Of a stretch of 64,000 bases of DNA, positions 1-64,000 are shown piece by piece. Position 1 is the stretch's first letter; every line of letters starts with the position of its first letter. This stretch comes from Parvularcula bermudensis HTCC2503 (GTDB lineage: Bacteria; Pseudomonadota; Alphaproteobacteria; Caulobacterales; Parvularculaceae), in assembly GCF_000152825.2 (NCBI RefSeq), contig NC_014414.1, positions 248,001-312,000 on the forward strand, read 5' to 3'. A program made the position numbers and the translations under genes. The notes under the pieces are model-generated. The model was not told where the DNA came from and made no database searches. It saw only the letters and a program-made list of their open reading frames with translations.

Positions 1-564
1 TCGACCAAAGGCTTTAAAGTCTTGCTCGACTTTTTCGCGTCCTGTGAGACCCCGCCGAAATTTGCCGAACTCGGCTATACTTTCCGAACCCGAGAAGCCG
101 GAGAGAGCAAATTGTCCGGCGGCGTTGTTCTCGACTATATCGAACTGATGCTGGACAAAACCCTCGGCCGGTACGGTATCCCCGCCTCTTTTGTGATGTT
201 CTGCGCTGTGGGAAGTATCGGCATTCTCGCCCATCTCGCCGTATTGTCGGCCCTTTATATGCTAGCAGGGGTCAGCTTCCTGACCGCGCAGCTGATTGCC
301 ACCGTCGCCGCGATGACGAGCAATTTCGTCCTCAATAACGAATTGACCTACCGTGATCGGCGGCTGCGAGGGTGGCGGCTGGTGCCTGGATGGGCAAGTT
401 TTTGCCTCGCCTCCAGTATCGGCGCCACCGCGAATGTGGGGGTGGCGTCGTGGATCCATAATGGCGGCGGCACGGCTTGGTGGCTTTCTGCGGTGGCGGG
501 GATCGCCGTCGGGGTCGTCTTCAATTACGTTGCAACGGCTATGGCGACGTGGCGACGCCCCTGA
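1..564 (+). CDS. Bifunctional glycosyltransferase family 2 / GtrA-type membrane protein, 3' part only
   Basis: The gene is cut by the window: frame 1 is open from base 1 to the TGA at 562-564, so the start lies upstream. The first visible residues ([11 protein letters not shown], then [13 protein letters not shown]) match the end of a dolichyl-phosphate-mannose-synthase-like GT2 domain, whose catalytic fold closes with an R-x-x-GESKL loop. From about residue 55 four hydrophobic segments follow, with the GtrA-type motif [12 protein letters not shown] between the second and third. Such fusions transfer a sugar to undecaprenyl phosphate and help flip or retain the lipid-linked sugar for cell-surface glycosylation. 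It sits at the head of the polysaccharide genes that follow. The family call is firm; the sugar and acceptor cannot be read from this fragment. Confidence 0.85.
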
Positions 565-613
565 CCAAGGCACAAGGCCAAGGGCCGGAAGCGACAAGTA
601 TGTCAGGGCAAAG

Positions 614-648
614 CGGGCACCCCCCTGGGGCGCCCGTTTCGTTCGTTC
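614..648 (+). terminator. Probable Rho-independent terminator between the GT2-GtrA gene and hisI
   Basis: Bases 614-636 form a strong GC-rich hairpin: CGGGC then CCCC, a three-base loop, then GGGG and GCCCG, with a single A-C mismatch in the stem. A T-rich but interrupted tract (TTTCGTTCGTTC) follows. It lies 50 bases after the GtrA stop and 26 before the hisI start, so it could end the first transcript or attenuate hisI. The broken T tract lowers confidence. Confidence 0.5.
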
Positions 649-661
649 AATGAGGGATGCT

Positions 662-1075
662 ATGACGGCCACCGCGATCGATGAGACCGACCGATTCTCT
701 CCCCGTTTCGACGATCGCGGATTGATTCCCGCCATCGCCGTCGAAGCCACCACGGGTCAGGTCCTGATGCTCGCCTATATGACAGCCGAGGCGATCGAGC
801 GCACGCTGACAACGGGGGAGGTGCATTACTGGTCCCGTTCCCGGGGCGAACTTTGGCACAAGGGGGCCACCTCAGGACACACCCAGAAATTGGTCGAAAT
901 GCGCGTGGATTGCGATCAGGATACGGTGCTGGTTCGGGTCGAACAGAGCGGCCCTGCCTGTCACACCGGTCGGCCTGATTGCTTTTACCGTAAGGTGGAG
1001 GGGCCGCCCACCGCCCCCTCACTCAGCTTCGACGCGAACGCCCCCTCCCCTTGCCGTCAGACTGACCGGTCATGA
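662..1075 (+). CDS. hisI: Phosphoribosyl-AMP cyclohydrolase (histidine biosynthesis)
   Basis: The 137-residue protein is a stand-alone HisI that opens the adenine ring of phosphoribosyl-AMP in the third step of histidine synthesis; it is cytosolic. Diagnostic stretches are all present: [18 protein letters not shown] for substrate binding, and the DCDQD and CHTGRPDC segments supplying metal ligands. There is no fused HisE domain. The ATG at 662 is preceded by GAGG with good spacing; an in-frame ATG at 650 would add four residues. The stop overlaps the next gene's ATG (ATGA at 1072-1075), so hisI is probably translationally coupled to the flippase gene, an odd partner. No other his genes are in the window. 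Confidence 0.93.
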
Positions 1076-2439
1076 AGCCCGCCTTTTTTGGCGATGGTCG
1101 GTCGCTTCTCTCCGTGGCGAGTGTGCTGGCGGCTCGGGTCGCGGGGGCCGCGGCGGGCTTCTTCGCCCTCGCCCTCGTGGCCCGATTGCTGAGCCCCGCC
1201 GAGACCGGCACGTTCCTTTTGATGCAGAGTGCCGTGAGCCTCGCGGCGCTGTTTGCCCTCGGCAATCTCGACGGGGCGGCGATCAGGATCCTTCCGGGGG
1301 CCGAGGAGACTCGCCCCGGCACGACCCATTTATTTTTGAAAACGCTCAGCCAAACCGCCATGATTGGGGTGCCCCTCGCCTTTATCGCAGTGAGTTTAGG
1401 GCTGTGGCTGACGACCCCCCTGACCCTGATCGGGGCCCTATGGGCGGGATGTGGTCTGCTGGGATTCGTCGCCCTCCGCTCCTCCGCGCGGGTGGCCCGC
1501 GCCCTCGGCGAAGTTCGGATTTCCTCAGCCATGCAGCTGGCCGGCCGGCCGATCCTGTTCTTCCTCTGTTTGAGTGTCACGGCTGCGATAGTCTTGATGG
1601 ACCTGTCAGCGGCGGTGGCGGCCTTTGCCCTCGCCGCCATGATTGCCGGGCTTGGCCATATGACGATCACGGCCAAGCGCCTCCACCGTCGTCTCCGCTC
1701 GCCCCCCTTCGCCGGAGAGATCCGCCCCTGGCGAATGACGGGCCTTGCGCTCTTGATTACCGTCTTGCTCACCGAAGAGTACCCCAATACCGTCCTTTTC
1801 ATTGCCAATTTCGCCCTCGACGAGGCAGCCCTCGGTGAATTGGGGGTCGCGTTGCGCCTGGCACTACTCGTCAAGATGGTGCCCGCCTCGGTGCTGATGG
1901 CGTTCGGTCCCCAGGTGGTGGCGGCGCTGAAGCGGAACGGCCCCACCGCGGCCAGCCCGATCGCCCTCACCGTGACGCGGATCTCCGCCACGGTGACGGC
2001 GGCGGCGGCCCTTGGCATGGCTCTTTGTGCCGTGCCCCTGCTCGGCTTGTTCGGCGAGACCTATTCCGCCGATCCCCTACCGTTGTTCACCCTGTTGACC
2101 GTACCGATCGCGAATGCGGTTTTCGGCCCGAATTTGCTGATCCTCGCCACGGCGGGAAAGAACCGGCGTCTGGTGACCCTCACCCTGCTCAATCTGGCGA
2201 TCATGACCATTGCCGTCTTGACCGTCGCGCCCCACGGCCTGCTCGCCATCTCGATTGTCATCGCCGTCGCCTTCGTCCTGTGGGAAGTTACGCTTTATCT
2301 TGCGGCGCGCGAGACGACGGGGATCAATGCGTGGCTGCCGCGCGCCCTCGCTCCTCTTCCGAGAGCAGAACAACCGCCCAAAACAGAAGCGGCGCCAGAA
2401 GCAGCGCATCGAACATCTCAGCTTCCGTCAGGGTCCTGA
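1072..2439 (+). CDS. Polysaccharide flippase of the MOP/Wzx superfamily (ExoT-like)
   Basis: The 455-residue protein is almost entirely hydrophobic segments from residue 8 to about 420, the twelve-to-fourteen-helix pattern of Wzx/ExoT-type exporters that flip undecaprenyl-linked oligosaccharide to the periplasm. The N-terminus ([29 protein letters not shown] in two pieces) is typical of polysaccharide_synt proteins. ExoQ/A/L/M-like genes next door support the ExoT role by context. It begins inside the hisI stop. The last 38 or so codons, a Pro/Ala/Glu-rich hydrophilic tail, overlap the 3' end of the convergent polymerase gene. That tail looks like unconserved extension past the real domain. 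Confidence 0.8.
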
Positions 2440-3601
2440 TCGCGATTACCGCGCCCAGGATGACCGGAAAGACATCCGCTCGCCCTTGGGTCCGCCACCA
2501 TGTCTGCCCAATGGTCCAAACCCCTCTGAGAAAGACGCCGAGAAAGACCAGGACCCCGACCGCCCCAAGATGGACGGCAATCTCAAAATAGGCATTGTGA
2601 AAGCTGAATTGATGGTCGGGCTTATAAAACTGCTTGGCAAGGATCAGGGCCTGATCGTTATCGGCGGCCCAGAAATTTCCCGCCCCCACACCGAGGAGAG
2701 GGTGGTCAGCGATGACCTGCCGCGCCGCCTCCCAAAGGACGGTCCGTCCCGTGAGGGTCGCATCCTTGCCGAACAGGCCGAGAAGGTCGGCCAGCGGATC
2801 GATCCGCAGCCCGATAATGGCGAAGGTAGCCCCAAGGGCCAGAAGGAGGAAAACGCCGCTGACGATTACGGGGCGCGCGCCCCTGATCGCCGTCGCTGGA
2901 CGCCAGACAACGGCAAGGCCAACCCCGAGAGGCACCGCCAGGGCCAGAAGAATGATTGAGGACGCCGAAAGGGATTGCACGATGAGAAACAGCGCAATGC
3001 CGGAAAGTCCCAAGGCGATCGGCTTGAAGACCGGACGATAGCCGGCCCCGACCATCACGGCGACGGCGGCGAGAACGACGAGAAGCATACGTTTGCCAAG
3101 GACATTCTTGGCCGGAAACAACCCGACCACCGCCTCGGCCCCGTGGGCGCCCCCCACCCACATGGTCTCCATCGACATCAGCGACCCAAGGGCCAGGGCC
3201 CCCTGACTGAAGAGAACCGCGATGGCGAGTTGGCGGATATCGAGCCGGATTGCCGCCGCCAGGGCCACAGTGACCATGACGGTCATCAGGATGCCATGGC
3301 GCAGAGCGGCACTGGCGCTGTCCGCCCAGATGGCGGAGGCCGCGGCGAGGGCGGGCAATATATAGACCCATCGATGGCGCCATGCCGCCGCCAAGAGGGG
3401 GCGGCCGATAAAGGCAAGATAGGCGAGCAGGAGGAGCGTGAAGGGCGCTCTGACCGGCTGCATCATCGGCATATTGAGCGGCAGAATGATGAACGCCGCC
3501 ATCATCATGGCCTCATCCAGCAGGGTTCCCCGGCCCGGCTGGACCGCGAACCGAGATGGTCGATCAATATCGATAGGGTCTGAAACTGCGGACATCGACA
3601 C
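2324..3601 (-). CDS. O-antigen ligase / Wzy polymerase family membrane protein (ExoQ-like)
   Basis: This 425-residue inner-membrane protein has about ten to twelve hydrophobic helices and a large soluble loop near residues 280-350. The loop carries the Wzy_C/WaaL signature pattern: TGRTVLWEAA, then DHPLLGVGAGNF, then HNAYFEIAVHLGAVG, with the histidine of HNAY being the conserved catalytic-loop residue of the family. Length matches ExoQ (about 430). In context it would polymerise the repeat units made by the ExoA/L/M-like enzymes; a ligase role for lipopolysaccharide is the alternative. Translation may start at GTG 3601 or ATG 3595. It is divergent from exoA across a 71-base gap and its 3' end overlaps the flippase gene. 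Confidence 0.8.
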   Translation of the reverse strand: MSMSAVSDPIDIDRPSRFAVQPGRGTLLDEAMMMAAFIILPLNMPMMQPVRAPFTLLLLAYLAFIGRPLLAAAWRHRWVYILPALAAASAIWADSASAALRHGILMTVMVTVALAAAIRLDIRQLAIAVLFSQGALALGSLMSMETMWVGGAHGAEAVVGLFPAKNVLGKRMLLVVLAAVAVMVGAGYRPVFKPIALGLSGIALFLIVQSLSASSIILLALAVPLGVGLAVVWRPATAIRGARPVIVSGVFLLLALGATFAIIGLRIDPLADLLGLFGKDATLTGRTVLWEAARQVIADHPLLGVGAGNFWAADNDQALILAKQFYKPDHQFSFHNAYFEIAVHLGAVGVLVFLGVFLRGVWTIGQTWWRTQGRADVFPVILGAVIAIRTLTEAEMFDALLLAPLLFWAVVLLSEEERGRAAATH

Positions 3602-3672
3602 GATGGCTGAGATCCCTCCGAGTAGTGGTGCCGTTGACGCTTTTCCTACACCTTACGTGTTAATGATGCGCG

Positions 3673-4764
3673 ATGGCGAACCTGAAGACGGCGACAGAAA
3701 GGGCGGATCAGGCAGCGGTCCCCGACCCAGCGCCCCTCCCCCCCGAGGCGGGCGCGGCCACCGCCGCGGATGTGGTCCTCGCACGGGTGCTCGTCGTCGT
3801 GCCAACCCTGAACGAAGCGGCCAGGATCGAAGACTGCCTGCGATCGCTGATCCCCGATGCCGGGGCGGCTGAGGTCGTCGTCTATGACGGCGGCAGTACC
3901 GATGGCACCTGCGCCATTGTTGAGCGCCTGATCGCAGCCTTTCCCCATCTCAGCCTTCAGCACAATGACCGCGCGGTCCAGGCGGCGGCCGTCAATGCCG
4001 CCGCCCATGCCGCACCGGCTGACAGAGACATTCTGGTTCGCTGTGACGCCCATGCCCTCTACCCCCCCCATTATGTGCGTGACCTGGTCACGACCCTGAT
4101 CGCCCGCGAGGTAGACAGTGTCGTCGTCCCGATGGACACCGTTCCGCGACCGGGCAGCGGACGCATTGAGCGGGCCATCGCCCTCAGCCTCGACAGCCCC
4201 TTGGGCGCCGGCGGGGCGCCGCATCGCGGAGGTCGTACATCCGGTTGGGTCGACCATGGTCATCATGCCGCCTTTCGGCGGGAGCGGTTCTTAGCGCTCG
4301 GCGGCTATGACCCCCGCTTTGCGGTCAATGAAGACGCCGAATTCGACACCCGCCTGGCCCGAGCGGGGGGGCGGATCTGGCTCGACGCGGATATCCGTGT
4401 GCGATATTTTCCCCGCCGGTCCTTGACCGCTCTCTGGCGGCAATATCATCGTTATGGGACCTATCGCGCGCGTCATGCACGGCTGCACCGAAGCCGCCTC
4501 AAGCTGCGCCAGCTCGGCCCGGCCCTGCATCCATTGGCACTCCTCGCCTCTTTATTGATGATGCCGATATCGCCCTGGCTCGCCGCGATCTACCCTGCGC
4601 TCTATCTGGGCCTTCTGGGCCTTGGGGCGCTAGGGTTAGGCATCAAGCACAAAGCGGCCGCCTGCCTGCTCTCGCCGCTAATCTTTGCCACGCTGCACAT
4701 GGCCTGGGGAACAGGGTTCCTTGCGGGATGGCTCAGCCCCTGGGCAGACACCGAGACATCATGA
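3673..4764 (+). CDS. exoA: Glycosyltransferase family 2, ExoA-like (exopolysaccharide assembly)
   Basis: The 363-residue protein has a GT-A domain followed by C-terminal hydrophobic helices (about 275-355). Visible landmarks: VVVPTLNEAARIEDCLRSL near residue 40 at the nucleotide-binding strand, YDGGSTDGT, RCDAHALYP as the D-x-D-like site, VDHGHHAAF, then the acceptor-side NEDAEFD and a later RQYHRYG. This combination is characteristic of ExoA, which in Sinorhizobium adds the second sugar (glucose) of the succinoglycan repeat to the lipid carrier at the inner membrane face. ExoL- and ExoM-like genes follow with four-base ATGA overlaps, so the three are one coupled operon. The actual sugar here is not readable. 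Confidence 0.82.
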   Translation: MANLKTATERADQAAVPDPAPLPPEAGAATAADVVLARVLVVVPTLNEAARIEDCLRSLIPDAGAAEVVVYDGGSTDGTCAIVERLIAAFPHLSLQHNDRAVQAAAVNAAAHAAPADRDILVRCDAHALYPPHYVRDLVTTLIAREVDSVVVPMDTVPRPGSGRIERAIALSLDSPLGAGGAPHRGGRTSGWVDHGHHAAFRRERFLALGGYDPRFAVNEDAEFDTRLARAGGRIWLDADIRVRYFPRRSLTALWRQYHRYGTYRARHARLHRSRLKLRQLGPALHPLALLASLLMMPISPWLAAIYPALYLGLLGLGALGLGIKHKAAACLLSPLIFATLHMAWGTGFLAGWLSPWADTETS

Positions 4765-5903
4765 CTGTCGCCTTTTTCGGTCAGGAGGCCGGTGACCCCG
4801 CCGTACAAAGACGTATCGCAGCTCTGACGCGCTGTGGATGGTCCGTCGACGCCTATACCTTTCGCCGGGAGTCCGCAAAGGACCGGCCTTTTGAAAATGT
4901 CGATCTCGGACTCACCCATGATGGTCAATTCGTGCATCGCCTTGGGGCGATCATCCGCACTCCTCATCAATTGCGGCATGTCGATCGGCTCAAGGCCGCG
5001 GATATTTTCTGGGCCCGTAATCTTGACATGCTGGCCATCGCCGATCGCGTCCGACGGCGTGTTCGTCCGTCGGCGCCCCTGGTCTATGAGGCTCTCGATA
5101 TTCACCGGCTCCTGACGACCTCCTCTCCCATCGGGCTTGCCTTGCGGGGGTGGGAGAGACAACTCTTGCGTCGAACGGCCCTCCTGATCGTGTCCTCCCC
5201 GGATTATGTCAGCGAGTATTTTGAGAAACGACAGGGCCGCGTGCCGCCCTGGGCCCTTATCGAAAACCGGCTTCCCCCGGCGGGCCTTCCCCCGCGCCCC
5301 CACCCCGACATATTGCGTCCCCAGGAGAAAAAAGAACGCCGCCCCCTCCGCCTGGTCTGGGCGGGAAAGCTTCGATGCGAGCGATCCTTTGCGCTCCTGC
5401 GCCACATCGCGACGACACCGCCGACGCCCCTGCATGTCGATATTTGGGGACGGACCAGCACCGACCGCCTGACCGATCTCGATCAGATCGCCGCTGCGAC
5501 CCCGCACATGACCTTCCATGGTCCTTACGCCGGGGCCGAAGGGCTTTCGCGCGTATACGGCAATGCGGACCTTGTCTGGGTCAATGATTATCTTGAAAGT
5601 CGTCCGGGGGGCGCGGCCGCCACCAATTCGGCCTGGCAATTACCAAACCGGCTCTATGAGGGGGGCTATTTCGGGGCGGTGCCGGTGGCGGTGGCGAATA
5701 CGGCCAGCGGCCGGTTTGTGAAGGCGCACGATATCGGCTTTGTGATCGAGGAACCGACGGAGGCAAGTTTACCGGCCCTGTTAGGGGCGCTCAGCCATGC
5801 CGATATCGACGCGAAGAGACGCCGCCTGCTCGCCGCGCCGCGATCCGTATTCGTCGACGATGACACCCCCTTGCGGGCCGCCATGGAAAAGATTGCCCCA
5901 TGA
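4761..5903 (+). CDS. exoL: Glycosyltransferase, ExoL-like (GT4/GT-B type)
   Basis: The start is placed at ATG 4761, which overlaps the exoA stop (ATGA); an upstream ATG at 4728 would only read through the end of exoA. The 380-residue product has a GT-B architecture: an N-terminal domain with FFGQEAGDPAVQRRI and YEALDIHR, and a C-terminal nucleotide-sugar domain with RLVWAGKL, then DLVWVNDYL and LPNRLYEGGYFG, the E-x7-E-like region. YE-x-LDIHR and N-RLYEGG are features of ExoL, the enzyme adding the third sugar in succinoglycan. Order exoA-exoL-exoM agrees with the order of sugar addition. The assignment is by family resemblance and neighbours. Confidence 0.72.
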   Translation: MTVAFFGQEAGDPAVQRRIAALTRCGWSVDAYTFRRESAKDRPFENVDLGLTHDGQFVHRLGAIIRTPHQLRHVDRLKAADIFWARNLDMLAIADRVRRRVRPSAPLVYEALDIHRLLTTSSPIGLALRGWERQLLRRTALLIVSSPDYVSEYFEKRQGRVPPWALIENRLPPAGLPPRPHPDILRPQEKKERRPLRLVWAGKLRCERSFALLRHIATTPPTPLHVDIWGRTSTDRLTDLDQIAAATPHMTFHGPYAGAEGLSRVYGNADLVWVNDYLESRPGGAAATNSAWQLPNRLYEGGYFGAVPVAVANTASGRFVKAHDIGFVIEEPTEASLPALLGALSHADIDAKRRRLLAAPRSVFVDDDTPLRAAMEKIAP

Positions 5904-6784
5904 CCCTCCCCCTTCTCGTCGGGGTCTGCACTTTCCGCCGACCCTTTTTGATCGAAACCGTCAGAAGCCTTGCCGCCCAGAGCCGACGCCCGGACCGGGT
6001 CATCATTATCGACAATGACGATCAATCGACGGCCGAGAAGATCGTCGATGCTGCGCGGGATGAAACGGGCCTCGACCTCTTCTACCGCCATGTCCCTGGC
6101 CGCAATATTGCCCTTGCCCGTAACGCGATCCTCGATGCCGCTGGGGACGCCCGCCTCGCCATGCTCGACGATGACGAAATAGCCGACGCTGAGTGGCTGG
6201 CTCAGCTCGAAATCGCGATGAGCAAGGGGGCAGACGCCGTTTTCGGCCCGAGCATCGCCGTCTATCCCGAAAACGCGCCCGATTGGATGGGGCACCTTTC
6301 CCCCCATAGCCAATGGCCCCCACAAAAAGGCGGGAGGCTGACCAGCGGTCATACCGCCAATGTTCTGATGGATACGACGGCCCCGGTCCTCGCGAACCGG
6401 CGGTTCGACCCCGCCTATGGTCGCCGGGGGGGGAGCGACGCGGTCTTTTTCGAGGCCGCCCTGCGGGAGGGGGCGCGGTTTCATCTTGTGGCCGATGCCC
6501 GCGTTTACGAACCGGTGATCGCCCAGCGACTGTCCACCCGGTGGCTCTATCGCCGACGGATCAAGGCGGGCATCACCATCGGTCTGAGTACCCCGGGGCG
6601 CCGCTCTCGGCGCGCTGTGCTGGCCATGGGCAAGAGTGCTTATTGTTTTGGCCGGGCAGCCCTTGCCATCGGCGACCCCGTCGCGCGTCACCGCCACGGC
6701 CTCCGCGGCGCTTTGCATGTCGGGGTCTTGCGAGGGACGCTCGGCCTCTCAGGCGCAGATTATTACGGGAAAGCCCCCGTGTGA
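5900..6784 (+). CDS. exoM: Glycosyltransferase family 2, ExoM-like
   Basis: The 294-residue soluble GT-A enzyme overlaps the exoL stop by four bases. The N-terminal GVCTFRRPFLIETVRSLA, the IIIDND strand, GRNIALARNAILDAA and the metal-binding LDDDEIADAEWL are hallmarks of ExoM, which adds the fourth sugar of the succinoglycan octasaccharide in rhizobia. About 120 bases of non-coding sequence separate it from the next gene, so the operon probably ends here. ExoY, ExoF, ExoP, ExoO, ExoU and ExoW equivalents are not present in this window. Confidence 0.82.
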   Translation: MTLPLLVGVCTFRRPFLIETVRSLAAQSRRPDRVIIIDNDDQSTAEKIVDAARDETGLDLFYRHVPGRNIALARNAILDAAGDARLAMLDDDEIADAEWLAQLEIAMSKGADAVFGPSIAVYPENAPDWMGHLSPHSQWPPQKGGRLTSGHTANVLMDTTAPVLANRRFDPAYGRRGGSDAVFFEAALREGARFHLVADARVYEPVIAQRLSTRWLYRRRIKAGITIGLSTPGRRSRRAVLAMGKSAYCFGRAALAIGDPVARHRHGLRGALHVGVLRGTLGLSGADYYGKAPV

Positions 6785-6909
6785 GCCCCCCATCCGCGTG
6801 AACCGTCCATGACCCCCGTCACAGAGGGTTCACATCTCCCACCTTCCCAAAGCGTGCAAGCTGGGGCAAGGTTTCCCAGATTTTCGTATGCGGGTCGGGT
6901 GGGGTGGTG

Positions 6910-7845
6910 ATGGCCAGATCGCTTGAGAGAGAAGTGCGTTTTGGAGGGCCCGGCGGCGCCATCCTCAATATGGTGCTGTTCCTGGGCGTTGTCGTGGCCG
7001 TCGCCTATTGGCTTTCCCCCCTCTCTCCCCAACCGAATGAGCTGTTGGTCACGAGCTTTTCCGCCAATCCCTATCTTAACGGTCTGATCCTGCTCGTGCT
7101 TGCGGTGGGCATCGTCTATAATTTCCGGCAGGCGGTGATTATCGATCCCGCCATCCGGTGGGTCCGCTCCTTCAGAGCATCGGTCGACCCTTCCCGCACC
7201 CGCCTGCCGCGCCCCCCTGCCCTGATCGGCGCCATGGCGCGGATCCTTCTCGATGCGGACGAGCGCGGCGGGCGCCTCACCCAGGCTTCGTCGCGGGCGA
7301 TCCTCGATTCGATCGGCACCCGGATCGACGAGGGCCGAGAGTTCGGTCGCTATGCCGGGAATCTTCTGGTGTTTCTCGGACTGCTCGGGACGTTCTGGGG
7401 GCTGTTACAGACGGTGACGGATGTATCCGCCGTCATTTCCTCCCTCGGGGCCTCCACCGGCGGGGATAGCGCGACGGCCGTGACGTCCTTGATCAACAAT
7501 CTCAATGAGCCGCTCTCAGGCATGAACACGGCCTTCTCCTCCTCGCTGTTCGGGTTGGGCGGCAGTCTGATCCTTGGCTTTCTCGACATCCAGGCGGGTC
7601 AGGCACAAAACCGTTTCTATAGTGATCTCGAAGACTGGCTCTCCGGTATCACCGAGAGCACGACCGGCAGCGCGGGCGAGGGTCGGGCGCACTTTACCGC
7701 TAGTGCCGATCTCATCGAGCCGCTGACCCAGGCCCTCACCGCCCTGGCCGAAGCGCAGAATGACAGTGCCGCTGCGGTGCGCGAGGAAATCCGTGAGCTA
7801 GGGCGGACCTTGCTTCAAGGCGACGATCGCAGACCGAGGCGATAG
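6910..7845 (+). CDS. MotA/TolQ/ExbB-family proton-channel subunit
   Basis: The 311-residue inner-membrane protein shows hydrophobic helices near residues 17-37, 58-75, 148-168 and 203-222. The third and fourth pair carry the family signature, LGLLGTFWGLLQTV and MNTAFSSSLFGLGGSLILG. Such proteins surround a MotB/TolR-type dimer and convert proton flow into motion. The ATG at 6910 is preferred over the GTGs at 6904 and 6907, which give nothing conserved. The gene just downstream encodes the matching OmpA/MotB-type partner. The short C-terminal tail after the last helix (about 85 residues) and missing cheA/fli context argue against a flagellar stator. What the motor acts on is unknown. Confidence 0.82.
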   Translation: MARSLEREVRFGGPGGAILNMVLFLGVVVAVAYWLSPLSPQPNELLVTSFSANPYLNGLILLVLAVGIVYNFRQAVIIDPAIRWVRSFRASVDPSRTRLPRPPALIGAMARILLDADERGGRLTQASSRAILDSIGTRIDEGREFGRYAGNLLVFLGLLGTFWGLLQTVTDVSAVISSLGASTGGDSATAVTSLINNLNEPLSGMNTAFSSSLFGLGGSLILGFLDIQAGQAQNRFYSDLEDWLSGITESTTGSAGEGRAHFTASADLIEPLTQALTALAEAQNDSAAAVREEIRELGRTLLQGDDRRPRR

Positions 7846-7854
7846 GGGGCGGTC

Positions 7855-8886
7855 ATGAGTCGACGCCGGTCCTATACGCAAGGGGCAAATATCTGGCCGG
7901 GCTTTGTCGACGGGCTATCGACATTGCTCCTTGTGCTGATGTTCGTCCTGTCGATCTTTGTCGTCGCTCAATTCTATCTTGGCGAACAACTGACCCGCAA
8001 TCAGCAATTGATCTCAGAACAGGATGATGCCCTGACGCGATTGCGGGCCGAACTGGCGCGCCTATCCAATGATCTCAGCTTGGCCCGGGCCGAAGCGGCG
8101 AGCCTCTCGGAAGACAATGCGGCCCTTCAACTCGATCTTGAGGTCCTACAGGACACCATCGCTGAAAAAGATGCTCAGATCGCCTCCCTCGGCTCCTCAG
8201 TCGCCGCCTCCGCGGAGGAACTCGAAGTCGAACGGGCCTTGAGCGAGGAGCAAAAAGCGGAGATTGCGACACTAAACGCACAACTCGCCGCCCTGCGCCG
8301 CCAATTGGCCAGCCTGCAAGAGGCCCTTGAGGCCGCCGAGGCCAAGGATGTCGAGCAACAGGCGCAGATCGAAAACCTCTCCCAGCGTCTCAATGCGGCC
8401 CTCGCACGGCGCGTCAATGAACTGGCCAGGGTTCGCTCGGATTTCCTTGAGCAACTGGCCGCAGCGCTGGAGGGGCGCCCCGGATTTCGACGCGACGGCG
8501 ACCGCTATATCGTTGAGGGCGACGTCTTGTTCGGATCATGCTCCACCGAGTTGACCCCCGCGGCCCGCGACGTTCTTAGAACCGTTGCCGCCGCCATTAA
8601 CGATGTGCGCCGCGATCTCGATACGGATTATGAATGGGTTCTGCGGGTCGACGGACACGCGGACCAAGTCCCCCTTGGGGCCGCCTGTCGAGCGCTGTTC
8701 GACAGTAATTTGCAGCTCTCCACCAGACGCGCTTTGTCCGTAGTCGAATTTTTAAGCTCCCAAGGGGTTCCCGCCGATCGATTGGTCGCCGCCGGCTTCG
8801 GCGATGCCTACCCCCTGGTCGCGGGACGAGACCCTGCCTCTCTCGCGCAGAACCGGCGGATCGAGTTCAAACTGACCGAGCGCTAG
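7855..8886 (+). CDS. OmpA/MotB-like peptidoglycan-binding protein with coiled coil, partner of the ExbB-like protein
   Basis: The 343-residue protein starts nine bases after the channel gene. Residues 14-42 form one membrane helix containing an aspartate (WPGFVDGLSTLLLVLMF), the position of the proton-accepting Asp of MotB/ExbD/TolR. Residues about 45-205 are a heptad-rich coiled coil full of Leu, Ala, Glu and Gln. The last about 130 residues form an OmpA-type domain with the peptidoglycan-binding pattern LRVDGHADQVP, STRRALSVVEFL, GFGDAYPLV and NRRIEFKL. It is therefore anchored in the inner membrane with the OmpA domain reaching the cell wall. The long coiled coil exceeds that of flagellar MotB. 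Confidence 0.85.
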   Translation: MSRRRSYTQGANIWPGFVDGLSTLLLVLMFVLSIFVVAQFYLGEQLTRNQQLISEQDDALTRLRAELARLSNDLSLARAEAASLSEDNAALQLDLEVLQDTIAEKDAQIASLGSSVAASAEELEVERALSEEQKAEIATLNAQLAALRRQLASLQEALEAAEAKDVEQQAQIENLSQRLNAALARRVNELARVRSDFLEQLAAALEGRPGFRRDGDRYIVEGDVLFGSCSTELTPAARDVLRTVAAAINDVRRDLDTDYEWVLRVDGHADQVPLGAACRALFDSNLQLSTRRALSVVEFLSSQGVPADRLVAAGFGDAYPLVAGRDPASLAQNRRIEFKLTER

Positions 8887-8920
8887 GACGTCTTGGGCGG
8901 ACACGCCTCCGCATCCGATG

Positions 8921-9421
8921 TCAGAGGGTCCGATACATGACGAGGGCGTCCACCGCGCCCTTAGTGGGGTGCATAAAAGCGCCGGGCAGCCGACCGACAA
9001 TGGCAAACCCATGCTGCGACCAGAGATGCACCGCCTGCGTATTGCTCGACACCACGAAATTGAATTGCATCGCGGTAAACCCGGCGAGACGCGCCTGGCG
9101 GAGAGAGTGCGTGCAGAGAGCCGAGGCGATCCCCTTCCCCCTCGCCCCTTCAGCGACGATATATCCGCAATTGGCGACATGATCACCGCCGCCCTGGTGA
9201 TTGGCCCGCAGATAATAGGTTCCAACCGTCTCCCTCTCCCCTGTGGCGAGGAACACTTGCCGCCCCTCCCCTTGCCAATAGGCGATCGCGGCCTCGGACG
9301 ACATGTGACGCGGCAAGGGATAGGTCTCTCCCGCGCGAATCACAGGCATCAGTAAGCGCGCCAGGTCCGCGTCGTCCCCCCGTTTCGCTCGCCGAATGGT
9401 CAGTCCACTGTCATTCTTCAT
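8921..9421 (-). CDS. GNAT-family N-acetyltransferase
   Basis: The 166-residue cytosolic protein has the GNAT fold: an N-terminal LTIRRAKRGDDADLARLL, then ETVGTYYLRANHQG, the acetyl-CoA pyrophosphate loop VAEGARGKGIASALC (R/Q-x-x-G-x-A pattern), and the C-terminal NTQAVHLWSQHGFAIVGRLP, where N and the aromatic Y/W-GF segment are conserved. It resembles phosphinothricin/amino-acid acetyltransferases, but the substrate is not readable. It is convergent with the OmpA-like gene, 34 bases away. A Rho-independent terminator of the upstream esterase gene ends only eight bases before its ATG, so it must rely on a promoter overlapping that hairpin or on read-through. Confidence 0.85.
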   Translation of the reverse strand: MKNDSGLTIRRAKRGDDADLARLLMPVIRAGETYPLPRHMSSEAAIAYWQGEGRQVFLATGERETVGTYYLRANHQGGGDHVANCGYIVAEGARGKGIASALCTHSLRQARLAGFTAMQFNFVVSSNTQAVHLWSQHGFAIVGRLPGAFMHPTKGAVDALVMYRTL

Positions 9422-9429
9422 CAGCCACG

Positions 9430-9454
9430 AAAAAGGGGCGGTCGCAGCCGCCCC
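9430..9454 (-). terminator. Rho-independent terminator of the esterase gene
   Basis: On the minus strand a perfect 7-bp stem, GGGGCGG with CCGCCCC (bases 9448-9454 and 9435-9441) and a six-base loop, is followed by a T5 tract (9434-9430). It sits 45 bases after the esterase stop and immediately before the GNAT start. Confidence 0.88.
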
Positions 9455-9499
9455 TGATCCCTTATTGTCCGCCGCCGGGGCGGAGAGAGCACACTGTCC

Positions 9500-11092
9500 C
9501 TAAACGAAGTTCCACGCCTCCGCCTCGGCAAGGAGCGGATTATCACTAAGGCCGTCGGGGAGGTCGAAACCGTCGACCACCACCACATTTTCGATATCTT
9601 CGATGGAGATTTTGAGGTCCTGAAGGGTCAAGGTCCCCTCATTATAGGCATCCGCTTTCTCGGAGCTGAGGCGCAAGACCAGCGTATCATTGCCTTCACC
9701 GCCAAAGGCCAGAAGGCGCTCGAAAATACTACGTCTCGCGAACAAATCCTGATCGGTATAGATGAAGATGTCATCGCCCTCATCACCGAACATGGTGTCA
9801 AAGCCCGACCCTTTGATCAGGATATCGTTACCGAGGCCACCGCGGACGACGTCCCAGCCGTCATTGTCGACCAGCACATCATTCCCATCATCCCCGTACA
9901 GAGAATCTGTACCCGAGCCGCCGGAAATGAGATCGTTGCCGCCCCCGCCGAGGATTTCATCGTTTCCAGTGCCGCCAAGCACCATATCGTCACCAAGGCC
10001 GAGATCAACGAAATCCCGTCCTTCCCGGGCGACGACGAAATCGTCACCGTCCGTGCCGACCAGGTCGTCACGTCCCAGCGTTCCAACGATATTCTCGGCA
10101 GTCAGGGTCTCCAGCATAGTCTGCACAAGAATTTTCTGTGCCGCCTCGCTGGGATGGATCGGATCGACAAAGGCGATTTGATCCAGCGGCACGCCCCGCA
10201 CCGGCTTGTTGATCGCATCCCCAAACAAGGTCACCGGGATAATGCCTGTGTAGAAACCAAAGGTGGTATAGTCAGCGGTCAGCTCCTGCTGGAACAGGGC
10301 CACGTCGAAGACTTCGATATTGATGCCAAGGCTGGTTTCGAGGGCGTCTTCGGACTGGAACAATAGCTCATTATAAAAGTCGACCCCAGCGGAGTTCGCC
10401 GCCTTACCATTCGCACTGGCCAAGCTGCCGAGCAGCGTCTCACTGACCTTCGGGATGGTGTAAAGGAAGACCGTTCCAACGCCGAGATCGGCGAGGATCG
10501 ACACCTGATCGACGATCGAATCGAACACCTCAACGGCGAAGTCCTGTCCCACCTGTTCCGCTTCGGCGCGGGTGATATTGCCCATCCCCGGAATGATGTT
10601 CCGGGTCAGCTCGTTCCCCAGATCGTTGATACCGGTCAACATGGACACCGCCACATTGGAGAGGTCCTGCCCCGGCTCCAGCGTATCGAGGAACCAGGCC
10701 ACCTGACCGGGCAGGTCGACCCGGTCATCAGCATAGGGATTGGTGGGATCGATCTCGACGCTCGCAGCCTCTTGGGCCAGCTGCTGCCACGACCGATCAA
10801 TCGAGGCCCGGGACGCGGTCACGCCGAAATTTTCCGCCGAGCCGCCGGCCACGCCATTGGTGAGCTCATCGAGGGATTTGGTGTCGATCCCCAACTCGTC
10901 GGTCAGGCCCAATTCGTAGGCGAAATAGTCGGCATAATTATAGCCGTCGCTGAACCGTCCCTCTGAATAAACAAGCTCTGACTGGATCTGCAACGGCACG
11001 TCCGTCGCTTCGCGGTAGTTCGACTGGATGCCGTTATCCGTCAGGCTGTCCCCGAAAAAGACAATCTTTCCAAAACTCGGAAGTGGCGACAT
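9500..11092 (-). CDS. Secreted GDSL/SGNH esterase with C-terminal RTX calcium-binding repeats
   Basis: The 530-residue protein has two parts. Residues 1-335 are a SGNH hydrolase: block I FFGDSLTDNG with nucleophile Ser16, the oxyanion Asn in TGINDLGNEL near 155, and the catalytic Asp310 and His313 of DPIHPSEAA. This resembles lipase/acylhydrolases and thermolabile haemolysin-type enzymes. Residues about 345-445 hold six or seven GGxGxDxx-type nonapeptides (GGTGNDEIL, GGGGNDLIS, GGSGTDSLY and later ones) that bind calcium after export. There is no N-terminal signal peptide, so a type I (ABC/HlyD/TolC) route using the C-terminus is expected. No T1SS genes lie in the window. Likely an extracellular lipid or ester scavenger. 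Confidence 0.87.
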   Translation of the reverse strand: MSPLPSFGKIVFFGDSLTDNGIQSNYREATDVPLQIQSELVYSEGRFSDGYNYADYFAYELGLTDELGIDTKSLDELTNGVAGGSAENFGVTASRASIDRSWQQLAQEAASVEIDPTNPYADDRVDLPGQVAWFLDTLEPGQDLSNVAVSMLTGINDLGNELTRNIIPGMGNITRAEAEQVGQDFAVEVFDSIVDQVSILADLGVGTVFLYTIPKVSETLLGSLASANGKAANSAGVDFYNELLFQSEDALETSLGINIEVFDVALFQQELTADYTTFGFYTGIIPVTLFGDAINKPVRGVPLDQIAFVDPIHPSEAAQKILVQTMLETLTAENIVGTLGRDDLVGTDGDDFVVAREGRDFVDLGLGDDMVLGGTGNDEILGGGGNDLISGGSGTDSLYGDDGNDVLVDNDGWDVVRGGLGNDILIKGSGFDTMFGDEGDDIFIYTDQDLFARRSIFERLLAFGGEGNDTLVLRLSSEKADAYNEGTLTLQDLKISIEDIENVVVVDGFDLPDGLSDNPLLAEAEAWNFV

Positions 11093-11574
11093 GACTCGTG
11101 TTCCCTATTTTATTTGCCGTGTTTCTCATTGAAGAGAGACCAAGCAAAAAAGTGGCCTTTTTCCCCGTCGCGTTGACATAATTTTAAGAGTGCGGCGGGC
11201 GGTTCTTTTCGGGCATACCAAGGGGCCGTAAGCCAATTCTTGTCAATATGTTAACGCCGATTGCCTGCGTTATACATGCTTAAGGATGTATTATCGACAC
11301 AGATGCGGCGTCTGAGGGCAGCGGAAAGGCGCATTCCGCCCCGTCCTGGCGGCTTGCCGCGGCGCCGTGGCTGTGTATAACGCGGCCATTCGCGGTGGTG
11401 CACCGGACGGTGCGGCAGACATGAAGGAGAGGCGCGTCGATCGAAACGGGTTTTTCTGACCATCTGTCGTTCCCGTTCTCTGCGCCATTTTCTGAAACCG
11501 CCCGATGCTTTCCCCGCGAATAGGCCAGGGCCAACCGTCGAGGTGTTCATGTCCTCGACCTTTGAGAAGCCATT
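11093..11574. other. 482-base intergenic region between the esterase gene and rpsA
   Basis: No open frame here looks like a gene. It must hold the promoter of the esterase (minus) and that of rpsA (plus). Its left half is AT-richer than the surroundings, with a TTGACA at 11173-11178 lacking a convincing -10 partner. The right half is GC-rich and can form several hairpins, as expected of a long rpsA leader. The usual upstream neighbour of rpsA, cmk, is absent. Confidence 0.6.
11354..11381 (+). promoter_or_regulatory. Possible sigma-70 promoter for rpsA
   Basis: TTGCCG at 11354-11359 and TATAAC at 11376-11381 are separated by 16 bases. Transcription from here would give an untranslated leader of about 185 bases before rpsA. 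The match is moderate and other starts are possible. Confidence 0.35.
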
Positions 11575-13281
11575 TTGTCTGAAATTGACACATTCAACCC
11601 CTCCCGTGACGAGTTTGCCGAGATGTTCGAGGCATCGGTCGTCGATCGGGAAACCTTCGAACAAACGGTGGTCAAAGGGACCATCACAGCCATCGAAAAA
11701 GACGTTGCGATTGTCGATGTCGGTCTGAAGACCGAGGGGCGTGTGCCCTTGCGTGAATTCGGTGACCCATCGAAAGACCCGGTGGCCGTCGGCGATCAGG
11801 TCGATGTGTTTATCGACCGGATCGAAAATGCCCATGGCGAAGCGGTGATCAGCCGTGACCGCGCCCGCCGTGAAGAGGCGTGGGAACGCCTTGAACACAA
11901 TTTCGAGGATGACGACCGGGTCGAAGGCGTCATTTTCAACCGCGTCAAAGGCGGATTCACCGTCGACCTTGGCGGGGCCGTGGCGTTCCTGCCCGGCAGT
12001 CAGGTCGACATCCGCCCGGTACGGGATGCCGGCCCGCTGATGAATATCCCCCAGCCCTTCAAGATTTTGAAGATGGACAAACGCCGGGGCAATATCGTGG
12101 TCTCGCGTCGCTCCGTCCTCGAAGAGGATCGGGCCGAACATCGCCAGGAGGTCGTGCGCGACCTCAATGAGGGCGACGAGCGGGATGGCGTGGTGAAGAA
12201 CATCACCGATTACGGCGCATTCGTCGAATTGGCGCCGGGCGTCGATGGCTTGCTTCACGTGACCGACATGAGCTGGAGCCGGGTCAACCACCCCTCCGAA
12301 GTTCTCAATGTCAACGACACGGTCTCGGTGAAGATCATCAAGATCAATCCGGAAACCTCGCGTATCTCCCTCGGCATGAAGCAGCTTCAGCCTGATCCCT
12401 GGGACGGTGTCGCGGCGAAATATCCGATTGGCGGCAAATTCCACGGCAAGGTCACGAACATCACCGATTACGGGGCGTTCGTTGAGCTGGAAGACGGCAT
12501 CGAAGGGCTCGTCCACGTGTCCGAGATGTCTTGGGTCAAGAAGAACGTCCCCCCCAGTTCCATCGTCTCTTCCGGTCAGGAAGTCGATGTCATGGTGCTT
12601 GAGGTCGACGAGCAGAAGCGCCGGGTGTCCCTCGGCCTGAAGCAGACCTTGTCCAATCCGTGGGAGAGCTTTGCCGAGAAGCATCCGATCGGCTCCATCG
12701 TCGAAGGCGAAGTCAAGAACATCACCGAATTCGGTCTGTTCATTGGGATCGACGACGATATGGACGGGATGGTCCACCTCTCCGATCTCGACTGGGATCG
12801 CCAGGGCGATGATGCCATCCGCGACTATCAAAAGGGCGATATGGTCAAGGCCAAGGTCCTGGATGTCGATCCGGACAAGGAGCGTATTTCCCTTGGGATC
12901 AAGCAGGTGGCCAACGATCCGATGGACGCCATTGCCGAGCTCAATCGCGGTGATGACGTGACCTGCACGGTGACGGCCGTCGAAAATGGCGGCATCGAGG
13001 TTCGGGTGGGCAGCGATGGGGGGCCGAAGGCCTTTATCCGCAAGTCAGACCTCAGCCGTGATCGGAACGAGCAGCGTCCTGAGCGGTTCGCCGTCGGCGA
13101 CAAGATCGATGCGCGCGTGATCGCGCTCGATCCGCAATCCCGCCGTCTGTCCCTGTCGATCAAGGCGCGGGAGATTGCCGAGGAGAAAGAGGCGGTCGAA
13201 CAATTCGGCTCCGCCGATTCAGGCGCCTCTCTCGGCGACATTCTCGGGGCCGCCCTCAAGGATACCGAAGACGCGGGTTAA
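11575..13281 (+). CDS. rpsA: 30S ribosomal protein S1
   Basis: The 568-residue protein contains six consecutive S1/OB-fold RNA-binding domains, visible as repeats of the type G-x-V-K-N-I-T-D-Y-G-A-F-V-E-L followed by GLLHVTDMSW or GLVHVSEMSW and closing with R-I/V-SLGLKQ. S1 binds mRNA leaders and docks them on the small subunit. The conserved N-terminus (TFNPSRDEFAEM) can only be included with a TTG start at 11575, preceded by GAGAAG five bases upstream; the next in-frame ATG is codon 17. The gene stands alone, without the common cmk upstream or ihfB downstream, and ends at a textbook terminator. Autoregulation through the long leader is typical of rpsA. Confidence 0.96.
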   Translation: MSEIDTFNPSRDEFAEMFEASVVDRETFEQTVVKGTITAIEKDVAIVDVGLKTEGRVPLREFGDPSKDPVAVGDQVDVFIDRIENAHGEAVISRDRARREEAWERLEHNFEDDDRVEGVIFNRVKGGFTVDLGGAVAFLPGSQVDIRPVRDAGPLMNIPQPFKILKMDKRRGNIVVSRRSVLEEDRAEHRQEVVRDLNEGDERDGVVKNITDYGAFVELAPGVDGLLHVTDMSWSRVNHPSEVLNVNDTVSVKIIKINPETSRISLGMKQLQPDPWDGVAAKYPIGGKFHGKVTNITDYGAFVELEDGIEGLVHVSEMSWVKKNVPPSSIVSSGQEVDVMVLEVDEQKRRVSLGLKQTLSNPWESFAEKHPIGSIVEGEVKNITEFGLFIGIDDDMDGMVHLSDLDWDRQGDDAIRDYQKGDMVKAKVLDVDPDKERISLGIKQVANDPMDAIAELNRGDDVTCTVTAVENGGIEVRVGSDGGPKAFIRKSDLSRDRNEQRPERFAVGDKIDARVIALDPQSRRLSLSIKAREIAEEKEAVEQFGSADSGASLGDILGAALKDTEDAG

Positions 13282-13312
13282 TGCAGCGCCCCTCATCTCG
13301 GTAATCAATTTG

Positions 13313-13342
13313 CCCCCGGAGGATCACCTCCGGGGGTTTTTT
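13313..13342 (+). terminator. Rho-independent terminator of rpsA
   Basis: A perfect 10-bp stem (CCCCCGGAGG at 13313-13322 pairing with 13327-13336) with a four-base loop ATCA is followed directly by six T. It lies 31 bases after the rpsA stop. Confidence 0.95.
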
Positions 13343-13387
13343 GTGGCCGCGGAAAGCCGAGAGGGGGTCAGCCCCCTCCCCGGGCGG

Positions 13388-15616
<2,229 letters not shown>

Positions 15617-15734
15617 CTATTGCTTGCCGGAGAGAGAGTAGAGCGAATTTCGTCGATTTCACCCATCGGCCGCCCCGATACCCCCCGCCCCTCCCCCCTA
15701 CGGGTCGCGCAAGGACGGGAGGAGAGCGGGATCG

Positions 15735-17114
15735 TCAGCGTTTCTTGTCGACGTAAGGGTTGTCGCCTTTTCGCAGGAAGAGCCGCACCGGCACAGCGTC
15801 AATACCGAACGCTTCCCTGATGCCGCCGACGAGATATCTCTTATAGCTTTCGGGAAGGTAATCCGCCCGCTGACAATGGGCCATAAAGGTTGGGGGGCGC
15901 GTGTTCACCTGGGCGATGAAACGGATCTTGATCCGTCTCCCCCCCACCGCCGGGGGCGGGTGTTTGGCGACGGCGGCGGCGAGCCAGGTATTGAGATCAG
16001 AGGTCCGCACCTGGGCATTCCAGTCGCGATAGACCTTCACGACATGGGGCATGAACCGATCGATGCCGCGCCCCGTCTTGGCACTCAACAGGACGACCGG
16101 CGCGCCGGGGGCCTGGGGCAACAGACGCCCCGCCATCTCCCGCAGCGCCCTTGCCGCCTCATCCTTGTCGTCGATGAGGTCCCATTTATTCGCGACGATG
16201 ACGAGGGCGCGTCCTTCCTTCAGGGCGAGGTCGGCGATCTGTAGGTCCTGCTTTTCGAAGGGCTGGGTTGCATCGATCAGGAGGGCCACGACCTCGGCGA
16301 AGCGGATCGCCCTCAACGTATCGCCGACGGATAATTTTTCTAACTTGTCCTGTACCTTGGCCCGGCGCCTCAGGCCCGCCGTATCGAACAGTTTGACAGG
16401 CCAGTCCCGGTCATCGGCGACATAGCGCCATTCGGCCGAAATCGTATCGCGGGTAATGCCTGCCTCAGGCCCGGTCAGCACACGATCCTCGCCGAGCAGC
16501 TGGTTGACGAGGGTCGACTTCCCCGCATTGGGCCGGCCGACAATTGCCAATCGCAACGGCTTGCGCGGATCGTCCCAGGCCAGCGTTTCCGCTTCTTCCT
16601 TAATCTGATGATCGATCCCACTCTCGGCGAGTTTCGAGATCACCGCCTGATAGAGGTCCGCCATGCCTTCGCCATGCTCAGCCGAAATGGGCACGGGGTC
16701 GCCGAGACCGAGGCGATAGGCCTCATAGGCCCCTTCCTCGCCGCGTCCTTCGGTCTTGTTCGCCACGACGATGACCGGACGGCCCGCCGACCTGAGCATC
16801 TGCGCGAGTTCTTCGTCTTGCGCCGTCACCCCCGCCCGCGCATCGATCAAGAAGAGGCTGAGATCGGCAAGGCCGATGGCCTTTTCGGTGCCTGCCCGCA
16901 TTCGCGCCTGGAGGCTTCCCTGCTGCGCCTCCTCAAGGCCCGCCGTGTCGATCAATGTCAGGTCGAGATCGCCGAAAGTCGCCTCGATCTCTCGACGGTC
17001 GCGGGTCACCCCCGGCTCATCATGCACGAGGGCCAGTTTGCGCCCGGCAAGACGATTAAAGAGCGTCGATTTCCCGACATTGGGTCGACCGATGATGGCA
17101 AGTCTGATGCGCAT
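15735..17114 (-). CDS. der: Ribosome biogenesis GTPase Der (EngA)
   Basis: The 459-residue protein has two GTPase domains in tandem and a C-terminal KH-like domain, unique to Der, which acts in 50S subunit assembly. First domain: G1 GRPNVGKST at residues 9-17, G3 DTAGLEE, G4 NKTEG. Second domain, from about residue 185: GRPNAGKST, DTAGLRRR, NKWDL. The C-terminal FIAQVNTRPPTF and a basic end (FLRKGDNPYVDKKR) are typical. I chose ATG 17114 because MRIRLAIIGRPNVG is the family start; an upstream ATG at 17150 adds twelve unconserved residues. It is divergent from uup across 95 bases. Confidence 0.95.
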   Translation of the reverse strand: MRIRLAIIGRPNVGKSTLFNRLAGRKLALVHDEPGVTRDRREIEATFGDLDLTLIDTAGLEEAQQGSLQARMRAGTEKAIGLADLSLFLIDARAGVTAQDEELAQMLRSAGRPVIVVANKTEGRGEEGAYEAYRLGLGDPVPISAEHGEGMADLYQAVISKLAESGIDHQIKEEAETLAWDDPRKPLRLAIVGRPNAGKSTLVNQLLGEDRVLTGPEAGITRDTISAEWRYVADDRDWPVKLFDTAGLRRRAKVQDKLEKLSVGDTLRAIRFAEVVALLIDATQPFEKQDLQIADLALKEGRALVIVANKWDLIDDKDEAARALREMAGRLLPQAPGAPVVLLSAKTGRGIDRFMPHVVKVYRDWNAQVRTSDLNTWLAAAVAKHPPPAVGGRRIKIRFIAQVNTRPPTFMAHCQRADYLPESYKRYLVGGIREAFGIDAVPVRLFLRKGDNPYVDKKR

Positions 17115-17209
17115 CCCTGTGCGCTTAGGCGTCCTGCCGGGGGCGTGCAAATCCCTTGAGGGCGGGGGGCCTTTTCGGCCGGCGGTCCAGCGCCTAAGGC
17201 CGTGAGCCT

Positions 17210-19048
17210 ATGGCCGCTCCCCTCCTCACCCTTTCCGATGTCCACCTGTCCCTCGGCGGCAAGGATCTCTTCACCGGCGCCGACCTGCAAGTCGGGGAGC
17301 GCGATCGCATCGCCGTGGTGGGCCGCAACGGCACGGGGAAGTCGACCTTTTTGAAGATAGCCGCCGGGCTGATGGAGGCCGATCGCGGCGACCGGACGGT
17401 GCGTGGCGGGGTGAGCTTGCGCTATTTAGAGCAGGATCCCGACCTCTCCGGCTTCGCCAGCATCGATGATGCGGTCCGGGACGGTCTTGGCCCCGCCGAC
17501 GAGGCTGGGGCCATTCCCGGCCTGCTCGCGGTGCTCGACTTAGACCCTACACGCTCGCCCAAGGGGCTCTCGGGCGGTGAAGCCCGGCGGGTGGCGATCG
17601 CCCGTGCCCTGGCCCCGGGACCCGATCTTTTACTTCTCGACGAGCCGACCAACCACCTCGACCTGCCCACCATCACCTGGCTTGAGGAGAGCCTGATCCG
17701 AAGCCGGGCAGCTTTGGTTGTGATCAGCCACGACCGCCGATTTCTCTCCACACTGACGACCCGGACCGTGTGGATCGATCGGGGCGTGACCCGCAACCTC
17801 GATGAAGGGTTCTCCAGCTTCGAGGCCTGGAGGGATCAGGTCTATGCCGAAGAGGAACGCGACGCGCACAAACTGTCCCGCCAGATCGTGCGCGAAGAAC
17901 ACTGGCTGCGTTACGGGGTCACGGCTCGTCGGAAACGCAATGTCCGACGCCTTGGCGATCTCCACGCCTTGAGGGAAAAGCGACGCACCCTGTCCCGTCC
18001 CCAAGGCAGTGTGACCATGACGGCCGCCCAAGCCGAGGACAGCGGAAAGAAAGTCGTCGAAACGACAGCGCTCTGTTTCCGCTATGATGGTCGATCGCTG
18101 GTCGAGGGCCTGGATCTCAAGCTTCACCGCGGGGATCGCCTCGGCATTGTGGGGCCGAACGGGGCGGGCAAAACCACCTTGCTCAAATTGTTGACGGGCG
18201 CCCTCGCCCCCGACGAGGGCAGTGTCACCCATGGCACAAAGCTCGATATTATCGGCCTCGATCAGCAGCGCGCCGGGTTGAAGGACGGGACCGTCGTGCT
18301 TGATGCCCTGACCGGCGGCCGAGGAGACAGCATTTCCGTCGGCGGCGAACAACGGCACGCTGTGGGCTATCTCAAGGATTTCCTGTTCACCCCCGATCAG
18401 GCCCGCCAGCCCGTCGGCGCCCTGTCCGGCGGGGAGCGTGGGCGATTGGCCCTCGCCATCGCCCTGGCCCAGCCCTCGAATTTATTGATCCTCGACGAGC
18501 CGACAAACGACCTCGACCTCGAAACCCTCGATGTCCTCGAAGACACGCTGGCGAGTTATACCGGCACCTTGCTGCTGGTCAGCCACGACCGGGATTTCCT
18601 CGACCGGATCGTCACGGCGATCCTCGCCCCCTCCCCTGCCGCCGATGGGCAATGGATCCTCTATGCCGGCGGCTATGACGATATGATCCGTGCACAGCGG
18701 CGTGTCGGGGCTGCGGAGGCGGTGGACACCTCTTCAACACCCTCCCGCGCCTCAAGCAACGCCGCAGCACAGGGCGCCGCCGATCGCCGAACGCAGCGGC
18801 AATCAAAATTGTCGTACAAGGACCAACTGGCCCTCGATCAATTGCCAGGGAAGATGGCGGCGCTGGAGGGGGAGATTGCCGCCCTTCAGAAGACCCTCGA
18901 TGACCCGTCTCTTTTTACGAAAGACCGTTCGGCCTTCGACAAAGCCTCAACGGCCCTGGCCGCGGCGGAAGCGGCCCTGAGTGAGGCGGAGGATCAATGG
19001 TTGACCCTGGAGGAGCGGCGAGAGGCCCTTGCGGCGGAGGCCGAGTGA
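17210..19048 (+). CDS. uup: ABC-F family ATPase, Uup type
   Basis: The 612-residue soluble protein has two ABC domains and no membrane segments. Domain 1: Walker A GRNGTGKST near 38, signature LSGGE, Walker B LLLDEPTNHLD, ISHDRRFL. Domain 2: GPNGAGKTT near 320, LSGGERGRLALA, LLILDEPTNDLD, VSHDRDFLDR. The linker has the Uup-type EEHWLRYGVTARRKRN motif, and the last about 70 residues form an acidic/alanine-rich coiled coil as in Uup, which binds DNA or ribosomes. ABC-F proteins of this branch affect ribosome function and transposon excision precision. The gene starts 95 bases from divergent der. No translation-factor partner is adjacent. Confidence 0.88.
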   Translation: MAAPLLTLSDVHLSLGGKDLFTGADLQVGERDRIAVVGRNGTGKSTFLKIAAGLMEADRGDRTVRGGVSLRYLEQDPDLSGFASIDDAVRDGLGPADEAGAIPGLLAVLDLDPTRSPKGLSGGEARRVAIARALAPGPDLLLLDEPTNHLDLPTITWLEESLIRSRAALVVISHDRRFLSTLTTRTVWIDRGVTRNLDEGFSSFEAWRDQVYAEEERDAHKLSRQIVREEHWLRYGVTARRKRNVRRLGDLHALREKRRTLSRPQGSVTMTAAQAEDSGKKVVETTALCFRYDGRSLVEGLDLKLHRGDRLGIVGPNGAGKTTLLKLLTGALAPDEGSVTHGTKLDIIGLDQQRAGLKDGTVVLDALTGGRGDSISVGGEQRHAVGYLKDFLFTPDQARQPVGALSGGERGRLALAIALAQPSNLLILDEPTNDLDLETLDVLEDTLASYTGTLLLVSHDRDFLDRIVTAILAPSPAADGQWILYAGGYDDMIRAQRRVGAAEAVDTSSTPSRASSNAAAQGAADRRTQRQSKLSYKDQLALDQLPGKMAALEGEIAALQKTLDDPSLFTKDRSAFDKASTALAAAEAALSEAEDQWLTLEERREALAAEAE

Positions 19049-19089
19049 TCCCTTTCGCCGTGAGCGGCCCTGCCGTGACAGGGGCCCGC

Positions 19090-19126
19090 CAAAGAAAAGG
19101 TGGCCCTGGCGAAGCCGAGCCACCTT
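19090..19126 (-). terminator. Rho-independent terminator of the small outer-membrane protein gene
   Basis: On the minus strand AAGGTGGC (19126-19119) pairs with GCCACCTT (19104-19097) around an internal GGC/GCC helix, followed by T-rich TTTTCTTT. The hairpin also lies 40-80 bases after the uup stop and could act for both convergent genes. Confidence 0.78.
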
Positions 19127-19152
19127 CTCATCCCCCCAGGCGGGATAAAGCC

Positions 19153-19707
19153 TTAAAAGTCGTACCCAACCGCCACGGTCAAACTGTCGCCATCAAGATC
19201 GTCGATGTCATATTTTGTATAATCTGCGCGAAGATAGAAATTCGACTGAAGACGATATTCACCACCAAAACCAAGGGCGACCCCACCGCCGCTTTCGGTA
19301 TCGTCAATTGAACCGGCTTCGAAACCGACCTCAGCCTGAATCAAGCCAAATCGTCCGAAGACCGTAAATTCAGGAGATAGAGGATATTCCCCGCGAAGAT
19401 AACCGGCGAAGGCGTAGTTGAGATTGACGTCAACGCCCGCGACCTCATCGTCTCCTAAACCGAAGGAAAGCTCGCCCTCCACCGAGAGGTAAGGGCTGAT
19501 GGCCGCGCCGAGCCGGCCCGTCAGCACTTCAAGATCGATACTGTCTTCCGAAATGAAGGGCAGGTCGTCTTCGATATCGATACTGAGGAAATTAAGGCCC
19601 AGCTCTCCATACCGGGTGAGTTGGGTTGAGCCCGCATATTGCGCACTCGCCACCATCGGCAGGGCGGCAACACCGCAAGCGAGCGCAGAGAGGACAAAGG
19701 ATTTCAT
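19153..19707 (-). CDS. Small outer-membrane beta-barrel protein, copy A
   Basis: The 184-residue precursor has a signal peptide (MKSFVLSALACGVAALPMVASAQ, cleavage after the ASA-like site near residue 22). The mature part alternates short amphipathic strands and turns, for example GELGLNFLSID, LSVEGELSFGLG, YAFAGYLRGEYPLSPEF, YLRADYTKYDID, and ends in VGYDF with the C-terminal phenylalanine needed for Bam-dependent insertion. This fits the OMP_b-brl/Opa-like eight-stranded barrel group. The next upstream gene is a paralogue with the same layout (EGES/EGEL, YPxS, FYLRADY...YDIDD/YDIED). Function beyond a structural barrel is not readable. Confidence 0.8.
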   Translation of the reverse strand: MKSFVLSALACGVAALPMVASAQYAGSTQLTRYGELGLNFLSIDIEDDLPFISEDSIDLEVLTGRLGAAISPYLSVEGELSFGLGDDEVAGVDVNLNYAFAGYLRGEYPLSPEFTVFGRFGLIQAEVGFEAGSIDDTESGGGVALGFGGEYRLQSNFYLRADYTKYDIDDLDGDSLTVAVGYDF

Positions 19708-19762
19708 GGAGCACTCTCATGTTAGTGCCGGACCCATTCCGACACATATCCAGGCGATCTGA

Positions 19763-20335
19763 TCAGAGCTTGGCCCCGAGGGTCAGCGTGTATTGATCAG
19801 TATCTGAATCTTCGATGTCATAGCGAACATAGTCGGCCCGCAGATAGAACGGATCGAGGACCGCGACACTGGCCCCGATACCATAAGCGAAGCCTTCTTC
19901 GTTCTCGGTCTCTTCAAACCCAACAGCTTCGGCCTTGAGGGCGACGGTCGCGCCGCCGAGGCGGGCATGGACGCTCAGCCGCTCGCTGATGGGGTAGGAA
20001 ATCCGCAGGAAGCCGGCGAGGGAGTATTCCTGGCTGACCACGACCTCCCTGCCCGCAATGACGTCTTCCTCATCATCGAGGCCGAGGACGGATTCCCCTT
20101 CGAGCGCCAGAAACTGACCGAAATTCAACCCGAGACGCGCCACAACGCCGCCGAATTCGGCATCATTGGTCCGACCATTTATCTCAGCCCAGCTATAACC
20201 GGCCTCAAGATAGGCGTCATAATTGTCGGTAACGGATTGCGCAGCCGCCGATGATCCAGCAATGGCCGATGAACCAAAGGTCACAAGAGCCAGTCCTGCA
20301 AGGATAGATGGTGAACGCATGACTTTTGAACGCAT
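19763..20335 (-). CDS. Small outer-membrane beta-barrel protein, copy B
   Basis: The 190-residue precursor is a paralogue of the adjacent 184-residue barrel. After a signal peptide ending in the SSAAAQ region, the mature part has alternating strands: DAYLEAGYSWAEI, VARLGLNFGQFLALEGES, YSLAGFLRISYPISERL, FYLRADYVRYDIED. It ends TLTLGAKL, with Leu rather than Phe at the C-terminus. ATG 20335 has a GGGAGG ten bases or so upstream; ATG 20320 five codons later is the alternative. The choice exists because a 15-base tandem duplication has doubled the start region. The pair probably arose by gene duplication and may form one transcript (55-base gap). Confidence 0.78.
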   Translation of the reverse strand: MRSKVMRSPSILAGLALVTFGSSAIAGSSAAAQSVTDNYDAYLEAGYSWAEINGRTNDAEFGGVVARLGLNFGQFLALEGESVLGLDDEEDVIAGREVVVSQEYSLAGFLRISYPISERLSVHARLGGATVALKAEAVGFEETENEEGFAYGIGASVAVLDPFYLRADYVRYDIEDSDTDQYTLTLGAKL

Positions 20336-20342
20336 GACTTTT
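20313..20342. repeat. Perfect 15-bp tandem duplication across the start codon of barrel gene B
   Basis: The unit GAACGCATGACTTTT occurs at 20313-20327 and again at 20328-20342. On the minus strand each copy carries an ATG, so the protein begins MRSKVMRS with a five-residue repeat. Being 15 bases it keeps the frame. Confidence 0.95.
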
Positions 20343-20572
20343 TTTCCTCCCTGCCGCCTCCGTGTTTCCAAAAAAGGACGCAAGGCAGCAACTTGTCGGC
20401 AACGACTCAATTCCCGTGCCAGTATTAACGATTTAGAAAGGAAAACCCTGACGAGGAAAGGCTTTTCTCTATTTTTTCCGTCGAAGTTTTTGAGAAATCC
20501 CAGATCTTGCCCACCGAACACCTGGCTTGTGCCAAAGTGGAACAGACAACGGACATACCAGGGAGAAAAAAG

Positions 20573-20647
20573 TGGCAGTCCCTAGGGGAATCGAACCCCT
20601 CTTTCCAGGTTGAAAACCTGGCGTCCTAACCGATAGACGAAGGGACC
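20573..20647 (-). tRNA. tRNA-Glu (anticodon UUC)
   Basis: A 75-base cloverleaf on the minus strand with encoded CCA. The acceptor stem GGTCCCT pairs with AGGGACT (first pair G-U), the anticodon stem is CCAGG/CCTGG around the loop TTTTCAA giving UUC, and the T arm is GAGGGG-TTCGATT-CCCCT. The D arm holds GGTTAGGAC. A T6 tract begins one base after the CCA and may end transcription. Confidence 0.96.
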
Positions 20648-20673
20648 GCGGACGGCGCCGGGCCGGAACCGGA

Positions 20674-20702
20674 CGTATAAGCATCGCGCTGGGGCGTTGC
20701 AA
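20674..20702 (-). promoter_or_regulatory. Sigma-70-type promoter of tRNA-Glu
   Basis: On the minus strand TTGCAA (20702-20697) and TATACG (20679-20674) are spaced by exactly 17 bases, and the -10 lies 26 bases before the tRNA 5' end. The GC-rich discriminator after the -10 is what stringently controlled stable-RNA promoters show. Confidence 0.68.
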
Positions 20703-20750
20703 TAGTTTTCCGCCCCCCAAACCGCGTTCGGCGCGTCGCCCTCTAAAGGC

Positions 20751-22583
20751 TCAAGCGTCCTTCACCACCGCGCCATCCTCCAGGTGAATCTGCGCGGCAT
20801 TGCCGCCCCGATACTCATCCGGCTTGATGCGGCCCGCCAGGTGCAGTCGCTGCCCGGCCCGGCCCGCCTCGAGGAGATCGCCGAGAGGCTGCCCGACACA
20901 ACCAAAGGCAATACCGCGCGCCCGGCCTCCAGTGTCGTCGGCCAGGGTGACGGCCATGTGCTTGTCCTTGAGAACACGCAGCTCCCGCACAGATATATCG
21001 GCCAGGGCAAAACGCGGCTCGGGATTGCCATTGCCAAAGGGAGCCGCCTGAAGCAGGCCGTCATGGAGGCTGCGCGTGATCCCCGTGGGGGCGACTATCC
21101 CGTCGAGGCTGAGGACACGATCGGCCTGCGCCGCGGCAATGGCCTCGCCCAGACGCGCGTCCAGAAACGCCCGCAGCTCGCCAAGCCCGTCCCGCCGCAC
21201 CGTCAACCCCGCCGCCATGGGGTGGCCGCCGCCACCGAGTAAGAGGCCCGCCTCCACCGCAGCACCGATGGCCGCCCCCAGATCGACCCCCGGCAAGGAC
21301 CGTCCCGATCCCTTTCCCTCCTCCCCCGCAAGGGAGATCACGAGGGCGGGACGGCCAAAGCGTTCCTTGAGCCGTCCGGCCACGATACCAATGACCCCCG
21401 GATGCCACCCCTCACCGGCGACAACCAAGGGCAAGGGGGCGTCGCGGTCGCCCTGGTCCTCCGCGGCTTTGCACGCCTCCTCCAGGACCGCGGCTTCGAC
21501 CCCCTGACGAATACCGTTGAGATCGGACAGCTCCGCCGCGAGGGCCGCCGCCTTGACCGGATCGTCGGTGGTAAGGAGGTCGAAGGCCGTCATGGCATGG
21601 CCGATGCGCCCGGCCGCATTGATACGGGGGCCGATCGCATAACCGAAATGGGCGGCCGCCGCCGGCCCTTTGGCCCCGGCCTCGGCGGCCAAGGCCCTGA
21701 TCCCCTGATTGCCCGACCCGGCTCCTTCGATATGCCCAAGAAGGGCAAGCCCCTGGCGGGTCAGGGTCCGCCCAAGGCCCTTCAGCGGCATGACATCGCA
21801 CACCAAGCTCAGCGCCACGAGATCGAGCAGTCGAAGGAGGTCGGGGGGGGGCCGATCGGCGAAGAATCCGCGCTCGCGTAAGGTCCGATTGAGCGCCACG
21901 AGCGTCAAAAAGGTGACGCCCCCGGCCGACAGCATCGTCAATCCCGACAGACAATCGGGCCGGTTGGGATTGACCACCGCCACCGCCGTCGGGGCAGGCA
22001 AGGACATCAAGTGATGATCCACGACGATGACCTCGAGCCCCTCTTCTGCCGCGGCTGCCAAGACGCCATGGGCCGTAGCGCCGCAATCGAGGGTGACGAT
22101 GAGCGAGGCCCCCTTCTCTTTCATCGCGAGGAAGGCGGGCAGGTTGGGCCCATATCCCTCCGATTGACGATTGGGCAGGTGAATGAGCGGGGCGGCCCCC
22201 ACCGCGCGGAGATAGCGCGCCATGATGGCCGAGGACGTCGTCCCATCGACATCGAAGTCCCCGAAAAGGCCAATGGTTTCACCGGCGATGATCGCATCGG
22301 CAAGGCGCGCCGCAGCGGTATCCATCCCCTTGAGGCAGGAGGGGTCGGGCAGATCATCGCGGAGCCGGGGGGACAGCCAAGCGGCGGCCAGATCCGGCGT
22401 TACCTGGCGGGCCGCCACCACTTCGCTCAGCAAGGGATCTATGTCCAGCCGCTGGGCAATCGTCTCGGCGGCGCGCGCGTCGAAGGCACGGCGGCGCCAA
22501 CGCCGCCCCGTCACCGATCGGGTGACCCCGAGAAAGGCGGTCTCGACGAGGTGATCGTCGGAGCTCAAGGGAGTTGTCGACAT
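20751..22583 (-). CDS. recJ: Single-stranded-DNA-specific exonuclease RecJ
   Basis: The 610-residue protein is a DHH-family 5'-3' exonuclease used in RecF recombination and mismatch repair. The N-terminal FLGVTRSVTGRRW is typical of alphaproteobacterial RecJ. Metal-binding motifs follow: FGDFDVDGTTS, LDCGATAHGV, VVDHHLM, then VCDVMPLKG, INAAGRIGHA, and the DHHA1 motif GGGGHPMAAGL. The C-terminal OB-like domain includes KDKHMAVTLAD. ATG 22583 gives the family start, although its AAAGGAGG is unusually close to the ATG; longer upstream frames only read through a repeat. The gene is divergent from a DUF6460 gene, with an 18-bp tandem repeat between them. Confidence 0.94.
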   Translation of the reverse strand: MSTTPLSSDDHLVETAFLGVTRSVTGRRWRRRAFDARAAETIAQRLDIDPLLSEVVAARQVTPDLAAAWLSPRLRDDLPDPSCLKGMDTAAARLADAIIAGETIGLFGDFDVDGTTSSAIMARYLRAVGAAPLIHLPNRQSEGYGPNLPAFLAMKEKGASLIVTLDCGATAHGVLAAAAEEGLEVIVVDHHLMSLPAPTAVAVVNPNRPDCLSGLTMLSAGGVTFLTLVALNRTLRERGFFADRPPPDLLRLLDLVALSLVCDVMPLKGLGRTLTRQGLALLGHIEGAGSGNQGIRALAAEAGAKGPAAAAHFGYAIGPRINAAGRIGHAMTAFDLLTTDDPVKAAALAAELSDLNGIRQGVEAAVLEEACKAAEDQGDRDAPLPLVVAGEGWHPGVIGIVAGRLKERFGRPALVISLAGEEGKGSGRSLPGVDLGAAIGAAVEAGLLLGGGGHPMAAGLTVRRDGLGELRAFLDARLGEAIAAAQADRVLSLDGIVAPTGITRSLHDGLLQAAPFGNGNPEPRFALADISVRELRVLKDKHMAVTLADDTGGRARGIAFGCVGQPLGDLLEAGRAGQRLHLAGRIKPDEYRGGNAAQIHLEDGAVVKDA

Positions 22584-22633
22584 GCCTCCTTTATGTGCGC
22601 CCTGCGACGCTCCACCGGAAGGGGCCGCCGCCC

Positions 22634-22705
22634 CCCGCTTTTCCCCAAATGCCCGCTTTTCCCCACACCCCCGTGTTTCCCCACGCCCCCGCTTTTCCCC
22701 ACGCC
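22634..22705. repeat. Four tandem 18-bp repeats between recJ and the DUF6460 gene
   Basis: Units at 22634-22651, 22652-22669, 22670-22687 and 22688-22705 share the pattern CCCGCTTTTCCCCANNNN, with variation in the last four bases and CGTGT for CGCTT in unit three. As the period is a multiple of three, both strands stay open across it. There are no spacers, so it is not a CRISPR. Confidence 0.93.
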
Positions 22706-22740
22706 ATGGACAATCCGCCCCGCAGTCGCGACAACGCGGC

Positions 22741-23052
22741 ATGATCTCCCTCCGAACCCTTATCAAGCTCGTCATTGCCTGTCTGATCGTCGGCGCGATG
22801 CTGTCCTTTATCGGCGCCGATCCGTTGGACTTCTGGCGCGGCCTGTGGAGCGCCCTGCGCGATGCTGTACAAAGAGTGTTCGACGAAGGGCTGTCAGGGG
22901 CCTTACGGATACTGAACCTGATCGCCCTTGGCGCCGTCATCGTGCTCCCCCTCTGGGGCCTGAGAGAAGTCTTGCGGCGGCGGCGTCCCCCGGCCGCGCC
23001 TGGGCCGCATGACCGGTCCCCCGACCAGCCCCGGGATCCATCTCCAAGATAA
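22741..23052 (+). CDS. DUF6460-type small membrane protein
   Basis: The 103-residue protein has two hydrophobic helices, about 5-24 (LIKLVIACLIVGAMLSFIG) and 59-78 (ILNLIALGAVIVLPLWGL), separated by an amphipathic stretch with DPLDFWRGLW, and ends in a basic, proline-rich tail. This matches the alphaproteobacterial family DUF6460, of unknown function. ATG 22741 is chosen because it starts right at the conserved region. An in-frame ATG at 22582 would prepend 53 residues made of a six-residue repeat encoded by the tandem repeat; that ATG overlaps the recJ ATG on the other strand, and nothing supports its use. Confidence 0.72.
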   Translation: MISLRTLIKLVIACLIVGAMLSFIGADPLDFWRGLWSALRDAVQRVFDEGLSGALRILNLIALGAVIVLPLWGLREVLRRRRPPAAPGPHDRSPDQPRDPSPR

Positions 23053-23072
23053 GGGCGAGGGATCGCGCGCCG

Positions 23073-24305
23073 TTATCGGCCCTCGCGACATCCTGTACAG
23101 CGTCCGCAGGGGGCCGGGGACCGTTCGCCGAAATGGGCAAGCAGGGCCATGCGATGGCACCCCACCGTCTCGGCGAAGTCGACCATGGTGCCAAGTCGAC
23201 GGGTTTCCGCCTGTTTGACGAGGGAGTCCGCTTCGCTGTTCTCAATCAACCGGCGACGGGCAATGACGTCACCCCGGCCGTAGAGAAGATGCGCCTTTGC
23301 GGGGGCGCCATCGCGACCGGCCCGCCCGATTTCCTGGTAATAGGCTTCGAGGCTCGAGGGGAGATCGCGGTGAATCACAAAGCGGATATCGGGCTTGTCG
23401 ATTCCCATCCCGAAAGCGACCGTCGCCGCAATCACGAGGCCCCGCCGCTCAGTGAAGGCATTGAGGATCTCCAGCCGCTCGGTCTCGGGCAGTCCGGCAT
23501 GATAGGCAAAGGCGCGACGCCCGCTCGCCTCGATTTGCCGGGCCACGGCCTCCGTCCCGCGGCGGGTTCGACAATAGACGATGCCGCTCTCCCCCCGATG
23601 CCAGGCCAGAAGGCTGTGGAGCTTCCCATCCCGGGGCGTTTTGTCGTGGACACCGAGAAAAAGGTTCGGCCGGTCGAGGCTAAGGCGAACCCGTGCAACC
23701 TCCCCGCCGAACAGCGCCGCCTTGATATCCGCCTCGGTGTCCCGGTCCGCCGTCGCCGTGAAGGCCGCAATGGGGATCTTGGGAAACACCGTTCGTAACT
23801 GGCCCAATTGGCGGTAATCGGCGCGAAATTGATGGCCCCATTGGCTGATGCAATGGGCTTCGTCGACGGCAATCAAGGTGACAGGCAACGACCGCAGCGC
23901 CGAAAGCATGCGGCCGGTCATCAAGCGCTCAGGGCTCATATAAAGGAGGTCGAGCTGTCCTTCCCGCGCAGCGGTCCAGTCGGCGATGTTCTGGGCGCGA
24001 TCCCGCCCCGAATGGATCATACCCGCCCTGATGCCCCGCGCATGCAGCGACTGGACCTGGTTTTCCATCAGCGCGATGAGCGGCGAGACGACAATCGCCA
24101 CCCCTGATAATAAATAAGCTGGGAGTTGATAACAAAGGGATTTCCCCGCCCCCGTTGGCATCAAGGCGAGCACGTCCTCGCCCCGCATCAAATGCCCGAT
24201 GACCCGGCGCTGACCGGGGCGAAAGGCGGCGACTCCGAAGGCGGCCAGCCCCTCCTCGAGGGAATCGGCGTGTGGGGGCGCGTACTGAACGGCAGGCTGC
24301 GCCAT
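23073..24305 (-). CDS. recQ: RecQ-family ATP-dependent DNA helicase, short form
   Basis: The 410-residue protein has the complete RecQ motor: motif I MPTGAGKSLCYQ (Walker A at 51-56), motif Ia SPLIALMENQV, the VDEAHCISQWGHQFRADY motif II/aromatic-rich loop (DEAH at 148-151), TATADRDT motif III, GIVYCRTR motif IV, VAFGMGIDKPDIR motif V and YYQEIGRAGRDG motif VI. The RecQ zinc site is present at the C-terminus (VGCHRMALL...FGE...CGRCTGC). It ends there, lacking the winged-helix RQC and HRDC domains of about 600-residue RecQ. It would unwind 3'-tailed DNA during repair. It stops 20 bases from the convergent DUF6460 gene. Confidence 0.9.
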   Translation of the reverse strand: MAQPAVQYAPPHADSLEEGLAAFGVAAFRPGQRRVIGHLMRGEDVLALMPTGAGKSLCYQLPAYLLSGVAIVVSPLIALMENQVQSLHARGIRAGMIHSGRDRAQNIADWTAAREGQLDLLYMSPERLMTGRMLSALRSLPVTLIAVDEAHCISQWGHQFRADYRQLGQLRTVFPKIPIAAFTATADRDTEADIKAALFGGEVARVRLSLDRPNLFLGVHDKTPRDGKLHSLLAWHRGESGIVYCRTRRGTEAVARQIEASGRRAFAYHAGLPETERLEILNAFTERRGLVIAATVAFGMGIDKPDIRFVIHRDLPSSLEAYYQEIGRAGRDGAPAKAHLLYGRGDVIARRRLIENSEADSLVKQAETRRLGTMVDFAETVGCHRMALLAHFGERSPAPCGRCTGCREGR

Positions 24306-24376
24306 CGAACATCCACATGTTAGCTTAGGATCGGTGTTATCAGCTGATTCGTCCGTGGGGGCCCGATCAAGGCCTT

Positions 24377-25045
24377 CTATCCCTCCCCACCGGTGGTCTC
24401 CTCGGCGAGCTGGCGCAGCGCCGCCAGCAGCTCCGCCTTGGGCAGAGCGCCCGGGAAGCCGGCCTTCTCATTGACGATAAAGGTCGGCACCCCCGTGACG
24501 CCGCCAGCCCGCAATTCGCTCATCTCCTGCGCGATGTCCGCCCGATCTTCATCGGAGGCCAGACGCGCCTCGATATCGGCGCCGCCAAGTCCCGCTGTCT
24601 CCGCCGCCGCGGCGAGGACGTCATGTCGTGAGATATCGGCCCCCTCCGTCCAATAGGCCTCGAACAGCGCCGCCACCATCTCCCGCCCCCCCCCTTCAAG
24701 GCCCGCCCAGCGGACGACCCTGTGGGCATCGAGCGTGTTGGGCAGACGGTCAGGCCGATCGAGGGCAAAGGACAGGCCCACATCCGCCATGGCCTCGTGC
24801 AGGGCAGACACAACCCTTGCGCGAATCTCGGAATCAGGAAACTTCTCTTGCCATACGCTTTCGCGGTCTCGTCCCGCAACCGGCGTGGTGGGATCAAGCT
24901 GGTAGGGGCGAAAACGCACACCGAGATCGAATTCGAAGGACAAGGCCATGGCAGCCCAGTCAAGACCGCGAAAACCAATGAAACACCAAGGGCAGACAAG
25001 GTCCAACACGACGTCGATCGTCAATTGGGGACGGGGAGTGGACAC
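24377..25045 (-). CDS. DsbA-family (FrnE-like) thiol oxidoreductase
   Basis: The 222-residue cytosolic-type protein starts with IDVVLDLVCPWCFIGFRGLD, the thioredoxin-fold CPWC site of FrnE/DsbA-like 2-hydroxychromene-isomerase-related proteins. Later PNTLDAHRVVRWA and the cis-proline segment GVTGVPTFIVNEK are conserved. Families of this type reduce or isomerise disulfides and are linked to oxidative-stress tolerance. I placed the start at GTG 25045, which gives the usual length; the frame extends to ATG 25135 with 30 extra residues of no clear signal-peptide character. It is divergent from a Fur-family regulator. Confidence 0.82.
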   Translation of the reverse strand: MSTPRPQLTIDVVLDLVCPWCFIGFRGLDWAAMALSFEFDLGVRFRPYQLDPTTPVAGRDRESVWQEKFPDSEIRARVVSALHEAMADVGLSFALDRPDRLPNTLDAHRVVRWAGLEGGGREMVAALFEAYWTEGADISRHDVLAAAAETAGLGGADIEARLASDEDRADIAQEMSELRAGGVTGVPTFIVNEKAGFPGALPKAELLAALRQLAEETTGGEG

Positions 25046-25212
25046 AAGGGGCCTCAGAGGTTGTCGCCCCGACGTCACAGCGAAAATGGCCAACTCATAC
25101 AAGCCGATTAGTTTGACGAGAGGCCTGTTCATCACACGCGATATTTGTAAACTTTAAGACAGAAAAAATTGTACCGGCCGAAAAACGGCTGGGCACGGGA
25201 GGCAGGCAGAGA

Positions 25213-25629
25213 ATGCAGGGCGCGATGGCCGAAGACGCGATGACCCGGAACGAGCGATTGGTGTTGGAGGTTCTGGGCCGCGAGGAAGAACCAATGAAGG
25301 CCTATGAGCTTCTGGCGGCGCTCAAGGACAAGGGGGTGAAGGCGCCGATGACCGTCTATCGTGCCCTTGATCGACTGGAATTACGCGGATTGGTGCATAA
25401 GCTCGACGCCATGAATGCGTTTGTCGCCTGTAATCACGATCAACCGCATCGGGTCCAAATGTTCACCATGTGCTCTGAATGCTCCAAGGTGACGGAAATC
25501 AAGGAACAGCGAGTGACCTCTGTTAATTGGCAGGGTATCGCGAAGATCGGCACCGAGAACGGCTTTGAGGCCTCGTCCGCCCGGGTCGAACTGCGCGGCA
25601 TTTGCGCGGAGTGCCGTAGCCTGAGCTGA
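25213..25629 (+). CDS. Fur-family metal-responsive repressor, Zur-like
   Basis: The 138-residue protein has the Fur layout: an N-terminal winged helix (ERLVLEVLGREEEPMKAYELLAAL in two pieces, then KAPMTVYRALDRLELRGLVHKL) and a metal-binding dimer domain with CNHDQPHRVQMF, the CSEC pair and a final CAEC pair that would hold structural zinc. The single-His CNHDQPH segment and lack of the HHDH motif of iron-type Fur favour a zinc sensor. Two starts are possible (ATG 25213 after GGGAGG, or ATG 25225). No znu transporter genes lie beside it, so the regulon cannot be inferred from context. Confidence 0.85.
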   Translation: MQGAMAEDAMTRNERLVLEVLGREEEPMKAYELLAALKDKGVKAPMTVYRALDRLELRGLVHKLDAMNAFVACNHDQPHRVQMFTMCSECSKVTEIKEQRVTSVNWQGIAKIGTENGFEASSARVELRGICAECRSLS

Positions 25630-25666
25630 GCGTGCCGCGATGACGGGGGCTGCCCCGATCTTCCCG

Positions 25667-26452
25667 TCAGACACGGCTGCGTGACCGGTCTCCCGGATAA
25701 AGGACGATGGCGTCGTCAAGTGCCGAGGCAAATTCCCAAGGGAGATCACCTAATCCGCTTCTGGTCTCCCCCGCCACTTCCATCAGAACATAGCGCCGAC
25801 CGTTGATCTTGACGGTGTGATCCCCCCGTTGGACCGGCACCCTGACCGCCAGAAGCACATGGCGTTTTGAGGGAAGCCTGACGAAGTGCGGGTCAAGCCG
25901 GGGGTCGAGACTGAGAAGCATCGCCGCCGCAAGGGTCGCCTTGCTGTCGCAATCGCCATAGCCCCGGCGGATGACCTCATCGGGCGGCAGGAATCCCTCG
26001 CGGGGAATGCGGTAGCGGATCTGACGCTGGAGATGGGCCTGAACCTCGGCGGCCAGGGCCCGCCCATGATCGGCGCCGATATGGTCCCGGCTATACGCAT
26101 AAAGCTTCGCACTATGCTGATCCGCCAGACCGTAATAATCAGGTCGCCAGGCACCATCGGGGTCCTGGTCTAATTCCTCTTCGAGCCCGAAGGTCGACCA
26201 CACCGTTTCGGCCACCTCCTCGAACTGCGCCTTGCTGCTCACCCCTTTCACGCGAAACGCCATAGGCCCCTCGAAAACGACACGAACGGACGGCCCATAT
26301 TCTTGCCTGACCGCGGCGCGCACCGCCCTTGCCGTGGCGGGATCGCGGAAGCTGGGTCCCCCTTGGGAGTGGCTTGTGGCGCAGGCACTCAACGCCATCA
26401 CGCCCCCGACCACTAAATAAAACAAGGCTCCTCGCCGTAATCGCACTGCCAT
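25667..26452 (-). CDS. Transglutaminase-like lipoprotein
   Basis: The 261-residue precursor has a basic N-terminus, a hydrophobic stretch and a lipobox LSAC with the acylated cysteine at residue 24, so it should be a lipoprotein. The C-terminal half contains a transglutaminase/cysteine-protease-like core: RRGYGDCDSKATLAAAML supplies the cysteine, and KRHVLLAV the histidine; a later E/D could complete the triad. ATG 26452 follows GAGGGG by eight bases. The substrate is unknown; related bacterial transglutaminase-like proteins act on peptides or envelope proteins. It is convergent with the Fur-family gene, 37 bases away, and stands alone. Confidence 0.72.
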   Translation of the reverse strand: MAVRLRRGALFYLVVGGVMALSACATSHSQGGPSFRDPATARAVRAAVRQEYGPSVRVVFEGPMAFRVKGVSSKAQFEEVAETVWSTFGLEEELDQDPDGAWRPDYYGLADQHSAKLYAYSRDHIGADHGRALAAEVQAHLQRQIRYRIPREGFLPPDEVIRRGYGDCDSKATLAAAMLLSLDPRLDPHFVRLPSKRHVLLAVRVPVQRGDHTVKINGRRYVLMEVAGETRSGLGDLPWEFASALDDAIVLYPGDRSRSRV

Positions 26453-26587
26453 GCGCCCAGCCCCTCTTATCAACATTATAGTCAATTAAGCGGCAAATAC
26501 GGAAAGCCAGAGGACAAAATAAGGTCATTTTGCGGCAGTGCACCTAAGAGGGGAACGCGCACCCTATGCCCCTCCTACGGGGAGGGG

Positions 26588-27301
26588 TCACGCGATCTCC
26601 CCTTTCAAAAACGCAGCGAGAAAGGCCCCTATCCGGTCACGATCGGATGGGTTGTCGAGACTGCGCCGCCCGAAAGCCGCAACATCCCCGGGAATGTCCT
26701 CGGCCCGGCAGGCCAACAGGGCACGGGCAAAATCGTGGGAGAACTCCGGGTGGAACTGTAAGGATAAGGAGCGCCCCTGCGCATAGCGAATAATCCCATT
26801 AGGACAGAAGGGAGAGCCGCCAAGACGGACGGCCCCCGAGGGAAGGCGGACGACCTGGTCCTTATGAGACACGGCACAGGCCAGGCGGTGCCCCTCGACC
26901 CCCGGCATGTCGTCCATCACCTCATATGTATGGACCCCCACCCCCCAGCCGCGGTCGGAAAGCTCGACCCGCCCGCCAAAGGCATGGGCCATGATCTGAT
27001 GACCGAAACAGATCCCGATCATCGGGCGACCGCTCTTGGCCCATTGTCTGATATCGTCGGTTAGCGGACCGATCCACTCATGATCCTCATAGACCCCCGC
27101 CGGGGAGCCGGTGACGATCAACGCCGCGTCCTCTTCCGAAGGCGCAAGGGGGATCCGCTCCCCCTCAAGCGTTTTGATCGTGCTCGGGGTGGTGACGAGA
27201 CCGGCACGGCCCAGCATCTCCACCATCATCGTCGGATATCCCGGGAATCGGTCTTGGAGAGGGGCCGGCGGAACCCCGGTCTCCGCAATCAGCAATTTCA
27301 C
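26588..27301 (-). CDS. Class I glutamine amidotransferase-like protein
   Basis: The 237-residue protein is a stand-alone class I GATase domain like the GMP-synthase-type amidotransferases YfeJ/GuaA1-related. The nucleophile is the cysteine in MIGICFGHQIMAHAFGG; the His-x-Glu pair is in LSLQFHPEFS; VSHKDQVVRLP is the usual third motif. GTG 27301 has AAGGGAAGG nine bases upstream; the reading frame continues to 27820 but that part is antisense to the hydratase gene. It is divergent from that gene with 63 bases between starts. Such proteins hydrolyse gamma-glutamyl bonds or glutamine; a partner synthase is not present. Confidence 0.83.
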   Translation of the reverse strand: MKLLIAETGVPPAPLQDRFPGYPTMMVEMLGRAGLVTTPSTIKTLEGERIPLAPSEEDAALIVTGSPAGVYEDHEWIGPLTDDIRQWAKSGRPMIGICFGHQIMAHAFGGRVELSDRGWGVGVHTYEVMDDMPGVEGHRLACAVSHKDQVVRLPSGAVRLGGSPFCPNGIIRYAQGRSLSLQFHPEFSHDFARALLACRAEDIPGDVAAFGRRSLDNPSDRDRIGAFLAAFLKGEIA

Positions 27302-27364
27302 AGTCTTGCCTTCCCTTACCGCGACGCCCAAGCCACACCTAAAAGCTCGAAGAAGGATCTGTCG

Positions 27365-28117
27365 ATGACCGAAGAGATCATCATGACGCAAGAAGAGGGC
27401 GTTCTGCGCCTGCGGATTGCGCGGGAGACCAAAAAGAACGCTCTCACCCAGGAGATGTATCTCACCCTCGCCGAAGCGATGGAAGGCGTCCCCGACATGC
27501 CGGAGATCGGGGCGGTTCTGTTCGAGGGCAGTGATGAGATCTTCACCGCGGGCAATGATCTCTCCGCCTTTGTCACCGCGCCGCCGGCCGATGGCAGCAA
27601 ACCGCCGGTCTGGCGGTTGCTCGAGGCAACGGCCCGCTGCCCCGTCCCAGTAATCGCCGCCGTCGCCGGCCCCGCAATCGGGATCGGCACGACGCTTTTG
27701 CTGCACTGCGATCTGATCGTTGCCGCGCCGGAGGCCTATTTCCACACCCCCTTCGTCGACCTCGCCGCCGTGCCCGAAGGGGGCGCAAGCTACCTCATGC
27801 CAAAGCGCCTCGGTCGGCAATTGGCGAGTGAGTTCTTGCTCTTATCCCGACCTGTTCCGGCGCAGCGCGCCTATGAGATGGGCTTCGTCAACGCCGTTGT
27901 GACCGAGGGGCCGGTGCGAGACTATGGCTTCGACCTCGCCAAGGATCTCGCCGCAAAACCGCGGGAGGCCATGCGCCAATCAAAGGCGCTGATGTGCCAT
28001 GAGACCGACGACATGCTCGCCCATATGGAGACCGAGTTCCGGGAATTCGCCAAGCGCCTCAGCTCGGACGAGATGAAATCCGTCATCATGGCGATGATGC
28101 AGCGCAAAAAGGGGTAA
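27365..28117 (+). CDS. Enoyl-CoA hydratase/isomerase (crotonase) family protein
   Basis: The 250-residue protein has the crotonase fold: RIARETKKNALTQEM near residue 18, the first oxyanion-hole segment TAGNDLSAF, and GPAIGIGTTLLLHCDLIVAA supplying the second oxyanion Gly, followed by HTPFVDLAAVPEGGASYLMPKRLG in two pieces. The Glu in VPEGG matches one catalytic glutamate; the other hydratase Glu is replaced by a small residue around GIGTT, so isomerase or another crotonase activity is possible. A short 90-residue helical C-terminus follows. ATG 27365 has AAGAAGGA upstream. No other fatty-acid-oxidation gene is adjacent. Confidence 0.85.
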   Translation: MTEEIIMTQEEGVLRLRIARETKKNALTQEMYLTLAEAMEGVPDMPEIGAVLFEGSDEIFTAGNDLSAFVTAPPADGSKPPVWRLLEATARCPVPVIAAVAGPAIGIGTTLLLHCDLIVAAPEAYFHTPFVDLAAVPEGGASYLMPKRLGRQLASEFLLLSRPVPAQRAYEMGFVNAVVTEGPVRDYGFDLAKDLAAKPREAMRQSKALMCHETDDMLAHMETEFREFAKRLSSDEMKSVIMAMMQRKKG

Positions 28118-28170
28118 GGCCACACAAGGCCCCACCCCTCCCATCCCCTTTGGGGGCTCACATACCATCC

Positions 28171-28216
28171 CCTTGGGAAGGGCCCTCCTCCTTGGGGAAG
28201 GGCCCCCCTTGGGGCA
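28171..28216. repeat. Short GC-rich direct repeat between the hydratase and SIMPL genes
   Basis: CCTTGGGAAGGGCCC at 28171-28185 recurs as CCTTGGGGAAGGGCCC at 28190-28205, followed by another CCTTGGGG. Each unit has self-complementary GGGCCC and CCTT/AAGG parts that can form small hairpins. It lies between two convergent stops and might help end transcripts, though there is no T tract. Confidence 0.5.
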
Positions 28217-28236
28217 GGACCGTTGGAGACCTACCT

Positions 28237-28947
28237 TCAGCGAAGACGATAGGTGATGGTCGCGCTGGCGCTCAATTGGCTTTCGCCCGCTTCGATAGGG
28301 GTCGATGTACTTTGCATCGCCCGCATTTCCATCATCATGGCAGGCTGCGGCCGGGGAGACCCCGACAGCGAGACCGACATCACCTCGCCAAGACGTACCC
28401 CGGCAGCCTCGGCCATCCGTTTGGCGGTCGCGCGGGCATCCTCGATGGCGAGGGTTTCCGCCTCGTCCTCAAGCGCGGTGCTGTCCTCAAAACCAAAGGC
28501 AAGGTCTTCGAGACGATTTGCACCGGCGCGGATCGCCGCATCGATGGCCTCACCGGTCTTTTCGACTTCGGTAAGACGCACCATCAACCCATTGCTAGCC
28601 TCGTACCCCACGATGGCGGGGTAATCGCGCCCCTGACTGCGCCGCTCGGACTCGTTTTCGTAGAGTGGCAGCAGAGAGAACCCTGACGTCTGCATATCTC
28701 GCCGATCGACGCCCACCGATCTCAACGCATCCCGCACCGCGGTCATGGCCTCGGCATTGGTGTCCATCGCCGCCGCCGCCGTTTCCGCTCGACTTTCAAC
28801 GGCGAAGCGAAGGGAGGCCTGATCAGGGGCGGCAGTCACCTCGCCTATGCCGCGAGCCATGATCGTCCGTGGCTGATCGGTGTCCGGCGCCTCGCCGCAA
28901 GCAGCGAGGGTCAGGGGGGCGAAAGCGAGAAGCCAAAATGCGCGCAT
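28237..28947 (-). CDS. SIMPL-domain (DUF541) lipoprotein
   Basis: The 236-residue precursor begins MRAFWLLAFAPLTLAACG, a lipoprotein signal with Cys17 or so at the lipobox. The mature protein carries the SIMPL/BP26 pattern: MARGIGEVTAAPDQASLRFAV in two parts, then DMQTSGFSLLPLY, GYEASNGLMVRL, and a C-terminal ESQLSASATITYRL. Family members (YggE, BP26) are periplasmic or outer-membrane-associated oligomers linked to oxidative and envelope stress. AGGAGG lies eight bases before ATG 28947. It is the last gene of a minus-strand series starting at the metallophosphodiesterase gene. Confidence 0.85.
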   Translation of the reverse strand: MRAFWLLAFAPLTLAACGEAPDTDQPRTIMARGIGEVTAAPDQASLRFAVESRAETAAAAMDTNAEAMTAVRDALRSVGVDRRDMQTSGFSLLPLYENESERRSQGRDYPAIVGYEASNGLMVRLTEVEKTGEAIDAAIRAGANRLEDLAFGFEDSTALEDEAETLAIEDARATAKRMAEAAGVRLGEVMSVSLSGSPRPQPAMMMEMRAMQSTSTPIEAGESQLSASATITYRLR

Positions 28948-29023
28948 CGAATATCCTCCTAGAGATAGTCGGCCCTCTAGGCGGCAATTGGGGCGAACCA
29001 AAGACCTCAATGCGGTCGATCGA

Positions 29024-29839
29024 TCAAATATGCTGATCCATCTCGCCGCCCGCTGCCTTGGCACAGGCCCCAACGGGGACGGCGGGAACCCCGGCCACCG
29101 TGCAAAAGGGTTTCACCGAATGCAGCACGACGGAACCGGCGGCGATCTTCGCGCCCTCTCCCACCTCGATATTGCCGAGTATTTTTGCCCCGGCGGAGAT
29201 CAGCACACCGCGGCCAATCTTCGGATGCCGGTCACCGGTCTCCTTGCCGGTCCCGCCAAGGGTGACATTGTGCAGGACACTGACCTCGTCGGCGATGACG
29301 GCGGTCTCACCGATCACGATGCCGCTGGCATGGTCGAAGAACAGGCTCTCCCCCAATCTTGCAGCCGGGTGGATGTCGATATTGTAGAGCTCACTGATCC
29401 GCGACTGGAGATAATGGGCCAACGCTTCCCGCCCCTGTCCCCACAGCCAGTTGGCAATCCGGTAGCTCTGCAGGGCGTGAAACCCTTTCAGATACAAAAA
29501 CGGATGGGAATATTGCCGGCAAGCAGGGTCGCGGTCGAAATAGGCCAAAAGATCCGACAGCGCCGCGGCGACAATTTGCGGCTTATCCTGATAGGCATCC
29601 ATGGCCACTTCGCGCCAGAGCATCGCCTTCATCTCTCCGTCCGAGAGTTTCTCAGCCAACCGATAGCTCAACGCCGCCTCAATCGTGTCGTGGTGAAGAA
29701 GAGAGGCATTGAGGAAAGAGGCGATCGCCGGTTCCTGGGCCGCCGCCGTGGCGGCCTCCAGCCGCATGCGTGACCAGACCGTATTCCGGTCGATCGTGTA
29801 AAGGGTCGCGGGCACGGGGGGATGAGGATGGGGCGCCAT
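29024..29839 (-). CDS. cysE: Serine O-acetyltransferase
   Basis: The 271-residue enzyme transfers acetyl from acetyl-CoA to serine for cysteine synthesis. The N-terminal helical domain includes WSRMRLEAATAAAQEPAIASFL and YSHPFLYLKGFHALQSYRIA in parts; the C-terminal left-handed beta helix shows IDIHPAARLG, FDHASGIVIGETAVIADEVS, LHNVTLGGTG, RHPKIGRGVLISAGAKILG and IAAGSVVL. His residues of the FDHA and RHP segments are catalytic. The C-terminal tail that confers cysteine feedback (ending in I) is present. It lies nine bases after the Nudix gene. Serine itself can be made by serCAB elsewhere in the window. Confidence 0.94.
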   Translation of the reverse strand: MAPHPHPPVPATLYTIDRNTVWSRMRLEAATAAAQEPAIASFLNASLLHHDTIEAALSYRLAEKLSDGEMKAMLWREVAMDAYQDKPQIVAAALSDLLAYFDRDPACRQYSHPFLYLKGFHALQSYRIANWLWGQGREALAHYLQSRISELYNIDIHPAARLGESLFFDHASGIVIGETAVIADEVSVLHNVTLGGTGKETGDRHPKIGRGVLISAGAKILGNIEVGEGAKIAAGSVVLHSVKPFCTVAGVPAVPVGACAKAAGGEMDQHI

Positions 29840-29848
29840 ATTGCTCTC

Positions 29849-30457
29849 CTAGGACGACAGCTCGTCCAACGCCGCCAAGATGAGGTCTTGGGGGGGCGTC
29901 GGCAAGCGATTGAGACGGGCTTTCGTCACGGCGGTGAGGATCATGAGATGGGTCAGACTGTCTCTGATCTCGCCCGCAAGGCACATTTGGATCACCTCGG
30001 CGAGAGGAACCCGCTTTGTTTCAAGGACTTCGTCAGGGTCGGGCGCGGTCTTTCCCTGCCCCAACTCCCAGGCCAAGAAGAAGAAAGCGCGCTCGTCGCT
30101 CACTGAATTGGACAAATCCACTTGACCGAGTTCCGTCCAGTGCCGGGCAACCAGGCCCGCTTCCTCTTCGAGTTCCCGCAGCGCGGCGGCGTGGGGCGCC
30201 TCCCCCGCCGGGGCCCCGCCTTCGGGGAGTTCCCAGGAATATGTGTTGAACGGAAACCGATGCTGCCCGACGAGAATGGTGGTCCCATCGGCGAACAGCG
30301 GCAGGACCCCCGTGGCGAGGTTTTTGAACCGGACCACCCCATAAACGCTGTCGGCGCCGTCCGGCCGGACAACGTCGTGGTGTTCGATCCGAATCCAAGG
30401 TGTCTCATAGGCCGTATGCCGAGCGGTGATCCGCCAGGGACCGTTGACCTCCTCCAT
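29849..30457 (-). CDS. Nudix hydrolase
   Basis: The 202-residue protein carries a full Nudix box from about residue 83: GGAPAGEAPHAAALRELEEEAGL, fitting GX5EX7REUXEEXGU, with the metal-binding RELEEEAG helix. Upstream are VVRFKNLATGVLPLF and the ELPEGG that precede the box in ADP-ribose-pyrophosphatase-like members. Probable role: clearing nucleoside-diphosphate sugars. ATG 30457 is chosen because AGGAGG lies seven bases upstream; an in-frame ATG at 30478 is too early. It sits between queF and cysE with gaps of 17 and nine bases. Confidence 0.88.
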   Translation of the reverse strand: MEEVNGPWRITARHTAYETPWIRIEHHDVVRPDGADSVYGVVRFKNLATGVLPLFADGTTILVGQHRFPFNTYSWELPEGGAPAGEAPHAAALRELEEEAGLVARHWTELGQVDLSNSVSDERAFFFLAWELGQGKTAPDPDEVLETKRVPLAEVIQMCLAGEIRDSLTHLMILTAVTKARLNRLPTPPQDLILAALDELSS

Positions 30458-30474
30458 CCTATGCTCCTCCTTGC

Positions 30475-30933
30475 TCATCCCCGTCCGCGATAGGGCGGCA
30501 CGCCGGTTTCGGGGACATAGAGTGCCGACGGCGGGGGGCCGGTCTGATAGACCACATCGATCGGGATCCCGCCCCTTGGATACCAATAGCCCGAAATCCG
30601 CAGCCAGCGGGGTGCTATCGCCGCCACAATGCGCTTCGCAATATCGACGGTGCAATCTTCGTGAAAAGCGCCATGATTGCGGTAGCTGGTCATCAGGAGC
30701 TTCAGAGACTTCGATTCGACCAGATGCGCCTCCGGCGCATAGTCGATCACGAGATGGGCAAAGTCCGGCTGGCCCGTCACGGGACAGAGGGACGTGAATT
30801 CCGGCACAACGAACCGTGTGAGATAGAGCGCGTCCGGGTGAGGATTGGGCACCGGATCAAGGCGGGCCGCATCGGGATGGGACGGCGCAGCGCTCGGCTG
30901 GCCGAGGAATTGGGGAGAAGGAACGTCAGTCAT
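30475..30933 (-). CDS. queF: NADPH-dependent 7-cyano-7-deazaguanine reductase (queuosine pathway)
   Basis: The 152-residue enzyme is the short unimodular QueF that reduces preQ0 to preQ1 for queuosine modification of tRNA. Catalytic Cys50 and Asp57 are visible in [14 protein letters not shown]. The QueF motif [20 protein letters not shown] (20 residues) follows, then [19 protein letters not shown] 30933 gives the usual N-terminus. Other queuosine genes are not here. The next gene starts 17 bases after it. Confidence 0.95.
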
Positions 30934-30979
30934 GGCGGGGCTGTGACGGGTTCGAGCCGGGCTGACAAGCACCGCGCTC

Positions 30980-31798
30980 TTATCGGCGGGGGGGCAGTGT
31001 TTCCGCAAGGCGACCGCCAAGACGCAACGGATAGACCGCCTGCGCGAGCCCCGTTTTGGGGTCGCTATCAATCACCGTCCCGCAAATCGTCGCCGGCCCC
31101 GAGGCGGGCACCATTCTGCCGGAACGCATCTTGCTGACCATGCTCTCCACGGGCCCGGCTTTCTCCATCCCGATCACACTGTCATAATCGCCGCACATGC
31201 CGGCATCGCTGTGAAAGGCCGTCCCGCCGGGGAGCACCTGGAAATCGGCGGTGGGCACATGGGTATGGCTACCGACGACCGCGGTGACCCTGCCATCCAA
31301 ATAATGGCCGAGGGCGTATTTCTCGCTTGAGGCCTCGGCATGCACATCGATCACGATCGCATCGGCATCCTGGCCGAGCACTAATCCATCGAGTTCGCGC
31401 TCGATGGCGCTGACCGGATCGTCGATCGGATTCATAAAGCGCTGGCCCAGCACCTGCACCACCAGCACCTGTAACTCGCCGCCTCCGGCAAGGAGCGCCG
31501 CCCCCCGGCCCGGACAGGAAGAGGGATAATTGGCGGGGCGGATCATCGCCGGCTCGGTCTCAAATACCCCAAGGTCGTCCCGTTGATCGAAGGCATGATT
31601 GCCCGTCGTCAGGCAATCGGCGCCGGCATCCATGAAATCATTGACCAGGGCGGTCGTGATCCCAAATCCACCGGCGGCATTTTCGACATTGATGATGAGG
31701 AAATCGATCCCAAGGGAGGATTTGAGATGACCGATATTGTCGAGAACGGCATTGCGGCCGGCCCGCCCCATGACGTCCCCCAAAAATCCTAACCGCAT
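30980..31798 (-). CDS. TIGR00282/YmdB-family metallophosphoesterase
   Basis: The 272-residue protein follows the YmdB pattern of dinuclear-metal phosphodiesterases: [11 protein letters not shown] at the start, [55 protein letters not shown] in parts, and [14 protein letters not shown]. The metal ligands D, E/N, N-H, H and H-x-H are all present. Family members hydrolyse 2',3'-cAMP and related cyclic nucleotides. ATG 31798 has GAGG at good spacing; ATG 31819 would add seven residues. It is followed at 46 bases by queF. Confidence 0.9.
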
Positions 31799-31894
31799 GT
31801 CCGCCTCATTCGCACTCACTCAAAAGGCAAACACCTCCGCCCTCTAATCGTGCCACAGCGACTTGCGACACTGTGATCTCAGTTAGAGACCGGC

Positions 31895-33196
31895 TTAGGC
31901 TGAGTGAGAGACGAGACGCAAGGCGGGGCCGCGCATCGCCGCAAGCGCAGCCCGCAGCGTGTCGACGCTGCCCGGCCCATCGGTGACGGCGAGGGCACGG
32001 CCGAGCTCTGTGGCGTAATTACTGCGATCGACGACCAAAAAGTCAGGCTCGAGGAAGACCAGCCGCATGCCCCCCATGATCTGATCGTACCATTGCTCAA
32101 GGGTCTCACGGCGACGCCAGGACGGGGCAATCAGCACGTCCGCCGGGGCGGATTTCGCCTGTTCGAGGGTGATGATCTCGGGAAATCCTTCCTGCGGATC
32201 GGATCCGATATGCGCCGAAATCACATCATAGCCGATATCCGCCGCAGAGAGGACTGCAAAGCTTGGGGCGCAGGTCCCCAGCACATAGGCATGCTCGTCG
32301 GCACGGATCAGGGAGTCCTTGAAGCTGGCGATCTCCCGGTGACGCTGGGCGAGCCGACTTGAATAGGCGTGAAAGGCCTGTCCGGTCCCAAGGGACAAGG
32401 CCGCCTCCTCGTCCCAAAGCCGCGCCAAGCTGTCGAGCCAGGGGCCATAATCATGCCCGCGATAATGGTCATGGGCCAACGTCACCCGCAGGGACCCCGC
32501 CGCCCGCTCGGACATCGATCCACGTATGATGCGAAACCCGGTTTCACTCGCCAAGCGTTGCAATGTGGCGAGACCATAGATCGCGTTGGCGCCGATATGG
32601 AAGGCACTGCTCAGCGTACGGGTCAAAGCGAGAGCCGAATAACTGGTCTCGACGACGAACACGCCGTCTTCGACGAGATAGGTCTTCACCGTTTCGAAGA
32701 GGGCCCGTGGATCGTTGATGGTTTCAAGATAGCCCACGGAGGAAATGATATCGAATCCACGATCCCCAGCCGCGGCGCGAAGATTTTCTTGGGTTTCGGC
32801 TTCTAAGAAATGCCCCTTGATCCCGATGCCCCAATCGGCCTGTCCGGTACGCTCCAGCGCCGCCTCGGTCCCGACGGGTAAAAACCAGCGGGGATAGGCC
32901 GCCAGAACGTGCCCCGCGCCGCAGCCGATATCGAGAGCCATCCCCTCACGGCTCGACATCATCTCCAGCGCGCCGGACACCACGTCCTTCAGCCGACATT
33001 GCTCCGTCCAGGAAAGCTCTGTGCTCCGACCATATCCCCCATCCTGACCATAGGTTGCCCGCTGCAAGAGGCCACAGCCATTGTCACCGCCCATCGTGCC
33101 GCAAAATACCCACGCATTCTCATGGTCGAGGGTAAAGGCAGGGGTGAGCTCGTGACCGCCACACAGACGGCAGGAAGATTGAAACTCCGAACGCAT
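31895..33196 (-). CDS. SAM-dependent methyltransferase with N-terminal zinc site and C-terminal C-methyltransferase-type domain
   Basis: The 433-residue protein has three parts. Residues 9-41 hold four cysteines (C9, C12, C32, C41), a zinc-binding head as in Methyltransf_13. Residues 85-210 are a class I methyltransferase: ALDIGCGAGHVLAA, FDIISSVGYLETINDP, FVVETSY. Residues about 290-425 resemble the Rossmann-like C-terminal Methyltransf_14 domain (AYVLGTCAPSFAVLSAADIG, DVLIAPSWRR). This layout is known from NDP-sugar C-methyltransferases such as TylC3. No deoxysugar synthesis genes lie beside it, so the substrate is open; divergent galU 192 bases away offers a sugar-nucleotide link. Confidence 0.75.
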   Translation of the reverse strand: MRSEFQSSCRLCGGHELTPAFTLDHENAWVFCGTMGGDNGCGLLQRATYGQDGGYGRSTELSWTEQCRLKDVVSGALEMMSSREGMALDIGCGAGHVLAAYPRWFLPVGTEAALERTGQADWGIGIKGHFLEAETQENLRAAAGDRGFDIISSVGYLETINDPRALFETVKTYLVEDGVFVVETSYSALALTRTLSSAFHIGANAIYGLATLQRLASETGFRIIRGSMSERAAGSLRVTLAHDHYRGHDYGPWLDSLARLWDEEAALSLGTGQAFHAYSSRLAQRHREIASFKDSLIRADEHAYVLGTCAPSFAVLSAADIGYDVISAHIGSDPQEGFPEIITLEQAKSAPADVLIAPSWRRRETLEQWYDQIMGGMRLVFLEPDFLVVDRSNYATELGRALAVTDGPGSVDTLRAALAAMRGPALRLVSHSA

Positions 33197-33260
33197 AAGA
33201 CGACGCCGATCTCCGTATGGTCGTCCCTCTTCTATGACGCATCTCAGTTAAGTCCGGATG

Positions 33261-33272
33261 AAACGCGCGTTT
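33261..33272. promoter_or_regulatory. Perfect 12-bp palindrome upstream of galU
   Basis: AAACGCGCGTTT reads the same on both strands and lies in the 192-base gap between the divergent methyltransferase and galU starts. It could be an operator; nothing identifies its protein. Confidence 0.3.
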
Positions 33273-33388
33273 AGGCTCTGTTCGCTGAGGTTAAGAGGTC
33301 ATGTGTGTCCGACGGCCTGCGGCTTGCTAGAAGGCCCCAAGGTTGGATACGACCCAACAAGCTCAGCGTTCATGGAGGTGGAGAGAGC

Positions 33389-34261
33389 ATGGCTGGAAAA
33401 ATTCGCAAAGCAGTGGTTCCCGTGGCGGGCCATGGTACGCGCATGCTGCCGGCGACGAAGGCCGTCGCAAAAGAATTGCTGACCGTCGTTGACCGTCCTC
33501 TGATCCATTATATCGCGGACGAAGCAAAAGAGGCGGGGATCGAGCATCTCGTCTTCGTCACAGGGCGCGGGAAAGGCGCCATCGAGGATTATTTCGATCA
33601 CGCGGTGGAGCTAGAGCAGGCGCTCGAAGCGAAGAAAAAAACAGCGATCCTGGAGGACACCATGTCCTCTCTGCTGGCACCGGGCGCCTCCTCATTCACC
33701 CGTCAGCAAGCACCAAAGGGTCTCGGTCACGCCATCTGGTGCGCACGGGATATTGTCGGCGATGAGCCCTTCGCCATTTTGCTGCCCGACGTCATCGTCC
33801 AGGGGCCGCGCGGATGCCTGGCGCAGATGGTCGACCAATATGAGGACGGGCGGAACCTTGTCGCCGTCGAAGCGGTGCCCGAAGATCTCGTCCACAAATA
33901 CGGCATCGTTGCGCCAAAGGGTGAGATCGATGGGGCGCTGTTTGAGATGGAGGGCATGGTCGAGAAGCCGGAGGCCAGCGCCGCCCCATCGAATATGTCG
34001 ATCATGGGCCGCTATATCCTTCAGCCGGAAGTTTTCTCGATCCTCGAAAAGACGGGCAAAGGCGCCGGCGGCGAGATCCAGCTCACCGATGCCATGGCAA
34101 CGCTGATGGATCAGCAGCCCTTCTTCGCCTTCCAATATGAAGGGGAGAGCCACGATTGCGGATCGAAACTCGGCTTTCTTAAGGCGAATATCGCCTACGC
34201 TCTCGAAAATGATGAGTTAGGGGCCGACCTCAAGAGCTGGGTCAGCGATCGCATCGCCTGA
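33389..34261 (+). CDS. galU: UTP-glucose-1-phosphate uridylyltransferase
   Basis: The 290-residue cytosolic enzyme makes UDP-glucose, the donor for exopolysaccharides. N-terminal KAVVPVAGHGTRMLPATKAVAKELL is the nucleotide-binding loop (normally GLGTRFLPATK; here GHGTRMLP). Further motifs: PLIHYIADEAKEAGIEHLVFVTGRGK in pieces, KGLGHAIWCAR, LLPDVIV, KYGIVAPKG, MVEKPE, MGRYILQPEVF, GGEIQLTDAM and the final DCGSKLGFLKANI. ATG 33389 is preceded by GGAGGTGGAGAG. It stands alone. UDP-glucose from this enzyme would feed the ExoA/L/M-like transferases at the left of the window. Confidence 0.95.
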   Translation: MAGKIRKAVVPVAGHGTRMLPATKAVAKELLTVVDRPLIHYIADEAKEAGIEHLVFVTGRGKGAIEDYFDHAVELEQALEAKKKTAILEDTMSSLLAPGASSFTRQQAPKGLGHAIWCARDIVGDEPFAILLPDVIVQGPRGCLAQMVDQYEDGRNLVAVEAVPEDLVHKYGIVAPKGEIDGALFEMEGMVEKPEASAAPSNMSIMGRYILQPEVFSILEKTGKGAGGEIQLTDAMATLMDQQPFFAFQYEGESHDCGSKLGFLKANIAYALENDELGADLKSWVSDRIA

Positions 34262-34394
34262 GCAGCATCTGTCGGGATAAGGCGGCGCTATCTTGAGGGA
34301 TGGCGCCCCTGTCTTCTGTCAACGAGACAAGTCATAGCGAGACAAGCAATCAAGCCCCGCTACGCGGGGGGATGTGTGAGTGTGCTTTACGGGG

Positions 34395-34691
34395 TCAGCC
34401 CAGCAATGCCACGGCAAGCAGAACCATGGTGAGCCAAAACGACCCGCAGGTCAGGACAACGAACAACGCCGTTTTCCGGGGCGACCATTTCTCTTCGGAA
34501 ACACTCGCGAATTCCTTGCCGAGCAGATGTTGCATCCGAAGGGCGGGAGAGATCGGCGCCTCGCCAGTGAACTCATCAATAGAGAGTTTTAAGTCTTGCC
34601 GAACATAGTCCGGCGCCGGCGCCACGATTTCTTCCTCGGAAGCATCGACCGGGACACCGGAAGTCGTGATCTGACGGGCTGAGACGGCCAT
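34395..34691 (-). CDS. Small hypothetical membrane-anchored protein
   Basis: I do not recognise the family. The 98-residue protein has a hydrophilic, acidic N-terminal two thirds (with IVAPAPDYVRQDLKLSIDEF and APISPALRMQHLLGKEF in parts) and a single C-terminal hydrophobic helix at about 72-97 (KTALFVVLTCGSFWLTMVLL), so it is a likely tail-anchored inner-membrane protein. ATG 34691 has AGGAG seven bases upstream. It is divergent from another unrecognised membrane-anchored gene, with starts 90 bases apart. Confidence 0.6.
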   Translation of the reverse strand: MAVSARQITTSGVPVDASEEEIVAPAPDYVRQDLKLSIDEFTGEAPISPALRMQHLLGKEFASVSEEKWSPRKTALFVVLTCGSFWLTMVLLAVALLG

Positions 34692-34781
34692 ACTGAACTC
34701 CTGTCTGGGAACAAACCGTACAAAGATTCCCATTAAGAGCACGTAAAAAGAACGCTGCTTATACTTAACTCCGTGCTGATC

Positions 34782-35354
34782 ATGAGAACTCCTTTTCTAT
34801 TGCGCCGCAGCATTTCGCTTGCCCTAGTCTTTTTAGGGAGCATAGCAGCTCTTGTCACATTTTGGTACAGTGATACGCCAGGCGCGTCTCTGCCCGAAAC
34901 ACCGCCCAAGGGTCGCGCACCGGACTATTATATCGCCCTGTCCCAGAAAGCGGGAGAAGCGGGGGAGTGGGCGCTGGCCTCAGAGGCCGCTCGGCAAGCA
35001 GCCTTGCGCGCCCCTCATGAAGGCCGGAGCTGGCAGCGCCTGACCTACAGCCTCACGGCGGAGGCATTGTGGCCAACGCAGGAGAGCCTCAAGGCGCTAA
35101 TGGAAGCCTACCGGGTCGCCCCCTACCCTGCGCCGACCGACATGATTTGGCGGGTCGATTATGCGATGCGCTACTGGCCCGCCATGCCGAACCAGATCCA
35201 GGATCTCACCCTGACGCAGATAGCTGCCCTGGGCGGCATCCCCGAAACCTTCGAAACTCGCCGGCGCTGGTGCAAGACAGCCCCGGACGGGGCGCTGGCC
35301 GATGCGGCTTGCGCGACGACTCCCGGTGTCTGGCGAAACGGCGTGCCGCAATAA
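34782..35354 (+). CDS. Hypothetical membrane-anchored or exported protein
   Basis: The 190-residue product is not a family I can name. Residues 7-27 form a hydrophobic segment after RR (LLRRSISLALVFLGSIAALV), acting as signal or anchor. The following part (YYIALSQKAGEAGEWALASEAARQAALRAP, in two helices) looks like a TPR-type hairpin. The C-terminal part has tryptophans and two cysteines (RRWCKTAP, ADAACATT) that could pair in the periplasm. Start is ATG 34782 or GTG 34773; there is no clear Shine-Dalgarno, and a TATACT at 34760-34765 suggests a very short leader. It converges with nuoI, 76 bases away. Confidence 0.62.
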   Translation: MRTPFLLRRSISLALVFLGSIAALVTFWYSDTPGASLPETPPKGRAPDYYIALSQKAGEAGEWALASEAARQAALRAPHEGRSWQRLTYSLTAEALWPTQESLKALMEAYRVAPYPAPTDMIWRVDYAMRYWPAMPNQIQDLTLTQIAALGGIPETFETRRRWCKTAPDGALADAACATTPGVWRNGVPQ

Positions 35355-35430
35355 GAGAAGAGTCTAAAAAGGACGAGCAGCCCGGTGCGCGTTGGGCAAA
35401 ACCGCGTCCACTGTCCACGCCAAGGCCCTG

Positions 35431-35919
35431 TTAGCGATAGGGGGCGTCAAGCTCGATATTCTTGGCGATCAGGCGCTCCCATCGATCCCCATTGGCAAGT
35501 AGCCGGTCCTTGTCATAGAGCAGCTCCTCGCGGGTCTCCGTCGCGATCTGGAGGGTTGGCCCCTCAACGATCGCGTCCACAGGGCAGCTTTCCTGACAAA
35601 GGCCGCAATAGATGCACTTCACCATGTCGATATCGTAGCGGGTGGTCCGACGGGAGCCGTCGGCCCGCTCCTCCGCCTCGATGGTGATCGCCTGGGCAGG
35701 GCACACCGCTTCGCAGAGTTTGCACGCAATGCAGCGCTCTTCGCCATTGGGATAGCGCCGCAGCGCATGTTCACCGCGGAACCGGGGGGAGGACGGTCCC
35801 CGCTCGAACGGATAGTTCACCGTCGCCTTTGGCCGGAAGAAATACTTCATGCCGAGCCAGAAGGCAGAGGTGAAGTCAGAGAGAGTCGCCCCCTTCAGGG
35901 CCTGTGCCACACGGCTCAT
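35431..35919 (-). CDS. nuoI: NADH-quinone oxidoreductase subunit I
   Basis: The 162-residue peripheral-arm subunit of complex I holds clusters N6a and N6b. Two 4Fe-4S motifs are intact: [12 protein letters not shown] and [12 protein letters not shown]. The N-terminal [14 protein letters not shown] and [16 protein letters not shown] lead into them, as in other alphaproteobacteria. Its ATG overlaps the nuoH stop (35916-35919). In most relatives nuoJ follows; here the next gene downstream is an unrelated convergent one. Confidence 0.97.
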
Positions 35920-36980
35920 GACGGCCTCCAGCCTTGGAAGAGATCAGCGACGCCGGGGACATAGAGCAGAACGAACGCCACCAACATCAGATATCCAATA
36001 GAGGTGGGAAGGAAAATCTTCCATCCAATGCGCATCAACTGATCATACCGATAGCGCGGCACAATGGCCTTCACCATGGCAAACAGAAAGAAGAAGAAAA
36101 CGACCTTCACCGCAAACCAGAGGGGGCCGAGAAAGCCCAGGAAATCCCCCGGAAACGGTGAGTGCCACCCGCCGAAAAACAGGATCGTCAAGAGCGAGCA
36201 CATCAGGACGATGTTGAGATACTCGCCGATCATGAACAGAAGATAGGGCGTCGAGGAATATTCCACCTGATACCCCGCCACCAGCTCCGACTCCGCTTCG
36301 GGAAGGTCGAAGGGCGGCCGGTTGGTCTCCGCCAGGGCCGAAATGAAGAACATCACGAAAAGCGGGAAGAGCGGAATGAAATGCCAGTTGAGAATTCCAA
36401 GGCCCCGGGCCTGGGAATTGACGATGTCGGTGAGGTTCATCGACCCCACCAGTAGCAACACCGAAATGATGATGAAGCCTAAGGACACCTCATAGGAGAC
36501 CATCTGCGCGGCGGATCGCAAAGAGCCGAGGAAGGGGTATTTCGAGTTCGACGCCCACCCCCCCATGATGATCCCATAGACCCCAAGGGAACTCACCGCG
36601 AAGAGATAGAGAATCCCGACATTGATGTCCGCCACCACCAGGCCCTGCCCCACGGGAACCACCGCCCAACCGAGAAAGGCGAGGAGGAAGGTCACGAAGG
36701 GAGCGATAAGGAAGATCGTCTTGTCGGCCCCGGCCGGCACGACGATTTCCTTCAGCACGAATTTCAGGAAGTCGGCAAAAGACTGAAGCAAGCCGAAGGC
36801 GCCAACCACGTTGGGTCCCTTCCGCATTTGCACCGCTGCCCAGACCTTTCGGTCGAACAGAAGAAGAAAGGCCAGGCTGACCAGCAGGACCACCATCAGG
36901 GCCAAGGTCTGCAAGGTGGTGGCGAACGCCGTCAGGAGCGGCGCTGCATCCCAGTCGCGGGTAACGAGCCATTCAAACAT
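35916..36980 (-). CDS. nuoH: NADH-quinone oxidoreductase subunit H
   Basis: The 354-residue membrane subunit lines the quinone channel of complex I. It has eight predicted helices. Conserved parts include [18 protein letters not shown] near residue 45, [22 protein letters not shown] in pieces, [26 protein letters not shown] in pieces, [20 protein letters not shown], and [23 protein letters not shown] lies upstream of the ATG. It is followed by nuoI with a four-base overlap; upstream it is divergent from serC, so it has its own promoter apart from nuoG. Confidence 0.97.
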
Positions 36981-37147
36981 GTCCCGCCTCTAGCGCCGCC
37001 CGGCCCCCGGGGGAAGTGGGCACAATGCGCAATTTGCGACCACCCCGCCCTCTGCCATGAGCCTTTTCGGCCCGATCGACGCTTTGCCGGCCCCGATCTG
37101 ATGAAACCCCCTCGCCAGATGGCGCGCTCGCGCCTATGGGGCCGCGC

Positions 37148-38299
37148 ATGAGCATGCCTGATACCAAACCCGCCAACCCCTCCTTCTCCTCGGGACCTTG
37201 TGCCAAACGGCCCGGATGGGACATCGCCGCCCTGCGCACCGATGCGCTTGGTCGGTCGCACCGATCCTCGCTTGGAAAGGCGCGCCTGAAAGAAGCGATC
37301 GAGCTGACCCGCGACATCCTCGGCGTGCCGGACTCGCATCTGATCGGGATCGTCCCGGCCTCCGATACCGGCGCCTATGAGATGGCGATGTGGACGCTTC
37401 TTGGCGCCCGACCTGTGACCGCTCTCGCCTGGGAGAGCTTTGGCCAGGGCTGGGTCACCGATGCCGTCAAGCAGCTCAAGCTCGATGCTGAAATCGTGAC
37501 CGCCGATTATGGATCCCTGCCGGACCTATCGCGGATCGATATGAAGACGGATATTTTATTCACCTGGAACGGCACGACCAGCGGTGTGCGCGTGCCCAAT
37601 GGCGACTGGATCCGCGATGACCGCGAAGGGCTGACCCTCTGCGATGCGACCTCGGCGGCCTTCGCGCAGGACCTCCCCTTCGAAAAGCTCGATGTGGTCA
37701 CCTATTCCTGGCAGAAAGTCCTCGGCGGTGAAGCGCAGCACGGGATCTTGATCCTCGGCCCACGGGCGGTCGAGCGGCTCGAAACGCATCAACCGTCCTG
37801 GCCTCTGCCGAAAATCTTTCGTCTGACGAAAGGCGGCAAATTGATCTCCGGGATCTTTCAGGGGGAGACGATCAACACCCCCTCCATGCTGTGCAATGAA
37901 GATTATATCGACGCCCTCAAATGGGGTCAGTCTCTCGGCGGCCTTGAGGGACTTAAAGCGCGGGCGAATGAAAATGCCGGCACGTTGAGCGCATGGGTGG
38001 ATCGGACCGCTTGGGTCGACCACCTCGCCGCCGATCCCGCCAGCCGCTCCAACACCTCCGTCTGCCTTAAAATCGTCGACCCCAAGGTCACGGCGATGAG
38101 CGAGGACGATCAACGGGCGTTTCAAAAGAAACTTGAAAAGCGTCTCGCCGCAGAAGACGCCGCCTATGATATCGGCGCTTATCGTGACGCCCCTCCCGGT
38201 CTTCGCATCTGGTGCGGCGCAACGGTCGAAACCAAGGATATCAGTTTGCTGACCGAATGGCTCGACTGGGCCTTCGGCGAGGAAGTCGCTTCTCTCTAA
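37148..38299 (+). CDS. serC: Phosphoserine aminotransferase
   Basis: The 383-residue PLP enzyme makes 3-phosphoserine from phosphohydroxypyruvate and glutamate. It is the TIGR01365-type form found in alphaproteobacteria and methanogens: [14 protein letters not shown] at the N-terminus, [20 protein letters not shown] in parts, [22 protein letters not shown], and the PLP lysine in [17 protein letters not shown] 37148 is preferred; an ATG at 37136 adds four residues. It heads serC-serA-serB. In many alphaproteobacteria a conserved serC leader RNA precedes this gene; I could not establish it in the 167-base gap here. Confidence 0.95.
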
Positions 38300-38416
38300 C
38301 CTTTCTTGCGGCTGCGCCCGGCGCGGCCCCCACCCCCTTCGCCGCCCCCCCTCAAGCAGGGCTTTCGGGCGGCGGAGGCCCAGCCAGAGCGCCCCTTGGC
38401 GCAAAAAAGCTCGCCC

Positions 38417-40000
38417 ATGAAACGCGTACTCATCTCCGACAAACTCTCCGAAGACGCCGTTGAGGTCCTCAAAACCCGCGGCATTGAGGTCACCTTCGAG
38501 CCCGGTCTTGGGAAAGACCCCGAAAAGCTGAAGGCCGCCCTCCCCGGCCACCACGGGATCGCCATCCGGTCGGCCACCAAAATGACGGCCGAGATGATCG
38601 AGGCCGGCACCGACCTGAAAGTGATCGGTCGGGCCGGGATCGGCGTCGACAATGTCGATATCGACGCCGCAACGGCAACCGGCATTGCGGTGATGAACAC
38701 CCCCTTCGGCAATGCCACCACCACCGCCGAGCACGCCATCGCCATGATGCTGTCCCTCGCCCGGCAAATTCCGCAGGCAAATGAAAGCACCCATCAGGGA
38801 AAATGGGAAAAGTCGCGGTTCATGGGCCGCGAGATTACCGGCAAGACCCTCGGCCTCATCGGGTGCGGGAATATTGGATCGATCGTCGCCGATCGCGCCC
38901 AAGGCTTGCATATGAAGGTCGTGGCGTTTGATCCGTTTCTGACCGAAGCGCGGGCCATCGACCTGGGGGTCGAGCGGGTTGAGCTCGACGACCTGCTCAA
39001 GCGCGCCGATTTCATCACCTTGCACACGCCGTTGACGGATCAAACCCGCAACATTCTGAGCAAGCAAGCACTTGCCAAGACGAAAAAGGGCGTGCGGATC
39101 ATCAATTGCGCCCGCGGCGGTCTGGTCGACGAAGAGGCCCTCTATGACGGTCTTGAGAGCGGGCATATCGCCGGTGCCGCCCTCGATGTGTTCGAGAAAG
39201 AGCCCGCAACCGAGCACAAATTGTTCGGCCGCGACGATGTCATCTGTACCCCTCATTTGGGCGCAGCGACCACCGAGGCCCAGGAGAATGTGGCGATCCA
39301 GATCGCCGAGCAAATCGCTGACTACCTGCTGACCGGGGCCGTCACCAACGCCCTGAACATGCCGTCGGTCAGTGCCGAGGAAGCCCCCAAATTGCGTCCC
39401 TATATCGACCTTGCGGGGCGCCTTGGCGGACTTGCCGGGCAATTGGCGCCCGGCGCCGTCACAGGGGTTGAGATGGCGTTTGCAGGGACCGCGGCGAGCC
39501 TGAACCCTGCGCCGATGACGGCGGCCGCGCTGACGGCTGTCCTTCGCCCGGCCATGCGAGAGGCGGTGAACAGCGTCAATGCGGGGCAATTGGCCAAGCA
39601 GCGGGGCATTCAGGTATCGGAGACCCGTACCGAGACCTCACCGAATTTTGGCTCGACCGTGAGCGTAAAGCTGACCACCGACAAAGGCGAGTTGAGCGTC
39701 ACCGGTGCCCTGTTCGGTGGCGAGCCGCGCGCGGTGCGGATCGGTAATGTCCGGCTCGAATCGAACTTTGCGCCGCATATGCTCTACGTTCAGAACAAGG
39801 ACAAACCGGGCTTTATCGGCAATCTCGGCAAACTGCTGTCGAGCAAGGACATCAATATCGCGACGTTCAATCTGGGCCGTGCCGCGCCGGGGGGAACCGC
39901 CTACGCCCTTTTGGCGGTTGATCAGCCCTTGGACGATGACACCCTTAAGGCCCTGAGTGATCTGCCCCAGATCGACGAAGCCCGTATGCTGAGCTTTTAA
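38417..40000 (+). CDS. serA: D-3-phosphoglycerate dehydrogenase
   Basis: The 527-residue form catalyses the first step of serine synthesis. It has the long type I layout: a substrate/NAD domain (VIGRAGIGVDNVDIDAA, GKTLGLIGCGNIGSIVADRA, NCARGGLVDEEALYDGL, DVICTPHLGAAT with the catalytic His), an intervening domain (about 320-450) and a C-terminal ACT domain (MLYVQNKDKPGFIGNLGKLL) that binds serine. ATG 38417 begins the conserved MKRVLISDKLS. A 117-base gap follows serC, and the serB start lies two bases after the stop. Confidence 0.96.
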   Translation: MKRVLISDKLSEDAVEVLKTRGIEVTFEPGLGKDPEKLKAALPGHHGIAIRSATKMTAEMIEAGTDLKVIGRAGIGVDNVDIDAATATGIAVMNTPFGNATTTAEHAIAMMLSLARQIPQANESTHQGKWEKSRFMGREITGKTLGLIGCGNIGSIVADRAQGLHMKVVAFDPFLTEARAIDLGVERVELDDLLKRADFITLHTPLTDQTRNILSKQALAKTKKGVRIINCARGGLVDEEALYDGLESGHIAGAALDVFEKEPATEHKLFGRDDVICTPHLGAATTEAQENVAIQIAEQIADYLLTGAVTNALNMPSVSAEEAPKLRPYIDLAGRLGGLAGQLAPGAVTGVEMAFAGTAASLNPAPMTAAALTAVLRPAMREAVNSVNAGQLAKQRGIQVSETRTETSPNFGSTVSVKLTTDKGELSVTGALFGGEPRAVRIGNVRLESNFAPHMLYVQNKDKPGFIGNLGKLLSSKDINIATFNLGRAAPGGTAYALLAVDQPLDDDTLKALSDLPQIDEARMLSF

Positions 40001-40002
40001 GC

Positions 40003-40866
40003 GTGGCGTCCCCTGCGGTTTGCTTTATCGGCGTTGGGGCCCTCGACCGCGCTGAGGCCCTGTCGGCCGTCGGCCCCAATGCGCCTGTAACAGACCTTGG
40101 CGGGGCCGCGCTGGTCAACATGCCGGTCGGCGAAGCGGTGAAAGACGCCATGGCCGCAGCGCGGGCCGACGGCCTCGATGCGGCGTATCTGCCCCATGGG
40201 GCCCGCCCGGTCCGACTTCTCCTGGCGGACATGGACTCAACGGTGATCGGCCAGGAGTGCCTTGACGAGCTGGCCGACAAGGCCGGCCATGGGGAGGCGG
40301 TGAAGGCGATCACCGAGCAGGCCATGCGTGGCGAGCTCAATTTCGAAGAGGCCCTCAGGGACCGTGTTGCGACCCTCAAAGACCTGCCGGCGAGCGTTGT
40401 CGATGAGGTGTTGGCCGAGCGAATTACCCTCGACCCGGGGGTCCAGATCCTGACCGCCACCCTGCGGCGATTAGGGGCCAAAACCGTCCTGGTCTCAGGG
40501 GGCTTCACGGTCTTTACAGGCCCGATTGCCGCGCGGGCGGGATTCGACGCCCATTTCAGTAACCGCCTCGAGATCGAGGACGATCGCTTCACCGGTGAGG
40601 TCCTGCCGCCGATTCTCGGGCGGGAGGCCAAAAAAGAACGGCTCATGGCGGAACTCTCCGCCCTCGGTCTGTCCACCGCGGATGCCCTATGCGTCGGGGA
40701 TGGCGCGAATGATCTCGCCATGGTGACGGCGGTGCCCCACGGCGTCGCCTACCATGCCAAACCGGTTGTCGCCGAAGCCGCGCCGGTCAGGATCGACCAC
40801 CACGATCTCTCCGCCCTCCTCTACCTCCAGGGCATTGCGCGATCCGACTGGGCCGATCCTCGCTAG
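40003..40866 (+). CDS. serB: Phosphoserine phosphatase
   Basis: The 287-residue HAD-family enzyme carries out the last step of serine synthesis. Motif I LLADMDSTVIGQECLDE holds the nucleophile Asp; motif II is LVSGGFTVFT; motif III/IV is LCVGDGANDLAMV. The first about 75 residues are an ACT-like domain common in bacterial SerB. It starts with GTG two bases after the serA stop, so translation is coupled. With serC and serA it gives the complete phosphorylated pathway in one operon. Confidence 0.94.
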   Translation: MASPAVCFIGVGALDRAEALSAVGPNAPVTDLGGAALVNMPVGEAVKDAMAAARADGLDAAYLPHGARPVRLLLADMDSTVIGQECLDELADKAGHGEAVKAITEQAMRGELNFEEALRDRVATLKDLPASVVDEVLAERITLDPGVQILTATLRRLGAKTVLVSGGFTVFTGPIAARAGFDAHFSNRLEIEDDRFTGEVLPPILGREAKKERLMAELSALGLSTADALCVGDGANDLAMVTAVPHGVAYHAKPVVAEAAPVRIDHHDLSALLYLQGIARSDWADPR

Positions 40867-41065
40867 AGGCTGCCTCTTCCCCCAATTGCAGGCGGGTCTC
40901 ATCGAACGGGATGGCGGTGCCCCCATCCGAAGACGGATTGCCCCCAAAATGCCCCGCCCCTCTCCAATCACGCCCCCAATGACGAAGCGGTAAGGTCATG
41001 GTTTCGCCCGGTTCTCGCCCGATTTGGCGCGTTCAGTACGGTTAACGAGAACAAAGGATAGTGCC

Positions 41066-41647
41066 ATGTCCGTCCCCCTCAATATCTGTGCAGTCCTTGC
41101 TGCGGGGCTCTTCACCGCCTCAGCCGGATTGAGTGCCGTCCAGGCCCAACCCGCCAAGCCAGGTGCCCAAGCCGTCGGCTATTTGAAAGGCGTTGCGGCG
41201 GCCAAGGGCCACCCCGTTCCCCGTCCCTTTGCCAATGCCCGCTATCCTGGGGCGCAGGCTGTGGGATATGCCAAGGGATTCGCCGCGGCCAAGGGGTACC
41301 GCCCCGCCCCGGCACCGCGCATCGTCTATGCCCCGCCCCGCGCCTATAGCCCGTCCTATGTGCCGCCGCGGCCGGTTCACCCCGGGGCCCGGGCCATCGG
41401 CTACGCCAAGGGCTATGCCGATGCCAGCCGCGCCGCGCAGCCCCCTGCGGCCTATCCCGCCCCCCCGGCCTATGCCGCTCCGGTCTATGCGCCGGCGCCG
41501 GCCTATGGGGCGCCCGCTTACGGCTATGCGCCTTATGCGGCGGCACCGCAGCCCTATGCGTATACGGATAAACCGTTCAAGGCCGCCGCGGCAGACGCCC
41601 TGCGTCAGGTCGTCCAAGCAGAGATCTATCAGGCATATTACGATTGA
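41066..41647 (+). CDS. Exported Pro/Ala/Tyr-rich protein with three GYxKG repeats
   Basis: I do not recognise the family. The 193-residue precursor has a signal peptide (residues 1-27, ending AVQAQ). Three copies of a 16-residue unit follow at 32-47, 61-76 and 106-121: PGAQAVGYLKGVAAAK, PGAQAVGYAKGFAAAK and PGARAIGYAKGYADAS. Between and after them are proline/tyrosine-rich stretches (APPAYAAPVYAPAPAYG and similar). A helical C-terminus ends in EIYQAYYD. Such composition suggests an envelope or surface protein held by the repeats. It stands alone after serB (199-base gap) and ends at a strong terminator. Confidence 0.72.
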   Translation: MSVPLNICAVLAAGLFTASAGLSAVQAQPAKPGAQAVGYLKGVAAAKGHPVPRPFANARYPGAQAVGYAKGFAAAKGYRPAPAPRIVYAPPRAYSPSYVPPRPVHPGARAIGYAKGYADASRAAQPPAAYPAPPAYAAPVYAPAPAYGAPAYGYAPYAAAPQPYAYTDKPFKAAAADALRQVVQAEIYQAYYD

Positions 41648-41720
41648 TCAGGCGGCCGCCCGACCTGTTGGGACAATGCGCTCTCTCCGGCGTTGGGCGA
41701 GAGAAAAGGGCACCCGAAGA

Positions 41721-41750
41721 GGGGGGCGGCGTGGACGCCCCCCCTTTTTT
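41721..41750 (+). terminator. Rho-independent terminator of the repeat-protein gene
   Basis: GGGGGGCG (41721-41728) pairs with CGCCCCCC (41736-41743) around a seven-base loop, with T6 at 41745-41750. The T run overlaps the nuoG stop codon (TAA, complement of 41749-41751), so the convergent genes share these bases. Confidence 0.9.
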
Positions 41751-43866
41751 ATTCCGCTGCCAGGAGCCCTTGGGGGGCCACAAAGGTCTGGTGACATTCC
41801 CGCATGGTCTCACTCGCCCGGGCAATCGGATTGGTCAGCCAATAGCTCGTGAAAGGGGGGACAAAGGCGGCGTCCCCATCCGCCGCCCCTTGGTAGAGGG
41901 TCTGGTCGAGCGCCGCGACCGGGGATACCGTCCCGATGGCGCCGAACACCTCATTGTCCTCAATCATCGCCTGCCGCACTGCAAAGAGGTCGTCATAGGG
42001 CAAGGTCTGTCCCAGGACCTGGCTCAATGCCCGCAGGATCGCCCAATTGGCCTTGGCCTCACCGAAGGGGTGATAGGCCTGGTTGGTGAGTTGCACACGG
42101 CCTTCTGTATTCACAAAGGTGCCGGATTCTTCTGTATACGCCGCCCCGGGCAGGATGACATCGGCGACCCGCGCGCCCGCATCCCCATGGTGGCCCTGAT
42201 AGATGACAAAGGCGTTCTTCAGCAGATCGGTATCGAACTCGTCCGCCCCCAAATTGTAGACGACATCGATATCGCCGGACTCTGCCCCTGAAATGATATC
42301 GGAGAAGCCTTTGCCGCCTTCGCCCGGCAAAAAGCCGATATCGAGGCCGCCCACACGGGCCGCCGCGCTGTGCAACACATTGAGCCCGTTCCAGTCGCCT
42401 TGCTCTGCGCCGAGGGCCCCGATCTGCGCGGCGAGGGTGAGGAGACTGTTCATCGTCCCCGCCCCGCCGCGGACAAAGGCCCCTGCCCCGGCAATGATCA
42501 TCGGTTTTTTCGCCTTGCTCAGACGATCAAGGAACGCCGGCTCTATATCGCCGATGACCGACGGATCGTGCCCCAGATGACGAGTCTCATAACTCAGATC
42601 GACCTTCGGTCCGATCACCCCGATCTCGACCGACAGATCTTGCAGATACCGCTTACGAATACGCGCATTCAGGACCGGCGCCTCGATTCGGGGGTTGGTC
42701 CCCACAAGGAGGATCATATCCGCCTCGTCGATGGCCGCGATTGAGGCGCCGAAGATATAGGAACCGCGCGGCGCCCGCTCCCCATTCGGGAGGACGCCGA
42801 GCATGCTCCCCTCCTGGCGGCAATCCCGGTGCGGCGTGCCCCATTTATCGGTCAGGTCCTTGAGGGCCTTCAGGGCCTCCACCGGCACCAAATCCCCGGC
42901 AATCGCCGCGATTTTCTCCGAAGGAACAGCTTTGACCTTGGCGGCGATAGCATCGAACGCCTCCGGCCAGCTCACCGGCTGAAGCTTACCGTCTTTACGC
43001 ACATAGGGACGGTCGAGGCGGCGCTTGCGCAGTCCGTCCCAGATGAAGCGGGACTTATCGCCGATCCATTCCTCATTGATGCCATTATGGATCCGCGGCA
43101 GGATTCGCAGCACCTCCCGTCCACGGGCGTCCACCCGGATGGCACTGCCCAGCGCATCCATCACGTCGACCGTCTCCGTCTTGATCAATTCCCACGGCCG
43201 CGCGGTGAAGGCATAGGGTTTGGAGGTGAGCGCCCCCACGGGACAGATGTCGATCAGGTTCCCCGACAACTCCGTATCGACGGCCTTTTCGAGATAGGGG
43301 GTGATTTCCGCATTCTCGCCGCGATTGACGAGGCCGAGATCATTGACCCCCGCCACCTCCGTCGCGAAGCGCACACAACGGGTACACTGAATGCACCGCG
43401 TCATGACGGTTTTGATCAGCGGCCCCATATGCTTCTCTTCGACCGCACGCTTGTTCTCAAGGAAGCGGCTTTCGCCCGCGCCATAGGCGATCGCCTGATC
43501 CTGAAGGTCACATTCCCCGCCCTGGTCGCAGATCGGGCAGTCGAGGGGGTGATTGATGAGCAAGAATTCCATCACCCCTTCACGCGCCTTTTTCACCATC
43601 GGGGTATTTGTGAACAGCTCCGGCGGCGCGCCTTCAGGGCCGGGACGCAGATCGCGAACATTCTGGGCGCAGGAGGCCACGGGCTTAGGCGGGCCGCCTT
43701 TGACCTCGATCAGGCACATCCGGCAGTTCCCCGCCACCGACAGCCGCTCATGGTAGCAAAACCGCGGAATTTCCTCTCCGGCGAGTTCGCAAGCCTGGAG
43801 AAGGGTCAGATTGGGATCGACGTCGATTTCTTCGCCATTGACCTTGATCGTGCGGGTATCGGCCAT
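41749..43866 (-). CDS. nuoG: NADH-quinone oxidoreductase subunit G
   Basis: The 705-residue subunit carries the N1b, N5 and N4 iron-sulfur clusters of complex I. N-terminal ferredoxin part: CYHERLSVAGNCRMCLIEV and VASCAQNV; then the His/Cys cluster in HPLDCPICDQGGECDLQD and the 4Fe-4S set CIQCTRCVRFATE with later DICPVGALT. The rest is a molybdopterin-oxidoreductase-like domain that no longer binds the cofactor. AAGGAGA precedes the ATG. It is separated from nuoF by five genes and from nuoH by four, although those three are neighbours in most relatives. Confidence 0.97.
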   Translation of the reverse strand: MADTRTIKVNGEEIDVDPNLTLLQACELAGEEIPRFCYHERLSVAGNCRMCLIEVKGGPPKPVASCAQNVRDLRPGPEGAPPELFTNTPMVKKAREGVMEFLLINHPLDCPICDQGGECDLQDQAIAYGAGESRFLENKRAVEEKHMGPLIKTVMTRCIQCTRCVRFATEVAGVNDLGLVNRGENAEITPYLEKAVDTELSGNLIDICPVGALTSKPYAFTARPWELIKTETVDVMDALGSAIRVDARGREVLRILPRIHNGINEEWIGDKSRFIWDGLRKRRLDRPYVRKDGKLQPVSWPEAFDAIAAKVKAVPSEKIAAIAGDLVPVEALKALKDLTDKWGTPHRDCRQEGSMLGVLPNGERAPRGSYIFGASIAAIDEADMILLVGTNPRIEAPVLNARIRKRYLQDLSVEIGVIGPKVDLSYETRHLGHDPSVIGDIEPAFLDRLSKAKKPMIIAGAGAFVRGGAGTMNSLLTLAAQIGALGAEQGDWNGLNVLHSAAARVGGLDIGFLPGEGGKGFSDIISGAESGDIDVVYNLGADEFDTDLLKNAFVIYQGHHGDAGARVADVILPGAAYTEESGTFVNTEGRVQLTNQAYHPFGEAKANWAILRALSQVLGQTLPYDDLFAVRQAMIEDNEVFGAIGTVSPVAALDQTLYQGAADGDAAFVPPFTSYWLTNPIARASETMRECHQTFVAPQGLLAAE

Positions 43867-44150
43867 TTGCGGGGGTCTCCTTGATGCATCAGGGCAGCGC
43901 AGCCGGGGACAAGACGCCGCCTCATAAAGCGTTCCCCCCCTTTACGCCAAACCGCGCCCGACGAAAGGGGCGAAGCGTCCCCTTCCCCCCATGGCGCGGG
44001 CGCCAAGCCAGGACCGGCGGGCGGCCAGACAGAACGACGGCCCCCGCCGGCAACCCCGCTTTCATGCGCCGCGCGCCCGGCTTCAGTCACCTATTCCCCA
44101 TCGGTGCGGCGATGGCGTAGCGTATTCCCGACCGTTTCAGGATCCAGCCC

Positions 44151-45815
44151 ATGTCCAGCACCCCTCAAGACGTCAATCACACCTTTGACGATGACGACCT
44201 GTCCATTCTCACGACCTATGGCACCGTCAAAGCCCATGAGGCGGGCGAGATTCTCGTCCCCTCGGGCACATCGAAGGCCGATTGTCTCGTGACTCTTTCG
44301 GGGCAGACCCACATTTTCGTGATCTCGGGCCAAGAGGAAAGCCGGGTCGGCTATATGGAACGGGGCCAGTTCGCCGGCGACCTCTCCGTGCTGACCGGCG
44401 GGGTGACCTTCGCCCGGACGGTGATGGGCGAAGCGGGGGAGGTCCTGCACATTCCCCATGATCGTTTCAAACGGCTTCTGGTGGAACGCTCCGCCCTGTC
44501 GGATGTCTTCGTCAGGGTTTTGACCGCGCGGCGGGAATTCGGGAAAAGTCGCGCCAACCGCTCGATCATCCTCATCGGGCCCGGACGCCAGAGGGAGACC
44601 TTTGCCCTGCGCCGCCTGCTTGAACGGCAGAGCGTCCCCCACACCCTTGTCGACCCCACCCTCGATGAAGAAGCCGGCGAAGGCGTGATGCGAGTCCACG
44701 GCCTCGGCCCAGAGGATCTCCCCGCCGTCCTCCTCGGTGAGAAGGAGCCGATGCGGGCGCCGACCCCGTCGGCCTTGGCGGAGGCCCTGGGCCTTGACCT
44801 CGTCGCCGATGGCACCACCACCGATGTGCTCGTCATCGGTGCAGGACCGGCTGGCCTCGCCGCGTCAGTCTATGCCGGGTCGGAAGGGCTATCGGTCTTG
44901 ACCCTCGACGGGGACGCCCCCGGCGGACAGGCGGGGACCTCCTCCAAGATCGAAAACTATCTGGGATTCCCGACAGGCATCTCAGGTCAGGAACTGGCCG
45001 ACCGCGCCTCAGTCCAGGCTCAAAAGTTCGGTGTGCAGATGGCCGCGCCTGCCGAAGTGGCCTCATTGCAGGTCGAGGATAAACTCTACCGGGTGGCCCT
45101 TGAAGACGGACGCGAAGTTGCTGCCCGTTCGGTGGTCATCGCAACGGGGGCCCGATACCGCCGCCTCGATATCGATCACCTCGAGGACTTCGAAGGGCGC
45201 GGCATCTATTACGGGGCCACCCCCATGGAAGCGCAGCTTTGTGGCGGCCGAGAGGTGGCGATCGTCGGGGCGGGGAACTCCGCCGGCCAGGGGGCGGTCT
45301 TCTTGTCGCACACCGCAAAGGCCGTTCACGTCGTCTATCGCCGCGCCGATATCCGAGAGACGATGTCGGAATACCTCGTTCGGCGCCTGGAAGAGACCCC
45401 GAATATCATTCTCCACCCTGAACGAGAGGTCGTTGCCCTCTACGGTGACAATGATGGCCTCCTGGAAAAGGTGGATTTCATCAACCACGCCACCGGCTCT
45501 ACCGAAACCTGTGACTGCGGCTTCCTGTTTTTGTTCATTGGGGCGCGTCCGTGCACCGATTGGTTGCAGGGCAGACTTGCCACAGACGATCGGGGCTTTT
45601 TGAAAACCGGCGCGGATCTGACGAATATGGAACTGGTCAAGGCGCAATGGTCTATGGACCGCATGCCGACGAAATACGAGACAAGCCTGCCGCGGGTCTA
45701 CGCCGTCGGCGACGTGCGGACGGGGTCGATCAAGCGGGTGGCCAGCGCCGTCGGCGAAGGTTCGGTCGTGGTCAGCGATATCCACCGCGCCCTGGGGGAG
45801 CTGGCGGCGTCGTAA
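44151..45815 (+). CDS. Cyclic-nucleotide-binding-domain thioredoxin-reductase-like flavoprotein
   Basis: The 554-residue protein has three domains. Residues about 12-125 form a cAMP/CRP-type beta-roll (GEILVPSGT, GYMERGQFAGDLSVLTGG). Residues about 137-210 form a thioredoxin/glutaredoxin-like fold (RSIILIGPGRQRETFALRRLL) without the CxxC. Residues 222-550 are a thioredoxin-reductase fold: FAD site VLVIGAGPAGLAA, NADPH site VAIVGAGNSAGQGA, C-terminal AVGDVRTGSIKRVASAVGEG. In true TrxR a CATC motif sits after the GVSY strand; here the stretch is GIYYGATPMEAQLCG, with no dithiol. It may pass electrons elsewhere or sense redox state with cyclic nucleotide control. Confidence 0.85.
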   Translation: MSSTPQDVNHTFDDDDLSILTTYGTVKAHEAGEILVPSGTSKADCLVTLSGQTHIFVISGQEESRVGYMERGQFAGDLSVLTGGVTFARTVMGEAGEVLHIPHDRFKRLLVERSALSDVFVRVLTARREFGKSRANRSIILIGPGRQRETFALRRLLERQSVPHTLVDPTLDEEAGEGVMRVHGLGPEDLPAVLLGEKEPMRAPTPSALAEALGLDLVADGTTTDVLVIGAGPAGLAASVYAGSEGLSVLTLDGDAPGGQAGTSSKIENYLGFPTGISGQELADRASVQAQKFGVQMAAPAEVASLQVEDKLYRVALEDGREVAARSVVIATGARYRRLDIDHLEDFEGRGIYYGATPMEAQLCGGREVAIVGAGNSAGQGAVFLSHTAKAVHVVYRRADIRETMSEYLVRRLEETPNIILHPEREVVALYGDNDGLLEKVDFINHATGSTETCDCGFLFLFIGARPCTDWLQGRLATDDRGFLKTGADLTNMELVKAQWSMDRMPTKYETSLPRVYAVGDVRTGSIKRVASAVGEGSVVVSDIHRALGELAAS

Positions 45816-45851
45816 AGCGCGCCACCGAAGCGGCGGAGAATTGTTTCTCTC

Positions 45852-46196
45852 TTACGGAGAGGAAAGCGAGGGGCCGACCCCGGCCCGCTCCAGCTCCGCA
45901 TCCAGTCGTCCGCTGACCCAAAGGACGGACATCCAGATATCGCCGCGGAGTGACCAGAGGGGATAGGTAAGGGTGGCGGGTTTATTGCGCTCGATAAACG
46001 CATGGGAGATCCAGGCAGGTCCATAGCCCGCAAGGGGGGCGGCCAGCAGCAACCAAGGCAAATCCAACACCAACACCGTCAAAAACGTCAGCACCGTCAG
46101 CCCAACACCGGCAATGTGGAAGAAGCGCGTTCGCGGCCGCGCATGCTGTCGCAAATAGAAGGGAAAAAATTCTGCGAAGGTCTGATACTCTCTCAT
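45852..46196 (-). CDS. DUF962/Mpo1-like membrane protein
   Basis: The 114-residue protein matches the DUF962 (Mpo1/YGL010w) pattern: FAEFFPFYLRQHARPRTRFFHIAG with the conserved histidines, two hydrophobic helices (about 30-62), then GYGPAWISHAFIERNKPATLTYPLWSLRGD in parts. Yeast Mpo1 is a dioxygenase in alpha-oxidation of 2-hydroxy fatty acids; the bacterial role is unproven. It follows ttcA by 16 bases and ends the minus-strand operon that begins with nuoE. Confidence 0.85.
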   Translation of the reverse strand: MREYQTFAEFFPFYLRQHARPRTRFFHIAGVGLTVLTFLTVLVLDLPWLLLAAPLAGYGPAWISHAFIERNKPATLTYPLWSLRGDIWMSVLWVSGRLDAELERAGVGPSLSSP

Positions 46197-46212
46197 AATG
46201 TGTCCCTATCTT

Positions 46213-47052
46213 TTATTTATTGCTCTTCGGTTCACAACTAAAACTAGAAAAGTCGAAATGACTGTCGTCCAGCAAATGGCTAGGCCTGATCGTGCCCAAT
46301 GCCCTTAGGATCGTGTCGGATCGACCAGGATGCGCCAAGTCCCAAGAGGCGATCATCGCCTTCATGGTTTGCCGCGCCATCCCGTCCTGGCTGCCGCACA
46401 GCGTGCAGGGGATAATCGGATAGGCCATGTCCTCGGCAAATCGGACGATGTCCGCCTCCCGCACGAGGGTGAGGGGGCGGACGACCTGCACATCGCCCTC
46501 ATCGTTCATCAGATTGGGCGACATTGCCTCCAACCGACCGCCGTGAAAAAGGTTGAGGAAGAAGGTCTCTAGAATATCGTCAGCATGGTGACCAAGGGCG
46601 ATGGCATCGCACCCTTCCTCCCGCGCCATGCGATAAAGATGCCCCCGGCGCAGACGGGAGCAGAGGGTACACAAGGTCTGGCCCGGCGCGGTTTTCTCGA
46701 TAACGGTGCTATAGGTGTCGCGTCGGTCGATACGGTGGGCGAGCCCAAGGCCCTCAAGATAGTGCGGCAGAACCTCGGTGGGAAAGCCTGGCTGCGCCTG
46801 GTCGAGATTGGCGGCGACGAGGTCAACATCGAGTCGCCCTTGCGCCTTCAGATCCATCAGCAGGGTCAAGAGAGTGTAGCTATCCTTGCCGCCGGAAAGA
46901 CAAACGAGCCACCGGGCACCGGGTTTTGAGACCATCGCATAGCGGCTGATCGCCTCCTCGGTCAGGCGGACAAGTCGCTTACGCCGCTTGCGAAACGCGG
47001 TCGTATCGGGGGCCGTGTCATAAAGGCGGGAGAGATCGGTCGTCGCCATCAT
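46213..47052 (-). CDS. ttcA: tRNA 2-thiocytidine(32) synthetase
   Basis: The 279-residue ATP-dependent enzyme thiolates cytidine 32 of tRNA. The PP-loop is [14 protein letters not shown]; the 4Fe-4S cluster ligands are in [12 protein letters not shown] (CxxC form) and a third cysteine in [33 protein letters not shown] is the other conserved block. ATG 47052 and the adjoining ATG 47049 are both possible after GGAG. Unrelated to complex I, it lies in the same minus-strand series after nuoF and a GNAT gene (36-base gap). Confidence 0.93.
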
Positions 47053-47088
47053 ACCTTCTCCCCCCACCATGACCGCCCCTTTGCGACG

Positions 47089-47637
47089 TCAGGCGCTTTT
47101 TTCTTTCTGGCGGGGCACGCCAACGCCAAACGGCGCAGGAAATTCGACGTGCCCCCCGGTGATCTCACACAGGACGCCGGCTGGATCGGAGAGCATAAAC
47201 GCGTCCCCCGCCTCGGGAAATGGCGAGATGAGATGCCGCTCGGCCAAGGACGCCGAAAAGCCCAAGCGCCGATAGAAGGGGGGATGACCAAGAACGATCA
47301 CGGCCCCATTGCCGTTCTCCTGCCAGGCTGAAATCAGCGTTTGGGCGAGGGCAAACCCAATCCCCTCCCGCTGAACGCTTGGGCTGACCGCGAGGGGGGC
47401 AAGGGCCGCAATAGCCACCTCTTTATTGTCCCCATAGCGTATAATGGCCCGGCTGAGGGCGCCATATCCGACGACCCCCCGCGCCTGAAGGACAACTCGC
47501 TCATCGAGCATATACGCCCCATCACGCAGGTCATGGGTCAGCTGTGCTTCGACCATATGGCCGAAAGCGGCCTTCATCACGTCGTCGGCGCCGGAAATCG
47601 TTTCGTCGCTGACCTCAACAATGTCACCTACTGGCAT
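47089..47637 (-). CDS. GNAT-family N-acetyltransferase, YhbS-like
   Basis: The 182-residue protein has the layout of YhbS-type GNATs: an N-terminal VMKAAFG, AIAALAPLAVSPSVQREGIGFALAQTLI in parts with the acetyl-CoA loop Q-R-E-G-I-G, and VIVLGHPPFYRRLGFSASL, where the G-x-x-x-FY-x-x-x-GF motif is diagnostic. Substrate unknown. It starts 43 bases after nuoF and is probably co-transcribed. Confidence 0.87.
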   Translation of the reverse strand: MPVGDIVEVSDETISGADDVMKAAFGHMVEAQLTHDLRDGAYMLDERVVLQARGVVGYGALSRAIIRYGDNKEVAIAALAPLAVSPSVQREGIGFALAQTLISAWQENGNGAVIVLGHPPFYRRLGFSASLAERHLISPFPEAGDAFMLSDPAGVLCEITGGHVEFPAPFGVGVPRQKEKSA

Positions 47638-47680
47638 AGGAACCTCCCTGTTATGATCTCAGGGGTCCTGTTGCCCCCGT

Positions 47681-48979
47681 TTATTCCGCGGCCATGACCG
47701 GTATGTGGGGCTTATTGGCGCGGTAAGCCGTAATCTTTTCCTCAATTTCATGGCGGAAATGCTGAATAAGACCTTGCACCGGCCAGGCTGCCGCATCGCC
47801 AAGGGCGCAGATCGTATGACCTTCGACTTGACCGGCGACGTCCAGCAATTTGTCGATTTCCCACATTTCCGCTTCGCCGCGGCTCATCCGAACGAGGACC
47901 CGCCACATCCAGCCTGTTCCCTCCCTGCAGGGGGTACACTGGCCACAACTCTCATGTTTGTAGAAATGCGCGATACGCGCAATCGCTTTGACCATGTCGG
48001 TGGACTTGTCCATGACGATCACCGCCGCCGTCCCAAGCCCTGATTTGTGTTCCCGCAAGGCGTCGAAATCCATCAAGACATCGTCGCAGATCGACTTTGG
48101 CAGGCATCGGACGGAGGAGCCGCCCGGGATAACGGCCTTGAGATTGTCCCAGCCGCCCCGGACCCCGCCGCAATGGGTATCGATCAAGGTCTTGAGCGGG
48201 ATCGACATCTCCTCCTCGACATTGCACGGCTTGTTCACATGGCCGGAAATGCAGAACACTTTCGTGCCGTGATTGTTCTCGCGCCCAAAGCGCTTGAACC
48301 AATCCGCCCCGCGCCGAATGATCGTCGGCACGACGGCGATTGATTCCACATTGTTCACCGTGGTCGGACAGCCATAGAGCCCCGCGCCCGCCGGGAAAGG
48401 CGGCTTCAAGCGGGGCTGACCCTTTTTGCCCTCAAGGCTTTCAAGGAGGGCGGTTTCCTCACCGCAAATATACGCCCCGGCGCCGTGGGAGAGATAAAGG
48501 TCGAAATCGTAGCCGTGAACATTGTCCTTGCCGATCAGCTTGGCGGCATAGGCCTCGTCGATGGCCTTTTGCAGCTGCTCGCGCTCGAAAATGTACTCCC
48601 CCCGAATATAGATGTAGCAGGCATGGGCGCGCATCGCGAAGCTGGCGATCAGACATCCCTCGATCAGGGTATGCGGGTCGTGCCGCATGATCTCGCGATC
48701 CTTACAGGTTCCCGGCTCGGACTCATCGGCATTGACCACGAGGTAATGGGGCCGTTCCCCCACCTCCTTCGGCATGAAGGACCATTTAAGACCGGTGGGA
48801 AAGCCCGCCCCCCCGCGGCCCCGCAAGCCGCTATCCTTCACCTGCTGGATCACCCAATCGATCCCCATATCGAGGATGTCCTTTGTGCCGTTCCAGGCGC
48901 CCCGGTCCTTGGCCCCCTCGAGGAAGGGGTCCTTTAATCCATAGAGATTGGTGAAGATGCGGTCTTTATCTTGGAGCAT
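47681..48979 (-). CDS. nuoF: NADH-quinone oxidoreductase subunit F
   Basis: The 432-residue subunit binds NADH and FMN and holds cluster N3. NADH/FMN motifs: [72 protein letters not shown] in parts. The 4Fe-4S motif is [13 protein letters not shown] with a further Cys near [11 protein letters not shown] 48979 gives the usual start [14 protein letters not shown]; the frame could begin at a TTG (49042), but those 21 residues are not conserved. Two small membrane-protein genes separate it from nuoE. Confidence 0.96.
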
Positions 48980-49072
48980 GAGGGAAAAGCTGTCCCATTC
49001 GATTTCTGATGTGGTGGTAAGGCTTTCGGCGCAGCCTGCCAAGGCGGCATGATGCCCAAAGCCCTTCTCCTA

Positions 49073-49276
49073 TTATGGCGATGAGCGCCCTTTGCGCCGG
49101 AGAACGGAAAATCCAATCACGGCGCCGACGATGACGGCAAAGATCAAGACCCCTCCCAACGCCACTTGGAAGCCCGCCGCCTCGCCGATCAGCCAAAAGA
49201 CAAAGGCAAAAGGCAACGCCGACACGGCGACGATCTGCAACAGTGCACGGGTGCGGGAGGGGGATGAGTTGGCCAT
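49073..49276 (-). CDS. Small two-helix membrane protein between nuoE and nuoF
   Basis: The 67-residue protein consists of a short hydrophilic start, a helix at about 13-32 (LQIVAVSALPFAFVFWLIG), a short turn, a second helix at 36-58 (ALGGVLIFAVIVGAVIGF), and a basic tail. I know no name for it. AGGA lies eight bases before the ATG. Small membrane ORFs between nuoE and nuoF occur in several alphaproteobacteria, so it is likely a real part of the locus. Confidence 0.68.
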   Translation of the reverse strand: MANSSPSRTRALLQIVAVSALPFAFVFWLIGEAAGFQVALGGVLIFAVIVGAVIGFSVLRRKGRSSP

Positions 49277-49344
49277 GGACGGTTCCTAAAGCGGCGGTTG
49301 CTGATGCGTTCAGGGCACCTCGCCCGTCTGGTCTTCCTGCGATC

Positions 49345-49578
49345 CTATTCCTGTGATCGCCGCGCGGAGAGAATACGCGGGAGGAGAAAGGTCGAACTGA
49401 CGAGGGAGATCACCACGATCGAGCCGATCAACAGCGGCACACTCTCATGCATCAAGAAATAGGCCGCCACAGCGAGGATCAAAAAGCTCCCCTCCAAAAG
49501 GGCGAAGATGACATAGAAGCGGGACTCACCGCTCCCTGACGCCTTCGCCGCCGCCCCTTCTTGATCGCGCCGATCCAT
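49345..49578 (-). CDS. Small membrane protein downstream of nuoE
   Basis: The 77-residue protein starts seven bases after the nuoE stop, which argues for co-translation. A charged N-terminus is followed by two hydrophobic helices, about 21-39 (FYVIFALLEGSFLILAVAA) and 45-65 (PLLIGSIVVISLVSSTFLL), and a basic end. No family is recognised. The frame runs back to 49662 inside nuoE, but ATG 49578 is the natural start. Confidence 0.62.
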   Translation of the reverse strand: MDRRDQEGAAAKASGSGESRFYVIFALLEGSFLILAVAAYFLMHESVPLLIGSIVVISLVSSTFLLPRILSARRSQE

Positions 49579-49585
49579 AGGACGC

Positions 49586-50251
49586 TCAGCCTTGCTCCGC
49601 CGGCGCTGAATTGGGCAGGCGGTCGATCGGCTTCGCCGCCGATCCGTCATAGAGGCTCTCATCGGTAAGGGTCGTGTTGTCCCCCTCAGGGTCTGATGTG
49701 TGCCGCGCGGGATTAAAGACCCCCGGCGCGACCGCCTCGCCCTTATCCAAGGTCAAGAGGATCTCCTCGAACTTCTCAGGGGTCAGATCTTGGTAATAAT
49801 AGTCGTTGATCTGCGCCATTGGCGCGTTGCAACAGGCGCCGAGACATTCGACCTCGAGCCAGGACAGATGGCCGCTCTCGGTGATCGCTCCTTGCGGCCC
49901 GATCACCCGCTCGCAAACCTCGATCAGGGATTCAGACCCCCGCAGCATGCACGGCGTCGTGCCGCACACCTGAACGAAATAGGTGCCGACGGGCTTGAGG
50001 TTGAACATGGTGTAGAAGGTCGCAACCTCATAGACGCGAATATAGGGCATGCCGAGCTGCGTCGCGATCGCCTCCATCGCGGGGATCGACACCCACCCTT
50101 CCTGCTTTTGCGCGCGCCACAGGAAAGGGATCACCGCAGAGGCCTGACGCCCCTCGGGAAACTTGGTGATTTCCTTCTCACACCAGGCCTTATTGTCCTC
50201 GGTCCATTGAAAGCTGTCGGGCTGCTGTCGAGCGGGGGAGCGATCGGCCAT
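49586..50251 (-). CDS. nuoE: NADH-quinone oxidoreductase subunit E
   Basis: The 221-residue subunit carries the 2Fe-2S cluster N1a. The four cysteines are in QVCGTTPCMLRG and ECLGACCNAPM; YEVATFYTMFNLKPVG precedes them as in all NuoE. The C-terminal 50 residues (after TLDKGE) are a variable hydrophilic tail. A clear GAGGAGAGG lies before the ATG. It is the first complex I gene of this minus-strand series: nuoABCD are not upstream, where a cupredoxin gene is found instead. Confidence 0.96.
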   Translation of the reverse strand: MADRSPARQQPDSFQWTEDNKAWCEKEITKFPEGRQASAVIPFLWRAQKQEGWVSIPAMEAIATQLGMPYIRVYEVATFYTMFNLKPVGTYFVQVCGTTPCMLRGSESLIEVCERVIGPQGAITESGHLSWLEVECLGACCNAPMAQINDYYYQDLTPEKFEEILLTLDKGEAVAPGVFNPARHTSDPEGDNTTLTDESLYDGSAAKPIDRLPNSAPAEQG

Positions 50252-50400
50252 GGGTCCTCTCCTCAGAAGGCGGAAATAGGGCGCTCTTCGTCCCGCTCCC
50301 CACGGATGTCCAGCCGTCGCGGCGGGGGCGCCGAGGCAATGCTCTAAGCCACCGAGCCGCGATCCTCAAGCGGCGCGCCCCCCAATCAAGGGCCGACTGT

Positions 50401-50712
50401 TTAGTCCACCGCCACCTTAAGGGACATTTTCGGATGGATCGCACAGGTCAGCTCGTAAATACCCTGTTTGGCAAAGGCGATCTCGATATACTCACCCGGC
50501 CTCTGAATACCCGAATCGACCTTCAGATTGCGATGCTTGGACTGAACGTGATGCACGAAGCGATCGTCGTTTATCACCTTCACGGTCTGCCCCGCCGAAA
50601 TCGACAGCGCCCCCGGAGCGAAGGACCGATCCATTTGCGAGACCGTCAGCGCATCGTCTTGCCCATGCGTAAACATCAAGACCGACGAGATCAGGAGAAA
50701 TGAGCTTTTCAT
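50401..50712 (-). CDS. Exported cupredoxin-like copper protein
   Basis: The 103-residue precursor has a short signal peptide (MKSSFLLISSVLMFTHGQ). The mature part is a plastocyanin-type beta sandwich: FAPGALSISAGQTVKVIND, DDRFVHHVQSKH, and the copper loop YELTCAIHPKMSLKV. The type 1 copper ligands His (VHHV), Cys, His and Met (C-x2-H-x2-M) are all present. Similar small proteins are annotated as methylamine-utilisation-type cupredoxins. It lies 77 bases from, and divergent to, the histidine kinase of the globin operon, so joint control is likely. Confidence 0.82.
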   Translation of the reverse strand: MKSSFLLISSVLMFTHGQDDALTVSQMDRSFAPGALSISAGQTVKVINDDRFVHHVQSKHRNLKVDSGIQRPGEYIEIAFAKQGIYELTCAIHPKMSLKVAVD

Positions 50713-50789
50713 AAGAAAAACATGCCCAGAAGACGTTTCGGAATACTCAAAATAACATTCAATTGACGAGTTTTTCGTAAGCCAGCCCC

Positions 50790-52580
50790 ATGCTAGGCTT
50801 CCGTCTGAAACGACTGACACGCGCGCCGTTGAGCAGCGCCATGCATGCAGGCTTCGGGCTGATGACGCTCCTGACCGTGAGCTATGCGGTATGGTCGATC
50901 CATGCCCTCGACCGGTCAAGCCGCATTGTGCGTCAGACCTATGACCATTCCTTGATGGCCATTAACTATGCGCGAGCGGCGGAGGCCAATACGGCCCGCT
51001 TCCTCCTCAGCGATCGACATGATGACGAGATGCTGATGACGGTGGTCTCTGATCTCGCCATCGTGGTCGACCGCAGCGAGGGCCCGTCACGGGACGAAGC
51101 GTCAGCGATCCGCGATACCATTGCCGGTTGGCGGGAAGGGAACACCCCCGACAATGCCGCCGATTGGAGCGAACAGGCGTTCGATCTGTTAACCGAACTT
51201 CTGGCAGCGGACAGCTTCATCGAACGGGAAAAGGCGATCGCCGCCGCGGATCGATCGACCCGGCTCGCCATGATCGGCATGGTTCTGGTCGCCCTTCTCT
51301 CCCTCCTCCTCGCAGCAGGGCTAAACCGCCTGATCGTCACCCCGCTTAAAGCGCTGGAAGTCGCCGCCCGAAAGATTGCCGCCGGCGCATACGATTCGTC
51401 TCTGCCCAAGGTGGTCGGCATCGAGCTGATCGCGCTGGTCACCTCCATGCGGGTGATGCAGCGCAAGATTGCTCGCCGTATCGCCGAGGAACTCGAAGGG
51501 CGTCAGCGCGCCGAAACCCGCCTTGAGGCGATCATCCGAGAAGCGGCGGATGCCATCTTGATCCTCGATAAGGCCGGACGGATCCAGATGGTCAACGATG
51601 CCGCACAGGCACTGTTACCGGAGGCGTCAATGGGCCGGGGCGAGCGCCTGACGGATCTGCTTGCCGCGACAAGTATCGACCCGAATATTATTCTTACCCT
51701 GAACGAAGGAGGGGAAACCCGTTTGCCCAACGGGGTCTGGGTCAATGCCGCAGCCCCCCACACCAATGATGAGGGACGCATTCTGGTCTGGTCCGACATC
51801 ACGGCCATCAAAGCGCGCGAAGAGGATTTGAGCGCCGCCAATGAGGCCAAGACCCGGTTCATGGCGGTGACGACCCACGAACTCCGCACCCCGCTCAATG
51901 CCGTCATCGGCTTTTCCCAATTGATGCGAGACGAAGCCTTTGGGCCCTTAGGGGACGAGAGTTATCAACAGTTCGCCCGCGAAATTTTTGAAGCAGGAAA
52001 CACGCTGCTTGGCCTTGTCGACGACATTCTCAGATTTTCCGACGCTCAAAATACGGATTACTATGCCGACCTTGAGCTGGTCGCGCCGGCCCCGCTGTTC
52101 CATGCCCTGTGCGAGGGCGTCAGATACGACGAACATTACACCTCCCTGACCCTTGAAACGATCATTGACGACACGCTGCAAGAGATCCGCGCGAAGCCTT
52201 CTCATCTCACCTCGGCGTTACGCCATCTCCTGATCAATGCGGGCCAATTCTCCGACGAAGGCGGACTTGTCTCGTTCATCGCGAAGGATTGCGGTGACAC
52301 CGTCGTCGTGACGATCAAAGATCGGGGCAAGGGGATGAGCGCCGAGGCCTTGGAGCGCGCGCTCGAACTGTTCGGGCAGGCGGATAACAGCCGTACCCGT
52401 CACCATGAGGGAATGGGCCTTGGCCTGCCTCTGGCGCGGACAATCGTCCTCTCCCATCGCGGGACCTTCGATATCGAAAGTCTCGCCGGAGAAGGGACCA
52501 CAATCACCATCATCCTGCCCTATGCCGAGGGCGAGATGGCGGAAGACACACCTCTCACCAGGAGCCTCGCCAGCGCATGA
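50790..52580 (+). CDS. Membrane sensor histidine kinase (HAMP-PAS-HisKA-HATPase)
   Basis: The 596-residue protein has two membrane helices, about 18-38 and 160-178, bounding a 120-residue periplasmic helical sensor region. A HAMP domain (about 180-232, with TPLKALEVAARKIAAGAYD), a PAS-like domain (about 243-345) and the kinase core follow: phosphoacceptor His363 in TTHELRTPLNAVIGFSQL, N box HLLINAGQFSDE, G boxes DRGKGMS and GMGLGLPLA. No receiver domain or response-regulator gene is nearby. Its stop overlaps the DUF3034 gene start (ATGA), so it is coupled to the next two genes. Confidence 0.9.
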   Translation: MLGFRLKRLTRAPLSSAMHAGFGLMTLLTVSYAVWSIHALDRSSRIVRQTYDHSLMAINYARAAEANTARFLLSDRHDDEMLMTVVSDLAIVVDRSEGPSRDEASAIRDTIAGWREGNTPDNAADWSEQAFDLLTELLAADSFIEREKAIAAADRSTRLAMIGMVLVALLSLLLAAGLNRLIVTPLKALEVAARKIAAGAYDSSLPKVVGIELIALVTSMRVMQRKIARRIAEELEGRQRAETRLEAIIREAADAILILDKAGRIQMVNDAAQALLPEASMGRGERLTDLLAATSIDPNIILTLNEGGETRLPNGVWVNAAAPHTNDEGRILVWSDITAIKAREEDLSAANEAKTRFMAVTTHELRTPLNAVIGFSQLMRDEAFGPLGDESYQQFAREIFEAGNTLLGLVDDILRFSDAQNTDYYADLELVAPAPLFHALCEGVRYDEHYTSLTLETIIDDTLQEIRAKPSHLTSALRHLLINAGQFSDEGGLVSFIAKDCGDTVVVTIKDRGKGMSAEALERALELFGQADNSRTRHHEGMGLGLPLARTIVLSHRGTFDIESLAGEGTTITIILPYAEGEMAEDTPLTRSLASA

Positions 52581-53437
52581 TCCGCTTCATGTTCATGGCC
52601 GCTTTGGCCACAATGATCGTCAGTCCCCCCGCCGCCGCTCAATGGGCCCCCGATCGGGGACGCCTGTTGATGACGGGCGGGGTGAGCCAGATTGAAGGCC
52701 AGGGGGGGAGCGGTCTTGTCCCTTGGGCGCTCATCACCGGCTACGGGTCGGAGCTGAGCTGGGGCGCCTCAGCCTTTGTCACCGATGTTCAACTCTCCGA
52801 TTTCTCCATCTCCAGCCATGGTCTGGCCGTGGGCGTGAGGAACCGGCTTGAGCTGAGTTATGCGCGCCAGGCCTTCGACACCGAGGAACTCGGCGGCGCT
52901 CTCGGGCTGGGGGAAGGGTTTGAATTCGACCAAGAGGTCTTCGGCGCCAAGCTGCGGCTCGCGGGCGATGTCGTCACCGACCAGGATACGTGGCTGCCCC
53001 AGATCAGCGTCGGCATTCAGGTGAAGAAGAATAAGGACGGCGATATCGTCCGTGCCGTCGGGGCGGATGACGACGAGGGCGTGGATTATTATCTGTCCGC
53101 CACGAAACTATTGCTCGCCCAGAGCCTCCTCCTTGGGGGAACCATTCGGTCGACAGAGGCCAATCAACTCGGCTTTTTGGGCTTCAGCTCGACACGGACG
53201 ATCCAGGTCGAAGCCACCGCTGCGGCTCTTTTGACGAAACGCTTAGCCCTGGGGGGCGAGGTCCGAACCAAGCCCGACAACCTGGCCTTCGCCGAGGAGG
53301 AGGATGCGGCCACCGCCTATCTCGCCTATTTCCCGAGCAAATATCTGTCGCTCACCGCCGCCTATGCCGATCTTGGAACCATTGCGGGGCTTGACGATCA
53401 GACCGGCTCATACCTATCAGTTCAAGGATCATTCTGA
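52577..53437 (+). CDS. DUF3034-family outer-membrane protein
   Basis: The 286-residue precursor has a signal peptide (cleavage after PPAAA, about residue 21). The mature part shows the DUF3034 pattern: LLMTGGVSQIEGQGGSGLVPW in parts, then GLAVGVRNRLELSYARQAFD, and many beta strands with a C-terminal aromatic (YLSVQGSF). It is most likely a porin-like barrel in the outer membrane; the family function is unknown. It overlaps the kinase gene by four bases and the globin gene by one (TGATG). Confidence 0.85.
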   Translation: MIRFMFMAALATMIVSPPAAAQWAPDRGRLLMTGGVSQIEGQGGSGLVPWALITGYGSELSWGASAFVTDVQLSDFSISSHGLAVGVRNRLELSYARQAFDTEELGGALGLGEGFEFDQEVFGAKLRLAGDVVTDQDTWLPQISVGIQVKKNKDGDIVRAVGADDDEGVDYYLSATKLLLAQSLLLGGTIRSTEANQLGFLGFSSTRTIQVEATAAALLTKRLALGGEVRTKPDNLAFAEEEDAATAYLAYFPSKYLSLTAAYADLGTIAGLDDQTGSYLSVQGSF

Positions 53438-53871
53438 TGCGCGCCCTGATTGCTTGCCTTTCGCTTGTCGTCGCCACAGCCATGGCCCCGCAACCGGCTG
53501 CGGCCTTAAGCGACGATGCCCTTTATCGTGCCTTGGGCGAAAAAGCGGGGATCGAGCGGGTGATCGAAACCCTCCTCCACCGCAGCCTTGCCGATCCGCG
53601 TATCGCCGACACCTTCGAAGGCGCGAATTTCGAGCGCCTTGAGGAGAAGCTGGTCCTTCAGATCTGTGAGCTGGCAGGGGGCCCATGCGTTTATGACGGC
53701 CTGTCGATGGCCGACAGCCATATGGGGCAGGAGCTGACCACGGCGCATTTCAATGCGCTCGTTGAGAATTTGCGCGCCGCGATGGCGGCCGAAGGCGTGG
53801 GGTTCCGTGCCCAGAACCGCCTTCTCGCCCTTCTCGCCCCGATGCATCGCGATGTCGTGACCAAGCCCTAA
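53437..53871 (+). CDS. Exported group 1 truncated haemoglobin
   Basis: The 144-residue precursor has a signal peptide (MRALIACLSLVVATAMAPQPAAA), unusual for the truncated globins, most of which are cytosolic. The globin part starts DALYRALGEKAGIERVIE. The CD1 Phe is in DTFEGANF, and the proximal haem His is in MADSHMGQELTTAHFNALVENL (as in MADSHMG). The usual B10 Tyr appears replaced by Leu (RVIETLLHRSL against a DDFYDRVL pattern), and two cysteines flank the E helix end (ICELAGGPCVY). It should bind haem in the periplasm. The start overlaps the DUF3034 stop. Confidence 0.87.
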   Translation: MRALIACLSLVVATAMAPQPAAALSDDALYRALGEKAGIERVIETLLHRSLADPRIADTFEGANFERLEEKLVLQICELAGGPCVYDGLSMADSHMGQELTTAHFNALVENLRAAMAAEGVGFRAQNRLLALLAPMHRDVVTKP

Positions 53872-53913
53872 GGCCCCCTTCCGCCTGCGGGTCCGGGGGT
53901 GTACCGGCGGGGC

Positions 53914-54843
53914 ATGTCCTCGCCCTCCCCTTCCGCCGGTGCCGATCGCAAAACCCCCGACGCCGCCCCCCGTAGTTTCGTCGACCGCCTGCCTGCGGGA
54001 ATGCGTCCCTATTTCCGGCTGATGCGGGCCGATCGGCCGGTGGGACTCTGGCTGTTATTCTGGCCGTGCCTGTGGGGCACGCTGATCGGGCGCCCCGACG
54101 ACATGACAGCGCCGGAGATCTATCGCCTTTGGGCCCTGTTCCTGATCGGATCGGTGGCGATGCGGTCGGCGGGATGCATTTATAACGATATTGTCGACCG
54201 GGACATCGACGCCCAGGTCGCCCGCACGGCGAGCCGCCCCTTGCCCAGCGGCCAGGTCCGGGTAAGCGAGGCCTGGGTCCTGCTCGTCGCCCTGTGTCTG
54301 GTGGGGCTGACGGTTCTTCTCTCCCTCCCCCTTCCGGCGATCCTGATCGGATTGTGCGCGCTTGTTCTGGTGGCAGCCTATCCCTTTATGAAGCGCATTA
54401 CCTGGTGGCCCCAGGCCTGGCTTGGCCTGACCTTCAATTGGGGCGTCCTGGTCGGCGGGGCGGCGGTGGCCGGGGGTCTGTCGGGGCCGATCCTTTGTGC
54501 GTATGCGGCGGGGCTGTTCTGGACCCTCGGCTATGACACGATCTACGCCCTCCAGGATGTGGAAGACGATGCCCTGATCGGGGTCAAATCAAGCGCCCGA
54601 GCCTTAGGTGACAGTGCCGTAACCGGCGTTGCGGTCTTTTATGGCCTTTGCGTGATCCTCATGGCCTTTGCCCTGTTGAGCCAAAGCGCCCTTTGGGGCC
54701 TTTTGCTCCTGCTGCCCGCCGCGGGGCACCTGACGTGGCAGGTCAGAAGTCTCGACCTCAGCGACGGCGACCGCGCCTTACGCCTCTTTAAGGCCAATGT
54801 GTGGACCGGGCTTCTCCTGGCCCTGCCGGGCCTTGCGGCCTAA
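53914..54843 (+). CDS. ubiA: 4-Hydroxybenzoate polyprenyltransferase
   Basis: The 309-residue inner-membrane enzyme prenylates 4-hydroxybenzoate in ubiquinone synthesis. It has about eight helices. The first Asp-rich motif is CIYNDIVDRDIDAQVARTASRPLPSG (in parts), the second YALQDVEDDALIGVKSSARAL. The N-terminal PYFRLMRADRPVGLWLLFWPC is typical. ATG 53914 is preferred; a GTG at 53899 is possible. It is on the same strand as the globin operon but 42 bases away with its own role. Confidence 0.93.
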   Translation: MSSPSPSAGADRKTPDAAPRSFVDRLPAGMRPYFRLMRADRPVGLWLLFWPCLWGTLIGRPDDMTAPEIYRLWALFLIGSVAMRSAGCIYNDIVDRDIDAQVARTASRPLPSGQVRVSEAWVLLVALCLVGLTVLLSLPLPAILIGLCALVLVAAYPFMKRITWWPQAWLGLTFNWGVLVGGAAVAGGLSGPILCAYAAGLFWTLGYDTIYALQDVEDDALIGVKSSARALGDSAVTGVAVFYGLCVILMAFALLSQSALWGLLLLLPAAGHLTWQVRSLDLSDGDRALRLFKANVWTGLLLALPGLAA

Positions 54844-54909
54844 TTCTCCCCCAAGGGCTGCGGGAGCCTTCATAAGGGCCCGAATAACCGAATAAGGAAA
54901 GTGAGCTCG

Positions 54910-55260
54910 ATGGATAAGTTGATCGTCGCCGCCGCGGCCTTGCTAGGTTTTGCAGGGGTCGGTCTCGGCGCTTTCGGGGCCCACGGCCTTGCCGACAGAC
55001 TCACCGGCCCCGCCCTTGGCTGGTGGGAGACGGCGACCCTCTATTTGCTGTTGCACGCGGTGGCGGCCCTCTGTGTCGGTGCCACCGGTCTGTCGTCGAT
55101 TGGCGGCGGCTGTTTCGTCGCCGGGGCGCTGATCTTCTCCGGCACCCTCTACGCCATGGCCTTGGGCGCGCCGACTTTTCTGGGCGCGGTCACGCCGATC
55201 GGCGGCCTATTGCTCCTTGGCGGATGGGCCGCAACCTTTTTGGCGGTCATCACGAAGTAA
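54910..55260 (+). CDS. DUF423-family membrane protein
   Basis: The 116-residue protein has four hydrophobic helices and the DUF423 pattern: LLGFAGVGLGAFGAHGL near residue 12, WWETATLYLLLHAVAAL, GALIFSGTLYAMAL and TPIGGLLLLGGWAATFL. Function unknown; the family includes YwdK/YgdD proteins. ATG 54910 is chosen over GTG 54901. It precedes msrB by 23 bases. Confidence 0.87.
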   Translation: MDKLIVAAAALLGFAGVGLGAFGAHGLADRLTGPALGWWETATLYLLLHAVAALCVGATGLSSIGGGCFVAGALIFSGTLYAMALGAPTFLGAVTPIGGLLLLGGWAATFLAVITK

Positions 55261-55283
55261 CTCCCTAAATAGGGATGATGATC

Positions 55284-55814
55284 ATGAACCAACTCACACG
55301 ACGGTCGGTCCTCCTTGGGGGCAGCGCCGCCCTGACGGTGGCCTGTACCGGACGCGACAGCAAAGCACAGGAGGCCGCAATGAGCCCATCCTCACCCTCA
55401 GAGATCAACGACGACACCGATTGGGCCGAGCTCAGCGAAGCGGCCTGGAAAGATCGGCTGACCGCCGAGGAATTCCGTGTCCTCCGCAAAGAAGGGACGG
55501 AGCGGGCCGGCACCTCCCCGCTGAACGCGGAAAAGCGCGAAGGCACCTATGTGTGCGCGGGCTGCGCCCTGCCGCTCTTCCTCTCCTCCCATAAATTCGA
55601 AAGCGGCACCGGCTGGCCCTCCTTTTTCGATGTCATTGACGGCGCCGTCGACACCAAGACCGATTTCAAATTGATCGTGCCGCGGACCGAATATCATTGC
55701 AGCCGGTGCGGCGGCCATCAGGGCCATGTCTTCAAGGACGGGCCGCAGCCGACGGGCCTACGCTATTGCAATAACGGTGTTGCCCTTGATTTCGTCCCGG
55801 CGGAGTCGGCCTAA
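55284..55814 (+). CDS. msrB: Exported methionine-R-sulfoxide reductase
   Basis: The 176-residue precursor starts with TRRSVLLGGSAALTVACTG, a twin-arginine-like motif followed by a lipobox-type cysteine, so it is exported to the periplasm, possibly as a lipoprotein. The MsrB core follows: zinc ligands CAGC and CSRC, GTGWPSFFD, HCSRCGGHQGHVF and the catalytic Cys in RYCNNGVALDF (usually RYCINS). It reduces methionine R-sulfoxide in envelope proteins. ATG 55284 follows AGGG by nine bases; two upstream ATGs (55275, 55278) add little. The exonuclease gene starts four bases later. Confidence 0.9.
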   Translation: MNQLTRRSVLLGGSAALTVACTGRDSKAQEAAMSPSSPSEINDDTDWAELSEAAWKDRLTAEEFRVLRKEGTERAGTSPLNAEKREGTYVCAGCALPLFLSSHKFESGTGWPSFFDVIDGAVDTKTDFKLIVPRTEYHCSRCGGHQGHVFKDGPQPTGLRYCNNGVALDFVPAESA

Positions 55815-55818
55815 CGCC

Positions 55819-56835
55819 GTGACCCCCGAGGCCCTGCTGCACCCGACCCCGGCGGGCCTCTATTGTGCGCCGGGAGATTTTTACATCGATCCCGTGGCGC
55901 CCGTCGATCGGGCGGTGATTACCCACGGTCATGCCGATCACGCCCGTTCAGGCCACGGATCGGTCATCGCGACCGAAGAGACCCTGGCGATCATGGCCGT
56001 TCGCTATGGCGAGGAATTCACCGCTCGGCGCACAGCCCTCGCCTATGGCGAGACGACGAACGTCAATGGGGTTGGTCTTTGGCTGGCCCCCGCCGGCCAT
56101 GTGCTCGGCTCCGCCCAGGCGGTGATCGAATTCGGCGGCCTGCGGATGGTGGTAACCGGCGATTATAAGCGACGACGCGACCCGACCTGTCCGGCCTTCG
56201 AGGTGGTGTCGTGTCACATCTTCATTTCCGAGGCGACCTTTGCCCTGCCGGTGTTCCACCATCCGGATACAGGCGGAGAAGTGCGCAAGCTTCTGGCGTC
56301 GCAGCAGCAATTTCCCGAGCGGACCCACCTGGTCGGCGCCTACGCCCTTGGGAAAGCGCAGCGGGTGATCCGCCATTTGCGTGAAGAAGGATATGATCGC
56401 CCGATCTTTATCCATGGCGCCCTGGACCGTCTTTGTACGCTCTATGAATCCTTCGGGGTCAATCTTAGTCCCCTTCTCCCGGCGACCTTGAAGGATTCAT
56501 CTGGAGAGAAGACAGATTTTTCCGGCGAAATCGTCATCTGTCCTCCGGCGGCGATCCAGTCGACCTGGGCCCGCCGGTTCCCCGATCCTGTTCCGTGCTT
56601 TGCCAGTGGCTGGATGCGGATCCGCCAACGCGCCAAGCAGCGCGGGGTCGAATTGCCGCTGATCATCTCAGATCATGCCGATTGGGGGGAGCTGACCGAC
56701 ACCGTCGAGGCGGTGGACCCAGATGAACTGTGGGTTACCCATGGGCGTGAGGACGCCCTCATCCGGTGGGCGGAATTACGCGGACGGGTCGCGCGTCCCC
56801 TGCACCTGATCGGCTATGAGGATGACCATGATTAA
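55819..56835 (+). CDS. Ligase-associated DNA exonuclease (MBL fold)
   Basis: The 338-residue metallo-beta-lactamase-fold nuclease shows the metal site THGHADHARSGHG, then GHVLGSAQAVIEFGG, VVTGDYKRRRDPTCPAFE in parts, a later SDHADWGEL, and the C-terminal TH of WVTHGRE. This is the CPSF/Exo protein of the Lhr-MPE-Exo-Lig DNA-repair cluster. GTG 55819 is the start; earlier frames read through msrB. The DNA ligase gene follows 36 bases later. The Lhr-type helicase and MPE phosphoesterase that normally complete the set are not next to it. Confidence 0.88.
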   Translation: MTPEALLHPTPAGLYCAPGDFYIDPVAPVDRAVITHGHADHARSGHGSVIATEETLAIMAVRYGEEFTARRTALAYGETTNVNGVGLWLAPAGHVLGSAQAVIEFGGLRMVVTGDYKRRRDPTCPAFEVVSCHIFISEATFALPVFHHPDTGGEVRKLLASQQQFPERTHLVGAYALGKAQRVIRHLREEGYDRPIFIHGALDRLCTLYESFGVNLSPLLPATLKDSSGEKTDFSGEIVICPPAAIQSTWARRFPDPVPCFASGWMRIRQRAKQRGVELPLIISDHADWGELTDTVEAVDPDELWVTHGREDALIRWAELRGRVARPLHLIGYEDDHD

Positions 56836-56871
56836 GATCATTCAACGGGCGGGGGCGAAGGGGGCGGCAAC

Positions 56872-58485
56872 GTGAATCGCTTTGCCGCCCTGCTTGAGAG
56901 TTTGATTTATACGCCGTCGCGGAACGGCAAAATCCGTCTTTTGACGGAATATTTCGCATCGACCCCCGATCCCGATCGGGGCTGGGCGGTGGCGGCCATG
57001 ACCCGCGACCTCGATATCAAATCGGTGAAGCCGGCCATGATCAAAACCTTGGTCGAGGAGCGGGTGGACCCGGTCCTGTTCGGTCTCTCCTACGATTATG
57101 TCGGTGATCTGGCGGAGACCGTGTCGCTGATCTGGCCCGGGCAGGAACAGCGAAACTACATCCCCACCCTGACCGATATTGTTGAGACCCTGGGCGAGAT
57201 TTCCCGTCAAGAGGCCCCAAGCGTTGTTGCCGACTGGTTCGATGCCCTCTCGCCGCCGGCACGCTGGGCACTGATCAAATTGATTACCGGCGGACTGCGA
57301 ATCGGCGTGGCCGCACGGCTCGTCAAGTTGGCCCTGGCTGAGTTCGGCGGCCAACCGGTGCAGGACATAGAGGAGCTGTGGCACGGGCTTGAGGCCCCCT
57401 ATAGGGACCTTTTCGCCTGGCTTGAGGGGCGCAGCCCCCGTCCCGCCCAGGCCGCAAAGGCACCGTTCAGGCCGGTGATGTTGGCCCATCCGGTGGAAGA
57501 GAAAGACCAGCCGAAAATCGACCTCACAGAGATGATGGCCGAATGGAAATGGGACGGCATCCGGGTGCAGACGGTCGTGGAGGACGGGGTCAAGCGGCTA
57601 TATACCCGGACGGGGGACGATATTTCGGGGACCTTTCCCGACCTCCTGGCCAGCCTCAACGAGGAGGTCGCCATCGACGGTGAGCTCCTGATCTTCGACC
57701 CTGCTATAACCGACCGGTTTGTGGTCAGACCGTTCAACGACCTCCAGCAACGCCTCAACCGAAAGGTCGTCTCCAAGAAGCTATTGGAGGAGAGCCCCGC
57801 CTTCATCCGCGCCTATGACCTCCTATGGGCGAGAGGGGAGGATCTCCGTCCCCTGCCCTTTAGCGCGCGGCGCGCCCATCTCGAAGAGATCAGTCAGCAG
57901 GGGGCGTTCCCGCGGCTGGATTTGTCGCCGGTGATTCCGCTGAGCAGCTGGGAGGCCCTTGCCGATTTGCGCGCAAACCCGCCGGAGGACGCCATTGAGG
58001 GCGTGATGTTAAAACGCGCCGATGCCCCCTATGTCCCCGGCCGGCCGAAAGGGCAGTGGTGGAAATGGAAGCGCGAGCCCTTCCTCGTCGACGCGGTCCT
58101 GATGTACGCGCAAAGGGGGCACGGCAAGCGCTCGAGCTTTTATTCCGACTATACCTTCGGTGTATGGCGGACGGGGAAGGACGGCGAAGAATTGGTCCCG
58201 GTGGGGAAAGCCTATCACGGCTTTACGGACCTGGAACTCAAGAAGATCGACAAATTCGTTCGGGATCATACGATTGACCGTTTCGGGCCGGTTCGGGCGG
58301 TGCGGGCCACACGGGAGGAAGGGCTCGTCTTCGAAGTGGCCTTTGAGGGGCTACAGCGGTCAAGCCGCCACAAATCGGGGATCGCCATGCGTTTTCCCCG
58401 CATCAATCGGCTGCGCTGGGACAAACCCACCGCCGAGGCAGATCGGCTGGAAACACTGGAGGCGATGCTTCCCGCGACGGCCTGA
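56872..58485 (+). CDS. ATP-dependent DNA ligase
   Basis: The 537-residue protein is the Lig member of the exonuclease-ligase repair module. Residues 1-200 form the N-terminal DNA-binding domain. The adenylated lysine is Lys226 in EWKWDGIRVQ; further motifs are YTRTGDDISGTFPD, AIDGELLIFD, EGVMLKRADAPYVPGRPKG in parts and WWKWKREP. The C-terminal OB domain ends in ARAT-type GLVFEVAFEGLQRSSRHKSG (20 residues). Start is GTG 56872. The stop abuts that of the convergent AEC gene. Confidence 0.93.
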   Translation: MNRFAALLESLIYTPSRNGKIRLLTEYFASTPDPDRGWAVAAMTRDLDIKSVKPAMIKTLVEERVDPVLFGLSYDYVGDLAETVSLIWPGQEQRNYIPTLTDIVETLGEISRQEAPSVVADWFDALSPPARWALIKLITGGLRIGVAARLVKLALAEFGGQPVQDIEELWHGLEAPYRDLFAWLEGRSPRPAQAAKAPFRPVMLAHPVEEKDQPKIDLTEMMAEWKWDGIRVQTVVEDGVKRLYTRTGDDISGTFPDLLASLNEEVAIDGELLIFDPAITDRFVVRPFNDLQQRLNRKVVSKKLLEESPAFIRAYDLLWARGEDLRPLPFSARRAHLEEISQQGAFPRLDLSPVIPLSSWEALADLRANPPEDAIEGVMLKRADAPYVPGRPKGQWWKWKREPFLVDAVLMYAQRGHGKRSSFYSDYTFGVWRTGKDGEELVPVGKAYHGFTDLELKKIDKFVRDHTIDRFGPVRAVRATREEGLVFEVAFEGLQRSSRHKSGIAMRFPRINRLRWDKPTAEADRLETLEAMLPATA

Positions 58486-59430
58486 TCAGCCCAAGACAGT
58501 ATTGAGGAGCATGATCCATAAAGGGATCGTCAGAACGGAGAGCAAAGTCGCGAGGAAGACGGCGCTCGCCGCCGCCCCTGTGGCGCGCCCATAGAGCTGG
58601 GCAAAGATGAAGCCGTTCACGCCGGTGGGCATGGCCGCCGTCATCACCGCCGAAACGACCCCCGCCTTGTCGAGCCCGAATACGCCGACCCCCAATAGAA
58701 ACGCGATGGCGGGATGAACCAGCAAAGACAGGCTAGCCACCATCGCCGCCGCCCCAAAGGAGCGTTTGATCGGGATGCGCGTCAGGACGCCGCCAAGGCT
58801 GAACAAGGCGGCGGGAAAGGCGGTGGCCGCCAGCATCTCTGTGGCGGCGCCGACGGGGCCCGTGGGGGCCAGCGACAATAAATTGGCCAGGATCCCCGCC
58901 GCGATCCCCACCATAATGGCGTTGCGAAACATCGCCCCCCCGACCTTTCGCGGCAATGACCGCATCCCGCTGCGCCCCGCAAGCACCATTTCCATTACGG
59001 TGAGGCCGACAAGATAGGTAAGGGGCGAATGAAACGCGATGATCGCGTAATTCCCCGCCACTGATTCCGGCCCGAAGGATTGGAAGGTGATGGGAATCCC
59101 CAATAGGAGCGAGTTGGAGAACAACGCCCCGAAACCGATGACCACCGCATCGGGCAGATCCCGCCCAATGACAAAGCGGGCAACAACGATACCGATCGTA
59201 TAGGCCGTGAAGGCGGCAAGGTAGAAACTGAGCAAGAGGGCTGGCTGGAACACCAATGCCAAATCAAGCCGCGCCAGCTCCCTGAACAGGAGCACCGGGA
59301 CAGCGATCTTGAGGACGAAGGACATCGTCCCGTCCACAGTCGCTTGGCTGATGACCCCCGTCCAGCACGCCGTCGCCCCGGCCCCCACAAGAATGAAGAC
59401 CGGCGAAATGACCACCAACGTGTCTAACAT
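58486..59430 (-). CDS. AEC-family (auxin efflux carrier type) transporter
   Basis: The 314-residue protein has ten hydrophobic helices in two five-helix halves, with a family-typical centre FSNSLLLGIPI and later PTGVNGFIFAQLYG. Bacterial AEC members export organic or amino acids. The substrate is unknown. ATG 59430 is the start. Its stop lies base-to-base against the ligase stop of the opposite strand. Confidence 0.86.
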   Translation of the reverse strand: MLDTLVVISPVFILVGAGATACWTGVISQATVDGTMSFVLKIAVPVLLFRELARLDLALVFQPALLLSFYLAAFTAYTIGIVVARFVIGRDLPDAVVIGFGALFSNSLLLGIPITFQSFGPESVAGNYAIIAFHSPLTYLVGLTVMEMVLAGRSGMRSLPRKVGGAMFRNAIMVGIAAGILANLLSLAPTGPVGAATEMLAATAFPAALFSLGGVLTRIPIKRSFGAAAMVASLSLLVHPAIAFLLGVGVFGLDKAGVVSAVMTAAMPTGVNGFIFAQLYGRATGAAASAVFLATLLSVLTIPLWIMLLNTVLG

Positions 59431-59552
59431 CGGGGTTCGGTGCGCCCAACGGCGGATATCGTCAAGTCAGCAAAGGGCCCGCTCATTTCGGCGATGACGC
59501 CCCGCCTCGCGGGGGGCAAAGGAGCCCGACGGCCCCGCACCTCCCCCCTTCT

Positions 59553-60755
59553 TCAGCGAATGCGCCGGATCACCCGAGGGGCAGGGCGCGCGGCGGGGGG
59601 CGACCAGGCGACGGCCCCCGACGACTTGCCTGTTGGCGGGGAAAGATCATCGGCACGACCGCCGCGCTCCCCCGTGTCGACGTCAAGAGACTGACGGCTT
59701 CGTGCAATGAACTCGTAGGCATCTTTGAGCTTCTTGCCGACGATCGGCGCGGGGTCATAGCGGGCGATCACGGACATCCACTCTTCCTTTCCGCTCTTGC
59801 CGTCCCCGAAATAATATCCAAGACGCTCTTCGATCTCCGCCACGAAATGGCTCATCCGATCCCGCATCTGGTTTCGGATCACCATCGCCATCACCATGAA
59901 CTGCGCCCATCCGAAAAAGGCGACGGTGCCCCCAGCGATGGCGGCCCGCAGGGTCGGCTGGCCTTCGTTATGCAGCGCCAGGGCAGCGATAATGCCGGCG
60001 AGGACATAAAGCGCGCTGTACCCAATCAGCGACACGATGAAAAAGGGACGAGTCCGTCGCCGCTCATTTTTCATCACGAAAGCGTATTTGAAAATCTTCC
60101 ATTCCTTGTCGAGCAGATAGGGAATGAGCGAGATTTCCCGCCAGAGATTGGACACCTCCACAACGCATTGTTGCGGATCGGACCCATGACCGTCCCGCTT
60201 GGTAAAGCTGAGATGGTTGATATGACGATGAATCTCTTCGGCCCGACTGCGCAGGATGCGCTCCACCAATCCATCACTGATCGCGCTGCACGCCTGTTCG
60301 ATGATCAGCTGGGCGCGATGCGTTTCATTCCACCGCAGTGTGAGGATCAGCATGGCGAGGCCGAAGCCCATCACCGCCACGCTAGCCGCCCGCCCGATCA
60401 CCATCTGCGTCATAGAAAGGCCCGCCGTCAGATCGAACAGGGCGCCGAGAATAGTCGTGGCGAGCAAGCCGACCAAAAAGGCGCCGAACACCCGGCTGTT
60501 CAGTGTCCGTTGCATCAAGGCCTTGTGCAGATTCCCCTCGGGGTTTTTCCAAATTTCCCGGAACTCGTCGGCGAATTTCCGCGCTTGGCTATCGAAGGTG
60601 GCCTGTCCTTGCTTTCGGATTTCGGGCGCGCCGAGCTCTTCTTCGGCATCCGAAGGTCCCTCGTCGAGCGGGGCGGGGATCAACTCCTCCACTTCTTCGC
60701 CGTCGCTCCCCTCAATGGAATAGCTTGCCGCCATCAATGCCCCCAACGCCCTCAT
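59553..60755 (-). CDS. Hypothetical four-helix membrane protein
   Basis: No family is recognised. The 400-residue protein has an acidic N-terminus (EGSDGEEVEELIPAPLDEGP), helix pairs at about 88-110 and 120-140 (VFGAFLVGLLATTILGAL; VAVMGFGLAMLILTL) and again at about 240-262 and 275-297, with a cytosolic middle of about 100 residues (WNETHRAQLIIEQAC...YLLDKEWKIFKYAF). The C-terminal tail is proline-rich and disordered. The symmetric helix pairs suggest an internal duplication. ATG 60755 or 60734 may be the start. It stands alone, 123 bases downstream of uvrB. Confidence 0.7.
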   Translation of the reverse strand: MRALGALMAASYSIEGSDGEEVEELIPAPLDEGPSDAEEELGAPEIRKQGQATFDSQARKFADEFREIWKNPEGNLHKALMQRTLNSRVFGAFLVGLLATTILGALFDLTAGLSMTQMVIGRAASVAVMGFGLAMLILTLRWNETHRAQLIIEQACSAISDGLVERILRSRAEEIHRHINHLSFTKRDGHGSDPQQCVVEVSNLWREISLIPYLLDKEWKIFKYAFVMKNERRRTRPFFIVSLIGYSALYVLAGIIAALALHNEGQPTLRAAIAGGTVAFFGWAQFMVMAMVIRNQMRDRMSHFVAEIEERLGYYFGDGKSGKEEWMSVIARYDPAPIVGKKLKDAYEFIARSRQSLDVDTGERGGRADDLSPPTGKSSGAVAWSPPAARPAPRVIRRIR

Positions 60756-60877
60756 CCTATCATTTTTTAACCAAGAATTTACGACACTCGTCACCTCAGC
60801 GCAAAGGTGCATTCCCCCACGCTCCACACGCGCAAAGCGCGCCTTCGCTTCGCGGGATCGCGAGAGGGCGATAGAGC

Positions 60878-63052
60878 TCAGCGGGTTTCGAGATCGAGGG
60901 CTTCGAGCTTCCGGATTTCGTCGCGTAGGGTCGCGGCTTCCTCGAATTCCAAATTGGCGGCAGCCTCTCGCATCCGCTTTTCGAGGGCGCCAAGATGGGA
61001 GCGCATATTCGCACCGGGGATATAGGCCTCACGTTCTTCGCGCATGGCGCCCATGCCCGTCGCCCCCTTCGTCAACCGCTCCGACGTAAAGCTCGTTCCC
61101 GCAGCGGCCTTGGTGGCCTCATCATCGCTATCGGTGATCTCGGCGATCTTGGCCTTGACGGTCTTGGGCGTGATCCCGTGTGCCGCATTGTGCGCAAGCT
61201 GCTTTTCGCGGCGACGTTCGGTTTCCTGCAACGCCCGCTCCATCGACCCCGTCATTCCATCCGCATAGAGAATGACACGTCCGTCGACATTCCTCGCCGC
61301 CCGTCCGATCGTCTGGATAAGAGAGGTTTCGGAGCGCAAGAATCCCTCCTTATCCGCATCGAGAATACCGACGAATTGGCATTCGGGAATATCGAGACCT
61401 TCGCGGAGAAGATTGATCCCGATCAAAACATCGAATACCCCAAGTCGCAGATCACGGATAATCTCGATCCGTTCGATCGTATCCACATCGCTGTGCATGT
61501 AACGGACGCGGACTCCCTGTTCGTGCATATATTCGGTGAGGTCTTCGGCCATTTTTTTCGTGAGGGTGGTCACGAGAGAGCGTCCCCCCTGCGCCGCCAC
61601 TTTTTTGCATTCGTCTATGACATCATCGACCTGGTTCACCTGTCCGGTCGTTACCGGTCGAATCTCAACCGGTGGGTCGATCAGGCCCGTGGGCCTGATC
61701 ACCTGCTCGACAAAGACCCCTCCGGTGCGATCGAGTTCCCAAGGGCCAGGGGTCGCCGAGACATGTACGGTTTGCGGGCGCATCGCGTCCCATTCCTCGA
61801 ATTTGAGGGGGCGATTATCCATGCAGGAGGGCAGGCGGAAGCCATATTCCGCAAGCGTTCTTTTACGGGCGAAGTCGCCGCGAAACATGGCCCCGATTTG
61901 CGGCACCGTCACATGGCTTTCATCGCAGAACACCAAGGCGTTCTCAGGCAGATACTCAAACAGGGTCGGTGGTGGATGTCCCGGCTTTCGCCCTGTCAGA
62001 TAGCGGGAATAGTTCTCGATCCCCTGACACGACCCGGTGGCTTCCATCATCTCAATGTCGAATTGCACCCGCTGTTCGAGCCGCTGGGCCTCAATCAGTT
62101 TTCCCTCCTGGTGGAGAATGGGGAGCGTTGCGGCCAGCTCTTTCTTGATCCCCTCAATAGCCCGGCGCAGGGTCGGCCGCGGCGTGACATAGTGGCTGTT
62201 CGCATACATTTTGATCCGCGGCAGATCCGCGATCTTTTGCCCGGTCAGTGGATCGAACTCGGTGATGGCTTCGATTTCGTCCCCGAACAGACTGATCCGC
62301 CAGGCCACATCCTCAAGGTGCGCGGGAAAGATCTCGACGATATCCCCCCGCGCCCGGAACGCACCGCGGGCGAAGGCCACATCGTTGCGCTTATATTGAA
62401 GCGCGACGAGGTCGGCCAAAAGCTGCTTGCGCTCGACTGTTTCCCCAACCTCAAGCGTAAAGGTCATTTCGGTATAGGTTTCGACCGACCCGATCCCGTA
62501 AATACACGATACCGAAGCGATGATGATGACATCGTCCCGTTCAAGAAGCGCCCGGGTCGCCGAATGGCGCATCCGGTCGATCTGCTCATTGATCGTCGAC
62601 TCTTTTTCGATATAGGTATCAGTACGCGGAACATAAGCTTCCGGCTGATAGTAATCGTAATAGGAAACGAAATACTCGACCGCGTTGTCAGGAAAGAAGC
62701 TCTTGAATTCGCCGTAAAGCTGCGCCGCGAGGGTCTTATTATGCGCCAGGATGAGCGCCGGCCGCTGGGTCGCCTCAATGATCTTCGCCATGGTGAAGGT
62801 CTTGCCTGAACCGGTGACCCCCAACAGCACCTGATCCTGCTCCTGGGCCGCAATGCCCGCCACCAATTCGGCGATGGCCGCAGGTTGGTCGCCGGCCGGC
62901 TCGTAATCCGAGCTGACCCGGAAAGCCCTCCCCCCCTCCATCTTTTCCGGGCGGGAGGGGCGATGGGGGCTCCAGGTCGCTGGCTCCATGCGGCCGTGAT
63001 AGGTGGCGACGGCTTCGGAGAAGGCGAGAGTGTCAGGGATGGGATCGGCCAT
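60878..63052 (-). CDS. uvrB: UvrABC excinuclease subunit B
   Basis: The 724-residue damage-verification subunit of nucleotide excision repair. Walker A is GVTGSGKTF (78-86); the beta-hairpin is [20 protein letters not shown] in parts; later helicase motifs include [41 protein letters not shown] and [10 protein letters not shown]. The UVR domain at the end ([19 protein letters not shown]) binds UvrC. The N-terminal about 45 residues are an extension over E. coli UvrB. ATG 63052 is chosen; upstream frame is unconserved. Confidence 0.97.
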
Positions 63053-63169
63053 GCCGCAGAGATAGCTCCCGCGGTCGGCCTGTTCAACGCAACGGAGCGG
63101 GGAGCAAAGATCTGGGGGCAAGGGATCAGGCGGAGCGCCCCTTACCTGGCCCCTCTTGGCCCCTCTTGG

Positions 63170-63712
63170 TCAGACGACGGCGTCCAATGAGTCCTTGAGT
63201 TTCGTTCTGGCGCGCGACAACCGGGACCTGACCGTCCCGACCGGGACATCGAGCGCTTCGGCGACATCCTCGTAGCGGAGACCGTCGACGGCGATCATCG
63301 ACAACATTGTCCGATCATCCGACGACAAATTCTCCATTGAGGTACATAGATCGCGGAACGCCATAAAGCTGTCCTGATTGCCCTCAACCGACAGCGCCAA
63401 GAGGGGCGCGTCGTCGAGCTCAAGGGCAATGCCGCGGCTTTGCTCCCGGCGGATTTGGTTCAGGAACACCCGCCGACAGACAGTGAACATCCATGACCGC
63501 AAATTCCGCCCATCAAAGAGATATTGCTTGCGGAGGCACCGCTCCAGGCAGTCCTGAACCAGATCAGCGGCCCGATCTTCGTTGCGGGTCAGACTGAACG
63601 CAAATCGGCGCAACGCGCATAAGGCCTCGGCGGCGTCCGGGTGATCCAGCAGATCCCCGTCACGCTGCTTCAGTCGGTCCGCACGGGCCCGAGCGAGATA
63701 TTGTGATCCCAT
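63170..63712 (-). CDS. ECF-type RNA polymerase sigma factor
   Basis: The 180-residue protein has sigma region 2 (CALRRFAFSLTRNEDRAADLVQDCLERCL and NLRSWMFTVCRRVFLNQIRRE, in parts) that melts the -10, and region 4 (LRYEDVAEALDVPVGTVRSRLSRARTKL), a helix-turn-helix for the -35. The LTRNEDRAADLVQD pattern is typical of ECF sigmas. It is not a clear EcfG. ATG 63712 has GAGGGCAG at good spacing. No anti-sigma gene follows on this strand; the 234 bases to the window edge hold two inverted repeats. Confidence 0.88.
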   Translation of the reverse strand: MGSQYLARARADRLKQRDGDLLDHPDAAEALCALRRFAFSLTRNEDRAADLVQDCLERCLRKQYLFDGRNLRSWMFTVCRRVFLNQIRREQSRGIALELDDAPLLALSVEGNQDSFMAFRDLCTSMENLSSDDRTMLSMIAVDGLRYEDVAEALDVPVGTVRSRLSRARTKLKDSLDAVV

Positions 63713-63804
63713 GGGTCTGCCCTCTCTCATTCGACATCGTCGCCGTAACAGAGCCGCCGGACCCAAAGAAATGCTTTTTACATCAATTGCTTATGGCGAA
63801 AGAG

Positions 63805-63849
63805 TGACATAACGCACCGTGTCATTATGGGGGATAGTAGTGACTCACT
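63805..63849. promoter_or_regulatory. Two inverted repeats upstream of the ECF sigma gene
   Basis: TGACA at 63805-63809 and TGTCA at 63820-63824 are an inverted repeat with a ten-base spacer. AGTGACTCACT at 63839-63849 is an 11-base palindrome. Both lie between the sigma gene and the gene that appears to start at the window edge, and could be operator sites. Confidence 0.35.
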
Positions 63850-63980
63850 CATGTCGAAACCCGCACAGCGTGTGGGGTCCGCATCGCCACCGCCCGGAAA
63901 CGGGCGCAGGGCAAGTCGGGAAAGCGGCATGTGAATAATACGACAGGCCGTCCGGCGGGACAGTCAGGAAGAGAGCTTAC

Positions 63981-64000
63981 GGAGGGAGGTGAGGACTTGA
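63981..64000 (+). promoter_or_regulatory. Ribosome-binding site for a gene starting at the window edge
   Basis: GGAGGGAGGTGAGG at 63981-63994 is a strong Shine-Dalgarno, and the last base (A, 64000) could begin an ATG. It implies a plus-strand gene beyond the window, divergent from the ECF sigma gene. Confidence 0.4.

Follow-up and report, generated by a model that had tools for sequence, protein, structure and literature searches.

Gene organization of the Parvularcula bermudensis locus

Four genes lie at positions 50401..53871 of the window, the 64-kb stretch of Parvularcula bermudensis DNA analysed here (Table 1). Their coordinates bear out the arrangement described in an earlier, sequence-only reading: the end of the kinase gene overlaps the start of the DUF3034 gene in an ATGA, the DUF3034 stop codon (53435-53437) overlaps the globin start codon in a TGATG, and 77 bases separate the cupredoxin ATG (complement of 50710-50712) from the kinase ATG.

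Table 1. Features of the locus (positions in the window)
Feature	Position	Strand	Basis
Short cupredoxin of 103 aa, with a signal segment and the copper motif C-x2-H-x2-M	50401..50712	-	Pfam and motif
Divergent region between cupredoxin and kinase, 77 bases	50713..50789	.	Coordinates
Membrane histidine kinase: predicted four-helix periplasmic sensor, HAMP, PAS, HisKA, HATPase	50790..52580	+	Pfam and predicted structure
Kinase periplasmic sensor segment, residues ~43-148; common to MCP-type and GGDEF-EAL-type relatives	50916..51233	+	
DUF3034, predicted 12-stranded outer-membrane beta-barrel	52577..53437	+	Pfam and prediction
Group-1 truncated globin, predicted to be exported, with a proximal His, a Cys pair and an apolar distal pocket	53437..53871	+	Pfam and alignment

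Pfam matches the window proteins to Cupredoxin_1 (29.8 bits, cut-off 27), DUF3034 (329 bits) and Bac_globin (46.1 bits, cut-off 21), and finds HATPase_c, HisKA and PAS_8 in the kinase, with HAMP scoring just below the cut-off. The combination of HisKA and HATPase_c identifies the latter as a two-component kinase. Judged by eye and by a simple hydrophobicity rule, the cupredoxin, DUF3034 and globin each begin with a signal-like hydrophobic segment, in agreement with the signal peptides claimed for all three neighbours of the kinase. The periplasmic sensor loop claimed for the kinase is likewise recovered and is predicted to fold as a helical bundle. A receiver-domain profile has no match in the 64-kb window, consistent with the stated absence of a response regulator in cis.

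The globin and DUF3034 form a constant core

The sequence-only reading was to be abandoned if the linkage were confined to this genome, which it is not. Among 163 non-identical DUF3034 loci from many genera, a group-1 truncated globin with predicted export adjoins DUF3034 or is fused to it in 159, an arrangement beyond chance given its spread across genera. Where the globin lies downstream (n=157), the gap to DUF3034 is never larger than 64 bases. In two genomes, Duganella among them, stop-free fusion ORFs, 83% identical to each other, carry a signal segment and the globin N-terminal to the barrel. The pair of globin and DUF3034 is the constant core of the module. Neither a cupredoxin nor a sensor is present within 4.5 kb at 27 of the 163 loci, including the four that also have no globin. 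At two of the globin-less loci, Pfam searches of the neighbouring genes identified acyl-CoA dehydrogenases adjoining DUF3034. A looser signal-segment rule, used without a false-positive control, is passed by 159/159 globins, 157/163 DUF3034 proteins and 131/135 cupredoxins; a stricter signal-peptide rule missed many globins because of their long linkers.

The structure of DUF3034 was predicted with 12 strands (pLDDT 86.5, pTM 0.82). Together with the signal segment, the closing strands and the aromatic C-terminus (Phe in the window protein), the model points to an outer-membrane beta-barrel. Searches of solved structures with the DUF3034 sequence gave two weak matches, Ika4 (E 0.0028) and Ika8 (E 0.13).

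The best PDB matches of the window globin are group 1 globins, and its Bac_globin score and His F8 place it among the group N truncated haemoglobins. With Leu at B10, E7 and E11, it does not carry the signature of TrHbN subgroup 1 (Tyr at B10 plus Gln at either E7 or E11), the high-O2-affinity, NO-dioxygenase type; its pocket residues match those of subgroup 2 (hydrophobic B10, E7 and E11), as defined in the part of PMC11904497 consulted. Throughout the module globins the proximal His F8 is kept (159/159) and a Cys pair is common (148/159), while Gln is never found at E11 (0/159) and Tyr B10 occurs in only 8 of 159. Six truncated globins of these genomes that lie outside the module, namely those of 17 non-module globins that have loci, all carry Tyr B10. 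Because Tyr B10 is rare and the distal pocket apolar, NO dioxygenase activity appears unlikely for the module globins. Candidate ligands would be NO, CO or O2 at low affinity, or the globin may have a role in redox chemistry; NO is a first guess, and a rather doubtful one. A link to NO through the marker NnrS was rejected, as NnrS is not enriched (9/40 genomes with DUF3034, 70/259 without, p 0.70).

The cupredoxin is co-inherited with the core

All 135 module cupredoxin ORFs contain the C-x2-H-x2-M motif, and the upstream His ligand is invariant among nine aligned long cupredoxins. By these residues the protein is a type-1 cupredoxin, predicted to bind copper. We surveyed 299 genomes of the order: the 40 with DUF3034 comprise 32 with a long cupredoxin, 7 with a short one (39/40 long or short) and 1 with a fragment, and the long form occurs in only 3 of the 259 genomes that lack DUF3034 (Fisher p 4e-32, long form alone). 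Even when no cupredoxin lies within 4.5 kb of the DUF3034 locus, as in 23 genomes, 17 carry a long cupredoxin elsewhere, compared with 0/17 in a set of DUF3034-free genomes. In some genomes it is far from DUF3034 or on another contig (for example G389, G261, G624, G640 and G605), and in at least three of the 17 (G503, G1177 and G1184) it sits at a second DUF3034 locus or barely past the 4.5-kb limit. The remaining six of the 23 have no strong cupredoxin match anywhere in the genome.

The proposal that these genes form one device is thus well founded, in that they are conserved together and co-inherited even where the cupredoxin is remote. The part of it that made the kinase the signalling component does not hold generally: most often, at 107 loci, the signalling gene next door encodes a GGDEF-EAL protein of the dCache type.

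Sensors and outputs are exchanged

The kinase marks one branch of the module, that with the shortened cupredoxin. In this branch, to which the window belongs, one four-helix sensor type bears three different outputs: a kinase (15 loci), GGDEF-EAL (2) or MCP (1). A histidine kinase as the defining part of the module was therefore rejected. The short cupredoxin pairs with the four-helix sensor at 18 loci and the long one with dCache at 108, with no mixed pairs. This pairing requires only about two switches on the tree, and an independent-pairs test has 1 pair on supported branches, which puts significance out of reach. In a single genome, one ORF joins kinase and cupredoxin; in its sister, of 84% identity, a stop codon follows the kinase part. 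The joint change of sensor and cupredoxin types and this kinase-cupredoxin ORF tie the copper protein to signalling.

At 13 of the 15 kinase-type loci there is no receiver match for a separate response regulator in cis. The exceptions are L162, with a receiver match inside the kinase, and L090, with a separate receiver 1.3 kb beyond the cupredoxin. The idea that kinase-type genomes are devoid of c-di-GMP enzymes was rejected, as all 15 examined have EAL matches (E up to 0.001), with 2-9 per genome and 3 in that of the window. Counts are higher in 10 genomes of the phosphodiesterase type (4-13 each; with the module's own gene subtracted, Mann-Whitney p 0.004, in a comparison that ignores genome size and kinship).

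A putative trans-envelope sensory module

We hypothesize, with modest confidence, that the genes encode a trans-envelope haem/copper sensory module with an exchangeable output, which is the best reading of the data. The outer-membrane DUF3034 barrel would hold the exported haem globin on the periplasmic side, where the globin may bind a small ligand or be active in redox chemistry. The periplasmic type-1 cupredoxin would partner the inner-membrane sensor and relay the core's state to it, either through binding or by passing electrons. That sensor would in turn drive a swappable output: in most cases an EAL phosphodiesterase that acts on c-di-GMP, but a histidine kinase in the branch of the window and an MCP signalling domain in a single relative.

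The strongest alternative, possible yet distinctly less probable, is that barrel, globin and cupredoxin are an effector, a periplasmic device for redox chemistry, O2 storage, detoxification or metal/haem handling, with the signalling protein controlling it or acting in parallel. The 27 loci lacking both sensor and cupredoxin nearby and the predicted channel-like barrel fold fit this, as does the proposal, in the part of PMC11904497 consulted, that hydrophobic TrHbN-2 pockets suit O2 transport and storage. However, the sensor type switches along with the cupredoxin type, one ORF joins kinase and cupredoxin, and NO dioxygenation is unlikely for globins that so rarely have Tyr B10. It is improbable that DUF3034 serves outer-membrane transport, importing or exporting a metal chelate, haem, a hydrophobic molecule or a polypeptide in partnership with the globin and cupredoxin of the periplasm: the best structural matches of the predicted 12-strand barrel are the polypeptide exporter FapF and porins, but FapF, an amyloid exporter, is only 13% identical to DUF3034, and a common fold shows no common function. 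Retention of unrelated neighbours through shared ancestry, which would suit a sensor/cupredoxin pairing that needs only two switches, is very improbable, since co-occurrence survives changes in gene order, strand and distance, globin-barrel fusions exist, and some cupredoxins are remote.

Returning to the sensory module, co-inheritance with a signalling end swapped between lineages suggests an undescribed form of bacterial sensing beyond the inner membrane. We speculate, tentatively, that it could be the first sensor in which a periplasmic haem globin on an outer-membrane barrel signals via a cupredoxin to a membrane-spanning sensor whose outputs are modular: a chemoreceptor domain, a histidine kinase or a phosphodiesterase for c-di-GMP. 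If so, DUF3034, the exported truncated globins and the cupredoxin family would together gain a function, and the input would be revealed for a group of orphan kinases and GGDEF-EAL proteins.

Comparison with known systems

Among the matches listed, open-licence literature on DUF3034, PF11231 or periplasmic truncated haemoglobins gave no account of the module; DUF3034 is mentioned in a figure legend of a DUF3037 paper and in a Streptomyces table row. The haem domains of H-NOX and NosP are HNOB or FIST and are cytosolic, and Pfam finds neither domain in the four window proteins. The portions consulted of PMC3770913, PMC11102522, PMC2631029 and PMC11247825 hold nothing on this module.

The module resembles H-NOX/NosP systems in that the gene for its haem protein neighbours outputs that can be exchanged (kinase, MCP or c-di-GMP enzyme): according to excerpts of the literature, H-NOX/NosP proteins lie beside or act on kinases and DGC/PDE enzymes (PMC8738867, PMC8846402), and outputs of this type also include kinase or MCP domains (PMC9814294). 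It differs in that the haem protein is a putatively exported truncated globin that comes paired with a cupredoxin and a predicted outer-membrane barrel. In YfiBNR, as described in part of PMC2837407, a membrane c-di-GMP enzyme, the inner-membrane cyclase YfiN, is under three-compartment control with outer-membrane YfiB and periplasmic YfiR, as would be the case in the module. That system has an OmpA/Pal lipoprotein, a periplasmic repressor and a cyclase, with no globin or copper protein, whereas the module has an EAL enzyme or kinase as output, and no OmpA/Pal-like lipoprotein or YfiR is matched by Pfam among the four window proteins.

In its pocket residues, hydrophobic B10, E7 and E11 with His F8, the globin resembles TrHbN subgroup 2 proteins such as Shewanella benthica HbN; PMC11904497, which describes them, has no match for periplasm, signal peptide or operon. 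Unlike these, the module globins have predicted export, are linked to DUF3034 and mostly carry the Cys pair. Coupling of a globin to an output (DGC, kinase or chemotaxis) also characterizes globin-coupled sensors (PMC8846402, in part). Theirs is a fused 3/3 globin, that of the module a separate, putatively exported 2/2 globin. Haem sensing beyond the inner membrane has a parallel in Desulfovibrio DcrA and Geobacter receptors, chemoreceptors with a covalent periplasmic c-type haem inside their own sensor, which, unlike the module, have no barrel, globin or cupredoxin. If the sensory reading is correct, pairing a globin anchored at the outer membrane and a copper protein would amount to a new design, the haem sensors compared here being, as far as the consulted sources describe them, cytosolic or fused to their outputs.

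The four genes of the window

The sequence-only reading had described a kinase stop overlapping the DUF3034 start (ATGA), a DUF3034 stop overlapping the globin start (TGATG) and a cupredoxin gene divergent across a gap of 77 bases, and all of this, including the coordinates, was borne out when the sequence was re-read. A Pfam scan of the window proteins finds Cupredoxin_1, HATPase_c, HisKA, PAS_8, DUF3034 and Bac_globin; HAMP falls slightly below the cut-off in the window kinase and above it in one relative. The genome is a single contig of 2,902,643 bases.

Features of the window and of three further DUF3034 loci (L043, L162, L173)
Sequence	Positions	Strand	Feature
Window	47681-50251	-	NuoF- and NuoE-like genes adjoining the cupredoxin, same strand (by eye)
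Window	50401-50712	-	Cupredoxin, short form
Window	50790-52580	+	Histidine kinase, four-helix sensor
Window	52577-53437	+	DUF3034
Window	53437-53871	+	Globin
L043	6888-7322		Module globin with lipobox-like start, suggesting a lipoprotein form
L162	2703-7205		Window's genus; window gene layout, but hybrid kinase with two receiver-domain matches
L173	6879-10827		Tandem pair of four-helix-sensor histidine kinases between globin and cupredoxin

DUF3034 and its globin

DUF3034 occurs in 39 of 398 genomes sampled from the phylum, 40 of 299 from the order and 14 of 385 from the class (the window's genome being included in each), and in only two of ten sampled from the window's genus. The survey covered these phylum, order and class samples and a scan of named genomes, in which the best 80 of at least 586 confirmed relatives were retained, with a bias to window-like sequences; taxa among these best 80 are Sphingomonas, Brevundimonas, Caballeronia, Undibacterium, Duganella, Kordiimonadaceae, Lysobacterales and Acetobacteraceae. 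Of the 169 loci that we classified, the phylum sample supplied 38, the named genomes 80 and the order and class samples 50, the window being the remaining one; removal of five duplicates and one fragment (L163) left 163.

A globin is adjacent or fused to DUF3034 at 159 of the 163 loci: downstream on the same strand in 157, at a spacing of at most 64 bases in every case, upstream in one (L148) and fused in one (L138). The linkage proposed from the window is not peculiar to this genome. Four loci (L081, L155, L160 and L161) lack an adjoining globin, and tblastn for a globin there gave no match except a weak one in L160 (26.6% identity, E 5e-4), away from the DUF3034 gene. The genomes of L155 and L160 gave no cupredoxin match, and the globin-less copies are possibly paralogues with another role. 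Neighbouring genes encode acyl-CoA dehydrogenases at L155 and L160 and a formyltransferase at L161. Three Undibacterium loci (L136, L143, L145) carry a tandem duplication, DUF3034-globin-DUF3034-globin.

In Duganella sp. CF458, a single frame of 424 codons comprises a signal segment, the globin and DUF3034. Among 145 genomes of its family, 61 had a match; besides CF458, one genome (G1094) contains this fusion too, at 83% identity across residues 7-424 and without a stop. In several relatives (G1116, G1147, G1067) the two are separate adjoining genes in the order of the fusion. Because the globin lies N-terminal to the predicted barrel in the fusion, we infer that it would be periplasmic.

Haem pocket of the globin

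Pocket positions in the window globin were assigned by alignment to PDB structures. The proximal His is present in all 159 module globins and CD1 Phe in 156; B10 is Val in 72, Leu in 39, Ile in 22, Met in 11, Tyr in 8 and another residue in 7, E7 is invariably Leu, Phe, Ile or Val, and E11 is Leu (146), Phe (10) or Ile (3). Six control globins, drawn from 17 other truncated globins in 30 genomes, all have Tyr B10, yet their E11 is likewise Leu or Val. Such an apolar pocket weakens the case for the module globin as an NO dioxygenase; the candidate roles left are the sensing of NO or CO, O2 binding at low affinity, and a part in redox chemistry.

Of the 159, 148 carry both members of a Cys pair and two carry one, while nine lack the pair, as do the six controls; it would fit a periplasmic disulfide. 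A loose lipobox pattern precedes the globin domain in 24/159.

Co-inheritance of the cupredoxin

The long-cupredoxin profile (A5; E up to 1e-20) matches 35 of the 299 order genomes, namely 32 of 40 with DUF3034 versus 3 of 259 without (Fisher p 4e-32, uncorrected for kinship). Seven of the remaining eight (G000, G459, G488, G498, G513, G558, G578) are of the short-cupredoxin and kinase type, and G579 is a fragment. In 23 genomes with no cupredoxin within 4.5 kb of DUF3034, a genome-wide check (E up to 1e-30) found the long form in 17, three weak matches and three blanks, versus 0 of 17 DUF3034-free controls of the order, the positives being taxonomically wider than the controls. The cupredoxin lies at a second DUF3034 locus or slightly past the 4.5 kb limit in three of the 17 (G503, G1177, G1184); in others it is far off or on a different contig (e.g. 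G389, G261, G225, G213, G624, G640, G605).

At L151, kinase and cupredoxin share one frame of 709 codons. A sister genome, its kinase 84% identical, has a stop codon at the kinase end and no cupredoxin in the ~1.5 kb examined beyond it; the joint frame is therefore one case only.

Sensors and outputs

With sensor profiles made from the very loci they classify, 108 of the 163 loci combine a dCache sensor with the long cupredoxin, one has dCache without cupredoxin, 18 combine a four-helix sensor with the short cupredoxin, and mixed pairings number zero. The 36 sensor-less neighbourhoods, some cut by contig ends, have the long form (8), the short form (1) or neither (27). Independently, of three GGDEF-EAL proteins submitted to Pfam two exceed the cut-off for dCache_3, and one kinase has a 4HB_MCP_1 match under it. 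On the DUF3034 tree, sensor and cupredoxin labels require two changes each and output four; the four-helix group against all other rows requires four changes, two of which are imposed by branches with support. The part of the tree near the window has unsupported branches, and L157 (dCache, long) falls within that zone. The perfect pairing therefore represents one or two events.

At 107 loci the dCache type has a GGDEF-EAL output (109 genes), and in two cases a GGDEF truncated by the end of a contig; four-helix outputs are kinases (16 genes in 15 loci), GGDEF-EAL (2) and MCP (1). By regular expression, EAL is present in 98 of 111 GGDEF-EAL proteins (108 with ExL variants) and strict GGDEF in 40, so that the commonest output is probably phosphodiesterase activity. 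In a sensor-HAMP alignment of eight four-helix proteins with three output kinds, 7 of 11 invariant columns are periplasmic. The hybrid kinase of L162 points to a phosphorelay.

Proposed mechanism

We lean slightly towards a trans-envelope sensor, in which the predicted barrel and the globin, judged by a simple rule to be exported, would form the constant core, the cupredoxin would be matched to the inner-membrane sensor, and this sensor would act on a plug-in output. That the ligand is NO is a guess we hold as rather doubtful; NnrS is not enriched with DUF3034 in the order sample (9/40 versus 70/259), so this test lends the NO reading no support. The output logic would resemble that of H-NOX/NosP and the geometry that of YfiBNR; the module is a member of neither system.
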